A stretch of 54,384 bases of DNA, taken from Chitinophagales bacterium. GTDB lineage: Bacteria; Bacteroidota; Bacteroidia; Chitinophagales; UBA10324. Below, in pieces: positions 1-54,384 of this stretch. The notes beneath the pieces were generated by a model. It saw only the letters and a program-made list of their open reading frames with translations, made no database searches and was not told the DNA's origin. The number at the start of each line of letters is the position of its first letter. Positions within the stretch are counted from its first letter, which is position 1. The stretch is taken from positions 1-54,384 of the forward strand of contig JANWXQ010000073.1 of assembly GCA_025057275.1 (NCBI GenBank), given 5' to 3'. A program made the translations under genes and the position numbers.

Positions 1-1014
1 TTACAGCTTGTCCGGCCAGAACCGGCCGTTGCCGGCATGCACGGCATACCAGCTGAACCAATAGCTGAAATATCCGGCAAGAGGTTGACCGCTTTCCACC
101 AGCACCGCCTGAGGCAGATAATCGCTGACGCGTACCTCCACAGTACCTGCCGGCGTATGCAATTGGACCTGTCCTTTTTTCACCAACGATTTCCAGTGAA
201 AGGCTACCGTCAGGCTATCAAGCGAAACCACATACATCATGTCCTTGTTGGCAAACCGACTATCCTGGCGGGAAACAGGAAAATACAATTCATCTGTATG
301 CTCGTAATCCACGTAGGGATTGTGCAAATAATCGCGATCGTACCCCGTGCGGAAATGCAAAACCCCGGCCCGGGGAAAGCGCTGCAGTACCTCCTCAAAA
401 GTCAGCACCACGCTGTTGATCAGCCTGAGCCTTTTTCCTGCATGGTCGCCCACCACACACTGCCCGCTGGCCTGTAGCCACAGTGATTCGGTTTGCTCGT
501 CAAACATCAGGAGGTTGGATTCATACAACAGACCGCTGACTCCAAACTGCAGTGTGTCGCCATCTATCACACGGTCAAACACCAGGGCCGATCCGCACAG
601 AGGACAGAAGGTTACTGCCACAGGTTGCCCGCCGACAACGTCATTGACGATCTCATGCCAATTCAGAATCCGGAACGGATAAAAGCGACTGTCATCCTTC
701 AGGGTCAGCAACACGCCGAAATCAATCGGCTGCAGCATGGGGCTTACCTGTTCCGCCGAAACAAACTCCGGAAAATCTATTGCGGGAATGTCGTTTTTCT
801 TCGGGCCGCCAGGCTTGATGTGTTGCAGGTCTATAAGGGCCTTTTCCCAATGGGTGCGTAATTCCTGATCGGAAAAGCGACTCAACAGCAGCGAATCTTC
901 ATCGGCTGCCTGCTGGCCATGATTTTGTTGTGAACCGGATTGGCAGGAAGCCATGAAGGCCACAGCCACCATTGCCTTCCAGCAAAACAAACGATGGGCA
1001 GAAAACATGCCCAT
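1..1014 (-). CDS. DUF3179 domain lipoprotein
   Basis: Predicted exported lipoprotein of about 337 residues. The N terminus has a hydrophobic stretch ending in a lipobox-like ASC at about residue 25, followed by a Ser/Gln-rich linker. The body carries the DUF3179 hallmarks: a segment around PFRILNWHEIVND and then TFCPLCGSALVFDR with its CxxC pair, which in this family suggests a metal- or redox-active site of unknown function. The stop codon is the first triplet of the window, so the gene is complete. The ATG at 1014 overlaps the upstream TPR gene's TGA by one base (TGATG), which suggests translational coupling; a GTG three bases earlier is also possible. Family assignment is from recognised motifs; the biochemical role is not known. 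Confidence 0.85.
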   Translation of the reverse strand: MGMFSAHRLFCWKAMVAVAFMASCQSGSQQNHGQQAADEDSLLLSRFSDQELRTHWEKALIDLQHIKPGGPKKNDIPAIDFPEFVSAEQVSPMLQPIDFGVLLTLKDDSRFYPFRILNWHEIVNDVVGGQPVAVTFCPLCGSALVFDRVIDGDTLQFGVSGLLYESNLLMFDEQTESLWLQASGQCVVGDHAGKRLRLINSVVLTFEEVLQRFPRAGVLHFRTGYDRDYLHNPYVDYEHTDELYFPVSRQDSRFANKDMMYVVSLDSLTVAFHWKSLVKKGQVQLHTPAGTVEVRVSDYLPQAVLVESGQPLAGYFSYWFSWYAVHAGNGRFWPDKL

Positions 1015-1736
1015 CACCGCCGTACGGCAGCGGATTCCACCCGGCCGATGTACTTATCCATTTCCCTTCCTTCCACGGAATTGGGAAAGCGGGTTTTGAT
1101 TTCCTGATACAGCTGAAGGGCTTCCTGCGCGCGGTTCAGACGCTCGAGCAAAAGGCCGGCCCGTTTGAGGTAAACGGGAGAAATCAACTCGTTTTCCTCG
1201 TGATATGCTGCTTTTTTGTAATACGAAACAGCTTTCTCCATCTGCCCCAGTTCCGAATAAGCATCGCCCATGGCGGCATAGGCCATGGCGGTAACCAGCT
1301 TATCACGACCCTTGAAGGCCTTGAGGTGATCCAACGCTTCTTCAAACGAACCCATCCGCAGCAAACAAATGCCGGCATAGTAATGTGCCAGGTTTGCTGC
1401 ATCGGTCCAGCGATAATCGCTGATGATTTGCCTGAAGCCGGGGTAATTGCCATCACCCTCCAGCGCCAGCCGCAGGGAGTCCTGGCCAAACCATTGCTGG
1501 GCCATGAACATCTGATTGTTGGCCTCTTCGTTTCGGGGAGCCAGATAAAAACGACTTACTGCCAGAAACAAAACGATCAGACCCAGAACCCCACCGACCG
1601 CATAAATCAACAGCTTCCGGTTGTCATGCACCCAGGCTTCAAAATCAGAAAGTCGCTCTTCCAGGCTGGGCGGTGACGGAGAGGCAGCAGTTTGCGGCTT
1701 TTGCGCAGTGGTTTCGGGTGCTTTTTCTTCAGTCAT
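1014..1736 (-). CDS. Membrane-anchored tetratricopeptide-repeat protein
   Basis: About 240 residues from the ATG at 1736; a TTG at 1751 would add five residues. The order is an acidic, Thr/Ala/Pro-rich cytosolic tail (1-40), one membrane segment (about 45-65, LLIYAVGGVLGLIVLFL), then a periplasmic TPR array with repeats centred on LAHYYAGICLLRMG, AYAAMGDAYSELG and YLKRAGLLLERL. The topology resembles YfgM-type ancillary proteins of the secretion or assembly machinery, but no specific partner can be read from the sequence. It lies downstream of pdhA and is coupled to the DUF3179 gene by a one-base overlap, so all three may be one transcript. Confidence 0.85.
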   Translation of the reverse strand: MTEEKAPETTAQKPQTAASPSPPSLEERLSDFEAWVHDNRKLLIYAVGGVLGLIVLFLAVSRFYLAPRNEEANNQMFMAQQWFGQDSLRLALEGDGNYPGFRQIISDYRWTDAANLAHYYAGICLLRMGSFEEALDHLKAFKGRDKLVTAMAYAAMGDAYSELGQMEKAVSYYKKAAYHEENELISPVYLKRAGLLLERLNRAQEALQLYQEIKTRFPNSVEGREMDKYIGRVESAAVRR

Positions 1737-1792
1737 AACAGATTTTACCAATTAAAGATCAACTAATGAACCGTAAAAAACGTCAGCAACAA

Positions 1793-2857
1793 TCAATGGT
1801 CATCGCGCAAGAAAGGGTAATCGGGCTGCAGGTAGTTGTCGCGATAGAGCTCTTCGGGTTCAGGAAATGGCGAAGCTTCAGCAAAAGCCACGGCATCGTC
1901 AATTTCCTCAAGAATCCGCTGGTTGATGGCCTCTACTTCCGTGAGGTTGGTTAGCTTTTTGTTCAGCATGAACGCCAGCAAAATTTCAATGGGATCTCTG
2001 GCCTTATATGCCTCTACTTCTTCCTTATTGCGGTATTTGGCCGGGTCGCTCATGCTGTGCCCTTTGTACCGGTAGGTTTTGATCTCCAACAGATAGGGCC
2101 CTTTCCCCTGACGGCAATGCAGGCCTGCTTCGGCAACCGCCTGATGCACCTCTTCGCAACTGTGGCCATCAACGGCGCGTGCCGGCATGTCGTAGGCACA
2201 GCCCAAACGGTAGATGTCCGTAACGTTGCTGCTGCGCTGCACGGAAGTGCCCATGGCATACAGGTTGTTTTCGCAGATGAACACGACGGGCAGCAGCCAG
2301 GTCATGGCCATGTTGAACGTTTCGTGCAGGGCACCCTGCCGGGCGGCCCCATCACCAAAGAAACAGGCGCAAATGTTGTCGGTGCCCTTGTACTTTTCGG
2401 CAAAGGCAATTCCGGCGCCCAAAGGAATCTGGCCGCCCACAATTCCATGTCCGCCGAAGAAGTTGTGTTGTTTAGAGAAAAAATGCATGGATCCGCCTTT
2501 GCCCCTGGAGCAGCCATCCATCTTTCCGAACAGTTCGGCCATACATTCGCGGGAAGTCATGCCCCGGGCCAGGGCCAGCCCATGATCGCGGTAAGCAGTA
2601 ATGACAGGGTCGGATGGACGCAGGGCGGTGACGGAACCGGCAGCCACGGCTTCCTGTCCGATATACAAATGGCAGAACCCGCGGATTTTCTGCTGACTGT
2701 ACAACATACCGGCCCGCTCTTCGAAACGGCGGATACGCAACATGGTTTCATACCAAAACAGGTACGTGCTCTTGTCGAAAGCGGGTGATTGGCGGACAAC
2801 AGCAGTTACTTCCTGTCCGTTGCTGTTTTCAGCTTTCTTTACTTTTGTGCGTGCCAC
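1793..2857 (-). CDS. pdhA: Pyruvate dehydrogenase E1 component subunit alpha
   Basis: Thiamine-diphosphate-dependent E1 alpha subunit that decarboxylates pyruvate and feeds acetyl units to the E2 lipoyl domain. The 354-residue length is typical for E1 alpha subunits. The ThDP motif starts with GDG at residues 168-170 and ends with NN at 197-198. The family loop YRYKGHSMSDPAKYR, which carries the regulatory serine in eukaryotic E1 alpha, is also present. The start is a GTG at 2857, placed where E1 alpha proteins begin. No E1 beta or E2 gene is adjacent, so the other subunits must be encoded elsewhere; the gene instead heads a run with a TPR protein and a DUF3179 lipoprotein. Confidence 0.95.
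   Translation of the reverse strand: MARTKVKKAENSNGQEVTAVVRQSPAFDKSTYLFWYETMLRIRRFEERAGMLYSQQKIRGFCHLYIGQEAVAAGSVTALRPSDPVITAYRDHGLALARGMTSRECMAELFGKMDGCSRGKGGSMHFFSKQHNFFGGHGIVGGQIPLGAGIAFAEKYKGTDNICACFFGDGAARQGALHETFNMAMTWLLPVVFICENNLYAMGTSVQRSSNVTDIYRLGCAYDMPARAVDGHSCEEVHQAVAEAGLHCRQGKGPYLLEIKTYRYKGHSMSDPAKYRNKEEVEAYKARDPIEILLAFMLNKKLTNLTEVEAINQRILEEIDDAVAFAEASPFPEPEELYRDNYLQPDYPFLRDDH
2820..2847 (+). promoter_or_regulatory. Candidate Bacteroidota promoter for recF
   Basis: TACTTTTG at 2840-2847 is an exact match to the Bacteroidota -7 consensus TAnnTTTG, with a TTG at 2820-2822 seventeen bases upstream as a possible -33 element. It lies inside the 5' end of the divergent pdhA gene, about 70 bases before recF. 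No transcript data are available. Confidence 0.45.
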
Positions 2858-2916
2858 AATTGCCTGCTGTCGGGGCGAAATTAAGGGAAAATAGCCAAGA
2901 CGTTTCGCATCCGCTC

Positions 2917-3984
2917 ATGCTGGTTCACCTTCGGTTGGTTGACTTTCGTTGCTTTGAGCAGGCGCAATTTTCGTTCAGTAAGGGGATCAATCTGATTTAC
3001 GGTCAAAACGGCATCGGAAAGACGAGTCTGCTGGAAGCCATTCATTTTTTGTGCCTGGGTAAAAGCTTTTTTGCCGGATCGGATCGGCAGGCGCTGCGTC
3101 ACGGAAAGGACTGTTTGCTGGCCGAAGGCCATTTCGATGACGGACAGGATGTGCAGCTTCGGCTGTTTCGGGATGGCAAAAAGCAACTGTTTTACCATGG
3201 GCTAAAGCAAAACCGACTTGCCGATCACGTAGGTCGCCTGCCGGTGGTAGTAGCCGCTCCTACCGACCACTTGCTGGTGGATGAGTCCGGCAGCGAACGG
3301 CGCCGCTTTCTGGACAGTACCCTGGCTCAGATCGCTCCGGATTATCTGAAGGCCCTGCTTACGTACAATCGTCTGATACAGCAACGCAACGCCCTGTTGC
3401 GGCAATCTGATCCGGCCAATGCTGATGCCACCTTGCTGAAGACCATTGACGAACAGCTGGATGAACCAGCCCGGCTCATTGAAGAGCATCGTTACCGCCT
3501 GGTGGACCAGCTTGGCCCGCAGGTAGCTGAGGTGTACCATCATCTCAGCGGAGGTCAGGAGCGGGTAAGCCTTCGCTACGAGTCGCAGTGCCAGCAGCAA
3601 CCGATCAGCCGGTTGCTGGCCTTGCGGCGCCGCCACGACCTGGAACGACGGCATACCTCTGCCGGCATTCACCGCGACGACGTGGCCTTCTCTTTAAACG
3701 ACCGACCCTTGCGACAATACGGATCACAGGGGCAAAAAAAAACGTTTACGCTGGCTTTGCGGCTGGCTCAATTTGCATGGATCCGTCAGCAAAGGAATCA
3801 GGCGCCGCTGTTGCTGGTTGACGATTATGCCGATAAGCTGGACGAGCAACGCAACCAGGCTTTTTTGAACCTGTTGCACCAGGAAGCCATTCCCCAGGTA
3901 TTTCTCACCCATACCCTGTTGCCTGCAGGATTGGCACAAGCCACGCCTCTGAAGTTGCATGCAGTAACGTCAACCAGCAGGTAA
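2917..3984 (+). CDS. recF: DNA replication/repair protein RecF
   Basis: SMC-like ATPase that loads RecA at gapped DNA with RecO/RecR. The ATG at 2917 gives 355 residues beginning MLVHLRLVDFRCF, matching the usual RecF N terminus; upstream in-frame codons run into pdhA. Walker A is GQNGIGKTS at about 29-37, an ABC-type signature region lies around QGQKKTF, and Walker B is LLLVDDYADKLD near residue 300. The gene stands alone, divergent from pdhA and convergent with the following T9SS gene, rather than next to dnaA/dnaN, which is common in Bacteroidota. Confidence 0.95.
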   Translation: MLVHLRLVDFRCFEQAQFSFSKGINLIYGQNGIGKTSLLEAIHFLCLGKSFFAGSDRQALRHGKDCLLAEGHFDDGQDVQLRLFRDGKKQLFYHGLKQNRLADHVGRLPVVVAAPTDHLLVDESGSERRRFLDSTLAQIAPDYLKALLTYNRLIQQRNALLRQSDPANADATLLKTIDEQLDEPARLIEEHRYRLVDQLGPQVAEVYHHLSGGQERVSLRYESQCQQQPISRLLALRRRHDLERRHTSAGIHRDDVAFSLNDRPLRQYGSQGQKKTFTLALRLAQFAWIRQQRNQAPLLLVDDYADKLDEQRNQAFLNLLHQEAIPQVFLTHTLLPAGLAQATPLKLHAVTSTSR

Positions 3985-3998
3985 TCGGGTGCCCGATT
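3983..3998. terminator. Hairpin between convergent genes
   Basis: AATCGGG (3983-3989) and CCCGATT (3992-3998) form a perfect inverted repeat that starts on the recF stop codon, in the 30-base gap between convergent genes. There is no T-run, so it would be a weak or factor-assisted bidirectional terminator. Confidence 0.4.
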
Positions 3999-4014
3999 CA
4001 ACCGATGGCTGACC

Positions 4015-5865
4015 CTACCAACGGGTCAGCTTGCGCACGAAACGGCTTCCGGCTACTTCAGCCCGAAGCAGGTAAGATCCGGATGGCAACCCTTCCGAAC
4101 CAATCACAAAGGGGTTCTTACCAGCAGGCATCGTACCCTCAGCCACTACTGCCCGCTGCCGACCGGCCAGGTCAGTAAGCGTCAAACGAACCGGAAGGGG
4201 CTGAGGCAGCGATAGCATTGCCGTTGTGGTTGTGCTGAACGGATTGGGACTAACTTCCAGCATAACCGCTGAGGGGTTAAACATCGGAGCAGCGCCTGTG
4301 GCCACATCCACGATAATGTAATCCGCCTGAATCACCGTATCCGTACATCCGGTGCTACCTGTGGTCACCAACGTAACGGTGTAGATCCCCGGTTCGGTAT
4401 AAACATGTACGGGAAACTGATCGGTGGATGTGGTGCCATCGCCAAAATCCCATAGCCAGGATACCGGAATCGGAACGGTGCTATCGATAAAAGCAACCTG
4501 AAAAGGAGCCAGGCCCTGAGTGGTGTCGGCACGAAAAAACGAAGCGCAGCAATTGTTATCCTGTTTCACCAGCACGATGGGCACAGCAGCGGCATTGTCA
4601 TCGTAGTCGCTTTCCAGGATGCTTTTTGTAGGATTGGTTACCGAAACGATGTAGTAGGAACCATTACACAAATCGGTAAAATAAATTTCCTGCCCGTCAA
4701 TATACTGATTGTATGCATCGTATTTTCCTACATAAATGCCCTGATCGTAGGCGCAACCGGTGTACACCCCCAGTCCGAAATTGGGCAGGTTGGTTTTATC
4801 CCGCACCAGGCCATCTTTATCCACACAATACTGGTTGCCGGATGTGCAGTTGCCCAGGTTAACCAGACAAAAACTGATTTTATCGCTCTGGGCCACAATG
4901 GGCCAGTTGGCAGGATTGGGGTCGGCTCCCCGGATGCGGATGGAGTTAAAGGTCCAGTCGTCCACGTGAATGTGGCCATGTGTCGGGTGATAGGTCATGG
5001 TGCCGGCTTCTACCGAATGGGTGGACATGACGGATCCTTTTTTGTGATATATGACCTGCTGAATTTTTTCCTTAGGCCAACTGCCGTCGGGGCAGGGTGC
5101 CGAACAGCTGACGGCTACCGTGTCGCAATAGCATTGGCCGGTGCCATGCACTTCCAGAGGCCCGTAACCGATGTTGGGCGTGGCAACTCCCAGCCGAATG
5201 AACCCCACCTTTTCGGTCCAATTCAGTGAAATGTATTTGGGTGAATTGATCATGTTGGGCAACAGGTCGCATTCACTGCTTCCGTCAGGACAAACGCAGT
5301 TGGCCGCATCGGTTACCGAGCAATTGGCTTCACTGTGGGTCGGGGGCGGGTTAACGTCAAACGTAAGCGACACCCACAACAGTTTACCGGTATCCTGAGG
5401 CACTTCGTCCACGACAATCAAATACCACGTGCCGTTGGGGTTCTGCCCATTGTTGAGGTGATTGATGGATTCATCGGGATAATACGTTCCGTAAAACGGC
5501 GCATAGCCATCGGCCAGTTCGCCATCGGGAGCGTTTTCGGCTACACAGGTTTCAAAATAATTGTTTTGCGAACCTCCGAAGTTGTTGGCAATGCTGATGG
5601 TTGTGCCGTCCGGACTTTGCAGCATGATGTCTAAATCGCCAACGTATGTGTGTTCAATATGAAAACAAACCTTTACCAATCCGAAACTGACGGAATCAAT
5701 GCTTGAAGGCAGATTGCTAACTTCAACCGGAAACAGGTTTTGCACGCTGACTTCCTGAATGGGCCCGCCCAGACTGTTCGTAAACGTTTGTGCTGCTGCT
5801 GGCAGCATACTGCAAAGGATACACATCAGGAAAATCGCAAGAAGTGAATTCCGGCGTCTGGTCAT
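4015..5865 (-). CDS. Secreted lysyl-oxidase-like protein with P domain, PKD domain and T9SS sorting domain
   Basis: 616 residues from the ATG at 5865, chosen because a signal peptide (MTRRRNSLLAIFLMCILC, ending in AAAQ) follows. Order: proprotein-convertase P domain (about 25-155; HTYVGDLDIMLQSPDGT), lysyl-oxidase-like domain (about 185-420), PKD domain (about 430-520; WLWDFGDGTTS), and a T9SS C-terminal domain (about 535-616; PNPFS, then LPSGSYLLRAEV and a basic end). The LOX region has the copper-ligand-like HPTHGHIH near residue 290 and GKYDAYNQYIDG near 380, where LOX proteins carry the tyrosine that becomes the quinone cofactor. The predicted product is exported through the outer membrane, perhaps oxidising amines or cross-linking surface protein. 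Activity is inferred. Confidence 0.85.
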   Translation of the reverse strand: MTRRRNSLLAIFLMCILCSMLPAAAQTFTNSLGGPIQEVSVQNLFPVEVSNLPSSIDSVSFGLVKVCFHIEHTYVGDLDIMLQSPDGTTISIANNFGGSQNNYFETCVAENAPDGELADGYAPFYGTYYPDESINHLNNGQNPNGTWYLIVVDEVPQDTGKLLWVSLTFDVNPPPTHSEANCSVTDAANCVCPDGSSECDLLPNMINSPKYISLNWTEKVGFIRLGVATPNIGYGPLEVHGTGQCYCDTVAVSCSAPCPDGSWPKEKIQQVIYHKKGSVMSTHSVEAGTMTYHPTHGHIHVDDWTFNSIRIRGADPNPANWPIVAQSDKISFCLVNLGNCTSGNQYCVDKDGLVRDKTNLPNFGLGVYTGCAYDQGIYVGKYDAYNQYIDGQEIYFTDLCNGSYYIVSVTNPTKSILESDYDDNAAAVPIVLVKQDNNCCASFFRADTTQGLAPFQVAFIDSTVPIPVSWLWDFGDGTTSTDQFPVHVYTEPGIYTVTLVTTGSTGCTDTVIQADYIIVDVATGAAPMFNPSAVMLEVSPNPFSTTTTAMLSLPQPLPVRLTLTDLAGRQRAVVAEGTMPAGKNPFVIGSEGLPSGSYLLRAEVAGSRFVRKLTRW

Positions 5866-5941
5866 CGGAGCAGGAGCTGACAGAAGCTGACAATAAAGGT
5901 AGCGGCTTTTGCTTTTTATCAGCAATTTCGCCGATCACGTC

Positions 5942-6865
5942 ATGGCCATGAGCATAGCGCTGGCTATTCATGGGGGAGCCGGAGTGCTTCCCCCGGCAGA
6001 ACTGACAACCGATTTAAAGCAGCAATACGAAGCCGGATTGCGTGATGCCCTAAGGGCCGGCTTTGAAGTGTTGCTGCATGACGGCAGTGCCGTTTCAGCC
6101 GTGGAGCGGGCAGTACAGGCTTTGGAAGATCATCCCCTCTTTAATGCAGGACGAGGCGCCGTATTCAATCATATGGGCCAACACGAACTGGATGCTTCCA
6201 TCATGGACGGTCGTACACTGCGGGCTGGTGCGGTTTGTGCTGTCTCCCGTATTAAAAATCCGGTATGCCTGGCCCGGCTGGTAATGGAGCGATCGGAGCA
6301 TGTTTTGTTGTGTGGGGAAGGTGCCGAACAATTTGCTGCCGAACAGGGTATGGAATGGACAGACCCCTCCTACTTTTTTACCCAACGACGCTACGATCAA
6401 TTTTGCCGCGCCCGGCAGCAACAGACCATGAAACTGGATGACGGAAAGGTCATCCCCATGGGCACAGTGGGTGCCGTAGCCTGCGATCGTAACGGCAATG
6501 TAGCCGCCGCCACTTCCACCGGCGGCATAACCAACAAACGATACGGCCGGGTGGGCGACAGCCCCCTGATCGGGGCAGGCACCTATGCCAACAATGCTAC
6601 CTGTGCCGTTTCCTGCACGGGACATGGGGAATTTTTTATCCGCTACGTTGTCGCCTACGATGTGCATTGCCTGATGGCCTACCGGGGCTTAAGCCTGCAG
6701 GAAGCTGCCCGGCTGGTGGTCATGGACAAACTCCTTCCGGCCGGAGGTGAAGGCGGACTCATAGCTGCCGACAATCAGGGCAGGCTATCCCTCATCTTTA
6801 ACGGAACAGGCATGTATCGGGCCTGGAGAACCAGCGAGGGAACGGAAGAAGTGGCTATTTACTAA
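5942..6865 (+). CDS. Isoaspartyl peptidase/L-asparaginase (Ntn hydrolase)
   Basis: Plant-type asparaginase/isoaspartyl dipeptidase of the T2 family, about 307 residues from the ATG at 5942 (another ATG is two codons later). It begins with the family HGGAG motif, then NAGRGAVFNHMGQHELDASIMDG, and has GTVGAV, whose threonine (about residue 175) is the expected nucleophile exposed by autocleavage, followed by ATSTGGITNKRYGR and GDSPLIGAGTYANN. No signal peptide is seen, so it probably acts in the cytoplasm on isoaspartyl dipeptides or asparagine. It has its own upstream gap and no obvious operon partner. Confidence 0.93.
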   Translation: MAMSIALAIHGGAGVLPPAELTTDLKQQYEAGLRDALRAGFEVLLHDGSAVSAVERAVQALEDHPLFNAGRGAVFNHMGQHELDASIMDGRTLRAGAVCAVSRIKNPVCLARLVMERSEHVLLCGEGAEQFAAEQGMEWTDPSYFFTQRRYDQFCRARQQQTMKLDDGKVIPMGTVGAVACDRNGNVAAATSTGGITNKRYGRVGDSPLIGAGTYANNATCAVSCTGHGEFFIRYVVAYDVHCLMAYRGLSLQEAARLVVMDKLLPAGGEGGLIAADNQGRLSLIFNGTGMYRAWRTSEGTEEVAIY

Positions 6866-6982
6866 GAATACTCCTCTTTGCGCCTGAATTTCATACATAG
6901 ATATTTTGAATATCTTACTTTCTTGTGTAAGGTCTTTTCATCGGTGATTTGCAGGTGTTGACTACGTCAACCTGCTGCTTCT

Positions 6983-7099
6983 TCAATTCGCTGCAGGCAG
7001 GAACTTCAGTGCCAGCAGACCCATCAGCGTCAGTGCCAGGCTGATGCGCTGAAGCCATACCGTGAGACACAAGGCCTCAGAAAGGGTCATGGGCTTCAT
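6983..7099 (-). CDS. Possible small membrane protein (38 aa)
   Basis: A short ORF starting MKPMTLSEALCLTVWLQR and continuing with a run rich in Leu, Ala, Thr and Ser (about residues 19-32), ending in a lone Lys and PAAN. It would be one short membrane helix. It lies in an otherwise empty interval. Nothing besides hydrophobicity and the start codons supports it, so it may be chance or the remnant of a longer gene; no family is recognised. Confidence 0.25.
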   Translation of the reverse strand: MKPMTLSEALCLTVWLQRISLALTLMGLLALKFLPAAN

Positions 7100-7175
7100 G
7101 CTGTCGTTTTCCGCGCTTACGCAACTTAGCCGCTTCCGGTTTCAAAAGAAACAGAAAAAGGCCGATGCAACAGGT

Positions 7176-7183
7176 TATTTTTG
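7176..7183 (+). promoter_or_regulatory. TAnnTTTG promoter element abutting the next start codon
   Basis: TATTTTTG matches the Bacteroidota -7 consensus exactly. Only four bases (7184-7187) separate it from the ATG at 7188, which would place the transcription start at or next to the start codon (leaderless mRNA). Confidence 0.45.
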
Positions 7184-7187
7184 CGTT

Positions 7188-7580
7188 ATGAAGATTGTTG
7201 CAATCGCTCTGATGCTGTTCGCTGCTGCCCTTCCGGCTCTGGCCCAGCAGGAACTGAAGCAGGCAGTAGATGACTTTCACTACAGCCTGGCATTCACCTA
7301 TCATCCGATGGCCGACGAAGGCAACTACGATCCCATCCGCAAGCGAAGCGGTGAGCTGGTGGAAAAAGCACGACAGGTGGAACAGGCCCTATATGCCACC
7401 AGGGAAGTACCCAAAGAACTGGAGTCAAGAGTGGATGTGTTGGCGGAATCCTGTGCGGCATTGCATGCCATCATCCAGCAGGGCGCTACCGATGAAGCCA
7501 TTTACCAGCGGCTCACGCGCATCCACGATCTGTTTCACGAAGTGGAAGATGTCTTGAACGATTGGATATTGAAGCGTTAG
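7188..7580 (+). CDS. Small exported helical protein of unknown function
   Basis: 130 residues with a clear signal peptide (MKIVAIALMLFAAALPALAQ). The ATG at 7188 was chosen because it directly precedes the signal peptide; an upstream extension to 7062 is poorly supported. The mature part is predicted helical and contains FHYSLAFTYHPMADEGNYDP and IHDLFHEVEDVL. Small secreted Bacteroidota proteins with similar FHP...EGN and FHE patterns recall four-helix cytochrome c'-like folds, but there is no CxxCH haem site here. Function is unknown. It is convergent with the next gene and probably monocistronic. Confidence 0.75.
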   Translation: MKIVAIALMLFAAALPALAQQELKQAVDDFHYSLAFTYHPMADEGNYDPIRKRSGELVEKARQVEQALYATREVPKELESRVDVLAESCAALHAIIQQGATDEAIYQRLTRIHDLFHEVEDVLNDWILKR

Positions 7581-7601
7581 GCTGCTTTTTTCTCCAACCG
7601 T

Positions 7602-8087
7602 TCACTCTGCAGGCAACAGTTGGCGGTACAGGGGCGTCTGGTTCAGTGGAATGAAGTATTGCGAACGAAACGCTTTCCATTCCGTGAGCCAGGTAGGCAC
7701 TACGTTTACGTCAGGGCTGAGCTCGCCTGCAACCAACTGACGGCGAAGTTCTTCCCAGGGCAGCACGACCAGTTTATCGTTTTGAAGGGTAGCAATCAAT
7801 CTTCGGTTGAAGAAATCGATGTTGAGCCGCTCGCCCAATTGGCGCAGGAAACGGACAGATGCATCTACCGAGCAACCACTGACTGGAGTTTGCGACTCAT
7901 CAGCAAACAGCAATACCATTTGATGGTGCAACACCATAGCGCCGGCACGGACTAACTGACCATGGGCTGTCCACGACCGGCAGAAGGTCTGCAATTCCTG
8001 ACTGATATGACGGACTTCCTCCTCGTCAAGCGGTCTGTGGCTCAGGTAAATCCAGATGCGGGCATCAGAAGAAGGATAATTGGTCAT
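7602..8087 (-). CDS. Conserved Bacteroidota protein of unknown function (161 aa)
   Basis: A soluble protein of 161 residues with ARIWIYLSHRPLDEEE near the start, WTAHG near residue 40 and SGCSVDASVRFL near residue 72. This arrangement (WIYxS, WTAHG, GCS.D.SV.F) recurs in a Bacteroidota-restricted family that databases sometimes label 'ABC transporter ATPase'; there is no Walker A or B motif here, so that label is not justified. No signal peptide or membrane segment. It is convergent with the small exported protein and divergent from the TMTC-like gene. Confidence 0.8.
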   Translation of the reverse strand: MTNYPSSDARIWIYLSHRPLDEEEVRHISQELQTFCRSWTAHGQLVRAGAMVLHHQMVLLFADESQTPVSGCSVDASVRFLRQLGERLNIDFFNRRLIATLQNDKLVVLPWEELRRQLVAGELSPDVNVVPTWLTEWKAFRSQYFIPLNQTPLYRQLLPAE

Positions 8088-8091
8088 GTTA

Positions 8092-8099
8092 CGAAACTA
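8092..8099 (-). promoter_or_regulatory. Near-consensus promoter element four bases before the start codon
   Basis: On the minus strand TAGTTTCG matches TAnnTTTG at all but one position and is separated from the ATG at 8087 by TAAC. The spacing equals that of the element at 7176-7183, again implying little or no 5' leader. Confidence 0.35.
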
Positions 8100-8147
8100 T
8101 AATGAGTCGTGCATTCCCGTAGAAAATGAGCAGCAGGAAGTGTAAAC

Positions 8148-10247
8148 TTGCTGCAGACACAGGCGTTGAAAAAGCGAACCACCAAGCCGACACCCTCCAG
8201 GCCGCAACCCGTAAGCACCGTTGATGGCAAAATGGCCGTACGCCTGTTGCCGTGGGCGGCTGCATTGCTGGCTTTTTTGATTTATGCCAACACACTCGGG
8301 CATGGTTTCACGGTTGACGACGACACGGTCATCAGCAAAAACAAATACACCGTTCAAGGCATTTCTGCCCTACCGGAAATATTCTCCACTCCTTACCGGG
8401 CCGGCTTTCACGACCGAAAGGAAGGTCTGTATCGTCCGCTTCCTGTTGCGGTATTTGCTACACTGCATGAGGTGTTTGGAGACCAACCTTTTGGCTACCA
8501 TCTGGTCAACGTAATCGTTTATGGCATTACCGCAGCCGTGCTGGTCAAATTGTTGCTGATCCTCCTTTTCGCATACCCCCTGTGGGTGCCCGCTTTTATC
8601 AGCCTGCTGTTTACCGTTCATCCCCTTCATACGGAAGTGGTTGCCAATGCAAAAAGTCTGGATGAATTGCTGGCCCTGCTGTTTTTTCTTTTGGCGTTGT
8701 GGGCGTCGTTGCATTATCTGAAAAGTACCAAGTCGGCATCGCTTGCGGCAACGGGCGTATGCTACTTTCTTTCGTTACTCAGCAAAGAATCGGCCATTGC
8801 AGCCCTGGTGTTGCTGCCGCTGACGTGGTATTATTTCCACTCCCCCCGCCGAAGCCAATGGATGGCTCTGGCTGCAACCCTGGCGGCAGTCACCATCGGG
8901 TATCTGTTTTTGCGGCAGCAGGCTTTGGGTGGTCTGGTGAATTTTGGAAAAATTGAACCGATTAATAATTCGCTGGCTGCTGCCGATAGCTATGCCGAGC
9001 GGCTGGCAACTGCAATTTATATCCTTGGAATTTACTTACGGCTGCTTTTCATTCCTCATCCGCTGAGTTATGATTATTCTTTTAATACCATAGCGCTGCG
9101 TGGCTTTGCGGATAGCGCCGTTCTGCTTTCGCTTCTTGCTTTGGGATTTCTCGGATTCCTGGCTTTGCGCGGCTGGAAAAGGAAAACCCTGCTTAGCTAC
9201 GGCATCTGGTTTTTTGCCATATCTCTGGCTCCGGTGGCCAACATCATTCTCCTTATCGAATCCACCATGGCCGAGCGGTTTTTGTACATGCCTTCCTTGG
9301 GTTTTTGCATAGCGGCCACAGCAGCCCTTTATTCGGTTTGCCGGCGCCACCCTATACGCACGCACGGCTTCAGTGCCTGGTTGCCGCCGGGCCGCCTGCG
9401 ATTTATCCTGCTGATTCCTGCCTTGTTTGCCCTTAAAACCGTTTGGCGCAACAACGACTGGAAAAGCAATTACACCCTTTTGATGCGCGATGTACAGACC
9501 CATCCGCAAAGCGCCCGCATCCGCTACGCCCTGGGTAGCGTTATCATCTACGAAAAGGCATTAAAGGAAAACAATGCCCGGCAGCGTGAGCAATGGCTTC
9601 GCGAGGGCATTAAACACCTGCAAGCGGGCGTTTCTATTTTGCCCACCTATGGTGATGCCTGGTTTAACATGGGTTTTGCCTACAACGAATTGGGACAATA
9701 TGATGCTGCCGTTACCAGTTTTGAGCGGGCATTGGAGCATACCGACAGCCTTTCTGCTGCCAGGTGGGTTCAGGTAGGAATAGCCTATGGCGAAAGCGGC
9801 CGTTACAATGATGCCTACCGGTCCTTTCGCGCTGCTTTGGCCATTAACGACACTTCCTTTGATGCCCTGAACAACCTGGGCATGTTTTATTCGCGCCAGG
9901 GGAAAAACGACAGCGCAATTTTCTTCCTGCAACAGGCTCTGCTTCTGAGGCCTGCCAACAGCAAGGCGCTGTACAACATGGGTAATGTCTATGCAGCCCG
10001 GGCACAGTATCCTCAGGCTATTGGCTATTACCGGAAAGCGCTTGTTGAGGAACCCGGTTTTGTGGATGCACTTACCAACCTGGGCAATTGCTACGGGGTG
10101 CAGGGGAAGTACGATTCTGCTCTGGTGTATTACCATCAGGCGCTGGCCCTGAGCCCGGACAACTACAACCTGCGCAACAATCTGAGCCTGACCTACCGCT
10201 TAAAAGGCGACACGGCTGCAGCCGCTCGCTATCGGCCACAGCCGTGA
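8148..10247 (+). CDS. TMTC-like membrane glycosyltransferase with C-terminal TPR array
   Basis: Up to 699 residues; the start is either TTG 8148 or ATG 8232 (671 residues). The N-terminal half is a polytopic membrane domain starting at WAAALLAFLIYANTLGHGF, with an acidic loop FTVDDDTVISKN after the first helix, as in GT-C enzymes of the dolichyl-phosphate-mannose transferase/TMTC kind, where paired acidic residues are catalytic. The C-terminal third carries five or six TPRs (for example DAWFNMGFAYNELGQYDAAV and ALYNMGNVYAARAQYPQAI). It likely transfers sugars from a lipid carrier to exported proteins or glycans, with the TPRs binding targets. The substrate is not deducible. Confidence 0.85.
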   Translation: MLQTQALKKRTTKPTPSRPQPVSTVDGKMAVRLLPWAAALLAFLIYANTLGHGFTVDDDTVISKNKYTVQGISALPEIFSTPYRAGFHDRKEGLYRPLPVAVFATLHEVFGDQPFGYHLVNVIVYGITAAVLVKLLLILLFAYPLWVPAFISLLFTVHPLHTEVVANAKSLDELLALLFFLLALWASLHYLKSTKSASLAATGVCYFLSLLSKESAIAALVLLPLTWYYFHSPRRSQWMALAATLAAVTIGYLFLRQQALGGLVNFGKIEPINNSLAAADSYAERLATAIYILGIYLRLLFIPHPLSYDYSFNTIALRGFADSAVLLSLLALGFLGFLALRGWKRKTLLSYGIWFFAISLAPVANIILLIESTMAERFLYMPSLGFCIAATAALYSVCRRHPIRTHGFSAWLPPGRLRFILLIPALFALKTVWRNNDWKSNYTLLMRDVQTHPQSARIRYALGSVIIYEKALKENNARQREQWLREGIKHLQAGVSILPTYGDAWFNMGFAYNELGQYDAAVTSFERALEHTDSLSAARWVQVGIAYGESGRYNDAYRSFRAALAINDTSFDALNNLGMFYSRQGKNDSAIFFLQQALLLRPANSKALYNMGNVYAARAQYPQAIGYYRKALVEEPGFVDALTNLGNCYGVQGKYDSALVYYHQALALSPDNYNLRNNLSLTYRLKGDTAAAARYRPQP

Positions 10248-10268
10248 CGCAGGTGAAATTCTACCTTG

Positions 10269-11108
10269 TTATTTCTGCTCCATCAACTTGAAGAATTCAT
10301 CCAGTTGAGGCAGCATGATGATTTTAATACGTCGGTTTTTCTGACGGCCTTCCGGAGTGTCGTTGCCGGCAATAGGCACGTATTCGCTACGACCGCACGG
10401 AATCATACGGGCCGGGTCCACTTTATATTGTTCCTGCAGGACACGGGCAATGGAGGTGGCCCGCATAACGCTGAGGTCCCAGTTGTCGCGCAGGCAGTCG
10501 GTACGGATGGGCTTGTTGTCGGTATGACCTTCAATCATGAATTTCAGATTGGGCTGGCCATTCACCACCGCAGCAATTTTTTCCAGCACTTCACGGGCTG
10601 AGCTGGTGATCTGATAACTGCCGCTGCGGAACAACATTTTATCGGAGATGGAAATCATCACCGCACTTCCCTCCACCTTCACTTCAATATCCTCATCCTT
10701 CACATCCTTGAGCGCTCCTTTGAGGTTGGTGGTCAGGGCCAGCAGCAACGAGTCTTTCTTGGCCATCTGGGCTTGCAGACCTTTAATAAAGGCATCTTTT
10801 ATGCCCAATTGCTGCAACGACTGATTGATGCTTTCGGCTTGTTGCTTGGTAATGACCGACAGGTCAGCCAGCTGACTGGTCAGCACGTTGCTGGTAGCGC
10901 GCAAATTGGCATTTTCTTCTTCCAATTGAGCCAGCCTTTTCTTGTTGGCATCTTTTTCACTCAGGCAGGTACGCAACTGATCTTCAACCAGGAAATAGCT
11001 TCGCTGCAGCGAATCGTAACGCGCCAGTGAGGCCTTGTATTTTTTAGTGGAAACACACGAGCTTAACGCTATCAGCGCGAGCAATGATGCAAAAATGTTT
11101 TTAGCCAT
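10269..11108 (-). CDS. OmpA-family lipoprotein
   Basis: 279 residues from the ATG at 11108. A lipoprotein signal (MAKNIFASLLALIALSSC) leads into a long coiled coil (about 40-150: QLEEENANLRATSNVLTSQL) and a C-terminal OmpA peptidoglycan-binding domain with MIEGHTDNKPI and NRRIKIIM. It would tether the outer membrane to the cell wall, with the coiled coil as spacer. It is convergent with the TMTC-like gene and divergent from adenine deaminase. The earlier in-frame start at 11174 lacks a signal peptide and runs through the promoter element. Confidence 0.92.
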   Translation of the reverse strand: MAKNIFASLLALIALSSCVSTKKYKASLARYDSLQRSYFLVEDQLRTCLSEKDANKKRLAQLEEENANLRATSNVLTSQLADLSVITKQQAESINQSLQQLGIKDAFIKGLQAQMAKKDSLLLALTTNLKGALKDVKDEDIEVKVEGSAVMISISDKMLFRSGSYQITSSAREVLEKIAAVVNGQPNLKFMIEGHTDNKPIRTDCLRDNWDLSVMRATSIARVLQEQYKVDPARMIPCGRSEYVPIAGNDTPEGRQKNRRIKIIMLPQLDEFFKLMEQK

Positions 11109-11139
11109 AACGGAATTTTTTTTCTCCTGCAAGTGGCGC

Positions 11140-11147
11140 CAAAAATA
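11140..11147 (-). promoter_or_regulatory. TAnnTTTG promoter element for the OmpA-family gene
   Basis: Minus-strand TATTTTTG is an exact match to the Bacteroidota -7 consensus, 31 bases before the ATG at 11108. The sequence about 20 bases further upstream is a T-run rather than a clear TTTG. Confidence 0.45.
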
Positions 11148-11223
11148 AGGATTGTGGAATGGGAAAAAAAACATCGTAAAAATTGGCTTGCTTTACCGAA
11201 ATGTTACAGCAAACACACATCGT

Positions 11224-12876
11224 ATGCCTGTGGTGTACGGTAAGGTGATGGATGTGGTTCACCGGCGCCAGTTTCCGGGACGCATTGTGGTGGAGGGCAG
11301 CCGGATCGTGTCTGTGGAAGCTGATGCAGCAGGTGCGGATGCTCCCTATGTTTTACCCGGTTTTGTAGATGCTCATGTTCATGTGGAAAGTTCCATGCTG
11401 CTGCCCGCAGCTTTTGCCCGGCAAGCCGTAGTGCACGGCACCGTAGCCAGTGTTTCGGACCCGCATGAAATTGCCAATGTGCTTGGACTTGACGGGGTTC
11501 ATTTCATGCTGGATGATGCTGCGCAATGCCCGTTTCATTTTTGCTTTGGAGCGCCCAGCTGTGTTCCGGCCACCCCTTTTGAAACAGCCGGAGCCTCCTT
11601 AGACAGCACGCAGGTGGCTTCCTTACTGCAAAACCCGGCAATTGGCTACCTGAGCGAAGTCATGAATTTTCCCGGTGTGCTGAACGGTGATGCAGAAGTG
11701 ATGAGCAAAATTGCCGCTGCCGTTGCTGTTGATAAACCGGTGGACGGCCATGCGCCGGGTTTGAGCGGACAACAGGCTGTTGAGTACATCTATGCCGCAA
11801 ACCTGCTGGGCAACCGCCCGGTGATCACCACCGACCACGAATGTGTTGCATACGATGAAGCCCTGTGGAAACTGCAGCACGGCATGAGCATCATTATCCG
11901 CGAAGGCAGTGCGGCCAAAAATTTTGATGCCCTGCTTCCATTGCTCAGCCACTATCCGCAACGCATCATGTTTTGCAGCGATGACAAGCACCCCGACGAT
12001 TTGCTGCACGGCCACATCAACCAATTGGTAGCGAGGGCTGTTGCGGCCGGCTTTCCGCTATGGGATGTGCTGCAGGCCGCCTGCATCAATCCAGTTCGTC
12101 ATTACCGCCTTTCCTGCGGTTTGCTGCAGCCCGGTGATTCTGCTGATTTTATCCTGGTTAATAATCTCACCGACTTTAAACCCGTAGCCACCTTCCTGCG
12201 GGGCCATAAGGTAGCCGAAGCCGGGCAGCCATTGTTGCCACCGTTCAACGGAACTGCGCCTAATCGGTTTTCCTGTACCCCCAAACAGCCGTCTGATTTT
12301 CAGGTACCCTGCCAGGGAAAGAGGATTCGCGTTATTGAAGTTGTGGAAGGTCAACTGATTACCCGCAGCCGTACCACCGATGTGCTGTGCAGGGAAGGAT
12401 GTGCCGTCAGCGATCCGGAAAAGGATGTACTCAAACTTACCGTCGTCAATCGCTATGCTGATGCGCCCCCTGCCTTAGCCTTTGTTAGCGGCTTTGGCCT
12501 CAGGCAGGCTGCCCTGGCAAGCAGCGTGGCCCACGATTCACACAACATAGTGGCCGTCGGCACCGACGACGATTTGCTGTGCCGGGCAGTTAATGCGATA
12601 ATTGCTCAACGAGGAGGCCTGGCCGCCGTTACTCCCGATACGCAGGGCGTGCTGCCGCTGCCTGTTGCCGGCCTGATGACCACCGGAACCTGTTCCGAAG
12701 TCGCTGCGCAATATGAAACGTTAAACCGCCTGGCCAGTTCCTCCGGCTGCAGGTTAAAGGCTCCGTTTATGACGCTGTCGTTTCTGGCTTTGCTGGTGAT
12801 TCCCGAACTCAAACTGAGCGACCGCGGCTTGTTTGACGGCCGTGCCTTTACGTTTACCGGCCTGTTCCTCGACTGA
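11224..12876 (+). CDS. ade: Adenine deaminase
   Basis: Metal-dependent amidohydrolase that converts adenine to hypoxanthine and ammonia in purine salvage. The ATG at 11224 gives 550 residues starting just before the beta-strand GKVMDVVHRRQFPG, as in the family; an earlier start at 11152 would overlap the ompA-type promoter. Metal ligands are visible in DAHVHVESS, the family motif SDPHEIANVLG follows, and further sites are DGHAPG, TTDHE, REGSAAKN and FCSDDKHPDDL. The C-terminal domain with SHNIVAVGTDD-type sequence is intact, so the enzyme looks complete. No purine transporter is adjacent. Confidence 0.95.
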   Translation: MPVVYGKVMDVVHRRQFPGRIVVEGSRIVSVEADAAGADAPYVLPGFVDAHVHVESSMLLPAAFARQAVVHGTVASVSDPHEIANVLGLDGVHFMLDDAAQCPFHFCFGAPSCVPATPFETAGASLDSTQVASLLQNPAIGYLSEVMNFPGVLNGDAEVMSKIAAAVAVDKPVDGHAPGLSGQQAVEYIYAANLLGNRPVITTDHECVAYDEALWKLQHGMSIIIREGSAAKNFDALLPLLSHYPQRIMFCSDDKHPDDLLHGHINQLVARAVAAGFPLWDVLQAACINPVRHYRLSCGLLQPGDSADFILVNNLTDFKPVATFLRGHKVAEAGQPLLPPFNGTAPNRFSCTPKQPSDFQVPCQGKRIRVIEVVEGQLITRSRTTDVLCREGCAVSDPEKDVLKLTVVNRYADAPPALAFVSGFGLRQAALASSVAHDSHNIVAVGTDDDLLCRAVNAIIAQRGGLAAVTPDTQGVLPLPVAGLMTTGTCSEVAAQYETLNRLASSSGCRLKAPFMTLSFLALLVIPELKLSDRGLFDGRAFTFTGLFLD

Positions 12877-12894
12877 TTTCACACGACCTGCCCC

Positions 12895-14265
12895 TCAGGA
12901 GCCGTGCAGTTCCTCACGGCGCAGACCGTATTTCTCCATTTTGCTGTACAGGTGGCTGCGCTGCATGTCGATTTCATCCGCCGTCTTGGAAACATTCCAG
13001 TTGTTGACCCGCAACTTGTATTCAATAAACTTTTTTTCCATTTCATCGCGGAAATCGGCAAATTTTTCAAAACGGTTAAACAATGCTTCCAAAGGATCCT
13101 TGGTGATATTGGCTACTGCATAAGCCAGCACATCCTGCTCGGTAATCTTGTTTTCGCTCAGAATGACCAGGCGCTCAATCACATTATGCAGCTCGCGAAT
13201 GTTACCTGTCCAGTTGATGTTCATGAGCTCTTCCATGGCCTTGGGCGTAATGGTTTTTCTCGGAATACCGTATTCTTCACAGATTTCCTGCATGAACCGT
13301 TCGGCCAGAATGGGAATATCTTCCTTGCGCTCGTTAAGCGTGGGCACGTGGATGATGATCACACTCAGGCGGTGATACAGATCCAACCGAAAATTACCGC
13401 GGTCGGCTTCACGAAGCAGGTCTTTATTGGTGGCTGCAATCACGCGCACATCAACCGGAATGTCACGGTCGCCACCGACGCGGGTGATCTTGTTTTCCTG
13501 AAGGGCACGCAGCACTTTGGCCTGGGCACTGAGGCTCATGTCGCCTACCTCATCCAAAAAGAGCGTGCCACCGTTGGCCTGTTCAAACTTACCGATCCGT
13601 TGCTTGATGGCAGAGGTAAAAGCGCCTTTTTCATGACCGAACAGTTCGCTTTCAATCAACTCACCGGGAATGGCCGCACAATTGACTTCCACCAGCGGGC
13701 CGGAAGCCCGGGCGCTTTTTTCATGAATCCAACGGGCGACCAGTTCCTTACCCGTTCCGTTTTCGCCGGTGATCAGCACCCGGGCATCGGTAGGCGCCAC
13801 TTTCTCAATCTTGCTGCGGATCCGTTCAATAGCCGGCGACCTGCCCAACATTTCGCGGGTGCCTGAAACCTTACGCTTCAGCACGCGCGTTTCGCGTACC
13901 AGCGTCACTTTATCCAGCGCATTGCGCAGGCTGATGAGCAGCCGGTTCAGGTCCATGGGCTTGGCGACGAAATCGTATGCCCCCTTCTTAACAGCTTCCA
14001 CGGCCGTATCAATGGTTCCATGGCCGGAAATGATCAACACCGGCAGGTCACTATTGATTTCCATGATTTTATCCAGCACTTCCATGCCATCCATCTTGGG
14101 CATTTTAATGTCCAGCAGGACGGCATCAAACGCTTTGGATTTAATCAGCTCCAGGCCTTCCAGCCCGTCTGCAGCTTCTTCCACCTTATACCCCTCATAC
14201 TCCAGGATTTCCCGAAGCATGCGGCGGATGCTCTTTTCATCATCAATAACAAGTATCGTAGCCAT
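12895..14265 (-). CDS. NtrC-type response regulator with AAA+ and Fis-type HTH domains (GAFTSA variant)
   Basis: 456 residues: receiver domain (4-120, phospho-acceptor Asp52 in LLDIKMPKMDG), AAA+ domain (about 145-375, Walker A GENGTGKE, later FLDEVGDMS) and a C-terminal Fis-type helix-turn-helix (about 410-450, NVSKTADEIDMQRSHLYSKM). The sigma54-contact loop reads GAFTSA near residue 214 instead of canonical GAFTGA, so the Gly-to-Ser change may alter or weaken sigma54 activation. No histidine kinase is adjacent. It lies 62 bases downstream of the nhaA/T9SS gene run on the same strand and may be transcribed with it or alone. Confidence 0.92.
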   Translation of the reverse strand: MATILVIDDEKSIRRMLREILEYEGYKVEEAADGLEGLELIKSKAFDAVLLDIKMPKMDGMEVLDKIMEINSDLPVLIISGHGTIDTAVEAVKKGAYDFVAKPMDLNRLLISLRNALDKVTLVRETRVLKRKVSGTREMLGRSPAIERIRSKIEKVAPTDARVLITGENGTGKELVARWIHEKSARASGPLVEVNCAAIPGELIESELFGHEKGAFTSAIKQRIGKFEQANGGTLFLDEVGDMSLSAQAKVLRALQENKITRVGGDRDIPVDVRVIAATNKDLLREADRGNFRLDLYHRLSVIIIHVPTLNERKEDIPILAERFMQEICEEYGIPRKTITPKAMEELMNINWTGNIRELHNVIERLVILSENKITEQDVLAYAVANITKDPLEALFNRFEKFADFRDEMEKKFIEYKLRVNNWNVSKTADEIDMQRSHLYSKMEKYGLRREELHGS

Positions 14266-14327
14266 GAATGGAGGTACTTCCTAACCGGTACAAATTAAGG
14301 TAGAAAATCCCGAAGGGGTGCGGCAAA

Positions 14328-15386
14328 CTACTGTCGGGTTATCAGCAGCTTCTGCATCATGGTACCCTGTTCGTGCACGAACGTAACTAAATAAAGCCCG
14401 ACCGGCCATCCGGCAACATGCAGCCACCGACGACCGGATGCCTGACAGCTGAAATGCAAACGGCCTGCCGCATCCCAAACGTTCAGTTGGCCGGTGAGGG
14501 GCGGCAGATCAAGTCTTACCCATTGGGTTGCCGGATTGGGAAAAAGCGGCAAAGGGTTGACGACGTTCGGCTCCGCTATGCCTATGGTACGAAACGCCGT
14601 ATCCTGATAGATAATCTGGGATACGACAGGATAACCTGCCACTACCTGCGCATTCACCTGTACTACCGGAAGGCCCATGCCGGGGGCCAGCCATTTGTAT
14701 TCAATGGTCTCCAGGGTGAATGCAGATCCGTATTGCAGGGTATCAATGTAGAGCGAATCCTGGTCGGTGATTACGGATTTGATGCGCAGGCAGTCGAAAG
14801 TACCCACCGGTGTAGTTACGGTGCCCCACCCGTCCACATGATTCACGCGATGGCGCTTTTGGGAGAAGTAAAAAAGCCCGGGAAAGGAAAAGGTAAGCGC
14901 CGCATCAGCAGAATCCATCTGCCCGTATTGTAAAGGCAGTTTATACAAAATGTCTTTCTGGCTGTACACCATGGGAAATGGCAGCCCCAGCAGTTCGGCA
15001 GCATAACCATCAATCTGAAATTTGCTGGACGTGAGCGTATATACGGTGTAAGCCCCCTCCAGTCCAAATTGTTCCAATGCAGCAGAGGTGGGCGATTGAT
15101 CGGCCAGATCGGAAGTAAAGAAAAACAGCAAAAAAGCAGAAGGCAGATCCCCTATACCAACAAACGTGTCGCCCACGCTAAACAGGGGCGACAGCTGGCT
15201 GAAGTCCCAGAAAAAACCGGGACCGGTCAGTTCCGGATCGGTCTGAAAGTCTGCGGCAAACGTCAGGATGTAGGCGTCGTCTTCCTGAGGCATATCGCTC
15301 TGGGTCAAGATCACCTGAGCCGACGCACGAGCCATCACAAAAACAAGGAGCAGAGGAAAGCAAAGGCGGGTGACGGATGCAATCAT
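14328..15386 (-). CDS. Secreted protein with T9SS sorting domain
   Basis: 352 residues. The signal peptide (MIASVTRLCFPLLLVFVMAR, ending ASAQ) is followed by about 240 residues of beta-rich sequence with no recognised domain (VDGWGTVTTPVGTFDCLRIK is the kind of segment seen in other uncharacterised Bacteroidota secreted proteins). The T9SS C-terminal domain (about 275-352) has PLFPNPATQWVRLDL, VWDAAGRL and VGLYLVTF. Its ATG overlaps the upstream MORN gene's stop by four bases (ATGA), indicating translational coupling at the end of the run. Function unknown; surface or secreted location is inferred. Confidence 0.85.
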   Translation of the reverse strand: MIASVTRLCFPLLLVFVMARASAQVILTQSDMPQEDDAYILTFAADFQTDPELTGPGFFWDFSQLSPLFSVGDTFVGIGDLPSAFLLFFFTSDLADQSPTSAALEQFGLEGAYTVYTLTSSKFQIDGYAAELLGLPFPMVYSQKDILYKLPLQYGQMDSADAALTFSFPGLFYFSQKRHRVNHVDGWGTVTTPVGTFDCLRIKSVITDQDSLYIDTLQYGSAFTLETIEYKWLAPGMGLPVVQVNAQVVAGYPVVSQIIYQDTAFRTIGIAEPNVVNPLPLFPNPATQWVRLDLPPLTGQLNVWDAAGRLHFSCQASGRRWLHVAGWPVGLYLVTFVHEQGTMMQKLLITRQ

Positions 15387-16180
15387 TTCTTCATGTTTTT
15401 TTCTTTTAGCAGTTTTCCCGTGGCATCGTAGGTTTCTGTTTTCACCACCTCGCCATCGGAGTTAAAGTATTTCCAGGTGCCGGTTTTCTTTCCGTGAAGA
15501 TAAGCGCCGGTGGCCGACAGGCGTCCGGCTTCATCAAAGTACCGCCACAGGCCTTCTTCCAGGTTGTTGCTATACTGCCCTTCTTCCTGAACCTTCCCGT
15601 TCTCATAGAACTTGCGGAAGGGACCGGTGATATTTCCTTCTTTATACATATATTCCACAAACACGGCTCCGCCGGGATAAGCCCATCGGCTGATGCTGTC
15701 GCGCAATCCGTTTTTGAAGTAGCCTTCTTCCTGCATTTTTCCATCTTCAGAAAACACCAGGCGACGGCCATGCAATTGACCGTTGCGGTAGTTCTCCTCC
15801 CGAAGCAGACGGCCGTTGCGACCGTACTCGCGCCAAAGGCCATGCAATTCGCCGAAGCGATAGGAAACCTCCCGGCGCAGCGTGCCGTTAGGTTCCAGAA
15901 AAACGCTGATGCCGTTGGGCATATCCTGATGATATTCTTCAATGCTGTTCAACACCCCGTTTTCGTAATAGGTGCGCCACAGTCCGGTCTTTTTTCCGTC
16001 GAGCAATGTGCCCATGCGGTACAACCGGCCCGAGGGGTAATACAGGGTCATTTCCTCCCGGTTGTATTGATGCGGGTCACGGATGCGTACCGTATCGTAA
16101 TCCAGCACAATCTGCGCCTGAACAGCAGGAACCACCATGCTGAGGATTGCGATTAAAAGGATGAGACAGAAGCGAGCCAT
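15383..16180 (-). CDS. Exported MORN-repeat protein (YwqK-antitoxin-like)
   Basis: 265 residues: signal peptide (MARFCLILLIAILSMVVPAV, ending QAQ), then about seven MORN_2 repeats of about 23 residues, such as GLWRTYYENGVLNSIEEYHQ, GLWREYGRNGRLLREENY and GTWKYFNSDGEVVKTETY. Databases often name such proteins 'toxin-antitoxin system YwqK family antitoxin', but a signal peptide and the lack of a toxin partner make that unlikely here; a periplasmic or surface scaffold role is more plausible. It starts six bases after the barrel-like gene's stop and overlaps the next T9SS gene by four bases. Confidence 0.85.
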   Translation of the reverse strand: MARFCLILLIAILSMVVPAVQAQIVLDYDTVRIRDPHQYNREEMTLYYPSGRLYRMGTLLDGKKTGLWRTYYENGVLNSIEEYHQDMPNGISVFLEPNGTLRREVSYRFGELHGLWREYGRNGRLLREENYRNGQLHGRRLVFSEDGKMQEEGYFKNGLRDSISRWAYPGGAVFVEYMYKEGNITGPFRKFYENGKVQEEGQYSNNLEEGLWRYFDEAGRLSATGAYLHGKKTGTWKYFNSDGEVVKTETYDATGKLLKEKNMKK

Positions 16181-16186
16181 GAGCAG

Positions 16187-17497
16187 CTACACTTTTGACC
16201 AGATTTTCAAAAATAGAGCAGCCGAACCGCTGGCGCGGGGCCAGAGGGCGGCGGCCAGATTGCCGGCACCAGCGGAAAGGCCCCAGTTGCGAAAAATGCG
16301 CGACGTTACGCTGGCACCCAGGGTAACTCCGGAAATGCCACCCACAGTAACCACGGGGCCTGCAGCAAGCGAACGATGATGCCATAACGGGCGCAACATA
16401 ACCATAGGCAACTGAGAAGGAAACGACTCATAAAGCACAGCTACCGTCAGGGATAAAGAAGCATTCCATTGATGGCAGGCGGCCAGCGTGGCACGCAACG
16501 GAAGGGCGGCAAATGCTGCGCCTTCGCTGCGTCGGGCTCCGGTATGGGCCAGCAGGCTGTCCACCGAATACGTCAGAAACGAATCGTCGTCATGGGCAGA
16601 AAACAGGTTTTGAACCGTTAACCCGGTGAACTGCACCGAACTGTCGGCCCGGTAGGTAATCGCCCTGCGCCCCCAATGCAGCGCGCCCAGATCGTTAAGC
16701 CACAAAGCCAGAGAGGTCCGACCTCCTGCAGGCACTGCCGCTGCATACATGTGACCGGCAAGAAGCCATCCGGCTGCACTCCAAACGTTTTCCTGAGTGG
16801 TCGCCTGGGCAGTGAGGGAAAAGCGGTATGCAGCATCCAGAAACAATCCCTGCGGATCGGTGTATAAGAGGCCTTCAGGCAAACAGAATCGGGAGGCCTT
16901 GCGCAACAGTCCGGCACTGAGCCCGATGCCGCCCTGAAGCCGCCAGTTTTTATATTTTATGTATTTTATTAATGTGAAATCCAGCAGGTCGGCATTGTAG
17001 CGCAGGTAAGCCGTTCCGCTGTAGTCGGCCCACTCACCGGCAAAGCGGCTGTTGCCGAAAAAAACGGTGGTGAAGGCATCATCGGTAAACCGGGCCGCCG
17101 AAAGCGCATAGCGGCTCAGGCCCACCTCCAATAAAGCCGGTGTTTGCGAAAGAAATTCCTCCTGTTGCCAGCGGTAATACAACCGGTACCGCGACTGCAG
17201 GCGGGCATGGTTTACCGCATTCAGCCGATCGGCTGCCTGCTGCTTGAGCGAACTGTCCAGAAAACTGCCGGTCAGAAGGGCAAAGCTGAACGGCAGATGA
17301 AAGGCATCGGCATCCAGATCCAGCCCGACACTCAGGCCTGCCTGTCTGGCTTCGGAAGCTACCTCATTACTGGCATCCAGCGCATGAAAATGCAAAGAAG
17401 GCCACAGCCACAAGCTGTCAGAAGGAAGGGATTGTGCCGACAGCAGCATGCCCTGCAGGACAGCCATCAGCATGACCGCTGCGGTTCTTCCCATCAT
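16187..17497 (-). CDS. Predicted outer-membrane beta-barrel protein (DUF5723-like)
   Basis: 436 residues with a signal peptide (MMGRTAAVMLMAVLQGMLLS, ending AQS). The rest is aromatic- and Gly-rich with alternating hydrophobic residues typical of barrels. Segments such as LALWLNDLGALHWGRRAITY and GGISGVTLGASV resemble the 'DLG..W' region of DUF5723 proteins, a Bacteroidota outer-membrane family; this is a resemblance by eye, not a confirmed match. The start codon overlaps the upstream lipoprotein gene's stop (ATGA), so the two are almost certainly made together and may form a complex. Confidence 0.65.
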   Translation of the reverse strand: MMGRTAAVMLMAVLQGMLLSAQSLPSDSLWLWPSLHFHALDASNEVASEARQAGLSVGLDLDADAFHLPFSFALLTGSFLDSSLKQQAADRLNAVNHARLQSRYRLYYRWQQEEFLSQTPALLEVGLSRYALSAARFTDDAFTTVFFGNSRFAGEWADYSGTAYLRYNADLLDFTLIKYIKYKNWRLQGGIGLSAGLLRKASRFCLPEGLLYTDPQGLFLDAAYRFSLTAQATTQENVWSAAGWLLAGHMYAAAVPAGGRTSLALWLNDLGALHWGRRAITYRADSSVQFTGLTVQNLFSAHDDDSFLTYSVDSLLAHTGARRSEGAAFAALPLRATLAACHQWNASLSLTVAVLYESFPSQLPMVMLRPLWHHRSLAAGPVVTVGGISGVTLGASVTSRIFRNWGLSAGAGNLAAALWPRASGSAALFLKIWSKV

Positions 17498-19596
17498 GAG
17501 CCGACCTGTAAAGTAAACCGCCCGGTAAGCCTCAGGTTCATTCGATAGGTATCGTATAACCGCACCACAGGACAGATCGGCGAACTGCCGGTATTCAGCA
17601 CGACCCGAATGACGGCCTTACGCGCCACACGCAGCCGCTCCATCTTCTCTTCCCCAATCACAGCGGTAAGCACCGAACTGGCGGCCTGCTGCACCCGGCA
17701 GTCCGCATCAACTGCAGCCGCTGTAATCTGCTGCGGTGAAGCAAACAGGGAATCCAGAACGGAGAAATCCGCATTGTGAAAGAACACCTGAATACCGGCA
17801 TGAAGCGGAAAGCCGTTGGACACATGAAACTGAAAAAGCCCGTCCCGAATTGTACCGGTTTGCTGCGATTCTGCTGCGGTCAGCGAAAAATCCAGGGTGT
17901 CCATCAGCAGCAAATCACTGGCAGACAACGACAGGGGAATTGCGGCGGACAACCGCGCTTCCAGATAGCTGTTGCTGTAAGCAAAATCCTGGTATCCTGA
18001 ACTGTTTCCAAACGGATTGAGAAACACATCCAGGCGATAGCGGAGGCGGTCGGGCAAAAGAGAGATCAGCTCCGAAATATTCGAATTTTCATCATTCAAA
18101 ATGAAGCTGCTGATGCCGGCCTGAAACGGGTGATCGGTTGCTGCGGCCAGCGAAAGCGGCTTGCCCAGCTGAGTCCACGATAAAGACAACGAGGTACCCT
18201 TGGATGCATTAGACGCCAGCAATTCGTACAGATTGAGGCGTGCACCCACCCCTACCCCGTTTTCCAGTTCCAGACTCAGCTCAGCGCCCGTGAGCTTCAG
18301 CGTGCCACTGCGAATGGACGGAAACAACGAAAAGCTGGTTTCCTGCGGGCCTACTGACAGGATTTGTTGACCCAGGTAACCGCTCAGGTAACCGGCTTTA
18401 AGATCCACCAATTCGTACACCAGTCTGATGCTGTCGGTTTTGGAAAGGGTAACCAGTTGGCCGGTGGAGTCCACGCGGAGCACCAGATTGCTGTAAAAGG
18501 TGTTGAACAAATTGCCCTGAGGTCCGCTAAGATCGAAGGTATATCCCGCCAAGTCGAAAGACTGATAAAATTCGGTAGTGCCTGCAGGAGGCGCTGCATC
18601 CAGTTTTTTAGATATGAAAATGGAATTGCCCAAAGCATCTTTGGCCGAAGGCAGCGCATATTCAAAGTAACAGTCCTGCGCAATTGAACTGACGACGCGC
18701 AGCCCGAGCCGGCCGCTTTGAATGTGAAGCTGGTTGAGCTCTGCACCTCCGCTCAGGCTGTAAGTGGTCAGTTGCTGCTGATCGATGAGGTTTTGCGCGG
18801 GGAAAACGGCGGTAGCTTCCGAAACCTTCAGTTCGCGGGCTACCAAAGTGATGAGTATGGCATCAGAGGTGTCGATGAGCACATAGCCACCGGGGCTGTC
18901 CATGTCGGTGATGCGGGCAATCAGCTTGCCTTCCACCAGCTTACCGGCCAGGTTGATGGATTTGGTCTGCTGCGTGCCGGGTAAGAGATTCAAAAAAGTG
19001 TCCCGCGTTACGATCTGCTGGTTGCTCTGATTGCGAATTTCGAAGACGATCTGCGACCACTCCAGCGGGAAGCCGTTTTCCAGAGTGAGGTCCAGAAATC
19101 CGGATTCAATTTGCGCACTTTCAAACAAGGCAGTGGCATCCACCGGATTGTCGGGGGTGGACAGGTTGGCAAGCGGCGGAACGTTAAAAAATTGTCCGTT
19201 ATAGCCGATCAGCAGGAGGCCCAGCGGACCCAGTTGCTGACACAAAGCGCCCAGCGAATAAGGATAGACCAGAGAGCGGTCGGCAAGGGCAAGCGTCTGC
19301 AAGGAAACCGTTCTGGAAATGGCCGTATCGGGAATTTCTAAGGCCAGCTCGTCCAGGCCAGCCCGGTAAAGCGATGAGGTAAATACCAAGGAAAGGGAAT
19401 GATCATCTTCCACCTGAACCAGTGAATCGGGGATCAGATCCGAAACCGACAGGTCGGCATAAAGCAACGGCACCAGCAATTCCGTATCCCATTGAGGAGA
19501 GCGGTCAATGCTTCGGCGACATGCGATCAGCATCGGTGCCGCAACGGCCAGCAACAACAAAAAGTGGAATAACCGGATGGCGGCACGGTCATGCAT
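17494..19596 (-). CDS. Large lipoprotein of unknown function
   Basis: 700 residues. The N terminus is a long lipoprotein signal with the lipobox-like LIAC at about residues 23-26, then charged sequence (RRSIDRSPQWDTELLVPLLY). The body is beta-rich without a family I can name; Ser/Leu/Asp-rich segments such as LELENGVGVGARLNLYELLAS and the phrase DLTLENGFPLEWSQI recur in style, suggesting repeated sandwich domains. It is likely anchored in the outer membrane. It lies 12 bases after nhaA and overlaps the barrel-like gene by four bases, so a lipoprotein/barrel pair is the best guess. Confidence 0.7.
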   Translation of the reverse strand: MHDRAAIRLFHFLLLLAVAAPMLIACRRSIDRSPQWDTELLVPLLYADLSVSDLIPDSLVQVEDDHSLSLVFTSSLYRAGLDELALEIPDTAISRTVSLQTLALADRSLVYPYSLGALCQQLGPLGLLLIGYNGQFFNVPPLANLSTPDNPVDATALFESAQIESGFLDLTLENGFPLEWSQIVFEIRNQSNQQIVTRDTFLNLLPGTQQTKSINLAGKLVEGKLIARITDMDSPGGYVLIDTSDAILITLVARELKVSEATAVFPAQNLIDQQQLTTYSLSGGAELNQLHIQSGRLGLRVVSSIAQDCYFEYALPSAKDALGNSIFISKKLDAAPPAGTTEFYQSFDLAGYTFDLSGPQGNLFNTFYSNLVLRVDSTGQLVTLSKTDSIRLVYELVDLKAGYLSGYLGQQILSVGPQETSFSLFPSIRSGTLKLTGAELSLELENGVGVGARLNLYELLASNASKGTSLSLSWTQLGKPLSLAAATDHPFQAGISSFILNDENSNISELISLLPDRLRYRLDVFLNPFGNSSGYQDFAYSNSYLEARLSAAIPLSLSASDLLLMDTLDFSLTAAESQQTGTIRDGLFQFHVSNGFPLHAGIQVFFHNADFSVLDSLFASPQQITAAAVDADCRVQQAASSVLTAVIGEEKMERLRVARKAVIRVVLNTGSSPICPVVRLYDTYRMNLRLTGRFTLQVGS

Positions 19597-19608
19597 GGGC
19601 CTGCAGAG

Positions 19609-20808
19609 CTAACTTACCTTTTCGGTCAACGGGCGTTGCCGCATACGGGCAGGCGCCGGAGGGGCTTTGGTAGTGAAGCGCAGCCAGGTCAACCCCAGAA
19701 TGGCCGATGCCGATGATGCCAGGATGATAGACATTTTGGATGCATCCACCAGATGCGGATCGCTGAAAGCCAGAAGGGTAATAAAAATGGACATCGTAAA
19801 GCCGATTCCGGCCAGGGCACCAGCTCCAAACAACAGCTTCCAGTTTACACCGGAAGGCAAGGCACACAACCCTGCGGTTACCGCAACAAATGAAAACAAG
19901 ACGATTCCCATGGGCTTGCCGACAAACAGGCCCAGCATAATCCCATGCGAATTATTCGAATTCAAGTCATCCAACCAGCCTTCCGGTAAGGGAATAGCCG
20001 TATTGCATAGCGCAAAGACCGGCAGGATGAAAAAGGCTACCGGCTTGTGCAAAAAGCGCTGCAGTTCATAGGATGGGGTTCCCGGTTTGCCGTCACCAAA
20101 GGGAATGGTAAAAGCCAACAATACGCCGGCTATCGTGGCATGCACGCCAGATTCGTGCATGAAGTGCCACATGGCTATGCCCGGAATCAGATAAAATGCC
20201 AGATGCCTGATGCCTAACCGGTTAAACAGCAGCAGGACGGCGAACAAGCCCAGGGCAATACCCAGGCTGGACAGGTGCAGATCATCCGTGTAAAAAACAG
20301 CAATGACGATAATGGCCATCAGATCATCAATGACGGCAAGAGCAGTGAGAAAAATTTTTAATCCGATGGGAATGCGCCGCCCCAGCAGGCTCATGATGCC
20401 GATGGCAAAAGCAATGTCGGTAGCCATAGGAATTCCCATACCGGCTACAGTTTCCGTGCCGGCATTAAACGCAAAGTGAATGCTTGCCGGCACCAGCACC
20501 CCACCCAAAGCGGCAATAGTGGGCAGCAGCGCTACCTTGAAATCCGATAACTCTCCCACATAGATTTCACGAACCAGTTCCAGACCAATAAGCAGAAAAA
20601 AGATGGCCATCAGGCCGTCGTTGATCCACAATTCCGTGGTATAGGGTCCTACTGGATGTTTCCAAAAGGCCAGATAGCCGGGAGCAAACTCGCTGTTGGC
20701 AATCAATAGCGAAACCACCGTGCAAGCCAGAAGGATGCTGCCGCCGCTGGCTTCACTTTTGAAAAATTGTCTGAATAATGCGCCGTTTAATACCGGTTTG
20801 AGTACCAT
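19609..20808 (-). CDS. nhaA: Na+/H+ antiporter NhaA
   Basis: Electrogenic antiporter of the inner membrane that expels Na+ for protons. 399 residues, usual for the family, with about 11-12 membrane segments. Recognisable parts are NDGLMAIFFLLIGLELVREI, PMATDIAFAIGIMSLLG and ALAVIDDLMAIIVIAVFYT, whose paired aspartates are the ion-binding site. The gene starts four bases after the T9SS gene upstream and ends 12 bases before the large lipoprotein, so it is embedded in a run of envelope genes. Confidence 0.95.
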   Translation of the reverse strand: MVLKPVLNGALFRQFFKSEASGGSILLACTVVSLLIANSEFAPGYLAFWKHPVGPYTTELWINDGLMAIFFLLIGLELVREIYVGELSDFKVALLPTIAALGGVLVPASIHFAFNAGTETVAGMGIPMATDIAFAIGIMSLLGRRIPIGLKIFLTALAVIDDLMAIIVIAVFYTDDLHLSSLGIALGLFAVLLLFNRLGIRHLAFYLIPGIAMWHFMHESGVHATIAGVLLAFTIPFGDGKPGTPSYELQRFLHKPVAFFILPVFALCNTAIPLPEGWLDDLNSNNSHGIMLGLFVGKPMGIVLFSFVAVTAGLCALPSGVNWKLLFGAGALAGIGFTMSIFITLLAFSDPHLVDASKMSIILASSASAILGLTWLRFTTKAPPAPARMRQRPLTEKVS

Positions 20809-20812
20809 GCCG

Positions 20813-21541
20813 CTACATTTTTACCAATTGCCGGATCCATTGACCGGATGACGTGCGCACTTTGACCACATACAGGCCCGGAGGCCATGCCGATGCATCC
20901 AAACGGGTAGCGGAATTCGGCAACATCATGACCTTATTTATCTCTTTTCCTTGAATATCATGTATGATGATAACGGCCTGCTCTGACCCTGCATCAGTAA
21001 ATTTCACATACGATTCTGTTGCCGCCGGATTGGGCCAGATCAGAAGCGGTTCATTGTCCTGCAGCAACGGCGCTCCCACATCCTGCTCAACCACAATCCG
21101 GTACCCCGGCGTCGGCGAGGGCAGATACAAAACCGGAGTCAGATACACATTGGCCTGAATGATCAACGGATATACGCCTTCGGTTGTGGGTGTTCCTGTC
21201 AGTTTCACGCAACCAACGGAGTCAGCCGGAAACAAACAACTTTCCGGATGACAGGCATAGGAAAAGGGCACACTGGAAGGGATGTCCTGCAAACCCAGCA
21301 CGCCGGTGAGCGCCACCTGATACACGTTGATCGGATTGCCGTTGTTCAGTACGGTCTTGGGCACTTTAAACTGAACTACGGTTTCATAGGGCTGATTGAC
21401 GATGGCCGGAGGCAGGTTCACCAGCGTGTCCGGAGCAATGCCATAACCGGTATCGGGCCAAAAGGGGATGCAGGCCTGCTGCCCATGCGCCGGCAGCCAC
21501 AGCGCGGCTGCAAGCAAGCCGGCGCGTATCACTTTTTTCAT
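20813..21541 (-). CDS. Secreted T9SS-sorted protein, paralogue of the protein at 49307-50065
   Basis: 242 residues from the ATG at 21541, which begins a signal peptide (MKKVIRAGLLAAALWLPAHG). The mature N terminus is QQACIPFWPDTGYGIAPDTL followed by PAIVNQPYETVVQFKVP; later come FSYACHPESC and VGCVKLTGTPTTEGVYPLII, then a T9SS domain with IWPNPAATESYVKF, DASAWPPGLYVVKV and a basic end. The same pattern, including four aligned cysteines, occurs in the product of 49307-50065. The fold may be immunoglobulin-like. It is the first gene of the run leading into nhaA (4-base gap). Function unknown. Confidence 0.85.
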   Translation of the reverse strand: MKKVIRAGLLAAALWLPAHGQQACIPFWPDTGYGIAPDTLVNLPPAIVNQPYETVVQFKVPKTVLNNGNPINVYQVALTGVLGLQDIPSSVPFSYACHPESCLFPADSVGCVKLTGTPTTEGVYPLIIQANVYLTPVLYLPSPTPGYRIVVEQDVGAPLLQDNEPLLIWPNPAATESYVKFTDAGSEQAVIIIHDIQGKEINKVMMLPNSATRLDASAWPPGLYVVKVRTSSGQWIRQLVKM

Positions 21542-21631
21542 TGAAAATGGGTTCGGCCTAAAAATACTGGAAATCTGTAAGCCAACCGGAGCACTGCCGC
21601 TTCTGATAGCAACCCGATCCTGCAGGGCTAT

Positions 21632-21639
21632 TACCTTTG
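21632..21639 (+). promoter_or_regulatory. TAnnTTTG promoter element
   Basis: TACCTTTG matches the Bacteroidota -7 consensus exactly and ends 25 bases before the ATG at 21665. No clear TTTG is present about 20 bases upstream. Confidence 0.45.
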
Positions 21640-21664
21640 CATCTCTGTACGAATTCTTATCTCC

Positions 21665-22588
21665 ATGAGTGAAGGGCAAAAAACGGCATCCAGCCAGCCT
21701 GCTCGCAACAACCGAAACCTCCTGTTTGGCTTCCTGTTGTTGCTTTTACTGGCTTCCAACGTGTATCTGTACCTGCGTATGGAACGCAACGAGCAGAAAA
21801 CCGAAACCTACGTGCGACAGTTAGACCTGGACAGCATCCGTTTGGCTGAGTTGGATCAGCGTTATCAGGAGGCCTTGTTAAATCTGGAATCCTACAAAGG
21901 GCAGAACATGACATTGGACAGCATCATTGCTGCCAAAGAGCAGGAACTCAGTCAGCTAAGGGAGCAATATGCCACTTTGAGCCTGCAGAAACGATTGTCC
22001 GATGAAGAAGCCCGCAAGGCCATGGATAAAATGCGCGCCGTCATTGCCGACCTGCAGGAAAAAATTAAACAACTGGAACAGGAAAAGCAAGAGCTTACTG
22101 TTCGCAGCGACTCCCTGACGCGCACAGTTGCCACGCAAACAACAACTATTGCCCAACTCAAAAAAACCAATCAGGTGCTTACCACCAAAGCCGGATTGCT
22201 ATACGCCAGTTCGGTTCAGGCTACCGGAGTGAAGGTAAAAAACAAGGGGAAGGAATCGGAAACCGATAACGCCAAGAAAGCAGACCGTTTGCGAATTTGT
22301 TTTACGCTTCCTGCTGTGGGCACAGTAGGTCCGGGTGAAAAAACGTTTTTCATCCGCATCATCAGTCCGGAAGGAGTAACCCTGAGCAGCGGTTCCAGCG
22401 TGCTTACCAAGGCTGAAACCGGTACACAAATCCAATACTCCACTACCACCACTGTTGACTACGATCAACAGGTAGTTTCTGCCTGCGCCTATTGGGAGCA
22501 GGCCGCTCCGTTTATGGCCGGCACCTACACCAGCGAAATTTACCAGGACGGCTATCTGGTAGGCAAAACGGATTTTGTACTGAAATAA
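21665..22588 (+). CDS. Membrane-anchored coiled-coil protein of unknown function
   Basis: 307 residues: a polar N terminus, one membrane helix at about 22-38 (LLFGFLLLLLLASNVYLYL), a long coiled coil at about 45-170 (KMRAVIADLQEKIKQLEQEK), then a beta-rich C-terminal domain (about 175-307) containing LRICFTLPAVGTVGPGEKTF and AGTYTSEIYQDGYLVG. The layout is one of a periplasmic rod with a small globular head. No catalytic motif is seen. It faces the T9SS gene at 20813-21541 across a shared promoter region and is convergent with the large outer-membrane protein gene. Confidence 0.8.
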   Translation: MSEGQKTASSQPARNNRNLLFGFLLLLLLASNVYLYLRMERNEQKTETYVRQLDLDSIRLAELDQRYQEALLNLESYKGQNMTLDSIIAAKEQELSQLREQYATLSLQKRLSDEEARKAMDKMRAVIADLQEKIKQLEQEKQELTVRSDSLTRTVATQTTTIAQLKKTNQVLTTKAGLLYASSVQATGVKVKNKGKESETDNAKKADRLRICFTLPAVGTVGPGEKTFFIRIISPEGVTLSSGSSVLTKAETGTQIQYSTTTTVDYDQQVVSACAYWEQAAPFMAGTYTSEIYQDGYLVGKTDFVLK

Positions 22589-22594
22589 TTTCAG
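22580..22594. terminator. Short palindrome between convergent genes
   Basis: CTGAAA-TAA-TTTCAG is a perfect six-base-pair inverted repeat centred on the stop codon of the coiled-coil gene. It is short and AT-rich with no T-run; at most a weak bidirectional terminator. Confidence 0.25.
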
Positions 22595-22599
22595 CAGCC

Positions 22600-25500
22600 T
22601 CAGAACAAGGCCCGCACCTGCATGCGGCCCGTATGCACCCAGCGGGCATCCCCTGTTTTTCTTCCCTCATAGCTCAGCGACAGCTCCAGTAACCGCGTCA
22701 GCTGCCGCTCGGCGCTGACCTGGCTTAGCCAATTGATGCCGCGTTGCAATCCCTGCAACATCGCATAGCCGGCCGGTGAGTTGGAAAGACCGGAAAAGTC
22801 CACCTGCGCCAACGTAACCTTACCGGAAAGCGCACTTTTGGCAAGCACGTTGTAGCGGAATTCCGCCTCGCCCTGGTGCATGCGAAGCTTTTCCCCGGAT
22901 TCGCCATCGCCATTGTCCTGTTGCTGATAGCGATAACCGGTGGTGAAACGCAGTGTGTTGCGCGGCAGGTAGGAAAGCTGCGGGTTGATGTCGTAACCGC
23001 CGATGTCGTAATCGCCGCTCGGCAGATACTGCAGGCTGCGTTGCTGCATAAGTCGCTGGGCGGTGCACAACAATGCCACCTTTCGGGTAATGTTCCATCG
23101 CCAGCGGCTGCCCCACGATGCGTTTTGCCGCCATTCCAGCCCGTTGGTGAGCAGATTTTTTGACCGGCTGTTCTGCCAGAATACATCCAGCCCGAAATGC
23201 GGATTGGTTCGGTTGAAATACAGCGTGGCCGAACTGATCGCGGCAGCCGACAGCACCAGACTGTCAGCCAAAGTCAGGCCAAAGGGACTAAAGCGTTGCC
23301 AAAACGTATTGCCGTACGTGCGCTGGTTCAGCTGCACGGTGATCAGAGCCGAAAAGCGCGACAACAGGTTGCGCTGCGTGGCCGGCGTGCGGAACAACAT
23401 TCGGGGCGACAAATGAAGCGACTCATTGAATTGCGCCTGATAACAACGCACATATTCATTGGTGGGAAGAAAAACCTTTACAAAAGCACCATCGGAAGCA
23501 AAGGGAGCTAATTCAAATTCATTTATCTGCTGAATGCCGTCGCCGTTGTAGTCGATCCAGATGTGCGTGCCGGCACCAGTAGCGACGGGGGTGTACGCAT
23601 ATTCCTGCTTCTGCACTTGTCCCACATTGGCCTCGTACCATGTGGTGGTGGAAAGAAATCCGTTTTGAAAACTGCCCTCATGCCTCAGGCGCAGCAGAAC
23701 CGATTCATCGGGGCGGACATCGGTAAGAAGGGTGTCGGCAACGTTGAGCCTGCGATAAGAGGCAAGCACCTCCAGGGTTTGGCGCTGCTGCGTGGTACGG
23801 AATCCGGCTTCAAGGCTGTTGCCAGTTGTGGCTTTTTTAAAACGGCCATCGTCGGGCAGGTGATCGTCGCGCCAGATCCATTGGGTAAACCAGTGAATGC
23901 GGGCGGTGTCGCTGTTGCGCACATACACGGTACGTTCATTCCAAAAGAAACTTTTTTGCATCAGACTGTCCTGACCATCATGGCGAAAGCGGTTGCGTTC
24001 CTGCATCCAGCGCAGGCCCAGCCGCGCCGAAGCGTTCGGAAGCAATCGCTGCGACACATCAACCGTCGGTCGAATAAAGGCGGAACGCAACGTATCATCT
24101 GCAGCCGTCAGATAGCTCAGGTCTGCACGACTTTCAAAGCCCCCCCGTGTCCAGAAAGCATTCCATGCATGTCGCAAACCCCGGTAATCGTCGCTGCGCA
24201 CATATGCGGAAGCGCGGTACGACACCTGATGGCGTTGCGGGTGCATCCATTGCGCAGACACAGTGGCCAGGTGCTCATTGACCGAATCCTCTTCCAACAC
24301 ATTCCAGTCGCGGGCAAATTCCACCGGACGATACCGTTCGATGGCCCTGAAGGTGCGCCCCACGGTTTCATAACCGCCCTGCAGCTCCAGTTTGCTTTGC
24401 CTGTGCATCGGCACTACATGCCGCACCTGTAACATGGCTGCCACACCCATATTGTCCTGGTTGCCCAATGCGGAAAAGGTATTCCGGTCGTTGTCGGAAA
24501 AAGCCAGCTCAGCGGCTGCCGATGTACGTTGCGATACTGCAACTTCCACGGCACCGGTGATCAGTTGCTGCTTTTGTGGTGCAAGAAGCGGGATGACCGG
24601 CTCATATTCCCCTTGCGGCATGTTGCCTTCCGGCTTCACCCAGTAGTACACGCGTCCGTTAACGGCATCAGAAGAAATGCGGTAATTCCCTTTCCCGGAA
24701 CCCAAATAAGTGAAGCGAACATCATAGTGCGCCTGTTGCGGATCGGTACTGAATACAAACACGGTATATCCCAGCGAATCGGTACGCCTGTACATGGGTC
24801 GGTCGGTCCGAAACCCGATGCTGTCGTAACCGGGGTAGTACGCCAGATTCAGGTTATTGCCGATGTCCTGCAGCACAGCCTTTTGCGAATCGGTAAGTAC
24901 CTGTTGCAGCGGCTGGTTGCGGGCGTCCTGCTCGTTGTAAACAGCCAGGCGCGCCGTTATCCGATCCCACTTCATTTGCTGGCCGGCGAACAACACAGTG
25001 CGCAGATAGGCGCGCTCCGCTGCCTGATATTCTACCACCAACCGCTTGTCTTTGGTGATCAGTCGGCGGGGTGTAAACGTTATTTCTCCCAGGTTGTAGT
25101 CAATAACGTAGTCGCGGTCGGCACCGCGTTCCAACAACTGGCCATCCAGAAAAACCCGCTCGGTACCTGCCAGAATAACGACAAACGCTTCGTTGCCCGT
25201 GCCGCTGAGGCGATACGGACCCTGATTGCCTTCCTGCCCCATGAACTCTTTGCGCACGTATTGCCCCCGGGCGGCAGCCACGCTGAGGGCCGTCTGCTGC
25301 TGCGCTTCCCAATGGCGATACTGGCTTTGAAAACTCAACCCCTGTAACTTTTTGTAAAAATTCATAAAATGTCCTGCCGGACGGCTTAACTCGTAATCGC
25401 CGGCAATCAGTGTGCTGCGATCTTTTTTGAATTGAATGAAAATCTTATCAAACTCCTGCAATTGCTGCGTATTGCCTTCGGGCTGCAGGGGAATGTTGTT

Positions 25501-26067
25501 GTCGCTCATGGCAGCGGTAACCTCCACATCACCTGCAATTTTCCCCTGCATCTGCAGGTTGAAGCTGGAGTTCACCACCAGGTCCTGACTGTTGCCAAAG
25601 GAAATGCCGCGGGCATAGCTGCCGCTGTAGGTCAGTCGGTCGGAGGAAGGCTGCGCAAAAAGCAGCTCCGAAGGGGCATAGATGATCCTGCTGGCCATCA
25701 GGCTGTCGTACTTATTATAGGTTTCAAAATCTTTCCGGTTCACCGCTTGGGTAAACAGCAGGGGAAACACGCGATAGCGGCACCATACGGTATCGCCTTC
25801 TGGCTTTTTCTTCCAGATCCAGAGGGCATTCCAGAGGTCCACCTCATAGCTTTCTGCTGAAAGGGGCCGGCCCTTTTGGTCGGTAGCCGAAAGCGAACCG
25901 GGCACAATGCTGAGTGTGTCCAGGCGAACCGTATCGTTTATTACCGGCACGGGGCGCTCCCTCCAGGAGGAACCCCCAGGCTGAGCACCGAGCAACAGCG
26001 GTTCAACCGTGAGTACGGCAACAAGTGCGGATAGGCACAGCAGGGCAGGCGTCCGGCGCCGGTACAT
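22600..26067 (-). CDS. Very large predicted outer-membrane protein
   Basis: 1155 residues from the ATG at 26067 with a signal sequence (MYRRRTPALLCLSALVAVLT and a possible AQP cleavage region). The N-terminal half has ordered beta-sandwich-like features (GEITFTPRRLITKDKRLVVEY and GNYRISSDAVNGRVYYWVKP); the C-terminal half from about residue 520 is rich in Arg, Tyr and Trp with alternating strands, as in large barrels, and the chain ends in LF, where outer-membrane proteins often end in Phe. It contains INEFELAPFASDGAFV-type sequence also seen in other large Bacteroidota surface proteins. No named family; TonB-box and plug features were not found. It stands just downstream of the two-component genes and could be one of their targets. 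Confidence 0.65.
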   Translation of the reverse strand: MYRRRTPALLCLSALVAVLTVEPLLLGAQPGGSSWRERPVPVINDTVRLDTLSIVPGSLSATDQKGRPLSAESYEVDLWNALWIWKKKPEGDTVWCRYRVFPLLFTQAVNRKDFETYNKYDSLMASRIIYAPSELLFAQPSSDRLTYSGSYARGISFGNSQDLVVNSSFNLQMQGKIAGDVEVTAAMSDNNIPLQPEGNTQQLQEFDKIFIQFKKDRSTLIAGDYELSRPAGHFMNFYKKLQGLSFQSQYRHWEAQQQTALSVAAARGQYVRKEFMGQEGNQGPYRLSGTGNEAFVVILAGTERVFLDGQLLERGADRDYVIDYNLGEITFTPRRLITKDKRLVVEYQAAERAYLRTVLFAGQQMKWDRITARLAVYNEQDARNQPLQQVLTDSQKAVLQDIGNNLNLAYYPGYDSIGFRTDRPMYRRTDSLGYTVFVFSTDPQQAHYDVRFTYLGSGKGNYRISSDAVNGRVYYWVKPEGNMPQGEYEPVIPLLAPQKQQLITGAVEVAVSQRTSAAAELAFSDNDRNTFSALGNQDNMGVAAMLQVRHVVPMHRQSKLELQGGYETVGRTFRAIERYRPVEFARDWNVLEEDSVNEHLATVSAQWMHPQRHQVSYRASAYVRSDDYRGLRHAWNAFWTRGGFESRADLSYLTAADDTLRSAFIRPTVDVSQRLLPNASARLGLRWMQERNRFRHDGQDSLMQKSFFWNERTVYVRNSDTARIHWFTQWIWRDDHLPDDGRFKKATTGNSLEAGFRTTQQRQTLEVLASYRRLNVADTLLTDVRPDESVLLRLRHEGSFQNGFLSTTTWYEANVGQVQKQEYAYTPVATGAGTHIWIDYNGDGIQQINEFELAPFASDGAFVKVFLPTNEYVRCYQAQFNESLHLSPRMLFRTPATQRNLLSRFSALITVQLNQRTYGNTFWQRFSPFGLTLADSLVLSAAAISSATLYFNRTNPHFGLDVFWQNSRSKNLLTNGLEWRQNASWGSRWRWNITRKVALLCTAQRLMQQRSLQYLPSGDYDIGGYDINPQLSYLPRNTLRFTTGYRYQQQDNGDGESGEKLRMHQGEAEFRYNVLAKSALSGKVTLAQVDFSGLSNSPAGYAMLQGLQRGINWLSQVSAERQLTRLLELSLSYEGRKTGDARWVHTGRMQVRALF

Positions 26068-26139
26068 CTCAGAGAAAATATAAAGGTAGATGCCCCTGCT
26101 TATTGCATCGGAAGCGGAAAAAAACAGCGACAGCCCCGT

Positions 26140-26850
26140 TTATTCTTCTGGCAGTTCTTCCGCAACCAAACGATAACCCACACCGCGCACCGACTGGAAG
26201 TAGCGTGGGCGGCGGGCGTCCTCTTCAAAATACTTTCGGAAGTTAACGATGAAATTGTCAATTGTTCGGGTGGTGGGCAGCACGTCGTAACCCCAGACGG
26301 TTTCCAATATTTCTTTGCGCGACACCACCTCATTGCGCCGGTCCACCAGCAAACGCAGCAGGGATGCTTCGCGCTGCGTAAGCCGGATTTCCTGACGATG
26401 CCGGTTCCTGGCCGTAAACGTGCTGAAGTTGATTTCATTTTCTCCAAAGCAGAACACATCCTGCGGTGTGCCGGAGGTAGCGGGGCGAGTGCGACGAAGC
26501 AGCGCCTTAATGCGCAGCAACAGTTCGTCCAGATGAAACGGCTTGGTCAGGTAATCGTCAGCGCCCATTTGAAAGCCACGCACCTTGTCGCTGCTGCTGT
26601 TTTTTACCGTAAGAAACAATACAGGCACCCGGTTGCCGCTGTTGCGTATTGCGCTACAGACGGCAAAACCATCCATATCAGGAAGCATGACATCCAAAAT
26701 GGCCAGGTCAAAGCGTTGTTCGCGCGACTGGCGGACGGCATCCGGCCCGGTTCGCGCAACGACAACTTCATACCCTTCCAGTTGCAAACTGATGCGAAGG
26801 GAATCAGCCAAAACCGGCTCATCTTCTACCAACAGGATGCGTGTGCTCAT
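26140..26850 (-). CDS. OmpR-family response regulator
   Basis: 236 residues from the ATG at 26850 (MSTRILLVEDE); a slightly longer start at 26868 is less likely. Receiver domain with acidic pair ED at 10-11, phospho-acceptor Asp53 in LAILDVMLPDMDG and a conserved KPFHLDELL lysine; C-terminal winged helix with LTQREASLLRLLVDRRNEVV, ILETVWGYDV and SVRGVGYRL. It follows the histidine kinase gene by about 20 bases and is most likely its cognate regulator, controlling transcription directly. Confidence 0.95.
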   Translation of the reverse strand: MSTRILLVEDEPVLADSLRISLQLEGYEVVVARTGPDAVRQSREQRFDLAILDVMLPDMDGFAVCSAIRNSGNRVPVLFLTVKNSSSDKVRGFQMGADDYLTKPFHLDELLLRIKALLRRTRPATSGTPQDVFCFGENEINFSTFTARNRHRQEIRLTQREASLLRLLVDRRNEVVSRKEILETVWGYDVLPTTRTIDNFIVNFRKYFEEDARRPRYFQSVRGVGYRLVAEELPEE

Positions 26851-26871
26851 GGGTTGCGTAGCGATCAAAGT

Positions 26872-27870
26872 TCATGTTTCTGACGCAGGCAGTCGGATGG
26901 TAAAGATCGTTCCTTGCGGCTTATTGTTGTCCACCTGAATATTGCCTCCCTGCAGGGCAACCAGCTTTTGTGCTATGTATAGGCCCAGGCCGGTGCCTTG
27001 GGTTTTTCGGGTTTCCTCCTGACCAATTCGGTAGAACTTTTCAAAGATCAGGTGTCGCTCCTGCTCGGGGATTCCCGGCCCCTCATCACTGATGCGCAAC
27101 GCTACCCTGCGGCCTTCCCGTTCAGCCGATACGGCGATCCGACTGCCCGCGGGCGAATACTTTATAGCATTCTCTAATACATTGCTAACCACACTACGTA
27201 AACCCTGCTTATCGCCCCAAACCCATAACGGGCCCGGACTTTCCCACTCCAGCCGATGATCCCGCCCCACCGTTTGCCTCAGGGTGTCCACGCATTCGCT
27301 GGTGAGCTGACTCAGGTCGCATACTTCCTTGCCCGGGCGCTGGGCCGGCGCCTCCAGCCTGGCAGCCAGCAGCAGGTTGTTGATGAGTGATTCCAGTCTT
27401 GCGGCTTCATTGAGGGCATGTATCCGCAGTTGCGCTGCATCGCTGGGAGGCACTTCGGCATGCCGCTGCAGGGTCTGCAAAGCCACGCGGATGGCCGCCA
27501 GCGGACTTTTCAGCTCGTGGGTCACCGACAGCAAAAAATTTTTCTGACGGTTCAGCATCTGTTCTTCTTTGCGCAATGAGCGTAAAGAGAGTGCGGACAG
27601 AATGGTTAATATCAGAAAAAAGCCAATGCCTTCCCCAATAATCATGATGGTTTGCTGCCGACGGTCCTGTTGCACTTTTTCCAGCGACAGGGCATCATCA
27701 GCCGGCAATCCGGTATGCGCATGCCATTGCCGTTGCAGTTCCATCCATTGGGTCCGGTAAGCAAACCGTTCGTTGTTGATGCGAATGAGCAGCACAAACC
27801 ACCAGAACGCAGAAAGAAAAATATAAGCAATCAATGCATAAAATACATAATGCGTTCGTATAGTTACCAT
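26872..27870 (-). CDS. Sensor histidine kinase
   Basis: 332 residues: membrane helix at about 10-28, a short periplasmic loop of about 45 residues, second helix at about 75-95, then HisKA with SVTHELKSPLAAIR (phospho-acceptor His118) and a HATPase_c domain with N box NVLENAIKYS, DEGPGIPE and GTGLGLYIAQ. It has no HAMP or PAS domain. The small sensor loop suggests it detects membrane state or a partner rather than a large ligand. Encoded ten bases after the NtrY-like kinase and just before the OmpR-type regulator. Confidence 0.94.
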   Translation of the reverse strand: MVTIRTHYVFYALIAYIFLSAFWWFVLLIRINNERFAYRTQWMELQRQWHAHTGLPADDALSLEKVQQDRRQQTIMIIGEGIGFFLILTILSALSLRSLRKEEQMLNRQKNFLLSVTHELKSPLAAIRVALQTLQRHAEVPPSDAAQLRIHALNEAARLESLINNLLLAARLEAPAQRPGKEVCDLSQLTSECVDTLRQTVGRDHRLEWESPGPLWVWGDKQGLRSVVSNVLENAIKYSPAGSRIAVSAEREGRRVALRISDEGPGIPEQERHLIFEKFYRIGQEETRKTQGTGLGLYIAQKLVALQGGNIQVDNNKPQGTIFTIRLPASET

Positions 27871-27880
27871 GGCGGTCTGT

Positions 27881-30800
27881 TTATGGCTTTACTTCTTCTG
27901 TCAGGTGGCCCCTGCTGTGTACTTCCTGTGCTGTAGCCAGTGGCAAACGAACAAAAAAGGTGGTGCCCACTCCCGGCTCCGAGCGAAACGAGATAGTGCC
28001 CCCTATGCTTTCCACAATGCCTTTGCTGATGGCCAGTCCCAGTCCGGCTCCTGAGCTTTTGGTGGTGAAGTTGGGAACAAACACCCGGTTGGCATCTGCC
28101 GGATCTATCCCGATGCCGTTGTCGGTGACGGTTACCACGATGCTGTTGTCCTGATTCTGGGTTGTCAGGTCAATGCGTCCGGCTCGCTGGGGCGGGATGG
28201 CCTGAATGGCATTCAGAATCAGATTGGAGAACACCCGTAGCAATTGCTGCCGGTCGGCCACAACGATACTGCGGGGTGCATGAGCATGCACCAGAAGGTC
28301 TGCCGTTTCCTGATCTCGGTGCAGTGAAGCAGCCGATTGCAGAACGGCATTAACGTCCACGGCTTCGAATACCGGTTCGGGCATTTTGGCAAAATCGGAA
28401 AACTCGCTGGCAATAGCGCTCAGCGTATCTATTTGTTCGATCAGCGTGCGGCAGACTTTCTGGGTAAGTTCATTGACCTGCGGATCCTTGTTGACGACGG
28501 CACGCTGCAGGTGCTGCACACTCAGCCTCATGGGCGTAAGCGGATTTTTGATTTCATGTGCCACCTGTTTGGCCATTTCGCGCCATGCTGACTCACGAGC
28601 CGTTCGTGCCAGTTGCTCAGCACTGCGTTCCAGTTCCTTAATCATTTTGTTGTACTCCCGTACCAGATCTCCAATTTCATCATGAGCCGGCCAGTCAATG
28701 GGTTCGTTGGCTGCACCCAGCTTTACTTTCTGCAGTTTGTCCCGAATGATCTGCAGGCGTTGCATGATCTGACGCGACAACAGCGGGGCCAGTAAGCCCG
28801 ATACAATTAACGCCACCACCAGAATGTTAACCAGCATCACGAAAAAGAAGCCCACTTCTTCGTTGATATTTTGCCGGGAATTGTAGTACGGCAGATTGAT
28901 GAACCCCACCGGATTTCCGGAGCCGGTCCTTATGGCGTAGTAACCGGAAAAGGTTTTCAGCCGGCCGATTTGTTCCTCTTGTACCAGACTGGCTTTGCTT
29001 TCGCGGGTCAACAAAAGGAAGGCCTCCGGATTCATGATCCGGGCCAGAATGCCCCGTTCAAAAATGGCTGGTTGCGTGGTAGCCAGCAGCGCTCCTGAAG
29101 CATCAAACAGATTCAGATCACTGGCATGAACGGCTTCGTATTCGTCCAAATGGTCCTTCACCCGCTGCAGTTGTTCGGCCACGGTGAGCTGTTCTGCATC
29201 GGTCTGTTGCAGCAACTGTCCGGCAGCATTGCCAATGCGTTCCATTTTTTCCGAAACCGTCAGCATGATGAGCTGATTGAATTCATTCAATGCAAAACGC
29301 CCGGTAACATAGCTAAGCGCAACCAGCAGCGGGGCCAGAAAGACCACAAACGACAGTTGAATGGTGGTGCGCAAGGGCGCATGATCCAGAATGCGGTTCA
29401 TACCCCGGTCGCGGGCTTCCAGAACCACCAAACGGAACACCAGCACCAGCGAAGACAAAAAGAACAGCGCCAAAAACAAAAAACTGAAATAAGACAAATA
29501 GTAGCCAACAGGTTTGGATTCACGGGAAACGACAACCACCTGCTGATTTCCGCTGGCCATCACCAGATGATTGTATCCGAGCCGGTCGGAGAAATACGGC
29601 TCCTGCCGGTTGCCGACGTCCCACCACAGCCGGTATTCATAAGCATATTCACCCTGTGCGGCCTGAAGCACTCCATTGCGGTACACGGCAAACGAATACT
29701 GCGGATTCACGTCGGGCAGCCGGTCTTTGTCGGGCAGCAACAAAACCGGATAAAGCCGCGTAAGCTGAAGCTCGCGGATGCGCAACACCGCATACAAACG
29801 GGCAGTTGCCGAATCTGCCGTGGTGATGCGGTAGCGGGCAATGTAATGCGCACCGCCGGTGGAGGCGGGCGCAAAAAACAGATCCGGATCAGCGGTAGGC
29901 TGCACCTCGGCAAGCAGGCCACGTTCCGTCATCAGACGACCTGGCTGCGGCTCATAAAACAGCAGGTCACCGTTTTGCTGATAGGCATAAACACTGATGT
30001 CGTAACGGGCAAACCCTTCCGATAAATAGCGCCGCATGAGCCGCTGGGTGATGGCCCCGGCATTCAACACCGGAAACGAAAACGATTCGGAAAGAAAATG
30101 GTCGTTCTCGATGTGGCTGCGCAGTTCGGTGAGCAGGTATTCGGTAACAGCATCCCTTTCGCGCACCAGCATTCGGGCATACGTGGTGCGCAGCTCTTTT
30201 TCCTTTTTTTCGCCATAGCGATACAGCAGTGCGGCTCCGGAAGCCACCAGCACCAAAGCGATCAGATTCAGGTGCGTTAAGTCCAGACGCTTACGCAGCG
30301 ATAGCAACAGCCACGGAGCCAATATCACATAACCGATGCTCCATCCCACCACATAAGCCTCGGAAAAACCCAGCTTCAGCCATTGCAACAGGGGAAGAAC
30401 CATCAGGGCCGCCAACAACAAGAGCAACAAACCTTCCAGGCCGATGCGCTTATCCCAGCCTATCAGCAGCAACAGCTTGGATCCGATCAGATGCAGCGCA
30501 ATGAGCAGCATGGCAATGCACAGCACGCCGGCAATGCTGTACCAGTCCGGATTCAGCGGATTAAAAAAAGCAAACTGAATGTTGGAGTCATCTACCAACG
30601 TCTTGATCAGATAAGCACAACAGGCAATGAGCAGGAACAACAATACCAGTACAGCTGTCTGAGCCACATAACTTGTCACAGATTTGGAAGAAAACCGAAA
30701 CCGGTAGCGCACATGAAAGCTGATCAATGCCGCAGCCCATACCAGCAGCGCCAGCAAAATGAAGAATGCTCCCAGCGTGGCAGCAATACCGGGCGAGGCA

Positions 30801-31636
30801 AACAATTCGGGCTGAAACAACCGCCAATACTGAATATCGTCGGGCAGCCAACGGCTCGTGTTCAGATAGAGCGCTGCCGCTGCCATATAGCCTGCCATGA
30901 CCAAAAGCCCGGCACCGTAACGATTGGCAGACAACAGCGCCTGCAGCGGACCGGTGATGGCTGCCGTGAAAAAGAAAATCGCCAAGACAAAAGCCACCCA
31001 GCCCCACCAGCCCGGTCGGCTTCCCTCATGCGGCGGCTCGGCTACCAACCGAACCGTGCGCCCGAAAAAACGGATCTCATGCCCCTGTCCTGTTCCGTTG
31101 TCGGCAAAGTGAAGCCCGATATACGAAGGAATGTTCCAGTAGGCATTCCAGTGATCGGAAAGAAACCGGTTGCCATCTACAAATTCGTAACGCAGGGGCA
31201 ACACATAACGCAGCCAGAGGGCTGTATCCGAACTGCCTGCCGGGGCTCCCCATTTATCACGCACCACAAACCAGCCATTGCGCAGTTTATACAATTCCCC
31301 TTCTCCTACCGGTTGGGGCAATAACGGAACATTCTGAGCGCCGGTCCAGAAAATGAGCGAATCCCCACGGAAAGCCAGCAGACTGAAGGGTAGCCTGCTG
31401 TAGTCGGAGAGCAATAAGTGCTGTTGCTGCCAGTCTCCTGAAGCCACCACCTGGAGGTCATGAGGATAGCGGGCATCCATGGTTGCCGTCACCTGCTGCA
31501 AACCGTTTTGCAGGCGTGAAACGGCACGCTTCAGCTCGTGTTCCGGCTGGTTACGCCACGAATTGTAATAGGCTGCCGCAAGCAGCAACACTCCCGCCCC
31601 CAGACAAAAGCCACACAGCGGTATTCGCCAACGCAC
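27881..31636 (-). CDS. Very large NtrY-like sensor histidine kinase
   Basis: 1251 residues from a GTG at 31636. A first membrane helix (8-25) is followed by a periplasmic region, a cluster of about eight membrane helices (about 215-480), a second extracytoplasmic region (to about 700), further helices near 710-775, a third sensor region and a last helix near 930, then HAMP (ending DWPAHDEIGDLVREYNKMI), HisKA with AKQVAHEIKNPLTPMRLS (His about 1027) and HATPase_c with NLILNAIQAI and GAGLGLAIS. The HEIKNPLTPM motif is typical of NtrY. Having three separate extracytoplasmic parts is unusual. The cognate regulator could be the neighbouring OmpR-type protein or the orphan NtrC-type protein at 12895-14265. 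Confidence 0.92.
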   Translation of the reverse strand: MRWRIPLCGFCLGAGVLLLAAAYYNSWRNQPEHELKRAVSRLQNGLQQVTATMDARYPHDLQVVASGDWQQQHLLLSDYSRLPFSLLAFRGDSLIFWTGAQNVPLLPQPVGEGELYKLRNGWFVVRDKWGAPAGSSDTALWLRYVLPLRYEFVDGNRFLSDHWNAYWNIPSYIGLHFADNGTGQGHEIRFFGRTVRLVAEPPHEGSRPGWWGWVAFVLAIFFFTAAITGPLQALLSANRYGAGLLVMAGYMAAAALYLNTSRWLPDDIQYWRLFQPELFASPGIAATLGAFFILLALLVWAAALISFHVRYRFRFSSKSVTSYVAQTAVLVLLFLLIACCAYLIKTLVDDSNIQFAFFNPLNPDWYSIAGVLCIAMLLIALHLIGSKLLLLIGWDKRIGLEGLLLLLLAALMVLPLLQWLKLGFSEAYVVGWSIGYVILAPWLLLSLRKRLDLTHLNLIALVLVASGAALLYRYGEKKEKELRTTYARMLVRERDAVTEYLLTELRSHIENDHFLSESFSFPVLNAGAITQRLMRRYLSEGFARYDISVYAYQQNGDLLFYEPQPGRLMTERGLLAEVQPTADPDLFFAPASTGGAHYIARYRITTADSATARLYAVLRIRELQLTRLYPVLLLPDKDRLPDVNPQYSFAVYRNGVLQAAQGEYAYEYRLWWDVGNRQEPYFSDRLGYNHLVMASGNQQVVVVSRESKPVGYYLSYFSFLFLALFFLSSLVLVFRLVVLEARDRGMNRILDHAPLRTTIQLSFVVFLAPLLVALSYVTGRFALNEFNQLIMLTVSEKMERIGNAAGQLLQQTDAEQLTVAEQLQRVKDHLDEYEAVHASDLNLFDASGALLATTQPAIFERGILARIMNPEAFLLLTRESKASLVQEEQIGRLKTFSGYYAIRTGSGNPVGFINLPYYNSRQNINEEVGFFFVMLVNILVVALIVSGLLAPLLSRQIMQRLQIIRDKLQKVKLGAANEPIDWPAHDEIGDLVREYNKMIKELERSAEQLARTARESAWREMAKQVAHEIKNPLTPMRLSVQHLQRAVVNKDPQVNELTQKVCRTLIEQIDTLSAIASEFSDFAKMPEPVFEAVDVNAVLQSAASLHRDQETADLLVHAHAPRSIVVADRQQLLRVFSNLILNAIQAIPPQRAGRIDLTTQNQDNSIVVTVTDNGIGIDPADANRVFVPNFTTKSSGAGLGLAISKGIVESIGGTISFRSEPGVGTTFFVRLPLATAQEVHSRGHLTEEVKP

Positions 31637-31655
31637 CGTTTAAAGCAACTGTTAT

Positions 31656-31663
31656 CAAATGTA
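31656..31663 (-). promoter_or_regulatory. TAnnTTTG promoter element for the NtrY-like kinase gene
   Basis: Minus-strand TACATTTG matches the Bacteroidota -7 consensus exactly, 19 bases before the GTG at 31636, in the gap after mazG. It would give the kinase/kinase/regulator genes their own transcript. Confidence 0.5.
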
Positions 31664-31692
31664 GCACAGCCCTTCCCTCACTGTTACCGCCC

Positions 31693-32475
31693 TTACCGGT
31701 ATACGTTTTTGGCGGCCTCCCAGAGTTGGTCCATTTCCTGAAGCGACAGGTCGGTAAGCTGCTGTTGCCGCTGCCCTACTTCCCGTTCCATCCACTGAAA
31801 CCGATTAATGAATTTTTTATTCGTTTTTTCCAATGCCGCTTCCGGATCTATCCCGCAGAAACGAGCAAAGTTGACCAAGGAAAACAACACATCGCCCAGT
31901 TCCTGTTCCATCTGTTCTTTGTCGCCATCGCTCAGGCTACGCGAAACAAAGGGAGCCAGTTCCTCCATTTCTTCCTGTACTTTATTCCATACGTCCTCAC
32001 GCCGCTCCCATTCAAAGCCTACCTGACGGGCTTTGTCCTGAATACGAAACGCCTTGACCAATGCGGGCAAGGCATGGGGAACCCCTGCCAGCACCGATCC
32101 TTTTCGCTCCTGCATTTTTATCTGTTCCCAGTTGCGCTTCACATCTTCCTCACCGCTGACTGCTGTGTTGCCGTAGATGTGCGGATGCCTACGGATCAGC
32201 TTGGCAGCGCAATGCTCCAGGGCTTCCTGCAGGTCAAATGCCTGTTGCTCCTCGGCCATTCGTGCGTAAAAAATCAAATGAATAAGCACATCTCCGATTT
32301 CATCCTTGAGTGCCTGCATGTTTTGCTCATCTATAGCCGAAACCAGCTCATAAACTTCCTCCAGCGTCAGCAAACGGAGCGACTGCAAGGTTTGTTTGCG
32401 GTCCCAAGGGCATTTTTCCCTCAATTCGTGCATGATCTGTACCAATCGCTGAAAGGCCTCTGCCGTATGATCCAT
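31693..32475 (-). CDS. mazG: Nucleoside triphosphate pyrophosphohydrolase MazG
   Basis: 260 residues from the ATG at 32475 (MDHTAEAFQRLVQIMHELRE); the upstream TTG is less likely. Two tandem MazG domains: the first contains CPWDRKQTLQSL, LEEVYELVSAI and DEIGDVLIHLIF; the second contains EEMEELAPF and EQELGDVLFSLVNF, with the four-acidic EExxE and ExxD type metal sites. The enzyme hydrolyses (d)NTPs to NMPs and PPi, removing damaged nucleotides and, in E. coli, lowering ppGpp. Divergent from the SDR gene. Confidence 0.95.
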   Translation of the reverse strand: MDHTAEAFQRLVQIMHELREKCPWDRKQTLQSLRLLTLEEVYELVSAIDEQNMQALKDEIGDVLIHLIFYARMAEEQQAFDLQEALEHCAAKLIRRHPHIYGNTAVSGEEDVKRNWEQIKMQERKGSVLAGVPHALPALVKAFRIQDKARQVGFEWERREDVWNKVQEEMEELAPFVSRSLSDGDKEQMEQELGDVLFSLVNFARFCGIDPEAALEKTNKKFINRFQWMEREVGQRQQQLTDLSLQEMDQLWEAAKNVYR

Positions 32476-32510
32476 AGGCGACAATTTGCCGGCGATATTA
32501 GCACTTTCGT

Positions 32511-32524
32511 AGCAGGTACCTGCT
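32511..32524. promoter_or_regulatory. 14-bp perfect palindrome in the mazG/SDR divergent region
   Basis: AGCAGGTACCTGCT is its own reverse complement. A further related half-site, CTGCTAC, lies at 32535-32541, the reverse complement of GTAGCAG that overlaps the palindrome's left end. The location between two divergent starts suits an operator for a dimeric regulator, but no regulator is encoded next to it. Confidence 0.35.
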
Positions 32525-32539
32525 GGCCGAAGCGGCTGC

Positions 32540-32547
32540 TACCTTTA
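32540..32547 (+). promoter_or_regulatory. Near-consensus promoter element for the SDR gene
   Basis: TACCTTTA matches TAnnTTTG except for the last base and lies 16 bases before the ATG at 32564. The same eight bases occur upstream of the lysyl-oxidase-like gene and of the 1155-residue outer-membrane protein gene. Confidence 0.35.
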
Positions 32548-32563
32548 GACCCGGTTACCGTTG

Positions 32564-33382
32564 ATGAAACCAGTTCAGAAAGTGGTGGTTGTTACCGGTG
32601 CTTCCTCCGGCATAGGCCTGGCCTGCGCCGAAGTGTTTGCGCAAAAGGGTTATGCGGTGGTGCTGGCCGCCCGCAATGCCAACGCCTTGCAACAGGCGGC
32701 AGAGGCCATCCGGCAGCGCGGCGGTCGTGCACTGGCTGTGGTTGCCGATGTGTCCCGGCAACACGATTGCCGCCTGCTGGTGGAACAAACCCTAGCGCAA
32801 TTCGGCCGTCTGGATGTGCTGATCAACAACGCCGGTATCAGTATGCGGGCCCTGTTTTCCGAACTGCAACCCGAAGTGCTTCATCGCGTCATGGATGTCA
32901 ACTTTTGGGGAACCGTACATTGTACCTACTATGCCCTTCCTGAATTGCTGAAAACATCAGGCAGCGTGGTGGGCATTTCCTCCGTGGCCGGTTATGTGGG
33001 CTTGCCGGCCCGAACCGGCTATTCCGCTTCCAAATTTGCCATGAACGGTTTTCTGGAAGCGCTGCGCATCGAACATTTGTACGACGGACTGCACGTTATG
33101 GTCGTTTGCCCGGGATACACGGCCTCCAACATTCGCCATACGGCTTTAGACAAAGAAGGCCGGCCACAGGGAGAATCGCCTCTGCAGGAAAGCAAGCTCA
33201 TGCCTGCTGAGGCAGTAGCCCGTGCCGTGCTGCGGGGCGTGGAACGACGAAAACGTACCCTCATTCTTACCCTTCAGGGCAAGGTCACTGTTTTTCTGAA
33301 AAAATGGTGCCCGTCATGGCTGGACCGGCAGATCTATCGCTACATTGCCAATGAAACCGACTCGCCGCTGCGCCCCCGCTGA
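32564..33382 (+). CDS. Short-chain dehydrogenase/reductase (SDR)
   Basis: 272 residues from the ATG at 32564. Classical SDR: NAD(P)-binding TGASSGIG at 11-18, NNAGIS near residue 88, catalytic serine in VGISSVAGYVG and YSASK (Tyr about 153, Lys about 157). The arginine-rich region after beta2 (VLAARNANAL) fits NADP(H). The tail has a hydrophobic stretch with KKWCPSWLDRQIYRY, seen in membrane-associated SDRs. The oxidised or reduced substrate cannot be told. First gene of the plus-strand run to 38282. Confidence 0.93.
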   Translation: MKPVQKVVVVTGASSGIGLACAEVFAQKGYAVVLAARNANALQQAAEAIRQRGGRALAVVADVSRQHDCRLLVEQTLAQFGRLDVLINNAGISMRALFSELQPEVLHRVMDVNFWGTVHCTYYALPELLKTSGSVVGISSVAGYVGLPARTGYSASKFAMNGFLEALRIEHLYDGLHVMVVCPGYTASNIRHTALDKEGRPQGESPLQESKLMPAEAVARAVLRGVERRKRTLILTLQGKVTVFLKKWCPSWLDRQIYRYIANETDSPLRPR

Positions 33383-33439
33383 TGCCGCAAGACGTTGCGG
33401 ACGGGTTGGTTGAAAAATACCTGTTTTCTTTGCTGGCGC

Positions 33440-34090
33440 ATGATCAGCGTCAGCAACCTGCACAAGTATTATGGCAACCTGCATATCATTCGCGGCGTAA
33501 CCTTTCAGGTAAATGACGGGGAAATTTTGTCTATCGTCGGTCCTTCCGGTGCAGGAAAAAGCACCCTGCTGCATATCATGGGCACTCTGGATCCTCCTTC
33601 ATCGGGTCAGGTGCTTTACGATGACGTAAATCCGGCAGAGCTGCCACCCCGAAAGCTGGCCGCCTTTCGTAATCGGCACATTGGCTTTGTTTTTCAGTTT
33701 CATCATTTGCTGCCGGAGTTTACGGCGCTGGAAAACGTTTGCATTCCCGGCTGGATTGCCGGAAAAAAGAATGAGGAAGTAGAACGAAAAGCTTACGAAC
33801 TGCTGGATTTTCTGCAACTCACTCATCGGTTGCAACACAAGCCATCGCAGTTATCAGGAGGCGAACAGCAACGGGTGGCTGTGGCCCGTGCCCTGATCAA
33901 CAACCCGCGCGTGGTTCTGGCTGATGAGCCTTCCGGAAATCTGGACTCTGACTCGGCCCGGTCGCTGCACGAATTGTTCTTCGACCTGAGGCGCCATCTG
34001 CAGCAAACCTTTGTTATTGTTACGCACAACGAAGAGCTGGCTCAAATGGCCGACAGAAGATTGTTGCTGGAAGACGGCATGCTGCGCTGA
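33440..34090 (+). CDS. LolD-like ABC transporter ATPase
   Basis: 216 residues from the ATG at 33440. Walker A GPSGAGKST (about 34-42), Q-loop in FVFQFHHLLPEFTALEN, signature LSGGEQQRVAVARAL and Walker B VVLADEPSGNLD. The FVFQFHHLLPEFTA sequence is typical of LolD, the ATPase that powers release of lipoproteins from the inner membrane. No LolC/LolE permease gene is near, so the partner must be elsewhere; Bacteroidota often encode lolD away from the permease. Confidence 0.88.
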   Translation: MISVSNLHKYYGNLHIIRGVTFQVNDGEILSIVGPSGAGKSTLLHIMGTLDPPSSGQVLYDDVNPAELPPRKLAAFRNRHIGFVFQFHHLLPEFTALENVCIPGWIAGKKNEEVERKAYELLDFLQLTHRLQHKPSQLSGGEQQRVAVARALINNPRVVLADEPSGNLDSDSARSLHELFFDLRRHLQQTFVIVTHNEELAQMADRRLLLEDGMLR

Positions 34091-34136
34091 CGATTTGCCT
34101 TACCGCCAGCGTCCTGAGGATTTTCAGAACTTGGCA

Positions 34137-36053
34137 ATGCCTTGGGCAATGGATCTGCTATCGGTACTCAAAAAGCACTGGGGATACGACCGGTTCCGTC
34201 CGCCACAAGAGGAAATTATCCGATCCGCGCTTAGTGGCCGGGATACCGTAGCGCTGATGCCCACCGGAGGGGGAAAATCGATATGCTACCAGCTTCCGGC
34301 ATTGGTCCGCCCCGGCATGACCCTTGTCGTTTCTCCGCTCATCTCCCTGATGCGCGATCAGGTGAACCGGCTCGCCCAAATGGGAGTGCCCGCCCAGGCA
34401 TTACACAGCGGTCAGTCGTTTGCCCGTATGGATCAGATCCTCAACGAATGCCTGAGGGGCCGCTGCAAGCTGCTTTACGTGGCTCCGGAGCGATTGCAAA
34501 ACGACATGTTGCTGCAACGAGTGCCGGGAATGAATATTAACCTGCTTGCAGTGGACGAGGCCCATTGTGTTTCTCAATGGGGTTATGATTTCCGGCCCGC
34601 TTACCTGCGTATTGCCGCATTCCGCGAAAACCTGCCGCGCATTCCGTTGCTGGCGCTTACCGCAACGGCGACTCCGGCCGTTCTGGACGACCTGATAGAA
34701 AAACTGCACCTACGCCACCCTGCTGTTTTTCGCACCAGTTTTCTTCGACCCAACTTATCCTACGCTGTGCTCTACGAAGAAGACAAGCCCGGCCGTTTGC
34801 TATCTATGCTCCATAAAACCAAGGGAACGGCCCTGGTGTATGTCCGCAGCCGGCAGCGCACACAGCAAATTGCCCGACACCTGGCCGAAAACGGAATAAC
34901 CGCCGAAGCCTATCATGCCGGCCTGATGCATAAGGTGCGCCAACAGCGCCAGCAGCGCTGGATGCAGTCTTCGGTGCGTGTGATGGTGTGCACCAATGCG
35001 TTCGGCATGGGCATTGACAAGCCCGATGTCCGGCTGGTGGTACATTGGGACCTGCCCGACAATCTGGAAAGCTATTTTCAGGAAGCCGGTAGAGCCGGGC
35101 GCGATGGAAAAAAGTCCCATGCCGTTTTGCTTTTCAACAACAGCGACCTGCACGACGTGCAGCAACGCCTGCAACAGGCTGTTCCCGAGCCTGCTCAGAT
35201 CCGCCAGGTGTATCAGGCACTGGCCAATCATTTCCGGCTGGCTCTGGGGGCCGGACAGGGATGTACCTTCCCTTTTGACCTGGGCCGCTTTTGTAAAACC
35301 TTCCGCCTGCAGCCCATGCTGGCGCTGAACGCCATCAAAGTGCTGGAACAGCACGAATACCTGCTGGCAACGGAAGCCGTTTTTCTTTCTTCCTCCGTCC
35401 TGCTGCGAATGAAGCGCGACGATCTGTATCGTTTTGAACTGGAAAACCCGAATCTGCGTCCCCTGGTATTGGCTTTGCTACGCTCCTATCCCGGGCTTTT
35501 TGAACAGGATGTTTCCATAAACGAAGACGACCTGGCCGTTGCCCTCAGGCAAACCCGGCGTCAGGTGGAGGAACAACTGCGCTACCTGCATCAGTGTGGG
35601 GTAATCGCCTATACGCCGGCCACTGATGAACCCCTGATTACTTTTTTGCAGCCGCGCCACGACAGCCGCCATTTGCCCCTGGATGTGGAACAACTCAGGC
35701 AACGCCGCCAGCGGCATGCTGAATCGATGCAAGCCATGCTGCGCTATGCAACCCGTCAGATCGAATGCCGCAGCACGATGCTGCTTCGCTACTTTGGCGA
35801 ATCCGACAGCGCGCCTTGCGGAATTTGCGACGTTTGCCTGAAGCGGAACGTCCTTTCGGTGAGCGGGCAGAAAAGCCAGGAAATCAGGCAGGTAATCCGA
35901 AGCCTTCTGCAGCAGAAAGCCGTACCCCTGCACGAAATAGTGCATCAAACAACGGCATTTCAGGAAAAAGAAACCCTGTGGATTATTCAGCAGATGCTGG
36001 ATGCGCGGGAACTCCGTTACGACGCCTACAACCGGCTTACCTTGGCCGGCTGA
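34137..36053 (+). CDS. recQ: RecQ-family ATP-dependent DNA helicase
   Basis: 3'-5' DNA helicase. The ATG at 34137 gives 638 residues; another ATG 12 bases later is possible. Motif I is MPTGGGKSICYQLPAL (41-56), motif II DEAHCVSQWGYDFRP (near 139), later GRAGRDGKKS, and a zinc-binding set of cysteines around 543-567 (CRSTMLLRYFGE and CGICDVC). The C terminus is a short RQC-like winged helix with no HRDC domain, so the protein is at the short end of the family. It follows the LolD-like gene by 46 bases and may be co-transcribed with it. Confidence 0.94.
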   Translation: MPWAMDLLSVLKKHWGYDRFRPPQEEIIRSALSGRDTVALMPTGGGKSICYQLPALVRPGMTLVVSPLISLMRDQVNRLAQMGVPAQALHSGQSFARMDQILNECLRGRCKLLYVAPERLQNDMLLQRVPGMNINLLAVDEAHCVSQWGYDFRPAYLRIAAFRENLPRIPLLALTATATPAVLDDLIEKLHLRHPAVFRTSFLRPNLSYAVLYEEDKPGRLLSMLHKTKGTALVYVRSRQRTQQIARHLAENGITAEAYHAGLMHKVRQQRQQRWMQSSVRVMVCTNAFGMGIDKPDVRLVVHWDLPDNLESYFQEAGRAGRDGKKSHAVLLFNNSDLHDVQQRLQQAVPEPAQIRQVYQALANHFRLALGAGQGCTFPFDLGRFCKTFRLQPMLALNAIKVLEQHEYLLATEAVFLSSSVLLRMKRDDLYRFELENPNLRPLVLALLRSYPGLFEQDVSINEDDLAVALRQTRRQVEEQLRYLHQCGVIAYTPATDEPLITFLQPRHDSRHLPLDVEQLRQRRQRHAESMQAMLRYATRQIECRSTMLLRYFGESDSAPCGICDVCLKRNVLSVSGQKSQEIRQVIRSLLQQKAVPLHEIVHQTTAFQEKETLWIIQQMLDARELRYDAYNRLTLAG

Positions 36054-36069
36054 TGGCTGCTGGCCGCAC

Positions 36070-37170
36070 ATGAAACGGATTCTTTTTACTGTAATCAATG
36101 ACCTGAGCTACGACCAGCGCATGCAGCGGATTGCATCGGCACTGACCGATGCCGGCTATGCTGTTCGCCTGATTGGCCGCCAGTTACCCGACAGCAGACC
36201 GCTGGAAAAAGCTCCGTACGATCAGGTGCGGCTTCGACCTTGGTTTCGCCGGGGTAAACTTTTCTATATAGAATACAACCTGCGCCTGCTCTGTTATCTG
36301 TTGCGCCATTCGTTTGAAGCGGTATGTGCCACCGATCTGGATACCTTACCTGCCTGTTACCTGGCCGCACGCATCAAAAGAAAACCCTGCATTTACGACG
36401 CCCATGAGCTTTTTCCGGAAGTGCCCGAAGTGGTGCGTCGGCCTGTTGTGCAACGCCTGTGGTTGTGGGCCGAACGCATGCTGGTGCCGCGCATCCGACG
36501 CGGCTACACCGTAAGCAAAGGGCTTTCCGACTATTTCCACAGGCAATATGACGTTTCTTATCCCGTTATCCGCAATGTGCCGGTACTGCATGAGCACGGT
36601 GATTCCGTTCCACCGCAGGATCCTTCCGGGCTGCCCGTAATTATCTACCAGGGAGCACTCAATGAAGGACGCGGGCTCGAATGCCTTATTGAGGTCATGC
36701 CGCGCCTGCCGGCCACGTTGTGGCTGGCAGGCGAAGGCGACCTGTCCGACGCCCTTCGACTCCGCACCAGGCAAGCCGGTCTGGTTGATAAGGTGCGTTT
36801 CCTCGGTCGCATCCCTCCCGATCAGCTGCGCCGGCTTACCCCTGCTGCACGCATCGGCGTTAACCTGCTGGACGGTCCTTCCCTGAACTACAGGCATTCG
36901 CTGGCCAATAAGTTTTTTGACTATGTTCATGCTGCAGTGCCTCAGGTTACCATGAACTACGAGGAGTATCGCCAACACAACGAACAATGGCAGGTGGCCC
37001 TGCTCATCGACCAAACCACACCGGCCCATGTGCTGCAAGCCCTGAACCGTCTGTTGAACGACCTTCCGTACTACGAGCTTCTGAAAGCTAATTGCCTGAA
37101 GGCACGCCTAAACTGGAACTGGCAGAACGAGCAGCTAAAACTGATTGCCCTTTATCGCCGATGGGTGTAA
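36070..37170 (+). CDS. Glycosyltransferase (GT4-like)
   Basis: 366 residues from the ATG at 36070 (MKRILFTVINDLSYDQRMQR). GT-B fold: the N-terminal domain has DAHELFPEVPEVV, a segment common in this group, and YDQRM near the start; the C-terminal domain has YQGALNEGRGLECLIE and LAGEGDLSDALR, then LLDGPSLNYRHSLANKFFDY, where the sugar-nucleotide donor would bind. Probably a cytosolic or membrane-peripheral enzyme adding sugars to an envelope glycan. It overlaps the next glycosyltransferase gene by ten bases. Confidence 0.88.
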   Translation: MKRILFTVINDLSYDQRMQRIASALTDAGYAVRLIGRQLPDSRPLEKAPYDQVRLRPWFRRGKLFYIEYNLRLLCYLLRHSFEAVCATDLDTLPACYLAARIKRKPCIYDAHELFPEVPEVVRRPVVQRLWLWAERMLVPRIRRGYTVSKGLSDYFHRQYDVSYPVIRNVPVLHEHGDSVPPQDPSGLPVIIYQGALNEGRGLECLIEVMPRLPATLWLAGEGDLSDALRLRTRQAGLVDKVRFLGRIPPDQLRRLTPAARIGVNLLDGPSLNYRHSLANKFFDYVHAAVPQVTMNYEEYRQHNEQWQVALLIDQTTPAHVLQALNRLLNDLPYYELLKANCLKARLNWNWQNEQLKLIALYRRWV

Positions 37171-38282
37171 GGTCACTTCATGTGGTTGCGCTGGACGTAC
37201 CCTATCCTCCGGACTACGGCGTAGTTATTGACGTGTACTATCGACTCAGGGCCCTCCAGCAGGCCGGTATAGCCATTACGCTGCATTGCTTTGCCTATGG
37301 TCGCAAGCCTGCTGCCGAACTCGAACGGCTGTGCAAAACAGTGTGGTACTACCCCAGACCCCGGCGCCTTGCCGACCAGCTTTCGGTAATACCGTTCATC
37401 GTACGTTCCCGCAGGCCTCAGGAGTTGTTGCGCAACCTGCTGGCCGACGATGCGCCGATCCTGTTTGATGGCCTGCATACCTGCTCCTTTCTCCCCGCCC
37501 CGCAACTTGCCGGTCGCCGCAAAGCAGTGCGCATGCAAAATGTGGAGTGGCAGTATTATCGGCATTTGGCCCGGTATCCTTCTTCCCTGTGGAAACGCAT
37601 CTATTACCTTACCGAAAGCATTAAACTGCGCTGGTACGAGCGTATTCTGCATCATGCCGACCTGATTTTTACGGTTTCGCGAAACGACGAAGCCTATTAC
37701 CGCCGGCACCACAGGCAGGTCCATTATCTGCCGGTATTTCATGCTCACGAGCAGGTAAGCAGCCTTACCGGAAGCGGCAATTTCCTGCTGTATCACGGCA
37801 AACTATCGGTTCCGGAAAACGAACAGGCAGCCCGTTTTATCTTACGGCATGTTGCCGGCAACGGTCTGCTGCCGTTGGTGATTGCAGGCCGAAACCCCTC
37901 TGCTTCCCTGCAACGGGTGGTGGCAAAGTGCAAACATGCCGAGCTGATAATCAACCCAACTGAACAGCAACTGAACGTTCTGTTGCAACAGGCTCACATT
38001 CACCTGCTGCCCACTTTTCAGGCAACGGGCATCAAGCACAAATTGCTGCAGGCTTTGTTTGCCGGCCGCCATGTAGTTGTCAATCCACCGATGGTGGCCG
38101 GCACGGGATTGGAACCGCTCTGCCATGTGGGCGACACGGCAGCCCTCCTGCGCCGTCATCTGGAAAATCTGCACGACCAACCCTTCACCGAAGCCGAGCG
38201 CTTGCGCCGGCAAACGATACTGCTTAACGAATTCGACAACCGGAAGAATGCCGACCGACTGGTTTCACTGATGGGATTATGA
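37161..38282 (+). CDS. Glycosyltransferase (GT-B fold)
   Basis: 373 residues from the ATG at 37161, inside the 3' end of the preceding gene. It starts MGVRSLHVVALDVPYPPDYG, where PYPP.YG is typical of GT4-like enzymes acting on surface glycans, and contains MQNVEWQYYRHLAR, FLLYHGKLSVPENEQAARF and the donor-site-like HIHLLPTFQATGIKHKLLQAL. Together with the first enzyme it may build part of a cell-surface polysaccharide; no polymerase or flippase is in view. It ends in a six-base convergent overlap with the FtsE-like gene. Confidence 0.88.
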   Translation: MGVRSLHVVALDVPYPPDYGVVIDVYYRLRALQQAGIAITLHCFAYGRKPAAELERLCKTVWYYPRPRRLADQLSVIPFIVRSRRPQELLRNLLADDAPILFDGLHTCSFLPAPQLAGRRKAVRMQNVEWQYYRHLARYPSSLWKRIYYLTESIKLRWYERILHHADLIFTVSRNDEAYYRRHHRQVHYLPVFHAHEQVSSLTGSGNFLLYHGKLSVPENEQAARFILRHVAGNGLLPLVIAGRNPSASLQRVVAKCKHAELIINPTEQQLNVLLQQAHIHLLPTFQATGIKHKLLQALFAGRHVVVNPPMVAGTGLEPLCHVGDTAALLRRHLENLHDQPFTEAERLRRQTILLNEFDNRKNADRLVSLMGL

Positions 38283-38969
38283 AGCCACCTCGGCAGCATG
38301 ACCTGCCAGCACGCGCCCATCCACACAACGCAACAGCCGGCTGGGAAATTTTTTTAATACGATGTAATCGTGAGTGGCCAGCAGCACGGCCGTTTGTGAA
38401 GTGCGGCAGATTTCCGTAAGCAGCCTGATGATTTCCTCTGAGGTTTCCGGATCCAGGTTGCCGGTAGGCTCATCGGCCAGGATAAGTTCCGGACGGTTCA
38501 GCAAGGCGCGTGCAATGACGACCCGCTGCTGCTCGCCGGCCGACAGCTGGTGGGGCATTTTATATCCCTTTCCCGTCAAACCCACCATTTCCAGCACTTC
38601 CGCTATCCGCATGCTTCGCTGCCGCTGGTCGCTCCAGCCGGTGGCCTTCAGGACGAACTGCAGATTGTCCTCTACGGTACGGTCGGTCAGCAACTCAAAA
38701 TCCTGAAACACGATACCCAGCCTGCGGCGCAGATACGGAATGTGGCTGCGCTTCAGTTGCCGCAAATCGTACCCCACCACCTGACCGGAACCCTCGGTTA
38801 GGGGCAAATCGCCGTACAAGACTTTCAGCAGACTGCTTTTTCCGCTTCCCGTTTTACCAATCAGATACACCAACTCGCTGGGCTGAACCGAAAACGTCAC
38901 GTTGCCCAGCACCAGCACGTTATCCTGATAAATGTTTGCCTGCTGCAACGACAATACCGAAGTGCTCAT
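38277..38969 (-). CDS. FtsE-like ABC transporter ATPase
   Basis: 230 residues: Walker [10 protein letters not shown] (38-46), Q-loop [19 protein letters not shown], signature [15 protein letters not shown] and Walker [24 protein letters not shown] is the FtsE pattern; FtsE with FtsX activates peptidoglycan hydrolases at division. No ftsX is adjacent, so the identity rests on sequence only. It follows the 66-residue gene by three bases and lies in the same direction as the OstA-like and MlaD-like genes. Confidence 0.85.
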
Positions 38970-38972
38970 GGA

Positions 38973-39173
38973 TCAATCCAGTTTAATGAGTTTTCCATAG
39001 GGCTGCAAGGCAATGGCCTGCCTGACCTGATCCAGCAATCGTTCCAGCCCGGCCTTGCGCAGCGCTTCTTCCGGACGGTCGGCCCGGCAATAAACCAGCA
39101 ACCGCATGTTTTCATCGCGGATCTGAATGTAATCCGGAATGCGCACCTTGCCCTGAATCTTGATGAAATACAT
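38973..39173 (-). CDS. Small conserved protein of unknown function (66 aa)
   Basis: 66 residues from the ATG at 39173 (MYFIKIQGKVRIPDYIQIRD), ending ...GKLIKLD. It is soluble, mixed alpha/beta and without cysteines other than one. An extension to 39254 would be Arg/Pro-rich and is not credible. Short Bacteroidota proteins with this start are sometimes labelled as aldolases in databases, but 66 residues cannot form an aldolase barrel. Tight spacing with the FtsE-like gene suggests a linked role. Confidence 0.75.
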   Translation of the reverse strand: MYFIKIQGKVRIPDYIQIRDENMRLLVYCRADRPEEALRKAGLERLLDQVRQAIALQPYGKLIKLD

Positions 39174-39250
39174 CGGATGCAAAAATCTGCAAAGCCGGCG
39201 GCATGCCCTGCGGGATGTCGGCAAGTTTTCCGCCGTCGGCTGTGGGCGCC

Positions 39251-40846
39251 TCAATGCAACAGGTCATCCTTGCTACGGGGCTGGCGATCTGCCTTCCAGT
39301 CAAAACGTCTGAGGCGTCGCTCTTCTGCAGGCATTTGTGCCGGCGGAAACAGCGTGGCTTCCGGTTCCTGCAAGAAAAAAATCTGCGCCACACGGCTGCT
39401 GCTGTCAAAATGCATGACCATAGAACCGCAGGCCACGCGGTTGATGCCTATGTATTGACGGGCATCATCGTAAACGTGATAGATGCTTTCTCCATTTCCT
39501 TCAATGTGCATGCGGTCCAGCCTGCCGTCCTTAAACCAGGCCGTCAGCAGCCGGCCTTTGGCCTGGTTGTACTGATCCGGCCCGGCTGACTGCACAGCAA
39601 AAGCATTATGCCGCAACAGCAACCGGTGTATTTTGCGGTTAACTACTTCCAGAAGCATTGTGTCTGCACTGAGCTGATAGCTTTCGGCCCACAGTACCGG
39701 ATTGCGGTAGAGGCGAAACAGAGAATCGGTATCGGAAAACACAAGGGAATCGCAAACGGCCTGAAGGTTGTCGCTGTACACCTTGACGCGATAATATGCC
39801 CGCAGGTGTCTGCTTTGGTTTTGCGGATGGGTGAGCGAAAGCAAGGTGTCGCTGCCGATAAACAGCGAATCGTCTTCAAACAAGGTGGATAACAGCGCCT
39901 GGCCGTAAACCAATGCCAGGCCTGAAGGTTCCACATAGCGGCCGGCTTTGCCCGTAACCGTAATCCGCGCCGATGAATCTACCCACCGCAGATGCCCTCG
40001 GGCCAGCATCAGACCCGGTATCCGGTCGTAGTCAATGGTGTCGGCGCGAAGCTGCTGCCCATTCTGATGCATTTCGGCCGGACCGGTAAAGCGGGCAGTT
40101 TCCCGGTTCAGATCGTAGTGACCGCCGCTGCATACGATAAACCCCGAATCGCTGACGATGCGCGTCGGCGCAATGAACGAGCACAGCCGGCTTTCCGTAT
40201 TGAGCTGCAACGAATCGGAAAAAATGGTATACGAGGGATGCGTAAGCACCACCTGGTGTATAAACCGAGCGTTGTACGACAACAAATCGTAACGTGCTTT
40301 TCTGCTGGTGAGCACGCTTTCCGAACTCACCACACGTCCTCCGTTCTGATACTGTGCCTCCCGCCTGTTCAAATCGTAATCCAGATCGGTAGTATGCAGC
40401 GTCATGTGTCCGTCGGTCAGCCGTACCTGACCGCTGAGCCGTGCCTGACGTCGCTGTCCGTCGTATTGAAGCCGGTCCCCATAAGCATGTATGGTATCCG
40501 CTTGCATGATGTGCACACTGCCGGAAGCCACTATGCGGTTTTCGTCCATGAAATAATCCGCCTGCTGACACCATAAGGTGGCATCGCCCTGACGAAGCTG
40601 CACCTGGCCGCTGAGGCGCCGCATCTTTACCCCTCCTGCACTGCGGTATTCCAACTGATCGGCATGAACGATTTCCACAGGCGTACTGTTTTGCGCCCAA
40701 GCCGGTAGAGCAGAAAAACCAAAACCGAACCAGAGCAACCATACAGTACGGCATGTCTGCAACGCTTCAGTCAAAGGAGCTTCACCGGTAAACCGACACC
40801 GCAGTCCCAGAAAGAAACGCATCAGCAGCCTTTTTTTCCCAAACAT
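39251..40846 (-). CDS. OstA-like lipopolysaccharide transport protein
   Basis: 531 residues from the ATG at 40846, or 523 from the ATG eight codons later (MRFFLGLRCRF). A signal-like segment ends in ALPAWAQ, followed by repeated short strands that form OstA/LptA-type beta-jellyroll modules: HADQLEYRSAGGVKMRRLSG, DATLWCQQADYFMDENRIVAS and ADTIHAYGDRLQYDGQRRQA. These modules in LptA, LptC and LptD line up to carry LPS across the periplasm. Bacteroidota OstA-like proteins are longer than LptA, as here. It is downstream of mlaD-like and near lptD. Confidence 0.88.
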   Translation of the reverse strand: MFGKKRLLMRFFLGLRCRFTGEAPLTEALQTCRTVWLLWFGFGFSALPAWAQNSTPVEIVHADQLEYRSAGGVKMRRLSGQVQLRQGDATLWCQQADYFMDENRIVASGSVHIMQADTIHAYGDRLQYDGQRRQARLSGQVRLTDGHMTLHTTDLDYDLNRREAQYQNGGRVVSSESVLTSRKARYDLLSYNARFIHQVVLTHPSYTIFSDSLQLNTESRLCSFIAPTRIVSDSGFIVCSGGHYDLNRETARFTGPAEMHQNGQQLRADTIDYDRIPGLMLARGHLRWVDSSARITVTGKAGRYVEPSGLALVYGQALLSTLFEDDSLFIGSDTLLSLTHPQNQSRHLRAYYRVKVYSDNLQAVCDSLVFSDTDSLFRLYRNPVLWAESYQLSADTMLLEVVNRKIHRLLLRHNAFAVQSAGPDQYNQAKGRLLTAWFKDGRLDRMHIEGNGESIYHVYDDARQYIGINRVACGSMVMHFDSSSRVAQIFFLQEPEATLFPPAQMPAEERRLRRFDWKADRQPRSKDDLLH

Positions 40847-40917
40847 GCTTTTGCAGAAAAACCCGGCAACAGCTCATTCGCCGAAGGCCTGACTAACACC
40901 CTGCTACGGGTGCCCAC

Positions 40918-41853
40918 TTACTTCTTGTCTTTTTCCTTCTTGCCGAAAACCGAAACCTGCACGTACCGACCGGGGTTCTGCTGCAGGTCTTTAAGCAACG
41001 ATTCCAGCGCACGGGCTGATGCCTCCAGATTGTTGTACAGCTTCTGATCATTCACCAGCAAGCCCAGTGATCCGCTGCCTTCATTAATTTTTTTCATTAC
41101 TGCGGCGGTCTGTTCCAGCGCCTGGCGTGCCTGCTCCATGGTTTCCGCTATCTGCGCCTGCTTCAACGTGTCGGACACCTGCTCCAGATTACTCATAATG
41201 CGTTCCAGCTCATCGCGATGCTGGTTGATCTGCCCGGTGATGGATTCGATGTTGGCAAAAATCCGATCCAAACGACCACTGTTGCCGGCCAGCGACTTAT
41301 CCAACACGCTCAAGGAATGCTCAATGCTGGCAATGCTGTTCTTTAACTGGTTTCGTGTTTCGTTGTCGAAGGTGGTATTCATAACAAAAACCAGGGAATC
41401 GAGCGAAGTGAAAATGGATGCTGCCCGCAATTTTACTTCGTTGATCACATCGCCTTCATAAGCTGCCACCAGCGTGTCGCCGGATCGGAGTATTTCGCCT
41501 TGTTCTGATAATTCAATCTGAACGGCCTTGGTACCGAACAGGTCTATAGGAACGATGCGGGCCACAGAGCCTCTGGGAATTTGCAGTGCCGGACTGATAT
41601 GCAGGCTAACGCGAATGCGGTTGGATCCGTCAGAAAGCAGCACCATTTCCTGAACCCGGCCGACGTTCATGCCCAGGTAGCGCACGTGACTGGCCAGAGC
41701 CAGGCCGTCCACCTGTTCGTAAAAGGAATAATAGATTTTGTCGCGGTTGAACACATTCTTTCCGCGCATCAGATTGTAGCCCAGAACCAGCAGGACAATG
41801 GCAATGCTGGCCAGCACCCCTACCTTTACTTCATTGGCAACTTTGGGGAACAT
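40918..41853 (-). CDS. MlaD/MCE-domain protein
   Basis: 311 residues from the ATG at 41853 (MFPKVANEVKVGVLASIAIV); the open frame extends upstream into the next gene but with no coding character. One membrane helix (about 10-28), an MCE domain (about 38-120: YSFYEQVDGLALASHVRYLG, VPIDLFGTKAVQIEL), then a long helical tail with two or three coiled-coil stretches. MCE proteins hold phospholipids for transfer between the membranes. No MlaE permease or MlaF ATPase is adjacent. Confidence 0.9.
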   Translation of the reverse strand: MFPKVANEVKVGVLASIAIVLLVLGYNLMRGKNVFNRDKIYYSFYEQVDGLALASHVRYLGMNVGRVQEMVLLSDGSNRIRVSLHISPALQIPRGSVARIVPIDLFGTKAVQIELSEQGEILRSGDTLVAAYEGDVINEVKLRAASIFTSLDSLVFVMNTTFDNETRNQLKNSIASIEHSLSVLDKSLAGNSGRLDRIFANIESITGQINQHRDELERIMSNLEQVSDTLKQAQIAETMEQARQALEQTAAVMKKINEGSGSLGLLVNDQKLYNNLEASARALESLLKDLQQNPGRYVQVSVFGKKEKDKK

Positions 41854-41924
41854 ACGGTTGACGGCGTAAAAATAGCCTACCGGACTTTTAAACGCCGTCG
41901 GAGTCGGGTCTGTGCGGATTGCGG

Positions 41925-44297
41925 CTAATATTTCATGATGCGACTTACACCGCCTCCGGCCTGAGTCCCGTGGCTCACCAGCAGGTAACAGCCGGCCGGC
42001 AGGGCCATCTGCTGCAACCGCTGCTGCCATTGTTGCGCACTCATTCGTTCTGCAGAAAGTACCCGGCCGGTAAGATCACACAGATATGCCTTTTCGTTCA
42101 ATAAAGAAGGAGTGACGTAGCAGGAAGAATGCATCAAAACCTGCGAGGCTCCGTTCAGGTCCACCTGCGAAAGCCGGTAGTAAGTGTAACCCGGATGGGG
42201 CATAGGATCTAACAGAAAATATTCTGATGGATGGAGCGAAGTGCCTTTGCCTTTTACGCGGGCAATCTCCTCAAAATGCTCCATGTCTGCCGAACGTTCC
42301 ACTACGAAGTAATCGTTATTCAGTTCGGACGCTGTCTTCCAGGTCAGCAGAGCCTGCGCGCCCACGGGTTCACAGGTAAAACTCACCAGTTCCACCGGCA
42401 ATAGGAGGCAATTGAGTGAAGCGCCGTTGGTCAGATGCCAGTTCAGGTTGAACCCGTCCCCGCCGGCAGTCCATTTGTTGATCATCAGGTAATAAACCTG
42501 GCCGGCACTGACATTCAATTCATCCACCCAACTGTTACCGCAGACGTCCTCACTGGCGTCGCTGCCGCTGTTGTTGACTCCGCAGGTGTTGGTGTTGGTG
42601 GCCAGGTTGTTAGCCGAGTGCATGCCGGTGAGGTTGTTGGGATTGGCGCCGCCGATGTTGGTCCAGGCATAACTGCAGCGGATCGGGCTGCCCAGTGCAC
42701 CACATCCGGCATTGGGACCGAATAAGGCAAAATCGTAATCGTCGCCTGTGGTTCCCACCTTAAAGGGTGCAATGGTAAAACCAATGGTACCTCCGGTGAG
42801 GATGGTGATCCTATACCAGCTCGTGTAGTTTTCTGCAACCACACAACTGTTGATCGGGTCACCTTCCGAAATGAGGCCCGGTCCTGTACTGGCATCGGTA
42901 ACGGTGGAATTGGAACATATAGGAATGGCATTGATGCAATCGGTATTGGCGTTGCTCAGCGGGCCGTAGTTGCAGGGAATGCAGTCCAGCGTGCCAACCC
43001 AGCCGGCGTCGGTGATGTTGTCGTTGTTGGATTGAAAAACTATAGTGATGCAGCCGCTGGGATCAGAGGAAATATAAGGCCCATATCCCTGACCCATGCA
43101 CTGAACGTAACTATTGCAGTTTACTCCCTTAATGTTATTTCCGTTGGTCAGGGGCAGATTGTATTGGGTGGGTCCGTTGATGACGCGCAATACATCGCTC
43201 TTACCCAGATACGTGGCACCGTTGATGCGGATTTCATGAAACTGCAGCCGCAAACACTTCAGCTCGGCATTGGGGCAAAAGGTTCGGTACAGACCATAAC
43301 TCCAGTTGGTGCCGATGCCCGGGGAATAGTTTGCCGACAATCCGCCATCATCGGTTAGGGTGCCGCTGCAGGTGTTGACCATAGGCGCTCCGCAAGCGGT
43401 GTTTTGGTAGCCGTTGGCTCCGGCCGGCTGCAAATACACCGTTCCTCCCACAGGCGAGGGGCAACTGGTGCAGGAAAGGCTTATCGTCCATCCTGATCCG
43501 TGGTTACTCGCATTGGATCGGAATCGGAAAGTCAGCGAACCGGAGGAGGACAACCAGCGGGTAGGTGTTCTCACTCCGGAGTAGTATGCACCAATCTGTG
43601 GCGAGGCTGTACTGGGACCGTCATAAACACGCAACGTATCACCGCTGTTGAGCGAGGTGCTGGGAAAAGTGGTGCCCGCCGGAGCATACACCACTGCCTG
43701 AATGCAGCTTCCTGCAGTGGCGGAAAAGGTTACCCAATACAGCTCGTTGGCCCCGTAATTACCGCCGCTCAGTCCGCTGTCATAGAACACCGCGCCACAA
43801 GTGGTAATCGTCTGGCCGTGATGGGTTTTGATGTCGTACACCGGCAGGCAGGGCACCAGGGTGATGGTAGCGCCCCAGCCAACACGGGTTTGACTGCTGT
43901 TGGAAGTGAATCGAAACGTCAGGGACCCTAAGGTGGACGAGAAAGTGCCTGGAGACCCTATGCGCGTGTAGGTGCCGATTAACGGATAGGTGGCATCGGG
44001 GCCGTCATGAACGTACAAAAAGTCGTTTCCTTCCTGCACATTAAACAGGAAAAAGGAAAACTGCAGGCACATGCCCGGTGTGCCGCTATGAAAGGTGATC
44101 GTACCGTTTTCGTTGTTCAGGTAATCATAACCTGCTCCCCCGCTGTCGTAGAAATAATCGCCTGTGCTGACCGTGTAACTTGCTGAACCGCTGGAAGGCA
44201 TGAGAAAGTTGGCTGCCAGCGCCGGAAACCTGCACGTCCCGGTCATTAAAAGTCCGACCGTTAGTAACAACGAATAATTCGCACAAACACGCAACAT
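41925..44297 (-). CDS. Large secreted protein with CUB-like domains
   Basis: 790 residues with a signal peptide (MLRVCANYSLLLTVGLLMTG, then CRFPALAANF). Three CUB-like modules are visible, each ending with FRFTSN or FRFRSN and containing VHDGPDA, VYDGPSTASPQIGAYYSG or VINGPTQYNLPL. After a Cys-rich middle (SICSNSTVTDAS-type region) comes an Fn3-like segment with LLTWKTASELNNDYFVVERS and a C-terminal piece with LTGRVLSAERM and LPAGCYLLVSH that resembles a T9SS sorting domain, though the usual PNP motif is not clear. Role on the cell surface is inferred. It separates the amidase/channel pair from the MlaD-like gene. Confidence 0.8.
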   Translation of the reverse strand: MLRVCANYSLLLTVGLLMTGTCRFPALAANFLMPSSGSASYTVSTGDYFYDSGGAGYDYLNNENGTITFHSGTPGMCLQFSFFLFNVQEGNDFLYVHDGPDATYPLIGTYTRIGSPGTFSSTLGSLTFRFTSNSSQTRVGWGATITLVPCLPVYDIKTHHGQTITTCGAVFYDSGLSGGNYGANELYWVTFSATAGSCIQAVVYAPAGTTFPSTSLNSGDTLRVYDGPSTASPQIGAYYSGVRTPTRWLSSSGSLTFRFRSNASNHGSGWTISLSCTSCPSPVGGTVYLQPAGANGYQNTACGAPMVNTCSGTLTDDGGLSANYSPGIGTNWSYGLYRTFCPNAELKCLRLQFHEIRINGATYLGKSDVLRVINGPTQYNLPLTNGNNIKGVNCNSYVQCMGQGYGPYISSDPSGCITIVFQSNNDNITDAGWVGTLDCIPCNYGPLSNANTDCINAIPICSNSTVTDASTGPGLISEGDPINSCVVAENYTSWYRITILTGGTIGFTIAPFKVGTTGDDYDFALFGPNAGCGALGSPIRCSYAWTNIGGANPNNLTGMHSANNLATNTNTCGVNNSGSDASEDVCGNSWVDELNVSAGQVYYLMINKWTAGGDGFNLNWHLTNGASLNCLLLPVELVSFTCEPVGAQALLTWKTASELNNDYFVVERSADMEHFEEIARVKGKGTSLHPSEYFLLDPMPHPGYTYYRLSQVDLNGASQVLMHSSCYVTPSLLNEKAYLCDLTGRVLSAERMSAQQWQQRLQQMALPAGCYLLVSHGTQAGGGVSRIMKY

Positions 44298-44409
44298 GCC
44301 TGGAGTAGTTAACGCCCGCTGTTCTGGGTTTTTGCGAGCAAAAGGCTCAACGTTTCCCCTCAGACCTGGCGGGGGGTGTGTCCATTTTAACGGAAAAGAA
44401 TGAAATTGG

Positions 44410-44440
44410 TTACAATTCCCTTACAAAGAACCCCTTACAA
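44410..44440. repeat. Three TTACAA direct repeats upstream of the CUB-protein gene
   Basis: TTACAA occurs at 44410, 44421 and 44435, and the last two are preceded by CCC. The spacings are 11 and 14 bases. They lie about 110-140 bases before the CUB-protein start at 44297 and could be operator copies, but the motif is short. Confidence 0.3.
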
Positions 44441-44465
44441 TGCCCCGACAACCTGAGCTGGCATA

Positions 44466-44480
44466 AGCCCCGATCGGGCT
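44466..44480 (-). terminator. Hairpin after the channel-like gene
   Basis: AGCCC and GGGCT are separated by five bases just downstream of the stop of the channel-like gene. The stem is GC-rich but short and followed only by TTAT on the minus strand; a weak terminator candidate. Confidence 0.3.
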
Positions 44481-44487
44481 ATATGAC

Positions 44488-44823
44488 TTAGTTTTCCAGG
44501 TGCAAAACGTGCAAAATCCGGTGCAGAATCGGTGCAAAAAGAATAGCCGCTATGCCCAGGAATGCGATGCCACTGTATAAGGCATAAAAGGCAGAAAACA
44601 GCTTGCCGGCATTCGTCGGCATATCGACCACAGGGCCCATGCCGGTAAGAATCATGCAGGCCATATAAAAACTATCCAGCCAGCTCAGCGATGCCGCATA
44701 GCGATACCCGATTGTGCCCAGGGCCAGAGAACCAATAACCACTAACAGGGCAAAAAATCCATGTTCACCCAGTCGCCTTAAAAATTCCGGCCAACTGGCC
44801 AACGGTTGCGTTTTGTGCTCCAT
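44488..44823 (-). CDS. Small membrane protein resembling a K+-channel pore module
   Basis: 111 residues with two or three membrane helices: about 24-42 (FFALLVVIGSLALGTIGYR), a re-entrant-like segment around SFYMACMILTGMGPVVDMPT and a C-terminal helix (AFYALYSGIAFLGIAAILFA). The order helix, pore loop, helix resembles Ion_trans_2 potassium channels, but the filter position reads LTGMGP rather than TVGYG. Homologous short proteins without a known role are familiar in several bacterial phyla. It starts 21 bases after the amidase stop, so it is probably co-transcribed with it. Confidence 0.75.
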   Translation of the reverse strand: MEHKTQPLASWPEFLRRLGEHGFFALLVVIGSLALGTIGYRYAASLSWLDSFYMACMILTGMGPVVDMPTNAGKLFSAFYALYSGIAFLGIAAILFAPILHRILHVLHLEN

Positions 44824-44844
44824 GCCAAGGAAGAATTGAGCTGA

Positions 44845-45981
44845 TTATTGTACCCGCTTTCCCTCCCGGTAGCTCACAACATAGGCGTCTTTGTAACCCT
44901 GCTTCCGGTACCGGTCAAGATGGCTCTGGGCCATTTCGTAATCGGAATATGCACCTACCAGATACCGGTAAAGCCCTTGTTCTGTATGCTCAACTAGAAG
45001 AGAATCTCCCACACTGGCAAAGCGCGCATCATGAGCTGGCAGCAGCTTGGTTGAAGCATACAATTGAATGCGGAACACCATGTTCTGATCCGGTTTAATA
45101 CGTTCTTCCGGTAACTCATAACCCTCTCTATCGGCTTCTTCGGCGCCCGGCTTTGGCTTTCCTGAGGCCGAGAGCAATTCTTCCTTCTGATCGGCAGCTT
45201 CCACCTGACGCTTAAACGTTACGATGGCATCGGCTATCCCCCTGGCAATTTGCCTTTTCCCCTCCTCTGAAGCCAGAAAGCGTTCTTCATTGCGGTTGCT
45301 GAGAAAGCCTACTTCAACAAGCACTGCCGGCATGGTTACCCGCCATAAAACCAGAAATCCGGCCTGCTTTACCCCCCGGCTGTGTCGTCCGCGTCGCGCA
45401 AGCTCCTTTTCAATCAGCGAGGCCAGCGTTATACTTTGCGCCAGGTGAGCGCTCTGATTCATGCTGAGCACGATGTAGGCTTCCGGTGACTGCGGATCAA
45501 AACCTTCGTAATGCGTTTCATAGTTTTTTTCCATGGCAATAACACTGTTCTCCCGCATCGAAACCTCCAGGTTTTCTTCGGAAACATGCAAACCCATCAG
45601 ATAGGTTTCTGTGCCGTACGGCGCTGATGATTTGCTTGCGTTGCAGTGAATAGAAACAAACAGATCGGCGCGGTGCTTGTTGGCAATCTGTGCCCGCTGA
45701 TGCAGGGGCACAAACACATCGGTGCGCCGGGTTTGAACGATTTGCACATCCGGCAGGGCTTCTTTAAGCAACTTTTCCGTCAGCAGGGCAATGTCCAGAG
45801 TAACTTCCTTTTCTACTGCCGAAACACCGCGGCAGCCGCTGTCATGCCCGCCGTGCCCTGCATCCAGCACAATGGTTTTGATCCGATACGCTTCTTGTGC
45901 CACGGCTACCGCAGCTGGAAAATGCAGGGCCAGCGTGAGCGCCGTAACGCCGCAGATCTGCCGAATGCATGTACCGTTCAC
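44845..45981 (-). CDS. N-acetylmuramoyl-L-alanine amidase with SPOR domain
   Basis: 378 residues from a GTG at 45981, chosen because it begins a signal peptide (MNGTCIRQICGVTALTLALH, ending AVAQE) and follows a good promoter element. The Amidase_3 domain (about 35-265) has VLDAGHGGHDSG, HQRAQIANKHRADLFVSIHC and VLVEVGFLSNRNEE, which contain the zinc ligands and catalytic glutamate. The C terminus (about 300-378) is a SPOR domain with GLYRYLVGAYSDYEMAQ, which binds denuded glycan at the septum. The enzyme cuts peptides from glycan strands during division. Divergent from lptD across 39 bases. Confidence 0.93.
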   Translation of the reverse strand: MNGTCIRQICGVTALTLALHFPAAVAVAQEAYRIKTIVLDAGHGGHDSGCRGVSAVEKEVTLDIALLTEKLLKEALPDVQIVQTRRTDVFVPLHQRAQIANKHRADLFVSIHCNASKSSAPYGTETYLMGLHVSEENLEVSMRENSVIAMEKNYETHYEGFDPQSPEAYIVLSMNQSAHLAQSITLASLIEKELARRGRHSRGVKQAGFLVLWRVTMPAVLVEVGFLSNRNEERFLASEEGKRQIARGIADAIVTFKRQVEAADQKEELLSASGKPKPGAEEADREGYELPEERIKPDQNMVFRIQLYASTKLLPAHDARFASVGDSLLVEHTEQGLYRYLVGAYSDYEMAQSHLDRYRKQGYKDAYVVSYREGKRVQ

Positions 45982-45993
45982 AACACAAAAACG

Positions 45994-46001
45994 CAAATCT
46001 A
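45994..46001 (-). promoter_or_regulatory. TAnnTTTG promoter element for the amidase gene
   Basis: Minus-strand TAGATTTG is an exact consensus match, 12 bases before the GTG at 45981. It supports that start over the longer reading frame. Confidence 0.45.
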
Positions 46002-46008
46002 TCCACTC

Positions 46009-46016
46009 TATTTTCG
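46009..46016 (+). promoter_or_regulatory. Near-consensus promoter element for lptD
   Basis: TATTTTCG differs from TAnnTTTG at one position and sits exactly four bases before the GTG at 46021, the same spacing as at 7176 and 8092. Confidence 0.35.
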
Positions 46017-46020
46017 CAGG

Positions 46021-48546
46021 GTGCCCTGGCTTCACTTTGCTGCGCTCACGGTATTGTTGATTGCCCCGAAGTTGTATGCCCGTGCATACACTTTGCAGCA
46101 AGCTCCCGTAGCACCGCCAAGCGAACCGGCGGCCTCACTGGCTGACACCATCCGCCCGGCAGCACGAACCGACACGTTGGATGCTCCGGTCCGCTATCAG
46201 GCTGCGCTGCGCACCTGGATGGATCTGCCTGGCCGGCGCGTATTCCTGATTGGAGCAGCTGAAGTACAATACCGCGATATTACCCTGCGTGCCGACTCGA
46301 TTGTCTTTGACTGGCAAAGCAGTGAAGTCAGCGCTTTTGGCCGCGCTGATTCTTCCGGAAAAATCACCGGCCTGCCGGTCTTTACTCAGGCCGGATCAGA
46401 ATATCGGGCTAAAACCATCACCTACAATTTTCGCACCCGCAAAGGAAAAATCACCGACATCGTTACCGAGCAGGGGGAAGGCTATTTGATCAGCCAGACC
46501 GTTAAGCGGTTACCTGATGAAGTGTTGTACGGACTGGAGAACAAGTACACCACCTGCAAGCTGGAACATCCGCATTTCTACATCAGCGCCGGCAAGGTCA
46601 AGGTGGTTCCTGATAAAGCCGTTTATACCGGACCAGCCAATCTGGTGTTGGCTGATGTGCGCACTCCCCTGCTCGTGCCCTTTGGCATTTTTCCTTTATC
46701 CGAAAAACGGCGCTCGGGAATTATCGTTCCCGAATACGGCGAGCGCACCGACCTCGGCTTTTTCCTTCGCAACGGTGGCTACTATTTCGGCATCAGCGAC
46801 CGCATGGATCTGGCCCTGACCGGCGATATCTATTCCAAAGGAAGCTGGGTAGCCAATGTGGCTTCCCGTTTCGTGCGCCGCTATCGCTACAACGGTTCAC
46901 TGCAGCTGACTTATGCGCGTTTGCGTTCTTTTATTCCGGAAAAAAACACGTATGCCGCTAACCCGCAGTTCAATGTCCGGCTTAACCTGAGTCAGGATAG
47001 CCGTGCCCGTCCCCACAGCAACCTGTCGGCTTCGGTGGCTTTCGGCTCATCGCAGTTCAATCAGTTGCTTGGTGATGTACGCAACAATTATCTGAACAAC
47101 ACCTACCAGTCATCGTTGTCGTACCGACAGACCCTGCCCAACACGCCACTGCATTTCACCCTGTCGGCAGCGCATCAGCAAAGTACGCTCTCCCGACTGG
47201 TCAGCCTGCAATTGCCCGTGCTGAACATCGGCATGGCACAGATCTATCCCTTCCGGAGAAAAATTGCTGCAGGCCGCCTGCGTTGGTACGAGAAGCTGGG
47301 CATCAGTTACAGCGGCGATGCACGCAATCAAATTGCTGCTCCGGACTCCACGCTGTTTTCCTCCAAGGCCATGCAGCAATCGCTGGCCGGCATGCAGCAC
47401 AGCATTCCCCTTTCGCTAAGCATGCAGGCTTTTCGTTATGTGACCGTAACGCCCTCGCTGAGTTTCCGCGAAGTGTGGAGCCTGCAGCGCATAGTGCGAA
47501 GCTGGGATGCCGAAGCCCAAGAGCTTGTAACCGATACGCTGAAAAAGTTTCTTGCCGGACGCGAGTTTTCGTTTGGTTTGGGCACCTCCACCCGTTTGTA
47601 TGGTACCCTGCAGTTTGCCAAAGGAAAAGTTCGGGCGCTGCGGCATGTGTTTACTCCTTCGCTGAACTACAGTTACCGCCCCGACTTCGGTGCGTCCCGC
47701 TTTGGCTATTACTACGAAGCCGTCATGGACACTGCCGGCCGCAGGCAGCGGTTCTCCTATTTTGATGGCGCACCCTACAGCGGCCCGGCTGCCGGAGCCT
47801 TCCATGGCCTTAACTTTTCCCTGGCCAATGTGCTGGAAATGAAAACGGCCTCCCGCCGCGACACCGTCAGCGGCATCAGAAAAGTGCGTCTGTTGGAGGG
47901 GCTGAATCTTTCAGGCAATTACAACTTCGCTGCCGACTCCTTCCGGCTGGGCAACTTCAACCTGTCGGCACGCACCACGTTGCTGGACCGCATAAGCATC
48001 AATGCCAGTTCCACGCTGGACCCCTACGTGCGCGACAGCCTGGGACATCGTCGGAATCAGTTGCTGGCCGCTGCAGGCAAAGGCCTGGTGCGCTGGACAT
48101 CGGCCATCGTCGGCATCAATGCTTCGTTTCAATCACCAAAATCAGGTACGCCTGCACCCCAACCCGATTATGTGGTGCTTTCCGGGAATCAGTATCAGGA
48201 CTTCTCCATCCCCTGGAATGTATCGCTTGGCTACAACCTGCTGCTTCGTCAAAGTGTTACCAGCGCCGGTGCCGACACAACACTGATCAGCCAGGCGCTG
48301 AGCATCAATGGCGCCTTCAATCTCACCCAACGCTGGCGGCTCAGCGGCAGCACCTCGTTTGATTTTGTTCAGAAAAAATTTCCCACCGCCATGCTGGAAA
48401 TCTATCGCGACCTGCACTGCTGGGAAATGAGCATGCAATGGATACCGTTCGGCATCCGCCAGAGCTACAATTTTACCTTACGCGTGAAAGCACAGGTCCT
48501 GCAAGACCTGCGGCTGAGAAAAACTTCCGACTGGTACAGCTTCTGA
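46021..48546 (+). CDS. lptD: LPS-assembly protein LptD
   Basis: Outer-membrane barrel that inserts LPS into the outer leaflet. The GTG at 46021 gives 841 residues with a signal-like start (VPWLHFAALTVLLIAPKLYA); the frame is open back to 45646 but that part is antisense to the amidase gene. Periplasmic OstA module at about 75-190 (FLIGAAEVQYRDITLRADSI, EYRAKTITYNFRTRKGKI), then the LptD-specific region with PFGIFPLSEKRRSGIIVPEY and GYYFGISDRMDLALTGDIYS, and a long barrel to a C-terminal Phe (DWYSF). The cluster also has OstA-like and MlaD-like genes. Start codon is the main uncertainty. Confidence 0.9.
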   Translation: MPWLHFAALTVLLIAPKLYARAYTLQQAPVAPPSEPAASLADTIRPAARTDTLDAPVRYQAALRTWMDLPGRRVFLIGAAEVQYRDITLRADSIVFDWQSSEVSAFGRADSSGKITGLPVFTQAGSEYRAKTITYNFRTRKGKITDIVTEQGEGYLISQTVKRLPDEVLYGLENKYTTCKLEHPHFYISAGKVKVVPDKAVYTGPANLVLADVRTPLLVPFGIFPLSEKRRSGIIVPEYGERTDLGFFLRNGGYYFGISDRMDLALTGDIYSKGSWVANVASRFVRRYRYNGSLQLTYARLRSFIPEKNTYAANPQFNVRLNLSQDSRARPHSNLSASVAFGSSQFNQLLGDVRNNYLNNTYQSSLSYRQTLPNTPLHFTLSAAHQQSTLSRLVSLQLPVLNIGMAQIYPFRRKIAAGRLRWYEKLGISYSGDARNQIAAPDSTLFSSKAMQQSLAGMQHSIPLSLSMQAFRYVTVTPSLSFREVWSLQRIVRSWDAEAQELVTDTLKKFLAGREFSFGLGTSTRLYGTLQFAKGKVRALRHVFTPSLNYSYRPDFGASRFGYYYEAVMDTAGRRQRFSYFDGAPYSGPAAGAFHGLNFSLANVLEMKTASRRDTVSGIRKVRLLEGLNLSGNYNFAADSFRLGNFNLSARTTLLDRISINASSTLDPYVRDSLGHRRNQLLAAAGKGLVRWTSAIVGINASFQSPKSGTPAPQPDYVVLSGNQYQDFSIPWNVSLGYNLLLRQSVTSAGADTTLISQALSINGAFNLTQRWRLSGSTSFDFVQKKFPTAMLEIYRDLHCWEMSMQWIPFGIRQSYNFTLRVKAQVLQDLRLRKTSDWYSF

Positions 48547-48551
48547 ACGCG

Positions 48552-48626
48552 TGGGTTGTACTGGGCTCGAACCAGTGACCCCTACCCTGTCAAGATAGTG
48601 CTCTGAACCAACTGAGCTAACAACCC
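48552..48626 (-). tRNA. tRNA-Val (anticodon GAC)
   Basis: On the minus strand the cloverleaf is complete: acceptor GGGTTGT/ACAACCC, D stem GCTC/GAGC with an AGTTGGTTCA loop, anticodon stem CTATC/GGTAG with loop TTGACAG (anticodon GAC), variable GGGTC, and T stem ACTGG/CCAGT with loop TTCGAGC. Discriminator base A. The CCA end is not encoded. It is 5 bases from the lptD stop, in convergent orientation. Confidence 0.95.
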
Positions 48627-48731
48627 GTTAAGGCAAAGATATTACAGGAAAAAAGCAATACGGCACTGCTTGCTGTTACCGGGCTCCGGGCAAACTGGTT
48701 AGGAATCTAATCCTGTAACCAACCAAACGAA

Positions 48732-49159
48732 CTATTTACCGCCGACTCGGCTCAGCCCGTCAGGAACCACATTTCATGTAATGCAGGAATACGATAATGC
48801 TTGCCGCCAAGGTTCTCCCTGTGGCCATCCCCAATGAGCATGGGATACCTGCGTCAACGGCTGGGTTTGTTGTGAGAATTGCACCACCACGCGCGTTCGG
48901 AAATGGTTGTTTCTTCGTTTCGGAAACGGCGGTGGCGCATTCCAGGAAAACGAAATCATTTTCTTGGGCAGAAAGGAAAGTACATAACCTCCGTTGCTAA
49001 CCCCCAGATCTTAGGGATTTTCCATCAGAAAATAAATCTCATATGCCCCGTCAGGGATCAGTTTAATGTAGTGACTCTGTTCACAAAATGTTTAAAGCCT
49101 TCATGGGTTGACCAGCACCACTACATTTTTTGTGAAGACTCGTGGATGGGTCGGCTCAT
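48732..49159 (-). pseudogene. Decayed SRPBCC/AHSA1-family gene
   Basis: Reading the minus strand from ATG 49159 gives MSRPIHESSQKM, stop, then WCWSTHEGFKHFVN; a frameshift near 49085 moves into the frame giving IPDGAYEIYFLMENP, stop (TAA 49013-49011), then SNGGYVLSFLPKKMISFSWN, APPPFPKRRNNHFRTRVVVQ, SHAHWGWPQGEPWRQALSYS, a TGA where the family usually has Trp (48776-48774), and NVVPDGLSRVGGK ending TAG. GAYEIYF, LSFLP.KMISFSWNAPP.FP and HWGWPQGEPW are hallmarks of AHSA1/SRPBCC small-ligand-binding proteins. Two or more stops and a frameshift mean no product is made. Family recognition is by motif only. Confidence 0.8.
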
Positions 49160-49306
49160 GCGGACTTGTTGCTTAATAGCAGGCGACCTTATTTAGGTCC
49201 TTACTGAAAAGATGGACACAGAAAAAAATTTGAAAAAAACTAATGAGCGAATTGCGTTGTTAGGATGCCATCCGCTTGGTAATAAGCCCGCAGCCGGCTG
49301 GTTCGG
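49160..49306. other. Non-coding interval after the T9SS gene stop
   Basis: About 147 bases between the pseudogene start and the stop of the T9SS gene. A-rich around 49218-49242; a short GACCT-TATTT-AGGTC inverted repeat at 49184-49198. No ORF or promoter consensus seen. Confidence 0.4.
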
Positions 49307-50065
49307 TTAGCGGCCGGAAATGACCACGGTTCTTCGGTAACTCCTGTGTTCATTAATCAGCTCCAGCAGATAAGTGCCTGCTGGCAGGTTAATATCCAAA
49401 GACACTACCTGGGCAGGTGTCGTCAGTTCCTGATACTGAACAAACAGCGTGCGGCCGGTCAGGTCGCTGATCCGGAAAAGGACCATGCCGGCGGTTGGTT
49501 GCACAACAGGAACATACAACCGGCCATTGCTGGGGTTTGGATAAGGCAGCCCGAGGCCTTCAGCAATTTCCCGGAAGGGCTCAGCCCCGCTTTGCGGCAA
49601 AACCTGCAGATAGAAAAACGTGATGGTGTCAGGTGTGGCCGGTAGGGAAAACGAATAACAGTCGTTGACATAAATCGTAACAAACACCTGCAACGGATAG
49701 ATCCCCACCTGATCTGGGGTGGCCGTTCCGCTGATCTTGGCGCATCCGTTGTCGCCTCCTTTCACACTGCACCACGGCACATGGCAGGCATACGAAAAGC
49801 CCTGCGGCAATCCCTGAACGCTGTCAATGGTCAGCGAGTCAATGCATAGATGAACATCGTAAATCACATAGCCTCCGAATACCAGGTCCACCACGGTGTC
49901 GGCAGGCAAACGGAAGTAAATAACTTCCTCATAGGGGATTTGCACAATGGCCGGAGCCAGCGTGTCGGGTTCAATTCCTGAAACAGTGTCGTTGTTGGGG
50001 ATGCAGGCCTGTCCGTTAGCGAAGAAAAATCCGGCGGCAAATAAGAGAGTAATTATCCAGCGCAT
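49307..50065 (-). CDS. Secreted T9SS-sorted protein, paralogue of the protein at 20813-21541
   Basis: 252 residues from the ATG at 50065, which starts a signal peptide (MRWIITLLFAAGFFFANG). Mature part: QACIPNNDTVSGIEPDTLAP, AIVQIPYEEVIYFRLPADTV, FSYACHVPWC and NGCAKISGTATPDQVGIYPL; then a T9SS domain with LGLPYPNPSNGRLYVPV, ISDLTGRTLFV and LPAGTYLLELI. The four cysteines and surrounding residues align with the product of 20813-21541, so the two are paralogues with a shared unnamed domain. It is divergent from the large G8-like T9SS gene and has no operon partner on its strand. Confidence 0.85.
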   Translation of the reverse strand: MRWIITLLFAAGFFFANGQACIPNNDTVSGIEPDTLAPAIVQIPYEEVIYFRLPADTVVDLVFGGYVIYDVHLCIDSLTIDSVQGLPQGFSYACHVPWCSVKGGDNGCAKISGTATPDQVGIYPLQVFVTIYVNDCYSFSLPATPDTITFFYLQVLPQSGAEPFREIAEGLGLPYPNPSNGRLYVPVVQPTAGMVLFRISDLTGRTLFVQYQELTTPAQVVSLDINLPAGTYLLELINEHRSYRRTVVISGR

Positions 50066-50144
50066 GGTTTGCCAGGTTGTAAGTAACAATGTTAGAAAAA
50101 ATTTCCATCTTCACCCGAACTTTCACTTTACCAATCCCATCACC

Positions 50145-53100
50145 ATGAATAAACTGCTTGCTGCCCTTTTGCTGTTAGGGATACAGACTCCGGCTTTTGC
50201 CGTGCTGCGCATTGCTTCCGTCAGCGGAAACTGGAACAATGCCGCCACGTGGGGCGGAACGGTTCCGGCCGCTAACGATGACATTCAAATCAATTCCGGC
50301 GTAACCGTTACGATTAATACCAACCCGGCCACTATCGTTAACGTTACGATTAACGGTACCCTGCAGTGGGATGCCACCGGCACCGGCCGCTCCTGGACAG
50401 TTACCGGCAATTTTACCGTCAATAGCGGCGGCAGTTTTGTTTGTGCTGCCCCCGGCACGGCCACGACGCACACCTTCACCTACAACGGCAACAACCTGAC
50501 CAACAACGGAACGTTTAACCTGGTTAACGGAACCAACAAGTGCAACGTTACCTTGAGTTCCACCGGTCAGAATAACATCGGTGGCAGCAACGCACTGACT
50601 TTTAACAAGCTGATCCTGAACAATACCAACGGCAAGTTTCAGATTGTTTACGAAGACGAGTCTTTTACCACCAGTGAACTTACTCCCACCAAACTCAATG
50701 TAAGCATCACCACATTGGACACCATGGCCATCCGTCAGGGGCTGCTCATTGGCTGCGCCACCAACAATGCCACCATCTCCCACAGCTTTGCCCACTTTAA
50801 AATGGGCGCCGGCGGATCGAAAATCACGTCTTCCGTATCGTTGAGCGGCACCACCACCTTTACCATCAACACCGCTATGGTGCTTAACGATGCCACCAAC
50901 GCCAACGTTGCCTTGACCATTACGGGCACCTTCACTTCGCCTTCTATGTCGCAAAGCAATGCGGCGACAGCTTTTGCCCTCATCGGACCGAATTGCGTGG
51001 GAGGGAGCAGCAATGCCACTGCGCTAAACGTCAATGGCGAGTGGAACATGACGGACATTTTTGTGTTTGTCGGCAACACCAAGTTGTTTGGAGGTACTGA
51101 ACCCAACAACCCCACCGTTACCTGTTCGGCAAATGTCACCTGGGCCAGCAGCGAAACCCATACCATCGACCTGCCTTTTACCAGCGACGACTTTTACCTG
51201 AAAACGTGCTACTTCGGCCTGTTTGATTCGCAGGGTGCCTTCCCCGTCATCCAACTCAATGGCGGAAGTGCCGCATCGCCCAACAACTGGAACGTTGCCT
51301 TTGATGTATTCAATGCCGAAATCCAGGACTCCAGCCCGCTGGGTAATTACACCGTCGTGCAGATTTCTGAATCCATGACCAACTGGGTGGTCAATGGCCA
51401 TTGGAGAGTTTCTGCCAATAATGCCATTGCCGTTCATTCCGACAATACGATTACCATCAACGGCTCTTTGCGCACCGTCAGCAATTCGGAAATTGCCGGT
51501 TCAGAAACCGAAACGGAAGATGCCGGTTATGTGCCTGTTGCCGGTCCGAAAATTCTTTTCGGCAGCAGCGGCGTGCTCTATGTAGAAAACCTTGCCGGCT
51601 TAGGCAACGGGCTGCTCAGTGAAGCGTCCAGCAATGTGTCCATTAAAAACCGTTCGGCCGACATCGATTGGGATCTGACTGCCATCAGCACCTCGGGAAC
51701 GATTGCTTATGAAGTCAATAACCAAACGGTAACTGCCCGCACCTACAACAATTTAACCTTGAATGCAGGAACAAAAACACTGGCCAATGCTTCCACCGTC
51801 AACGGAACGCTTACCACAGGCAGCGGCACCACACTGGCCAATGGCGGCTTTACGCTGTCCGCTAAAGGAGCAGTGAGCCACAGCGGCACACACAGCGGCA
51901 CAGGAAAAATAGTTTTCAACGGTACCACCAGCCAGTCGCTGAGCGGCAGCAGTACCGAATGGGGCAATGTGGAACTGAACAACAGTGCTGGTGCCGTCTG
52001 CAATGCCCCTCTTTCCACCTCTGGAACATTTACCCTCACTAACGGCGTGCTGACCACTACCAGCACAAACCTGCTCAGCCTGAGCGGTACGGGCACCATT
52101 AGCGGGGGAAGCAGCAGCTCCCACGTTTCCGGACCTATGGCCAAAACCACAACTTCCACCAGTGCCTTTACCTTCCCTGTTGGCAAAGGAGGCCGCTACC
52201 GTCCGGTTACGGTTACGCCGGCAGCGTCGGTGAGTACTACCTGGAACGTAGAGTATTTTAACAGCGCTTTTTCCAACACCACATCGTTTACCTCACCCAT
52301 CACCAGCGTCAACACGGCATCGCACTGGATTGTTGACCGCACCAGCGGCTCGGCCTCAGCAACCGTAAGACTGCAATGGGGCAGTGAAGAAGGGCTTGCC
52401 GATCTCAACGGCCTTACGGTGGGTCGCTGGAACGGTTCGTCGTGGACCGATGCCGGCAACACCGGCACCACCGGTACAACTTCTTCGGGAACCGTTACCT
52501 CTGCCACCGTTTCTGCGTTTTCTCCCTTTACGCTGGCCGAAGCCAATACGATCAGCACAGGCACTATCAGTGGCTCGCCCTTCTGCGCCGAGGTAACCAT
52601 CAGCGTTCCCTTTACCTCCACCGGAACGTTCAATACCGGAAACGTTTACACTGCTCAGATCTCGGATAAAAACGGCAGCTTTGCCGCGCCCACCACATTG
52701 GGCACGCTGGCCAGCACGGCAAACTCCGGCACCATCAGCGCCATCTTTCCGCCGGAATTTCCCAAAGGAAAAAAATACCGCATCCGCGTGGTGTCCAGCA
52801 GTCCTGCGGTTACCGGTACCGACAATGGCAGCAACCTGGAAATGCTGGATTGCGCCAAGCCCACCGGCATGACGGCATCGGGCATCACGCAAACTTCGGC
52901 CACCATCAGTTGGAATGCCATGGCCTGCGGGGTGGAATACCGGTTGCAGTATCGCAAGCAGGGCACCAGTGGCTGGACCAATAAAACCGTTGCCACCAAC
53001 TCTTACACCATCACCGGCCTGACGGCAGCCACCACCTACGAATACCGCGCCCGCACGCATTGTACGCCCACAGCGAGCACCAAGTCGGGCAATTCCCCCA

Positions 53101-53378
53101 TCCAGACGTTTACGACCTCTGCAAAGCTGGCTGCTGAAGATGCCCTGTCCTCACCGGTCCTTTTTCCCAACCCCGCTGTCACTTCGGTTACCGTGCAGCT
53201 TCCTGACGGGGCCAACAGCCTGCGCTTGTCTGACCTCACCGGACGTATGCTACAATGGCTGGATACTGCTCCCCATACCAGCATCACCCTGGACGTAAGC
53301 AACCTACCGGCAGGCATATACTTTGTGGAAATCCAGACCGGCAGCCGCAGCACGGCGCACAAGTTGGTGAAGGAGTAG
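50145..53378 (+). CDS. Large secreted G8-like/Fn3 protein with T9SS sorting domain
   Basis: 1077 residues from the ATG at 50145, where a signal peptide begins (MNKLLAALLLLGIQTPAFA). Asn-, Thr-, Ser- and Gly-rich throughout. The N terminus has SGNWNNAATWGGTVPAANDD followed by short strands as in G8-type beta-helix surface proteins; a middle part of repeated short strands (VNGTLTTGSGTTLANGGFTL, SHSGTHSGTGKIVFNGTTSQ); an Fn3 domain near 905-990 (SATISWNAMACGVEYRLQYR, YTITGLTAATTYEYRARTH); and a T9SS domain at about 1005-1077 (VLFPNPAVTSVTVQL, LSDLTGRML, LPAGIYFVEI, HKLVKE). Likely a surface adhesin or polymer-binding protein; no catalytic site seen. Confidence 0.85.
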   Translation: MNKLLAALLLLGIQTPAFAVLRIASVSGNWNNAATWGGTVPAANDDIQINSGVTVTINTNPATIVNVTINGTLQWDATGTGRSWTVTGNFTVNSGGSFVCAAPGTATTHTFTYNGNNLTNNGTFNLVNGTNKCNVTLSSTGQNNIGGSNALTFNKLILNNTNGKFQIVYEDESFTTSELTPTKLNVSITTLDTMAIRQGLLIGCATNNATISHSFAHFKMGAGGSKITSSVSLSGTTTFTINTAMVLNDATNANVALTITGTFTSPSMSQSNAATAFALIGPNCVGGSSNATALNVNGEWNMTDIFVFVGNTKLFGGTEPNNPTVTCSANVTWASSETHTIDLPFTSDDFYLKTCYFGLFDSQGAFPVIQLNGGSAASPNNWNVAFDVFNAEIQDSSPLGNYTVVQISESMTNWVVNGHWRVSANNAIAVHSDNTITINGSLRTVSNSEIAGSETETEDAGYVPVAGPKILFGSSGVLYVENLAGLGNGLLSEASSNVSIKNRSADIDWDLTAISTSGTIAYEVNNQTVTARTYNNLTLNAGTKTLANASTVNGTLTTGSGTTLANGGFTLSAKGAVSHSGTHSGTGKIVFNGTTSQSLSGSSTEWGNVELNNSAGAVCNAPLSTSGTFTLTNGVLTTTSTNLLSLSGTGTISGGSSSSHVSGPMAKTTTSTSAFTFPVGKGGRYRPVTVTPAASVSTTWNVEYFNSAFSNTTSFTSPITSVNTASHWIVDRTSGSASATVRLQWGSEEGLADLNGLTVGRWNGSSWTDAGNTGTTGTTSSGTVTSATVSAFSPFTLAEANTISTGTISGSPFCAEVTISVPFTSTGTFNTGNVYTAQISDKNGSFAAPTTLGTLASTANSGTISAIFPPEFPKGKKYRIRVVSSSPAVTGTDNGSNLEMLDCAKPTGMTASGITQTSATISWNAMACGVEYRLQYRKQGTSGWTNKTVATNSYTITGLTAATTYEYRARTHCTPTASTKSGNSPIQTFTTSAKLAAEDALSSPVLFPNPAVTSVTVQLPDGANSLRLSDLTGRMLQWLDTAPHTSITLDVSNLPAGIYFVEIQTGSRSTAHKLVKE

Positions 53379-53398
53379 CCTGAGCGATTGCATCAGGC
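53378..53398 (+). terminator. Hairpin directly after the G8-like gene
   Basis: GCCTGA (53378-53383) and TCAGGC (53393-53398) pair across a nine-base loop, starting on the last base of the stop codon. No T-run follows, so termination is uncertain. Confidence 0.35.
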
Positions 53399-53419
53399 AA
53401 GGTATGAGGTTTTGTAGTT

Positions 53420-54346
53420 ATGACATTTTTGGATCTGGCTTCACGGGTGCTTGATGAAGCAAAGCGGCCGCTTACAGCCAGAGAGATCTGGTTTCTGGCG
53501 GCCCAGAAGGGATATGATCTGCAGCTAAGAAGTGCGGGTAAGACTCCCTGGAATACGCTTGCTGCACAACTGTATGTTGATGTTAGGGATAATCCTGAAT
53601 CGCCTTTTACCACCACCGGCTCGAGGCCGAAACGATTTTACCTGCGGGCTCAGGCACATGTTTTGCCAGAGGTCGAGGATGCGCCAGAAGACAAGGCAGA
53701 CACACCAGAAATTCAGAAGAAATTTCATCTGCTGGAAAAAGATCTGCATCCTTTTCTGACAGCCTATGCCTTCTATCACCTGAACTGTTACACGAAATCC
53801 ATTCAGCACACGCAGTCAACAAAAAAGGAATTCGGCGAATGGGTGCATCCCGACATGGTGGGCTGCGTTTTTCTGTTTGAAGACTGGAGGCAGGAGGTGC
53901 ATGAACTCAGCGCTGCGGTTGGCAACACTTCCGTAAGACTCCTTTCCTTCGAAATCAAACGCGAGCTGTCGTTCGCTAATCTGAGAGAGAGCTTTTTTCA
54001 AACGGTTTCCAATTCAAGCTGGGCTAATGAGAGCTATCTTGTAGCCGCAACAATCAGCGAGGAATCGGACTTCCTCGATGAGCTTTCCCGACTATCAGCC
54101 GCATTTGGCATCGGAGTCATTCATTTAAATATTCAAAATGTTCACGACTCACAGATTGTCTTTCCTTCCAGACATCGAGAAACACTGGATTGGGAAACCA
54201 TCAACAAACTGACGCAAATGAATAACGACTTTCGGGAGTTCATATCAACCGTAAAAATTGACCTAAGCAGTCGCAAGATTCACAAAAAGGAATACAATCC
54301 GGTTCTGGAGTCAGACCGGCTTCATCTGCTATTAAAAAAGGATTGA
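53420..54346 (+). CDS. HARE-HTH domain protein (COG2958-type)
   Basis: 308 residues. N-terminal HARE-HTH winged helix (about 1-78): MTFLDLASRVLDEAKRPLT, GKTPWNTLAAQLYVDVRDN and GSRPKRFYL, a domain found in chromatin proteins and bacterial restriction enzymes. The C-terminal part (about 95-308) has LEKDLHPFLTAYAFYHLN, KEFGEWVHPDMVGCVFLFED and a predicted alpha/beta core, as in COG2958 proteins, which have been compared with restriction-endonuclease-like proteins. No catalytic triad was confirmed by eye. The 3' third is richer in A+T than its neighbours. A DNA-related or defence role is plausible, not shown. Confidence 0.85.
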   Translation: MTFLDLASRVLDEAKRPLTAREIWFLAAQKGYDLQLRSAGKTPWNTLAAQLYVDVRDNPESPFTTTGSRPKRFYLRAQAHVLPEVEDAPEDKADTPEIQKKFHLLEKDLHPFLTAYAFYHLNCYTKSIQHTQSTKKEFGEWVHPDMVGCVFLFEDWRQEVHELSAAVGNTSVRLLSFEIKRELSFANLRESFFQTVSNSSWANESYLVAATISEESDFLDELSRLSAAFGIGVIHLNIQNVHDSQIVFPSRHRETLDWETINKLTQMNNDFREFISTVKIDLSSRKIHKKEYNPVLESDRLHLLLKKD

Positions 54347-54357
54347 TAACCTCCGCC

Positions 54358-54384
54358 CTACTTCACCTCCAGCACCTCCACATC
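54358..54384 (-). CDS. Possible C-terminal end of a minus-strand gene, cut by the window edge
   Basis: Reading in from the right edge the minus strand gives DVEVLEVK and a TAG at 54360-54358. The alternating Val/Glu sequence looks like the last strand of a protein, and the position just past the HARE-HTH stop fits a convergent gene. Eight codons are too few to identify a family. Confidence 0.35.
   Translation of the reverse strand, partial: DVEVLEVK

Follow-up and report, generated by a model that had tools for sequence, protein, structure and literature searches.

Remains of a probable AHSA1/SRPBCC gene, at two stages of decay, in a tRNA-flanked gap of two sister species

A gap that looks empty in a compact bacterial genome, lying between a tRNA-Val gene and a gene for a T9SS-sorted protein, raises the question of whether it is plain spacer or the remains of a gene. 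It belongs to the stretch of 54,384 nucleotides analysed here as a whole and referred to below as the window. A sequence-only reading had proposed that this interval, which it put at 680 bases, hides an AHSA1/SRPBCC pseudogene on the minus strand. The length is exact (48627-49306), as the tRNA ends at 48626 and the stop of the next gene lies at 49307. The surrounding features are as follows.

45922..48546 (start approximate), plus strand: gene for an LptD-like protein (Pfam LptD_2, E 2.6e-157)
48551..48626, minus strand: tRNA-Val (GAC), located with ARAGORN; a flank also present at the syntenic locus of the sister species
49307..50089, minus strand: gene for a T9SS-sorted protein (Por_Secre_tail; ORF list and Pfam), the other flank

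The 680 bases hold no supportable intact gene. The plus-strand ORFs that run across them (48797-49000 and 48879-49196) are without Pfam match, no Rfam family reaches its gathering score in 48500-49400, and the gap region shows no promoter-like site and one terminator-like site (1.2 expected).

The gap was compared with intact relatives by means of a profile that was aligned to the DNA by a script tolerating frameshifts and stops. Of 21 relatives 19 were extracted, the weakest two (L053, L054) being omitted; the profile was made from 17 of them (L034-L050), with the partial L051 and the divergent L052 kept outside, and alignment A2 and the counts of conserved columns given below use 16 rows (L037, with a masked N-terminus, was excluded). 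The minus strand scored 211.4 and the plus strand 23.4, and none of 500 dinucleotide-preserving shuffles of the gap reached the minus-strand score (mean 25.0, maximum 42.5); two intact genes, each left out of its own scoring profile, scored 389 and 363. The part read in frame 1, with stops written as X, matched a profile of 16 relatives with E 7.2e-30 (104.4 bits). Its match to Pfam AHSA1, the sole Pfam family listed for it, is weak (E 0.034, 14.8 bits), and since this lies below the curated score of 22.1 bits the relic is filed as a remnant of a PF08327 member and not as a member; three intact relatives tested were assigned to AHSA1 above the cut-off. Zero NCBIfam models match the relic or these three relatives. 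In the profile alignment the core motifs follow each other on the minus strand in the order expected of the SRPBCC family, and the three peptides picked out by the sequence-only reading, GAYEIYF and HWGWPQGEPW among them, are found in frame 1 of that strand in the order it gave. The interval is thus very likely a broken AHSA1/SRPBCC gene, with these parts:

48732..49171 (5' end approximate), minus strand: very likely AHSA1/SRPBCC pseudogene, whole recognisable extent (frameshift-tolerant profile alignment)
48732..49097, minus strand: bulk of the relic, read in frame 1 and interrupted by stops; subfamily profile match at 48786-49097
49098..49171, minus strand: N-terminal portion, read in frame 2 and containing the stop TAG 49123-49121
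49084..49099 (approximate), minus strand: region of the frameshift from frame 2 to frame 1 (frame translations and profile alignment)
48774..48959, minus strand: leftover ORF of 61 amino acids with an internal ATG, inside the relic (ORF list)

The extent first suggested for the pseudogene, 48732-49159, was right in location and slightly short, as a lenient alignment carries the relic to about 49171.

The lesions can be read directly from the translations, in which an asterisk stands for a stop. Frame 1 of the minus strand gives EQSHYIKLIPDGAYEIYFLMENP*DLGVSNGGYVLSFLPKKMISFSWNAPPPFPKRRNNHFRTRVVVQFSQQTQPLTQVSHAHWGWPQGEPWRQALSYSCIT*NVVPDGL and ends at the TAG at 48734-48732, and frame 2 supplies the preceding part, SSQKM*WCWSTHEGFKHF. 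Since the N-terminal part (WSTHEGFKHF) is in frame 2 and the rest in frame 1, a frameshift must lie between about 49099 and 49084. Compared with intact homologues the relic therefore carries one frameshift and the stops at 49123, 49013 and 48776, which bears out the frameshift and several stops that had been described for it. Two of these stops occupy tryptophan positions. The TGA at 48776-48774 is in ungapped register with the invariant tryptophan of the AW motif near the C-terminus of the relatives (...YSCIT*NVV in the relic, ...YFNQAWNVV in L034), in agreement with the proposal that this stop lies where the family has a Trp. The TAG at 49123-49121 in frame 2 is in register, by eye, with a column of alignment A2 that has Trp in 13 rows and Tyr in the remaining 3 of 16 (M*WCWSTHEG in the relic, MWQKWTTHQG in a relative). 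The TAA at 49013-49011 is a further internal stop of frame 1, and an additional frame-1 TAA (49094-49092) lies beside the frameshift. An inverted repeat around the frameshift (49065-49083 and 49109-49127) was considered as a template-switch source of the lesions and was dropped, because 5 of 60 shuffles contain an inverted repeat as good.

Constraint on conserved residues is relaxed to a modest degree. Among the columns kept in at least 90% of the 16 relatives, counted only within the alignment of the relic, 23 of 29 (79%) are retained and six conserved residues have been substituted; the count leaves aside the two Trp positions turned into stops, which the aligned part does not reach. The corresponding figures for five intact members, each withheld in turn, are 29/29, 28/30, 29/31, 29/30 and 26/30. 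Since the most divergent intact member tried (L049, 87%) is only somewhat above the relic, the loss of residues is a modest measure if taken alone; the case for a pseudogene is carried by the stops and the frameshift.

A working gene read by means of recoding, with readthrough of the stops and frameshifting, would account for the well preserved core. It would have to pass all three kinds of stop and a frameshift within one gene that has also lost conserved residues, and this makes it almost vanishingly improbable. The G+C content at third positions (0.484, versus 0.645 and 0.608 in the neighbouring genes) points the same way, a weak argument in view of the similar value (0.474) of an intact relative in a different genome. 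An error of sequencing or assembly in an intact gene is extremely improbable as well: the assembly is a draft in 108 contigs and a frameshift is a common type of error, but several stops, one frameshift and six substitutions of conserved residues would have to be explained within 440 bases, and a second relic is present in the separate assembly of a sister species (see below). A single lesion taken by itself could still be an assembly error, as the analysis covered one assembly of this organism. The leftover ORF of 61 codons (with its own ATG) contains the best preserved core and is, taken alone, without Pfam match; that it is still made and keeps some reduced function, which would slow the decay of the core below the neutral rate, deserves hardly any credence. 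It may appear as a hypothetical protein in the list of a gene caller.

Intact relatives of the lost gene occur elsewhere in the order. When the frame-1 part was searched as protein (stops written as X, E <= 0.001), 21 of the 297 other genomes of the order gave matches (22 of 298 with its own), the best with E 9.6e-26 and 45% identity and the best four at 45-46%; those at the bottom of the list (E 1.5e-4 and 6.7e-4) may come from other subfamilies. None of the 21 matches listed besides that of the window itself has an internal stop. The same search at the same threshold gave no match in the 15 other genomes of the family to which the organism belongs. A looser profile search gave weak matches in 8 of these 15 (best E 9e-7, 30 bits), and as 10 of the 11 weakly matching places coincide with Pfam AHSA1 matches they are taken to be other members of the wider family. 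The genome that contains the window has one further AHSA1 gene, intact and of a different kind (25.6 bits). One AHSA1 match in another genome of the family (L006, G010:C14:71935-72378) has a single internal TAA and is perhaps another broken family member.

In a tree, the relic is placed among L034-L038 and L041 from the order, L110 from the same class, and the group of L043-L045, L047 and L050; the fork at which it is placed has support of 83/97 and is drawn open, and the branch of the relic is very long (1.95, median 0.43), in keeping with relaxed constraint. The relic is related to an intact subfamily found in other families of the order, and two histories would account for it, inheritance accompanied by many losses and an old transfer into the genus. 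L034 and L035, two of the intact relatives, stand among different gene neighbours, and in the loci of 10 intact relatives that were checked no tRNA is present. A DNA search with the gap (E <= 0.001) found nothing in 59 other relatives.

The syntenic locus was compared in the one other genome of the genus in the dataset, that of the sister species. Both species have the order LptD, tRNA-Val GAC, gap and T9SS gene, and the two flanking proteins are 73% (LptD) and 68% (T9SS-sorted) identical in amino acid sequence. The gap of the sister species (L085:382-1015) reaches a score of 44.7 on the same strand, over L085:650-787. This score was reached by 0 of 500 and 0 of 2000 shuffles of that gap (maximum 43.7; Gumbel p about 2e-4) and by 0 of 500 column-permuted profiles, and among 251 tiles of 634 bases drawn from the window and its relatives the tile of the sister gap alone attains it (next best 36.2). 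A permissive blastn between the two relics aligns them in the core with 70% identity over 71 alignment columns (E 5.6e-6, for this pair of sequences), and the distance from the last core residue to the tRNA is similar (266 bases in the sister, 282 in the window). The sister relic is recognisable across about 47 residues only. An ordinary profile search misses it even at E <= 10, as does the DNA search, and for this reason its recognition rests on the shuffles, the permuted profiles, the tiles and blastn. By these tests, what is left of the gene in the sister gap has the same position and strand and is further decayed than the window relic; a comparison with the syntenic locus in close relatives had been recommended by the sequence-only reading. 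The DNA adjoining the end of LptD was also checked in four other genomes of the family (L086, L088, L090 and L089, the last a short contig end); it has neither a tRNA nor a relic signal, so that synteny beyond the genus is not seen in those four.

The sequence-only reading also drew attention to the tRNA beside the relic, and the adjacency is real. An arrival of the gene on an element integrated at the tRNA, followed by decay, would be in keeping with the distance of 105 bases between the two and with the absence of matches elsewhere in the family. The usual target of integrases is the 3' end of a tRNA, and the relic is at its 5' side. In addition, the arrangement is common to both species, the interval has no plasmid match, and a DNA search lists one copy of it in its own genome, with no second copy. 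A recent arrival of this kind is accordingly very unlikely, neither the arrangement nor these searches of plasmids and of the own genome show a sign of a mobile element, and the proximity of the tRNA looks incidental.

The presence of a syntenic relic on the same strand in the sister species implies that the gene was very probably present at this locus in the ancestor of the genus. The number and timing of its losses can be approached from the adjacent LptD gene, whose 304 fourfold sites include 192 at which the two species differ (a corrected distance of about 1.4 changes per site). This divergence far exceeds the wear of the window relic, which argues for losses at separate times; the window relic looks too well preserved for a sequence that has decayed since the split, and separate losses are the likelier explanation. 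Of the 16 conserved columns common to both alignments, 13 are retained in the window relic and 8 in that of the sister, and within the aligned core no stop or frameshift is common to both. Independent losses after the split, the one in the window being the later, are therefore likely. The rival to this part of the reading, a single inactivation before the split followed by unequal decay, is a lesser possibility, though a real one: it would fit relics at the same place and strand in both species and the lack of a match in the rest of the family (0 of 15 genomes), but the aligned core shows no common stop or frameshift, and a gene decaying over about 1.4 changes per fourfold site should have lost many more of its conserved residues than the 6 of 29 missing here. 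An initial lesion within the part that does not align could be common to both species, and the timing argument is rough, as counting alignable columns only favours retention. As regards independent losses, the earlier suggestion of a recent loss stands in a relative sense, the loss in the window being recent with respect to the split from the sister; the sister has also lost the gene, apparently earlier.

The history that would join these observations begins with an intact minus-strand gene of some 150 codons in the genus ancestor, coding for a single-domain AHSA1/SRPBCC protein (helix-grip fold). The gene would then have become dispensable, and each lineage would have lost it on its own and at its own time, the window's later, through point mutations of an ordinary kind and a small indel; the present remnant is predicted to yield no functional protein. 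The lost product was probably a small soluble helix-grip protein, presumably with a hydrophobic ligand-binding cavity, to judge from the fold; a hydrophobic ligand is the usual expectation for proteins of this type.

Several known systems can be set beside the relic. With the PF08327 subfamily represented by L034, L035, L036, L038, L041 and L110 it shares the order and register of a series of motifs (WxxWTTHEG, GAFEIYF, LSYLPxxMLSFSWNAPPxFP, RN, WVV, LTHLGW and AWxxVL), and it differs from it in its frameshift, its stops, the six lost conserved residues and the long branch noted above. The nearest solved structures to the intact subfamily are those of YndB (PDB 2kte, 2kew) and BC4709 (1xn6), with a sequence profile E of about 1e-7; both are intact genes and more distant members of the family, YndB being an AHSA1 protein of Bacillus subtilis according to the title of a reference in PMC3057182. 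Bacterial pseudogenes hidden in intergenic spacers are the kind of object reviewed in PMC11078800. The relic resembles them in its decayed reading frame and in its synteny with a relative, with no essential difference, except that this locus allows an earlier and a later stage of decay to be set side by side in sister species. The locus is a case of ordinary gene loss that left an ordinary pseudogene, and it says nothing new on the AHSA1/SRPBCC protein family itself. Its point is a modest one, namely that a seemingly empty gap in a compact bacterial genome can harbour recognisable remains of a gene; it offers two decay stages of one gene at one locus in two sister species, and a small example of what is probably the repeated loss of the same dispensable gene.

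Some observations concern the genes around the gap. Two pairs of listed ORFs overlap: 44845-46101 (minus strand) and 45646-48546 (plus strand) do so head to head by 456 bases, from which one or both of their starts are probably placed too early, and the listed start of 49947-53378 (plus strand) overlaps the divergent ORF at 49307-50089 (minus strand), so that one of these starts was probably also called too early. The 1143 amino acids encoded by the ORF at 49947-53378 include a G8 domain, fibronectin type III and, in addition, a T9SS sorting tail. A likely paralogue of the T9SS-sorted protein at 49310-50089 lies elsewhere in the same genome, at 20849-21517 of the window (minus strand; 37% identity, E 8e-19).
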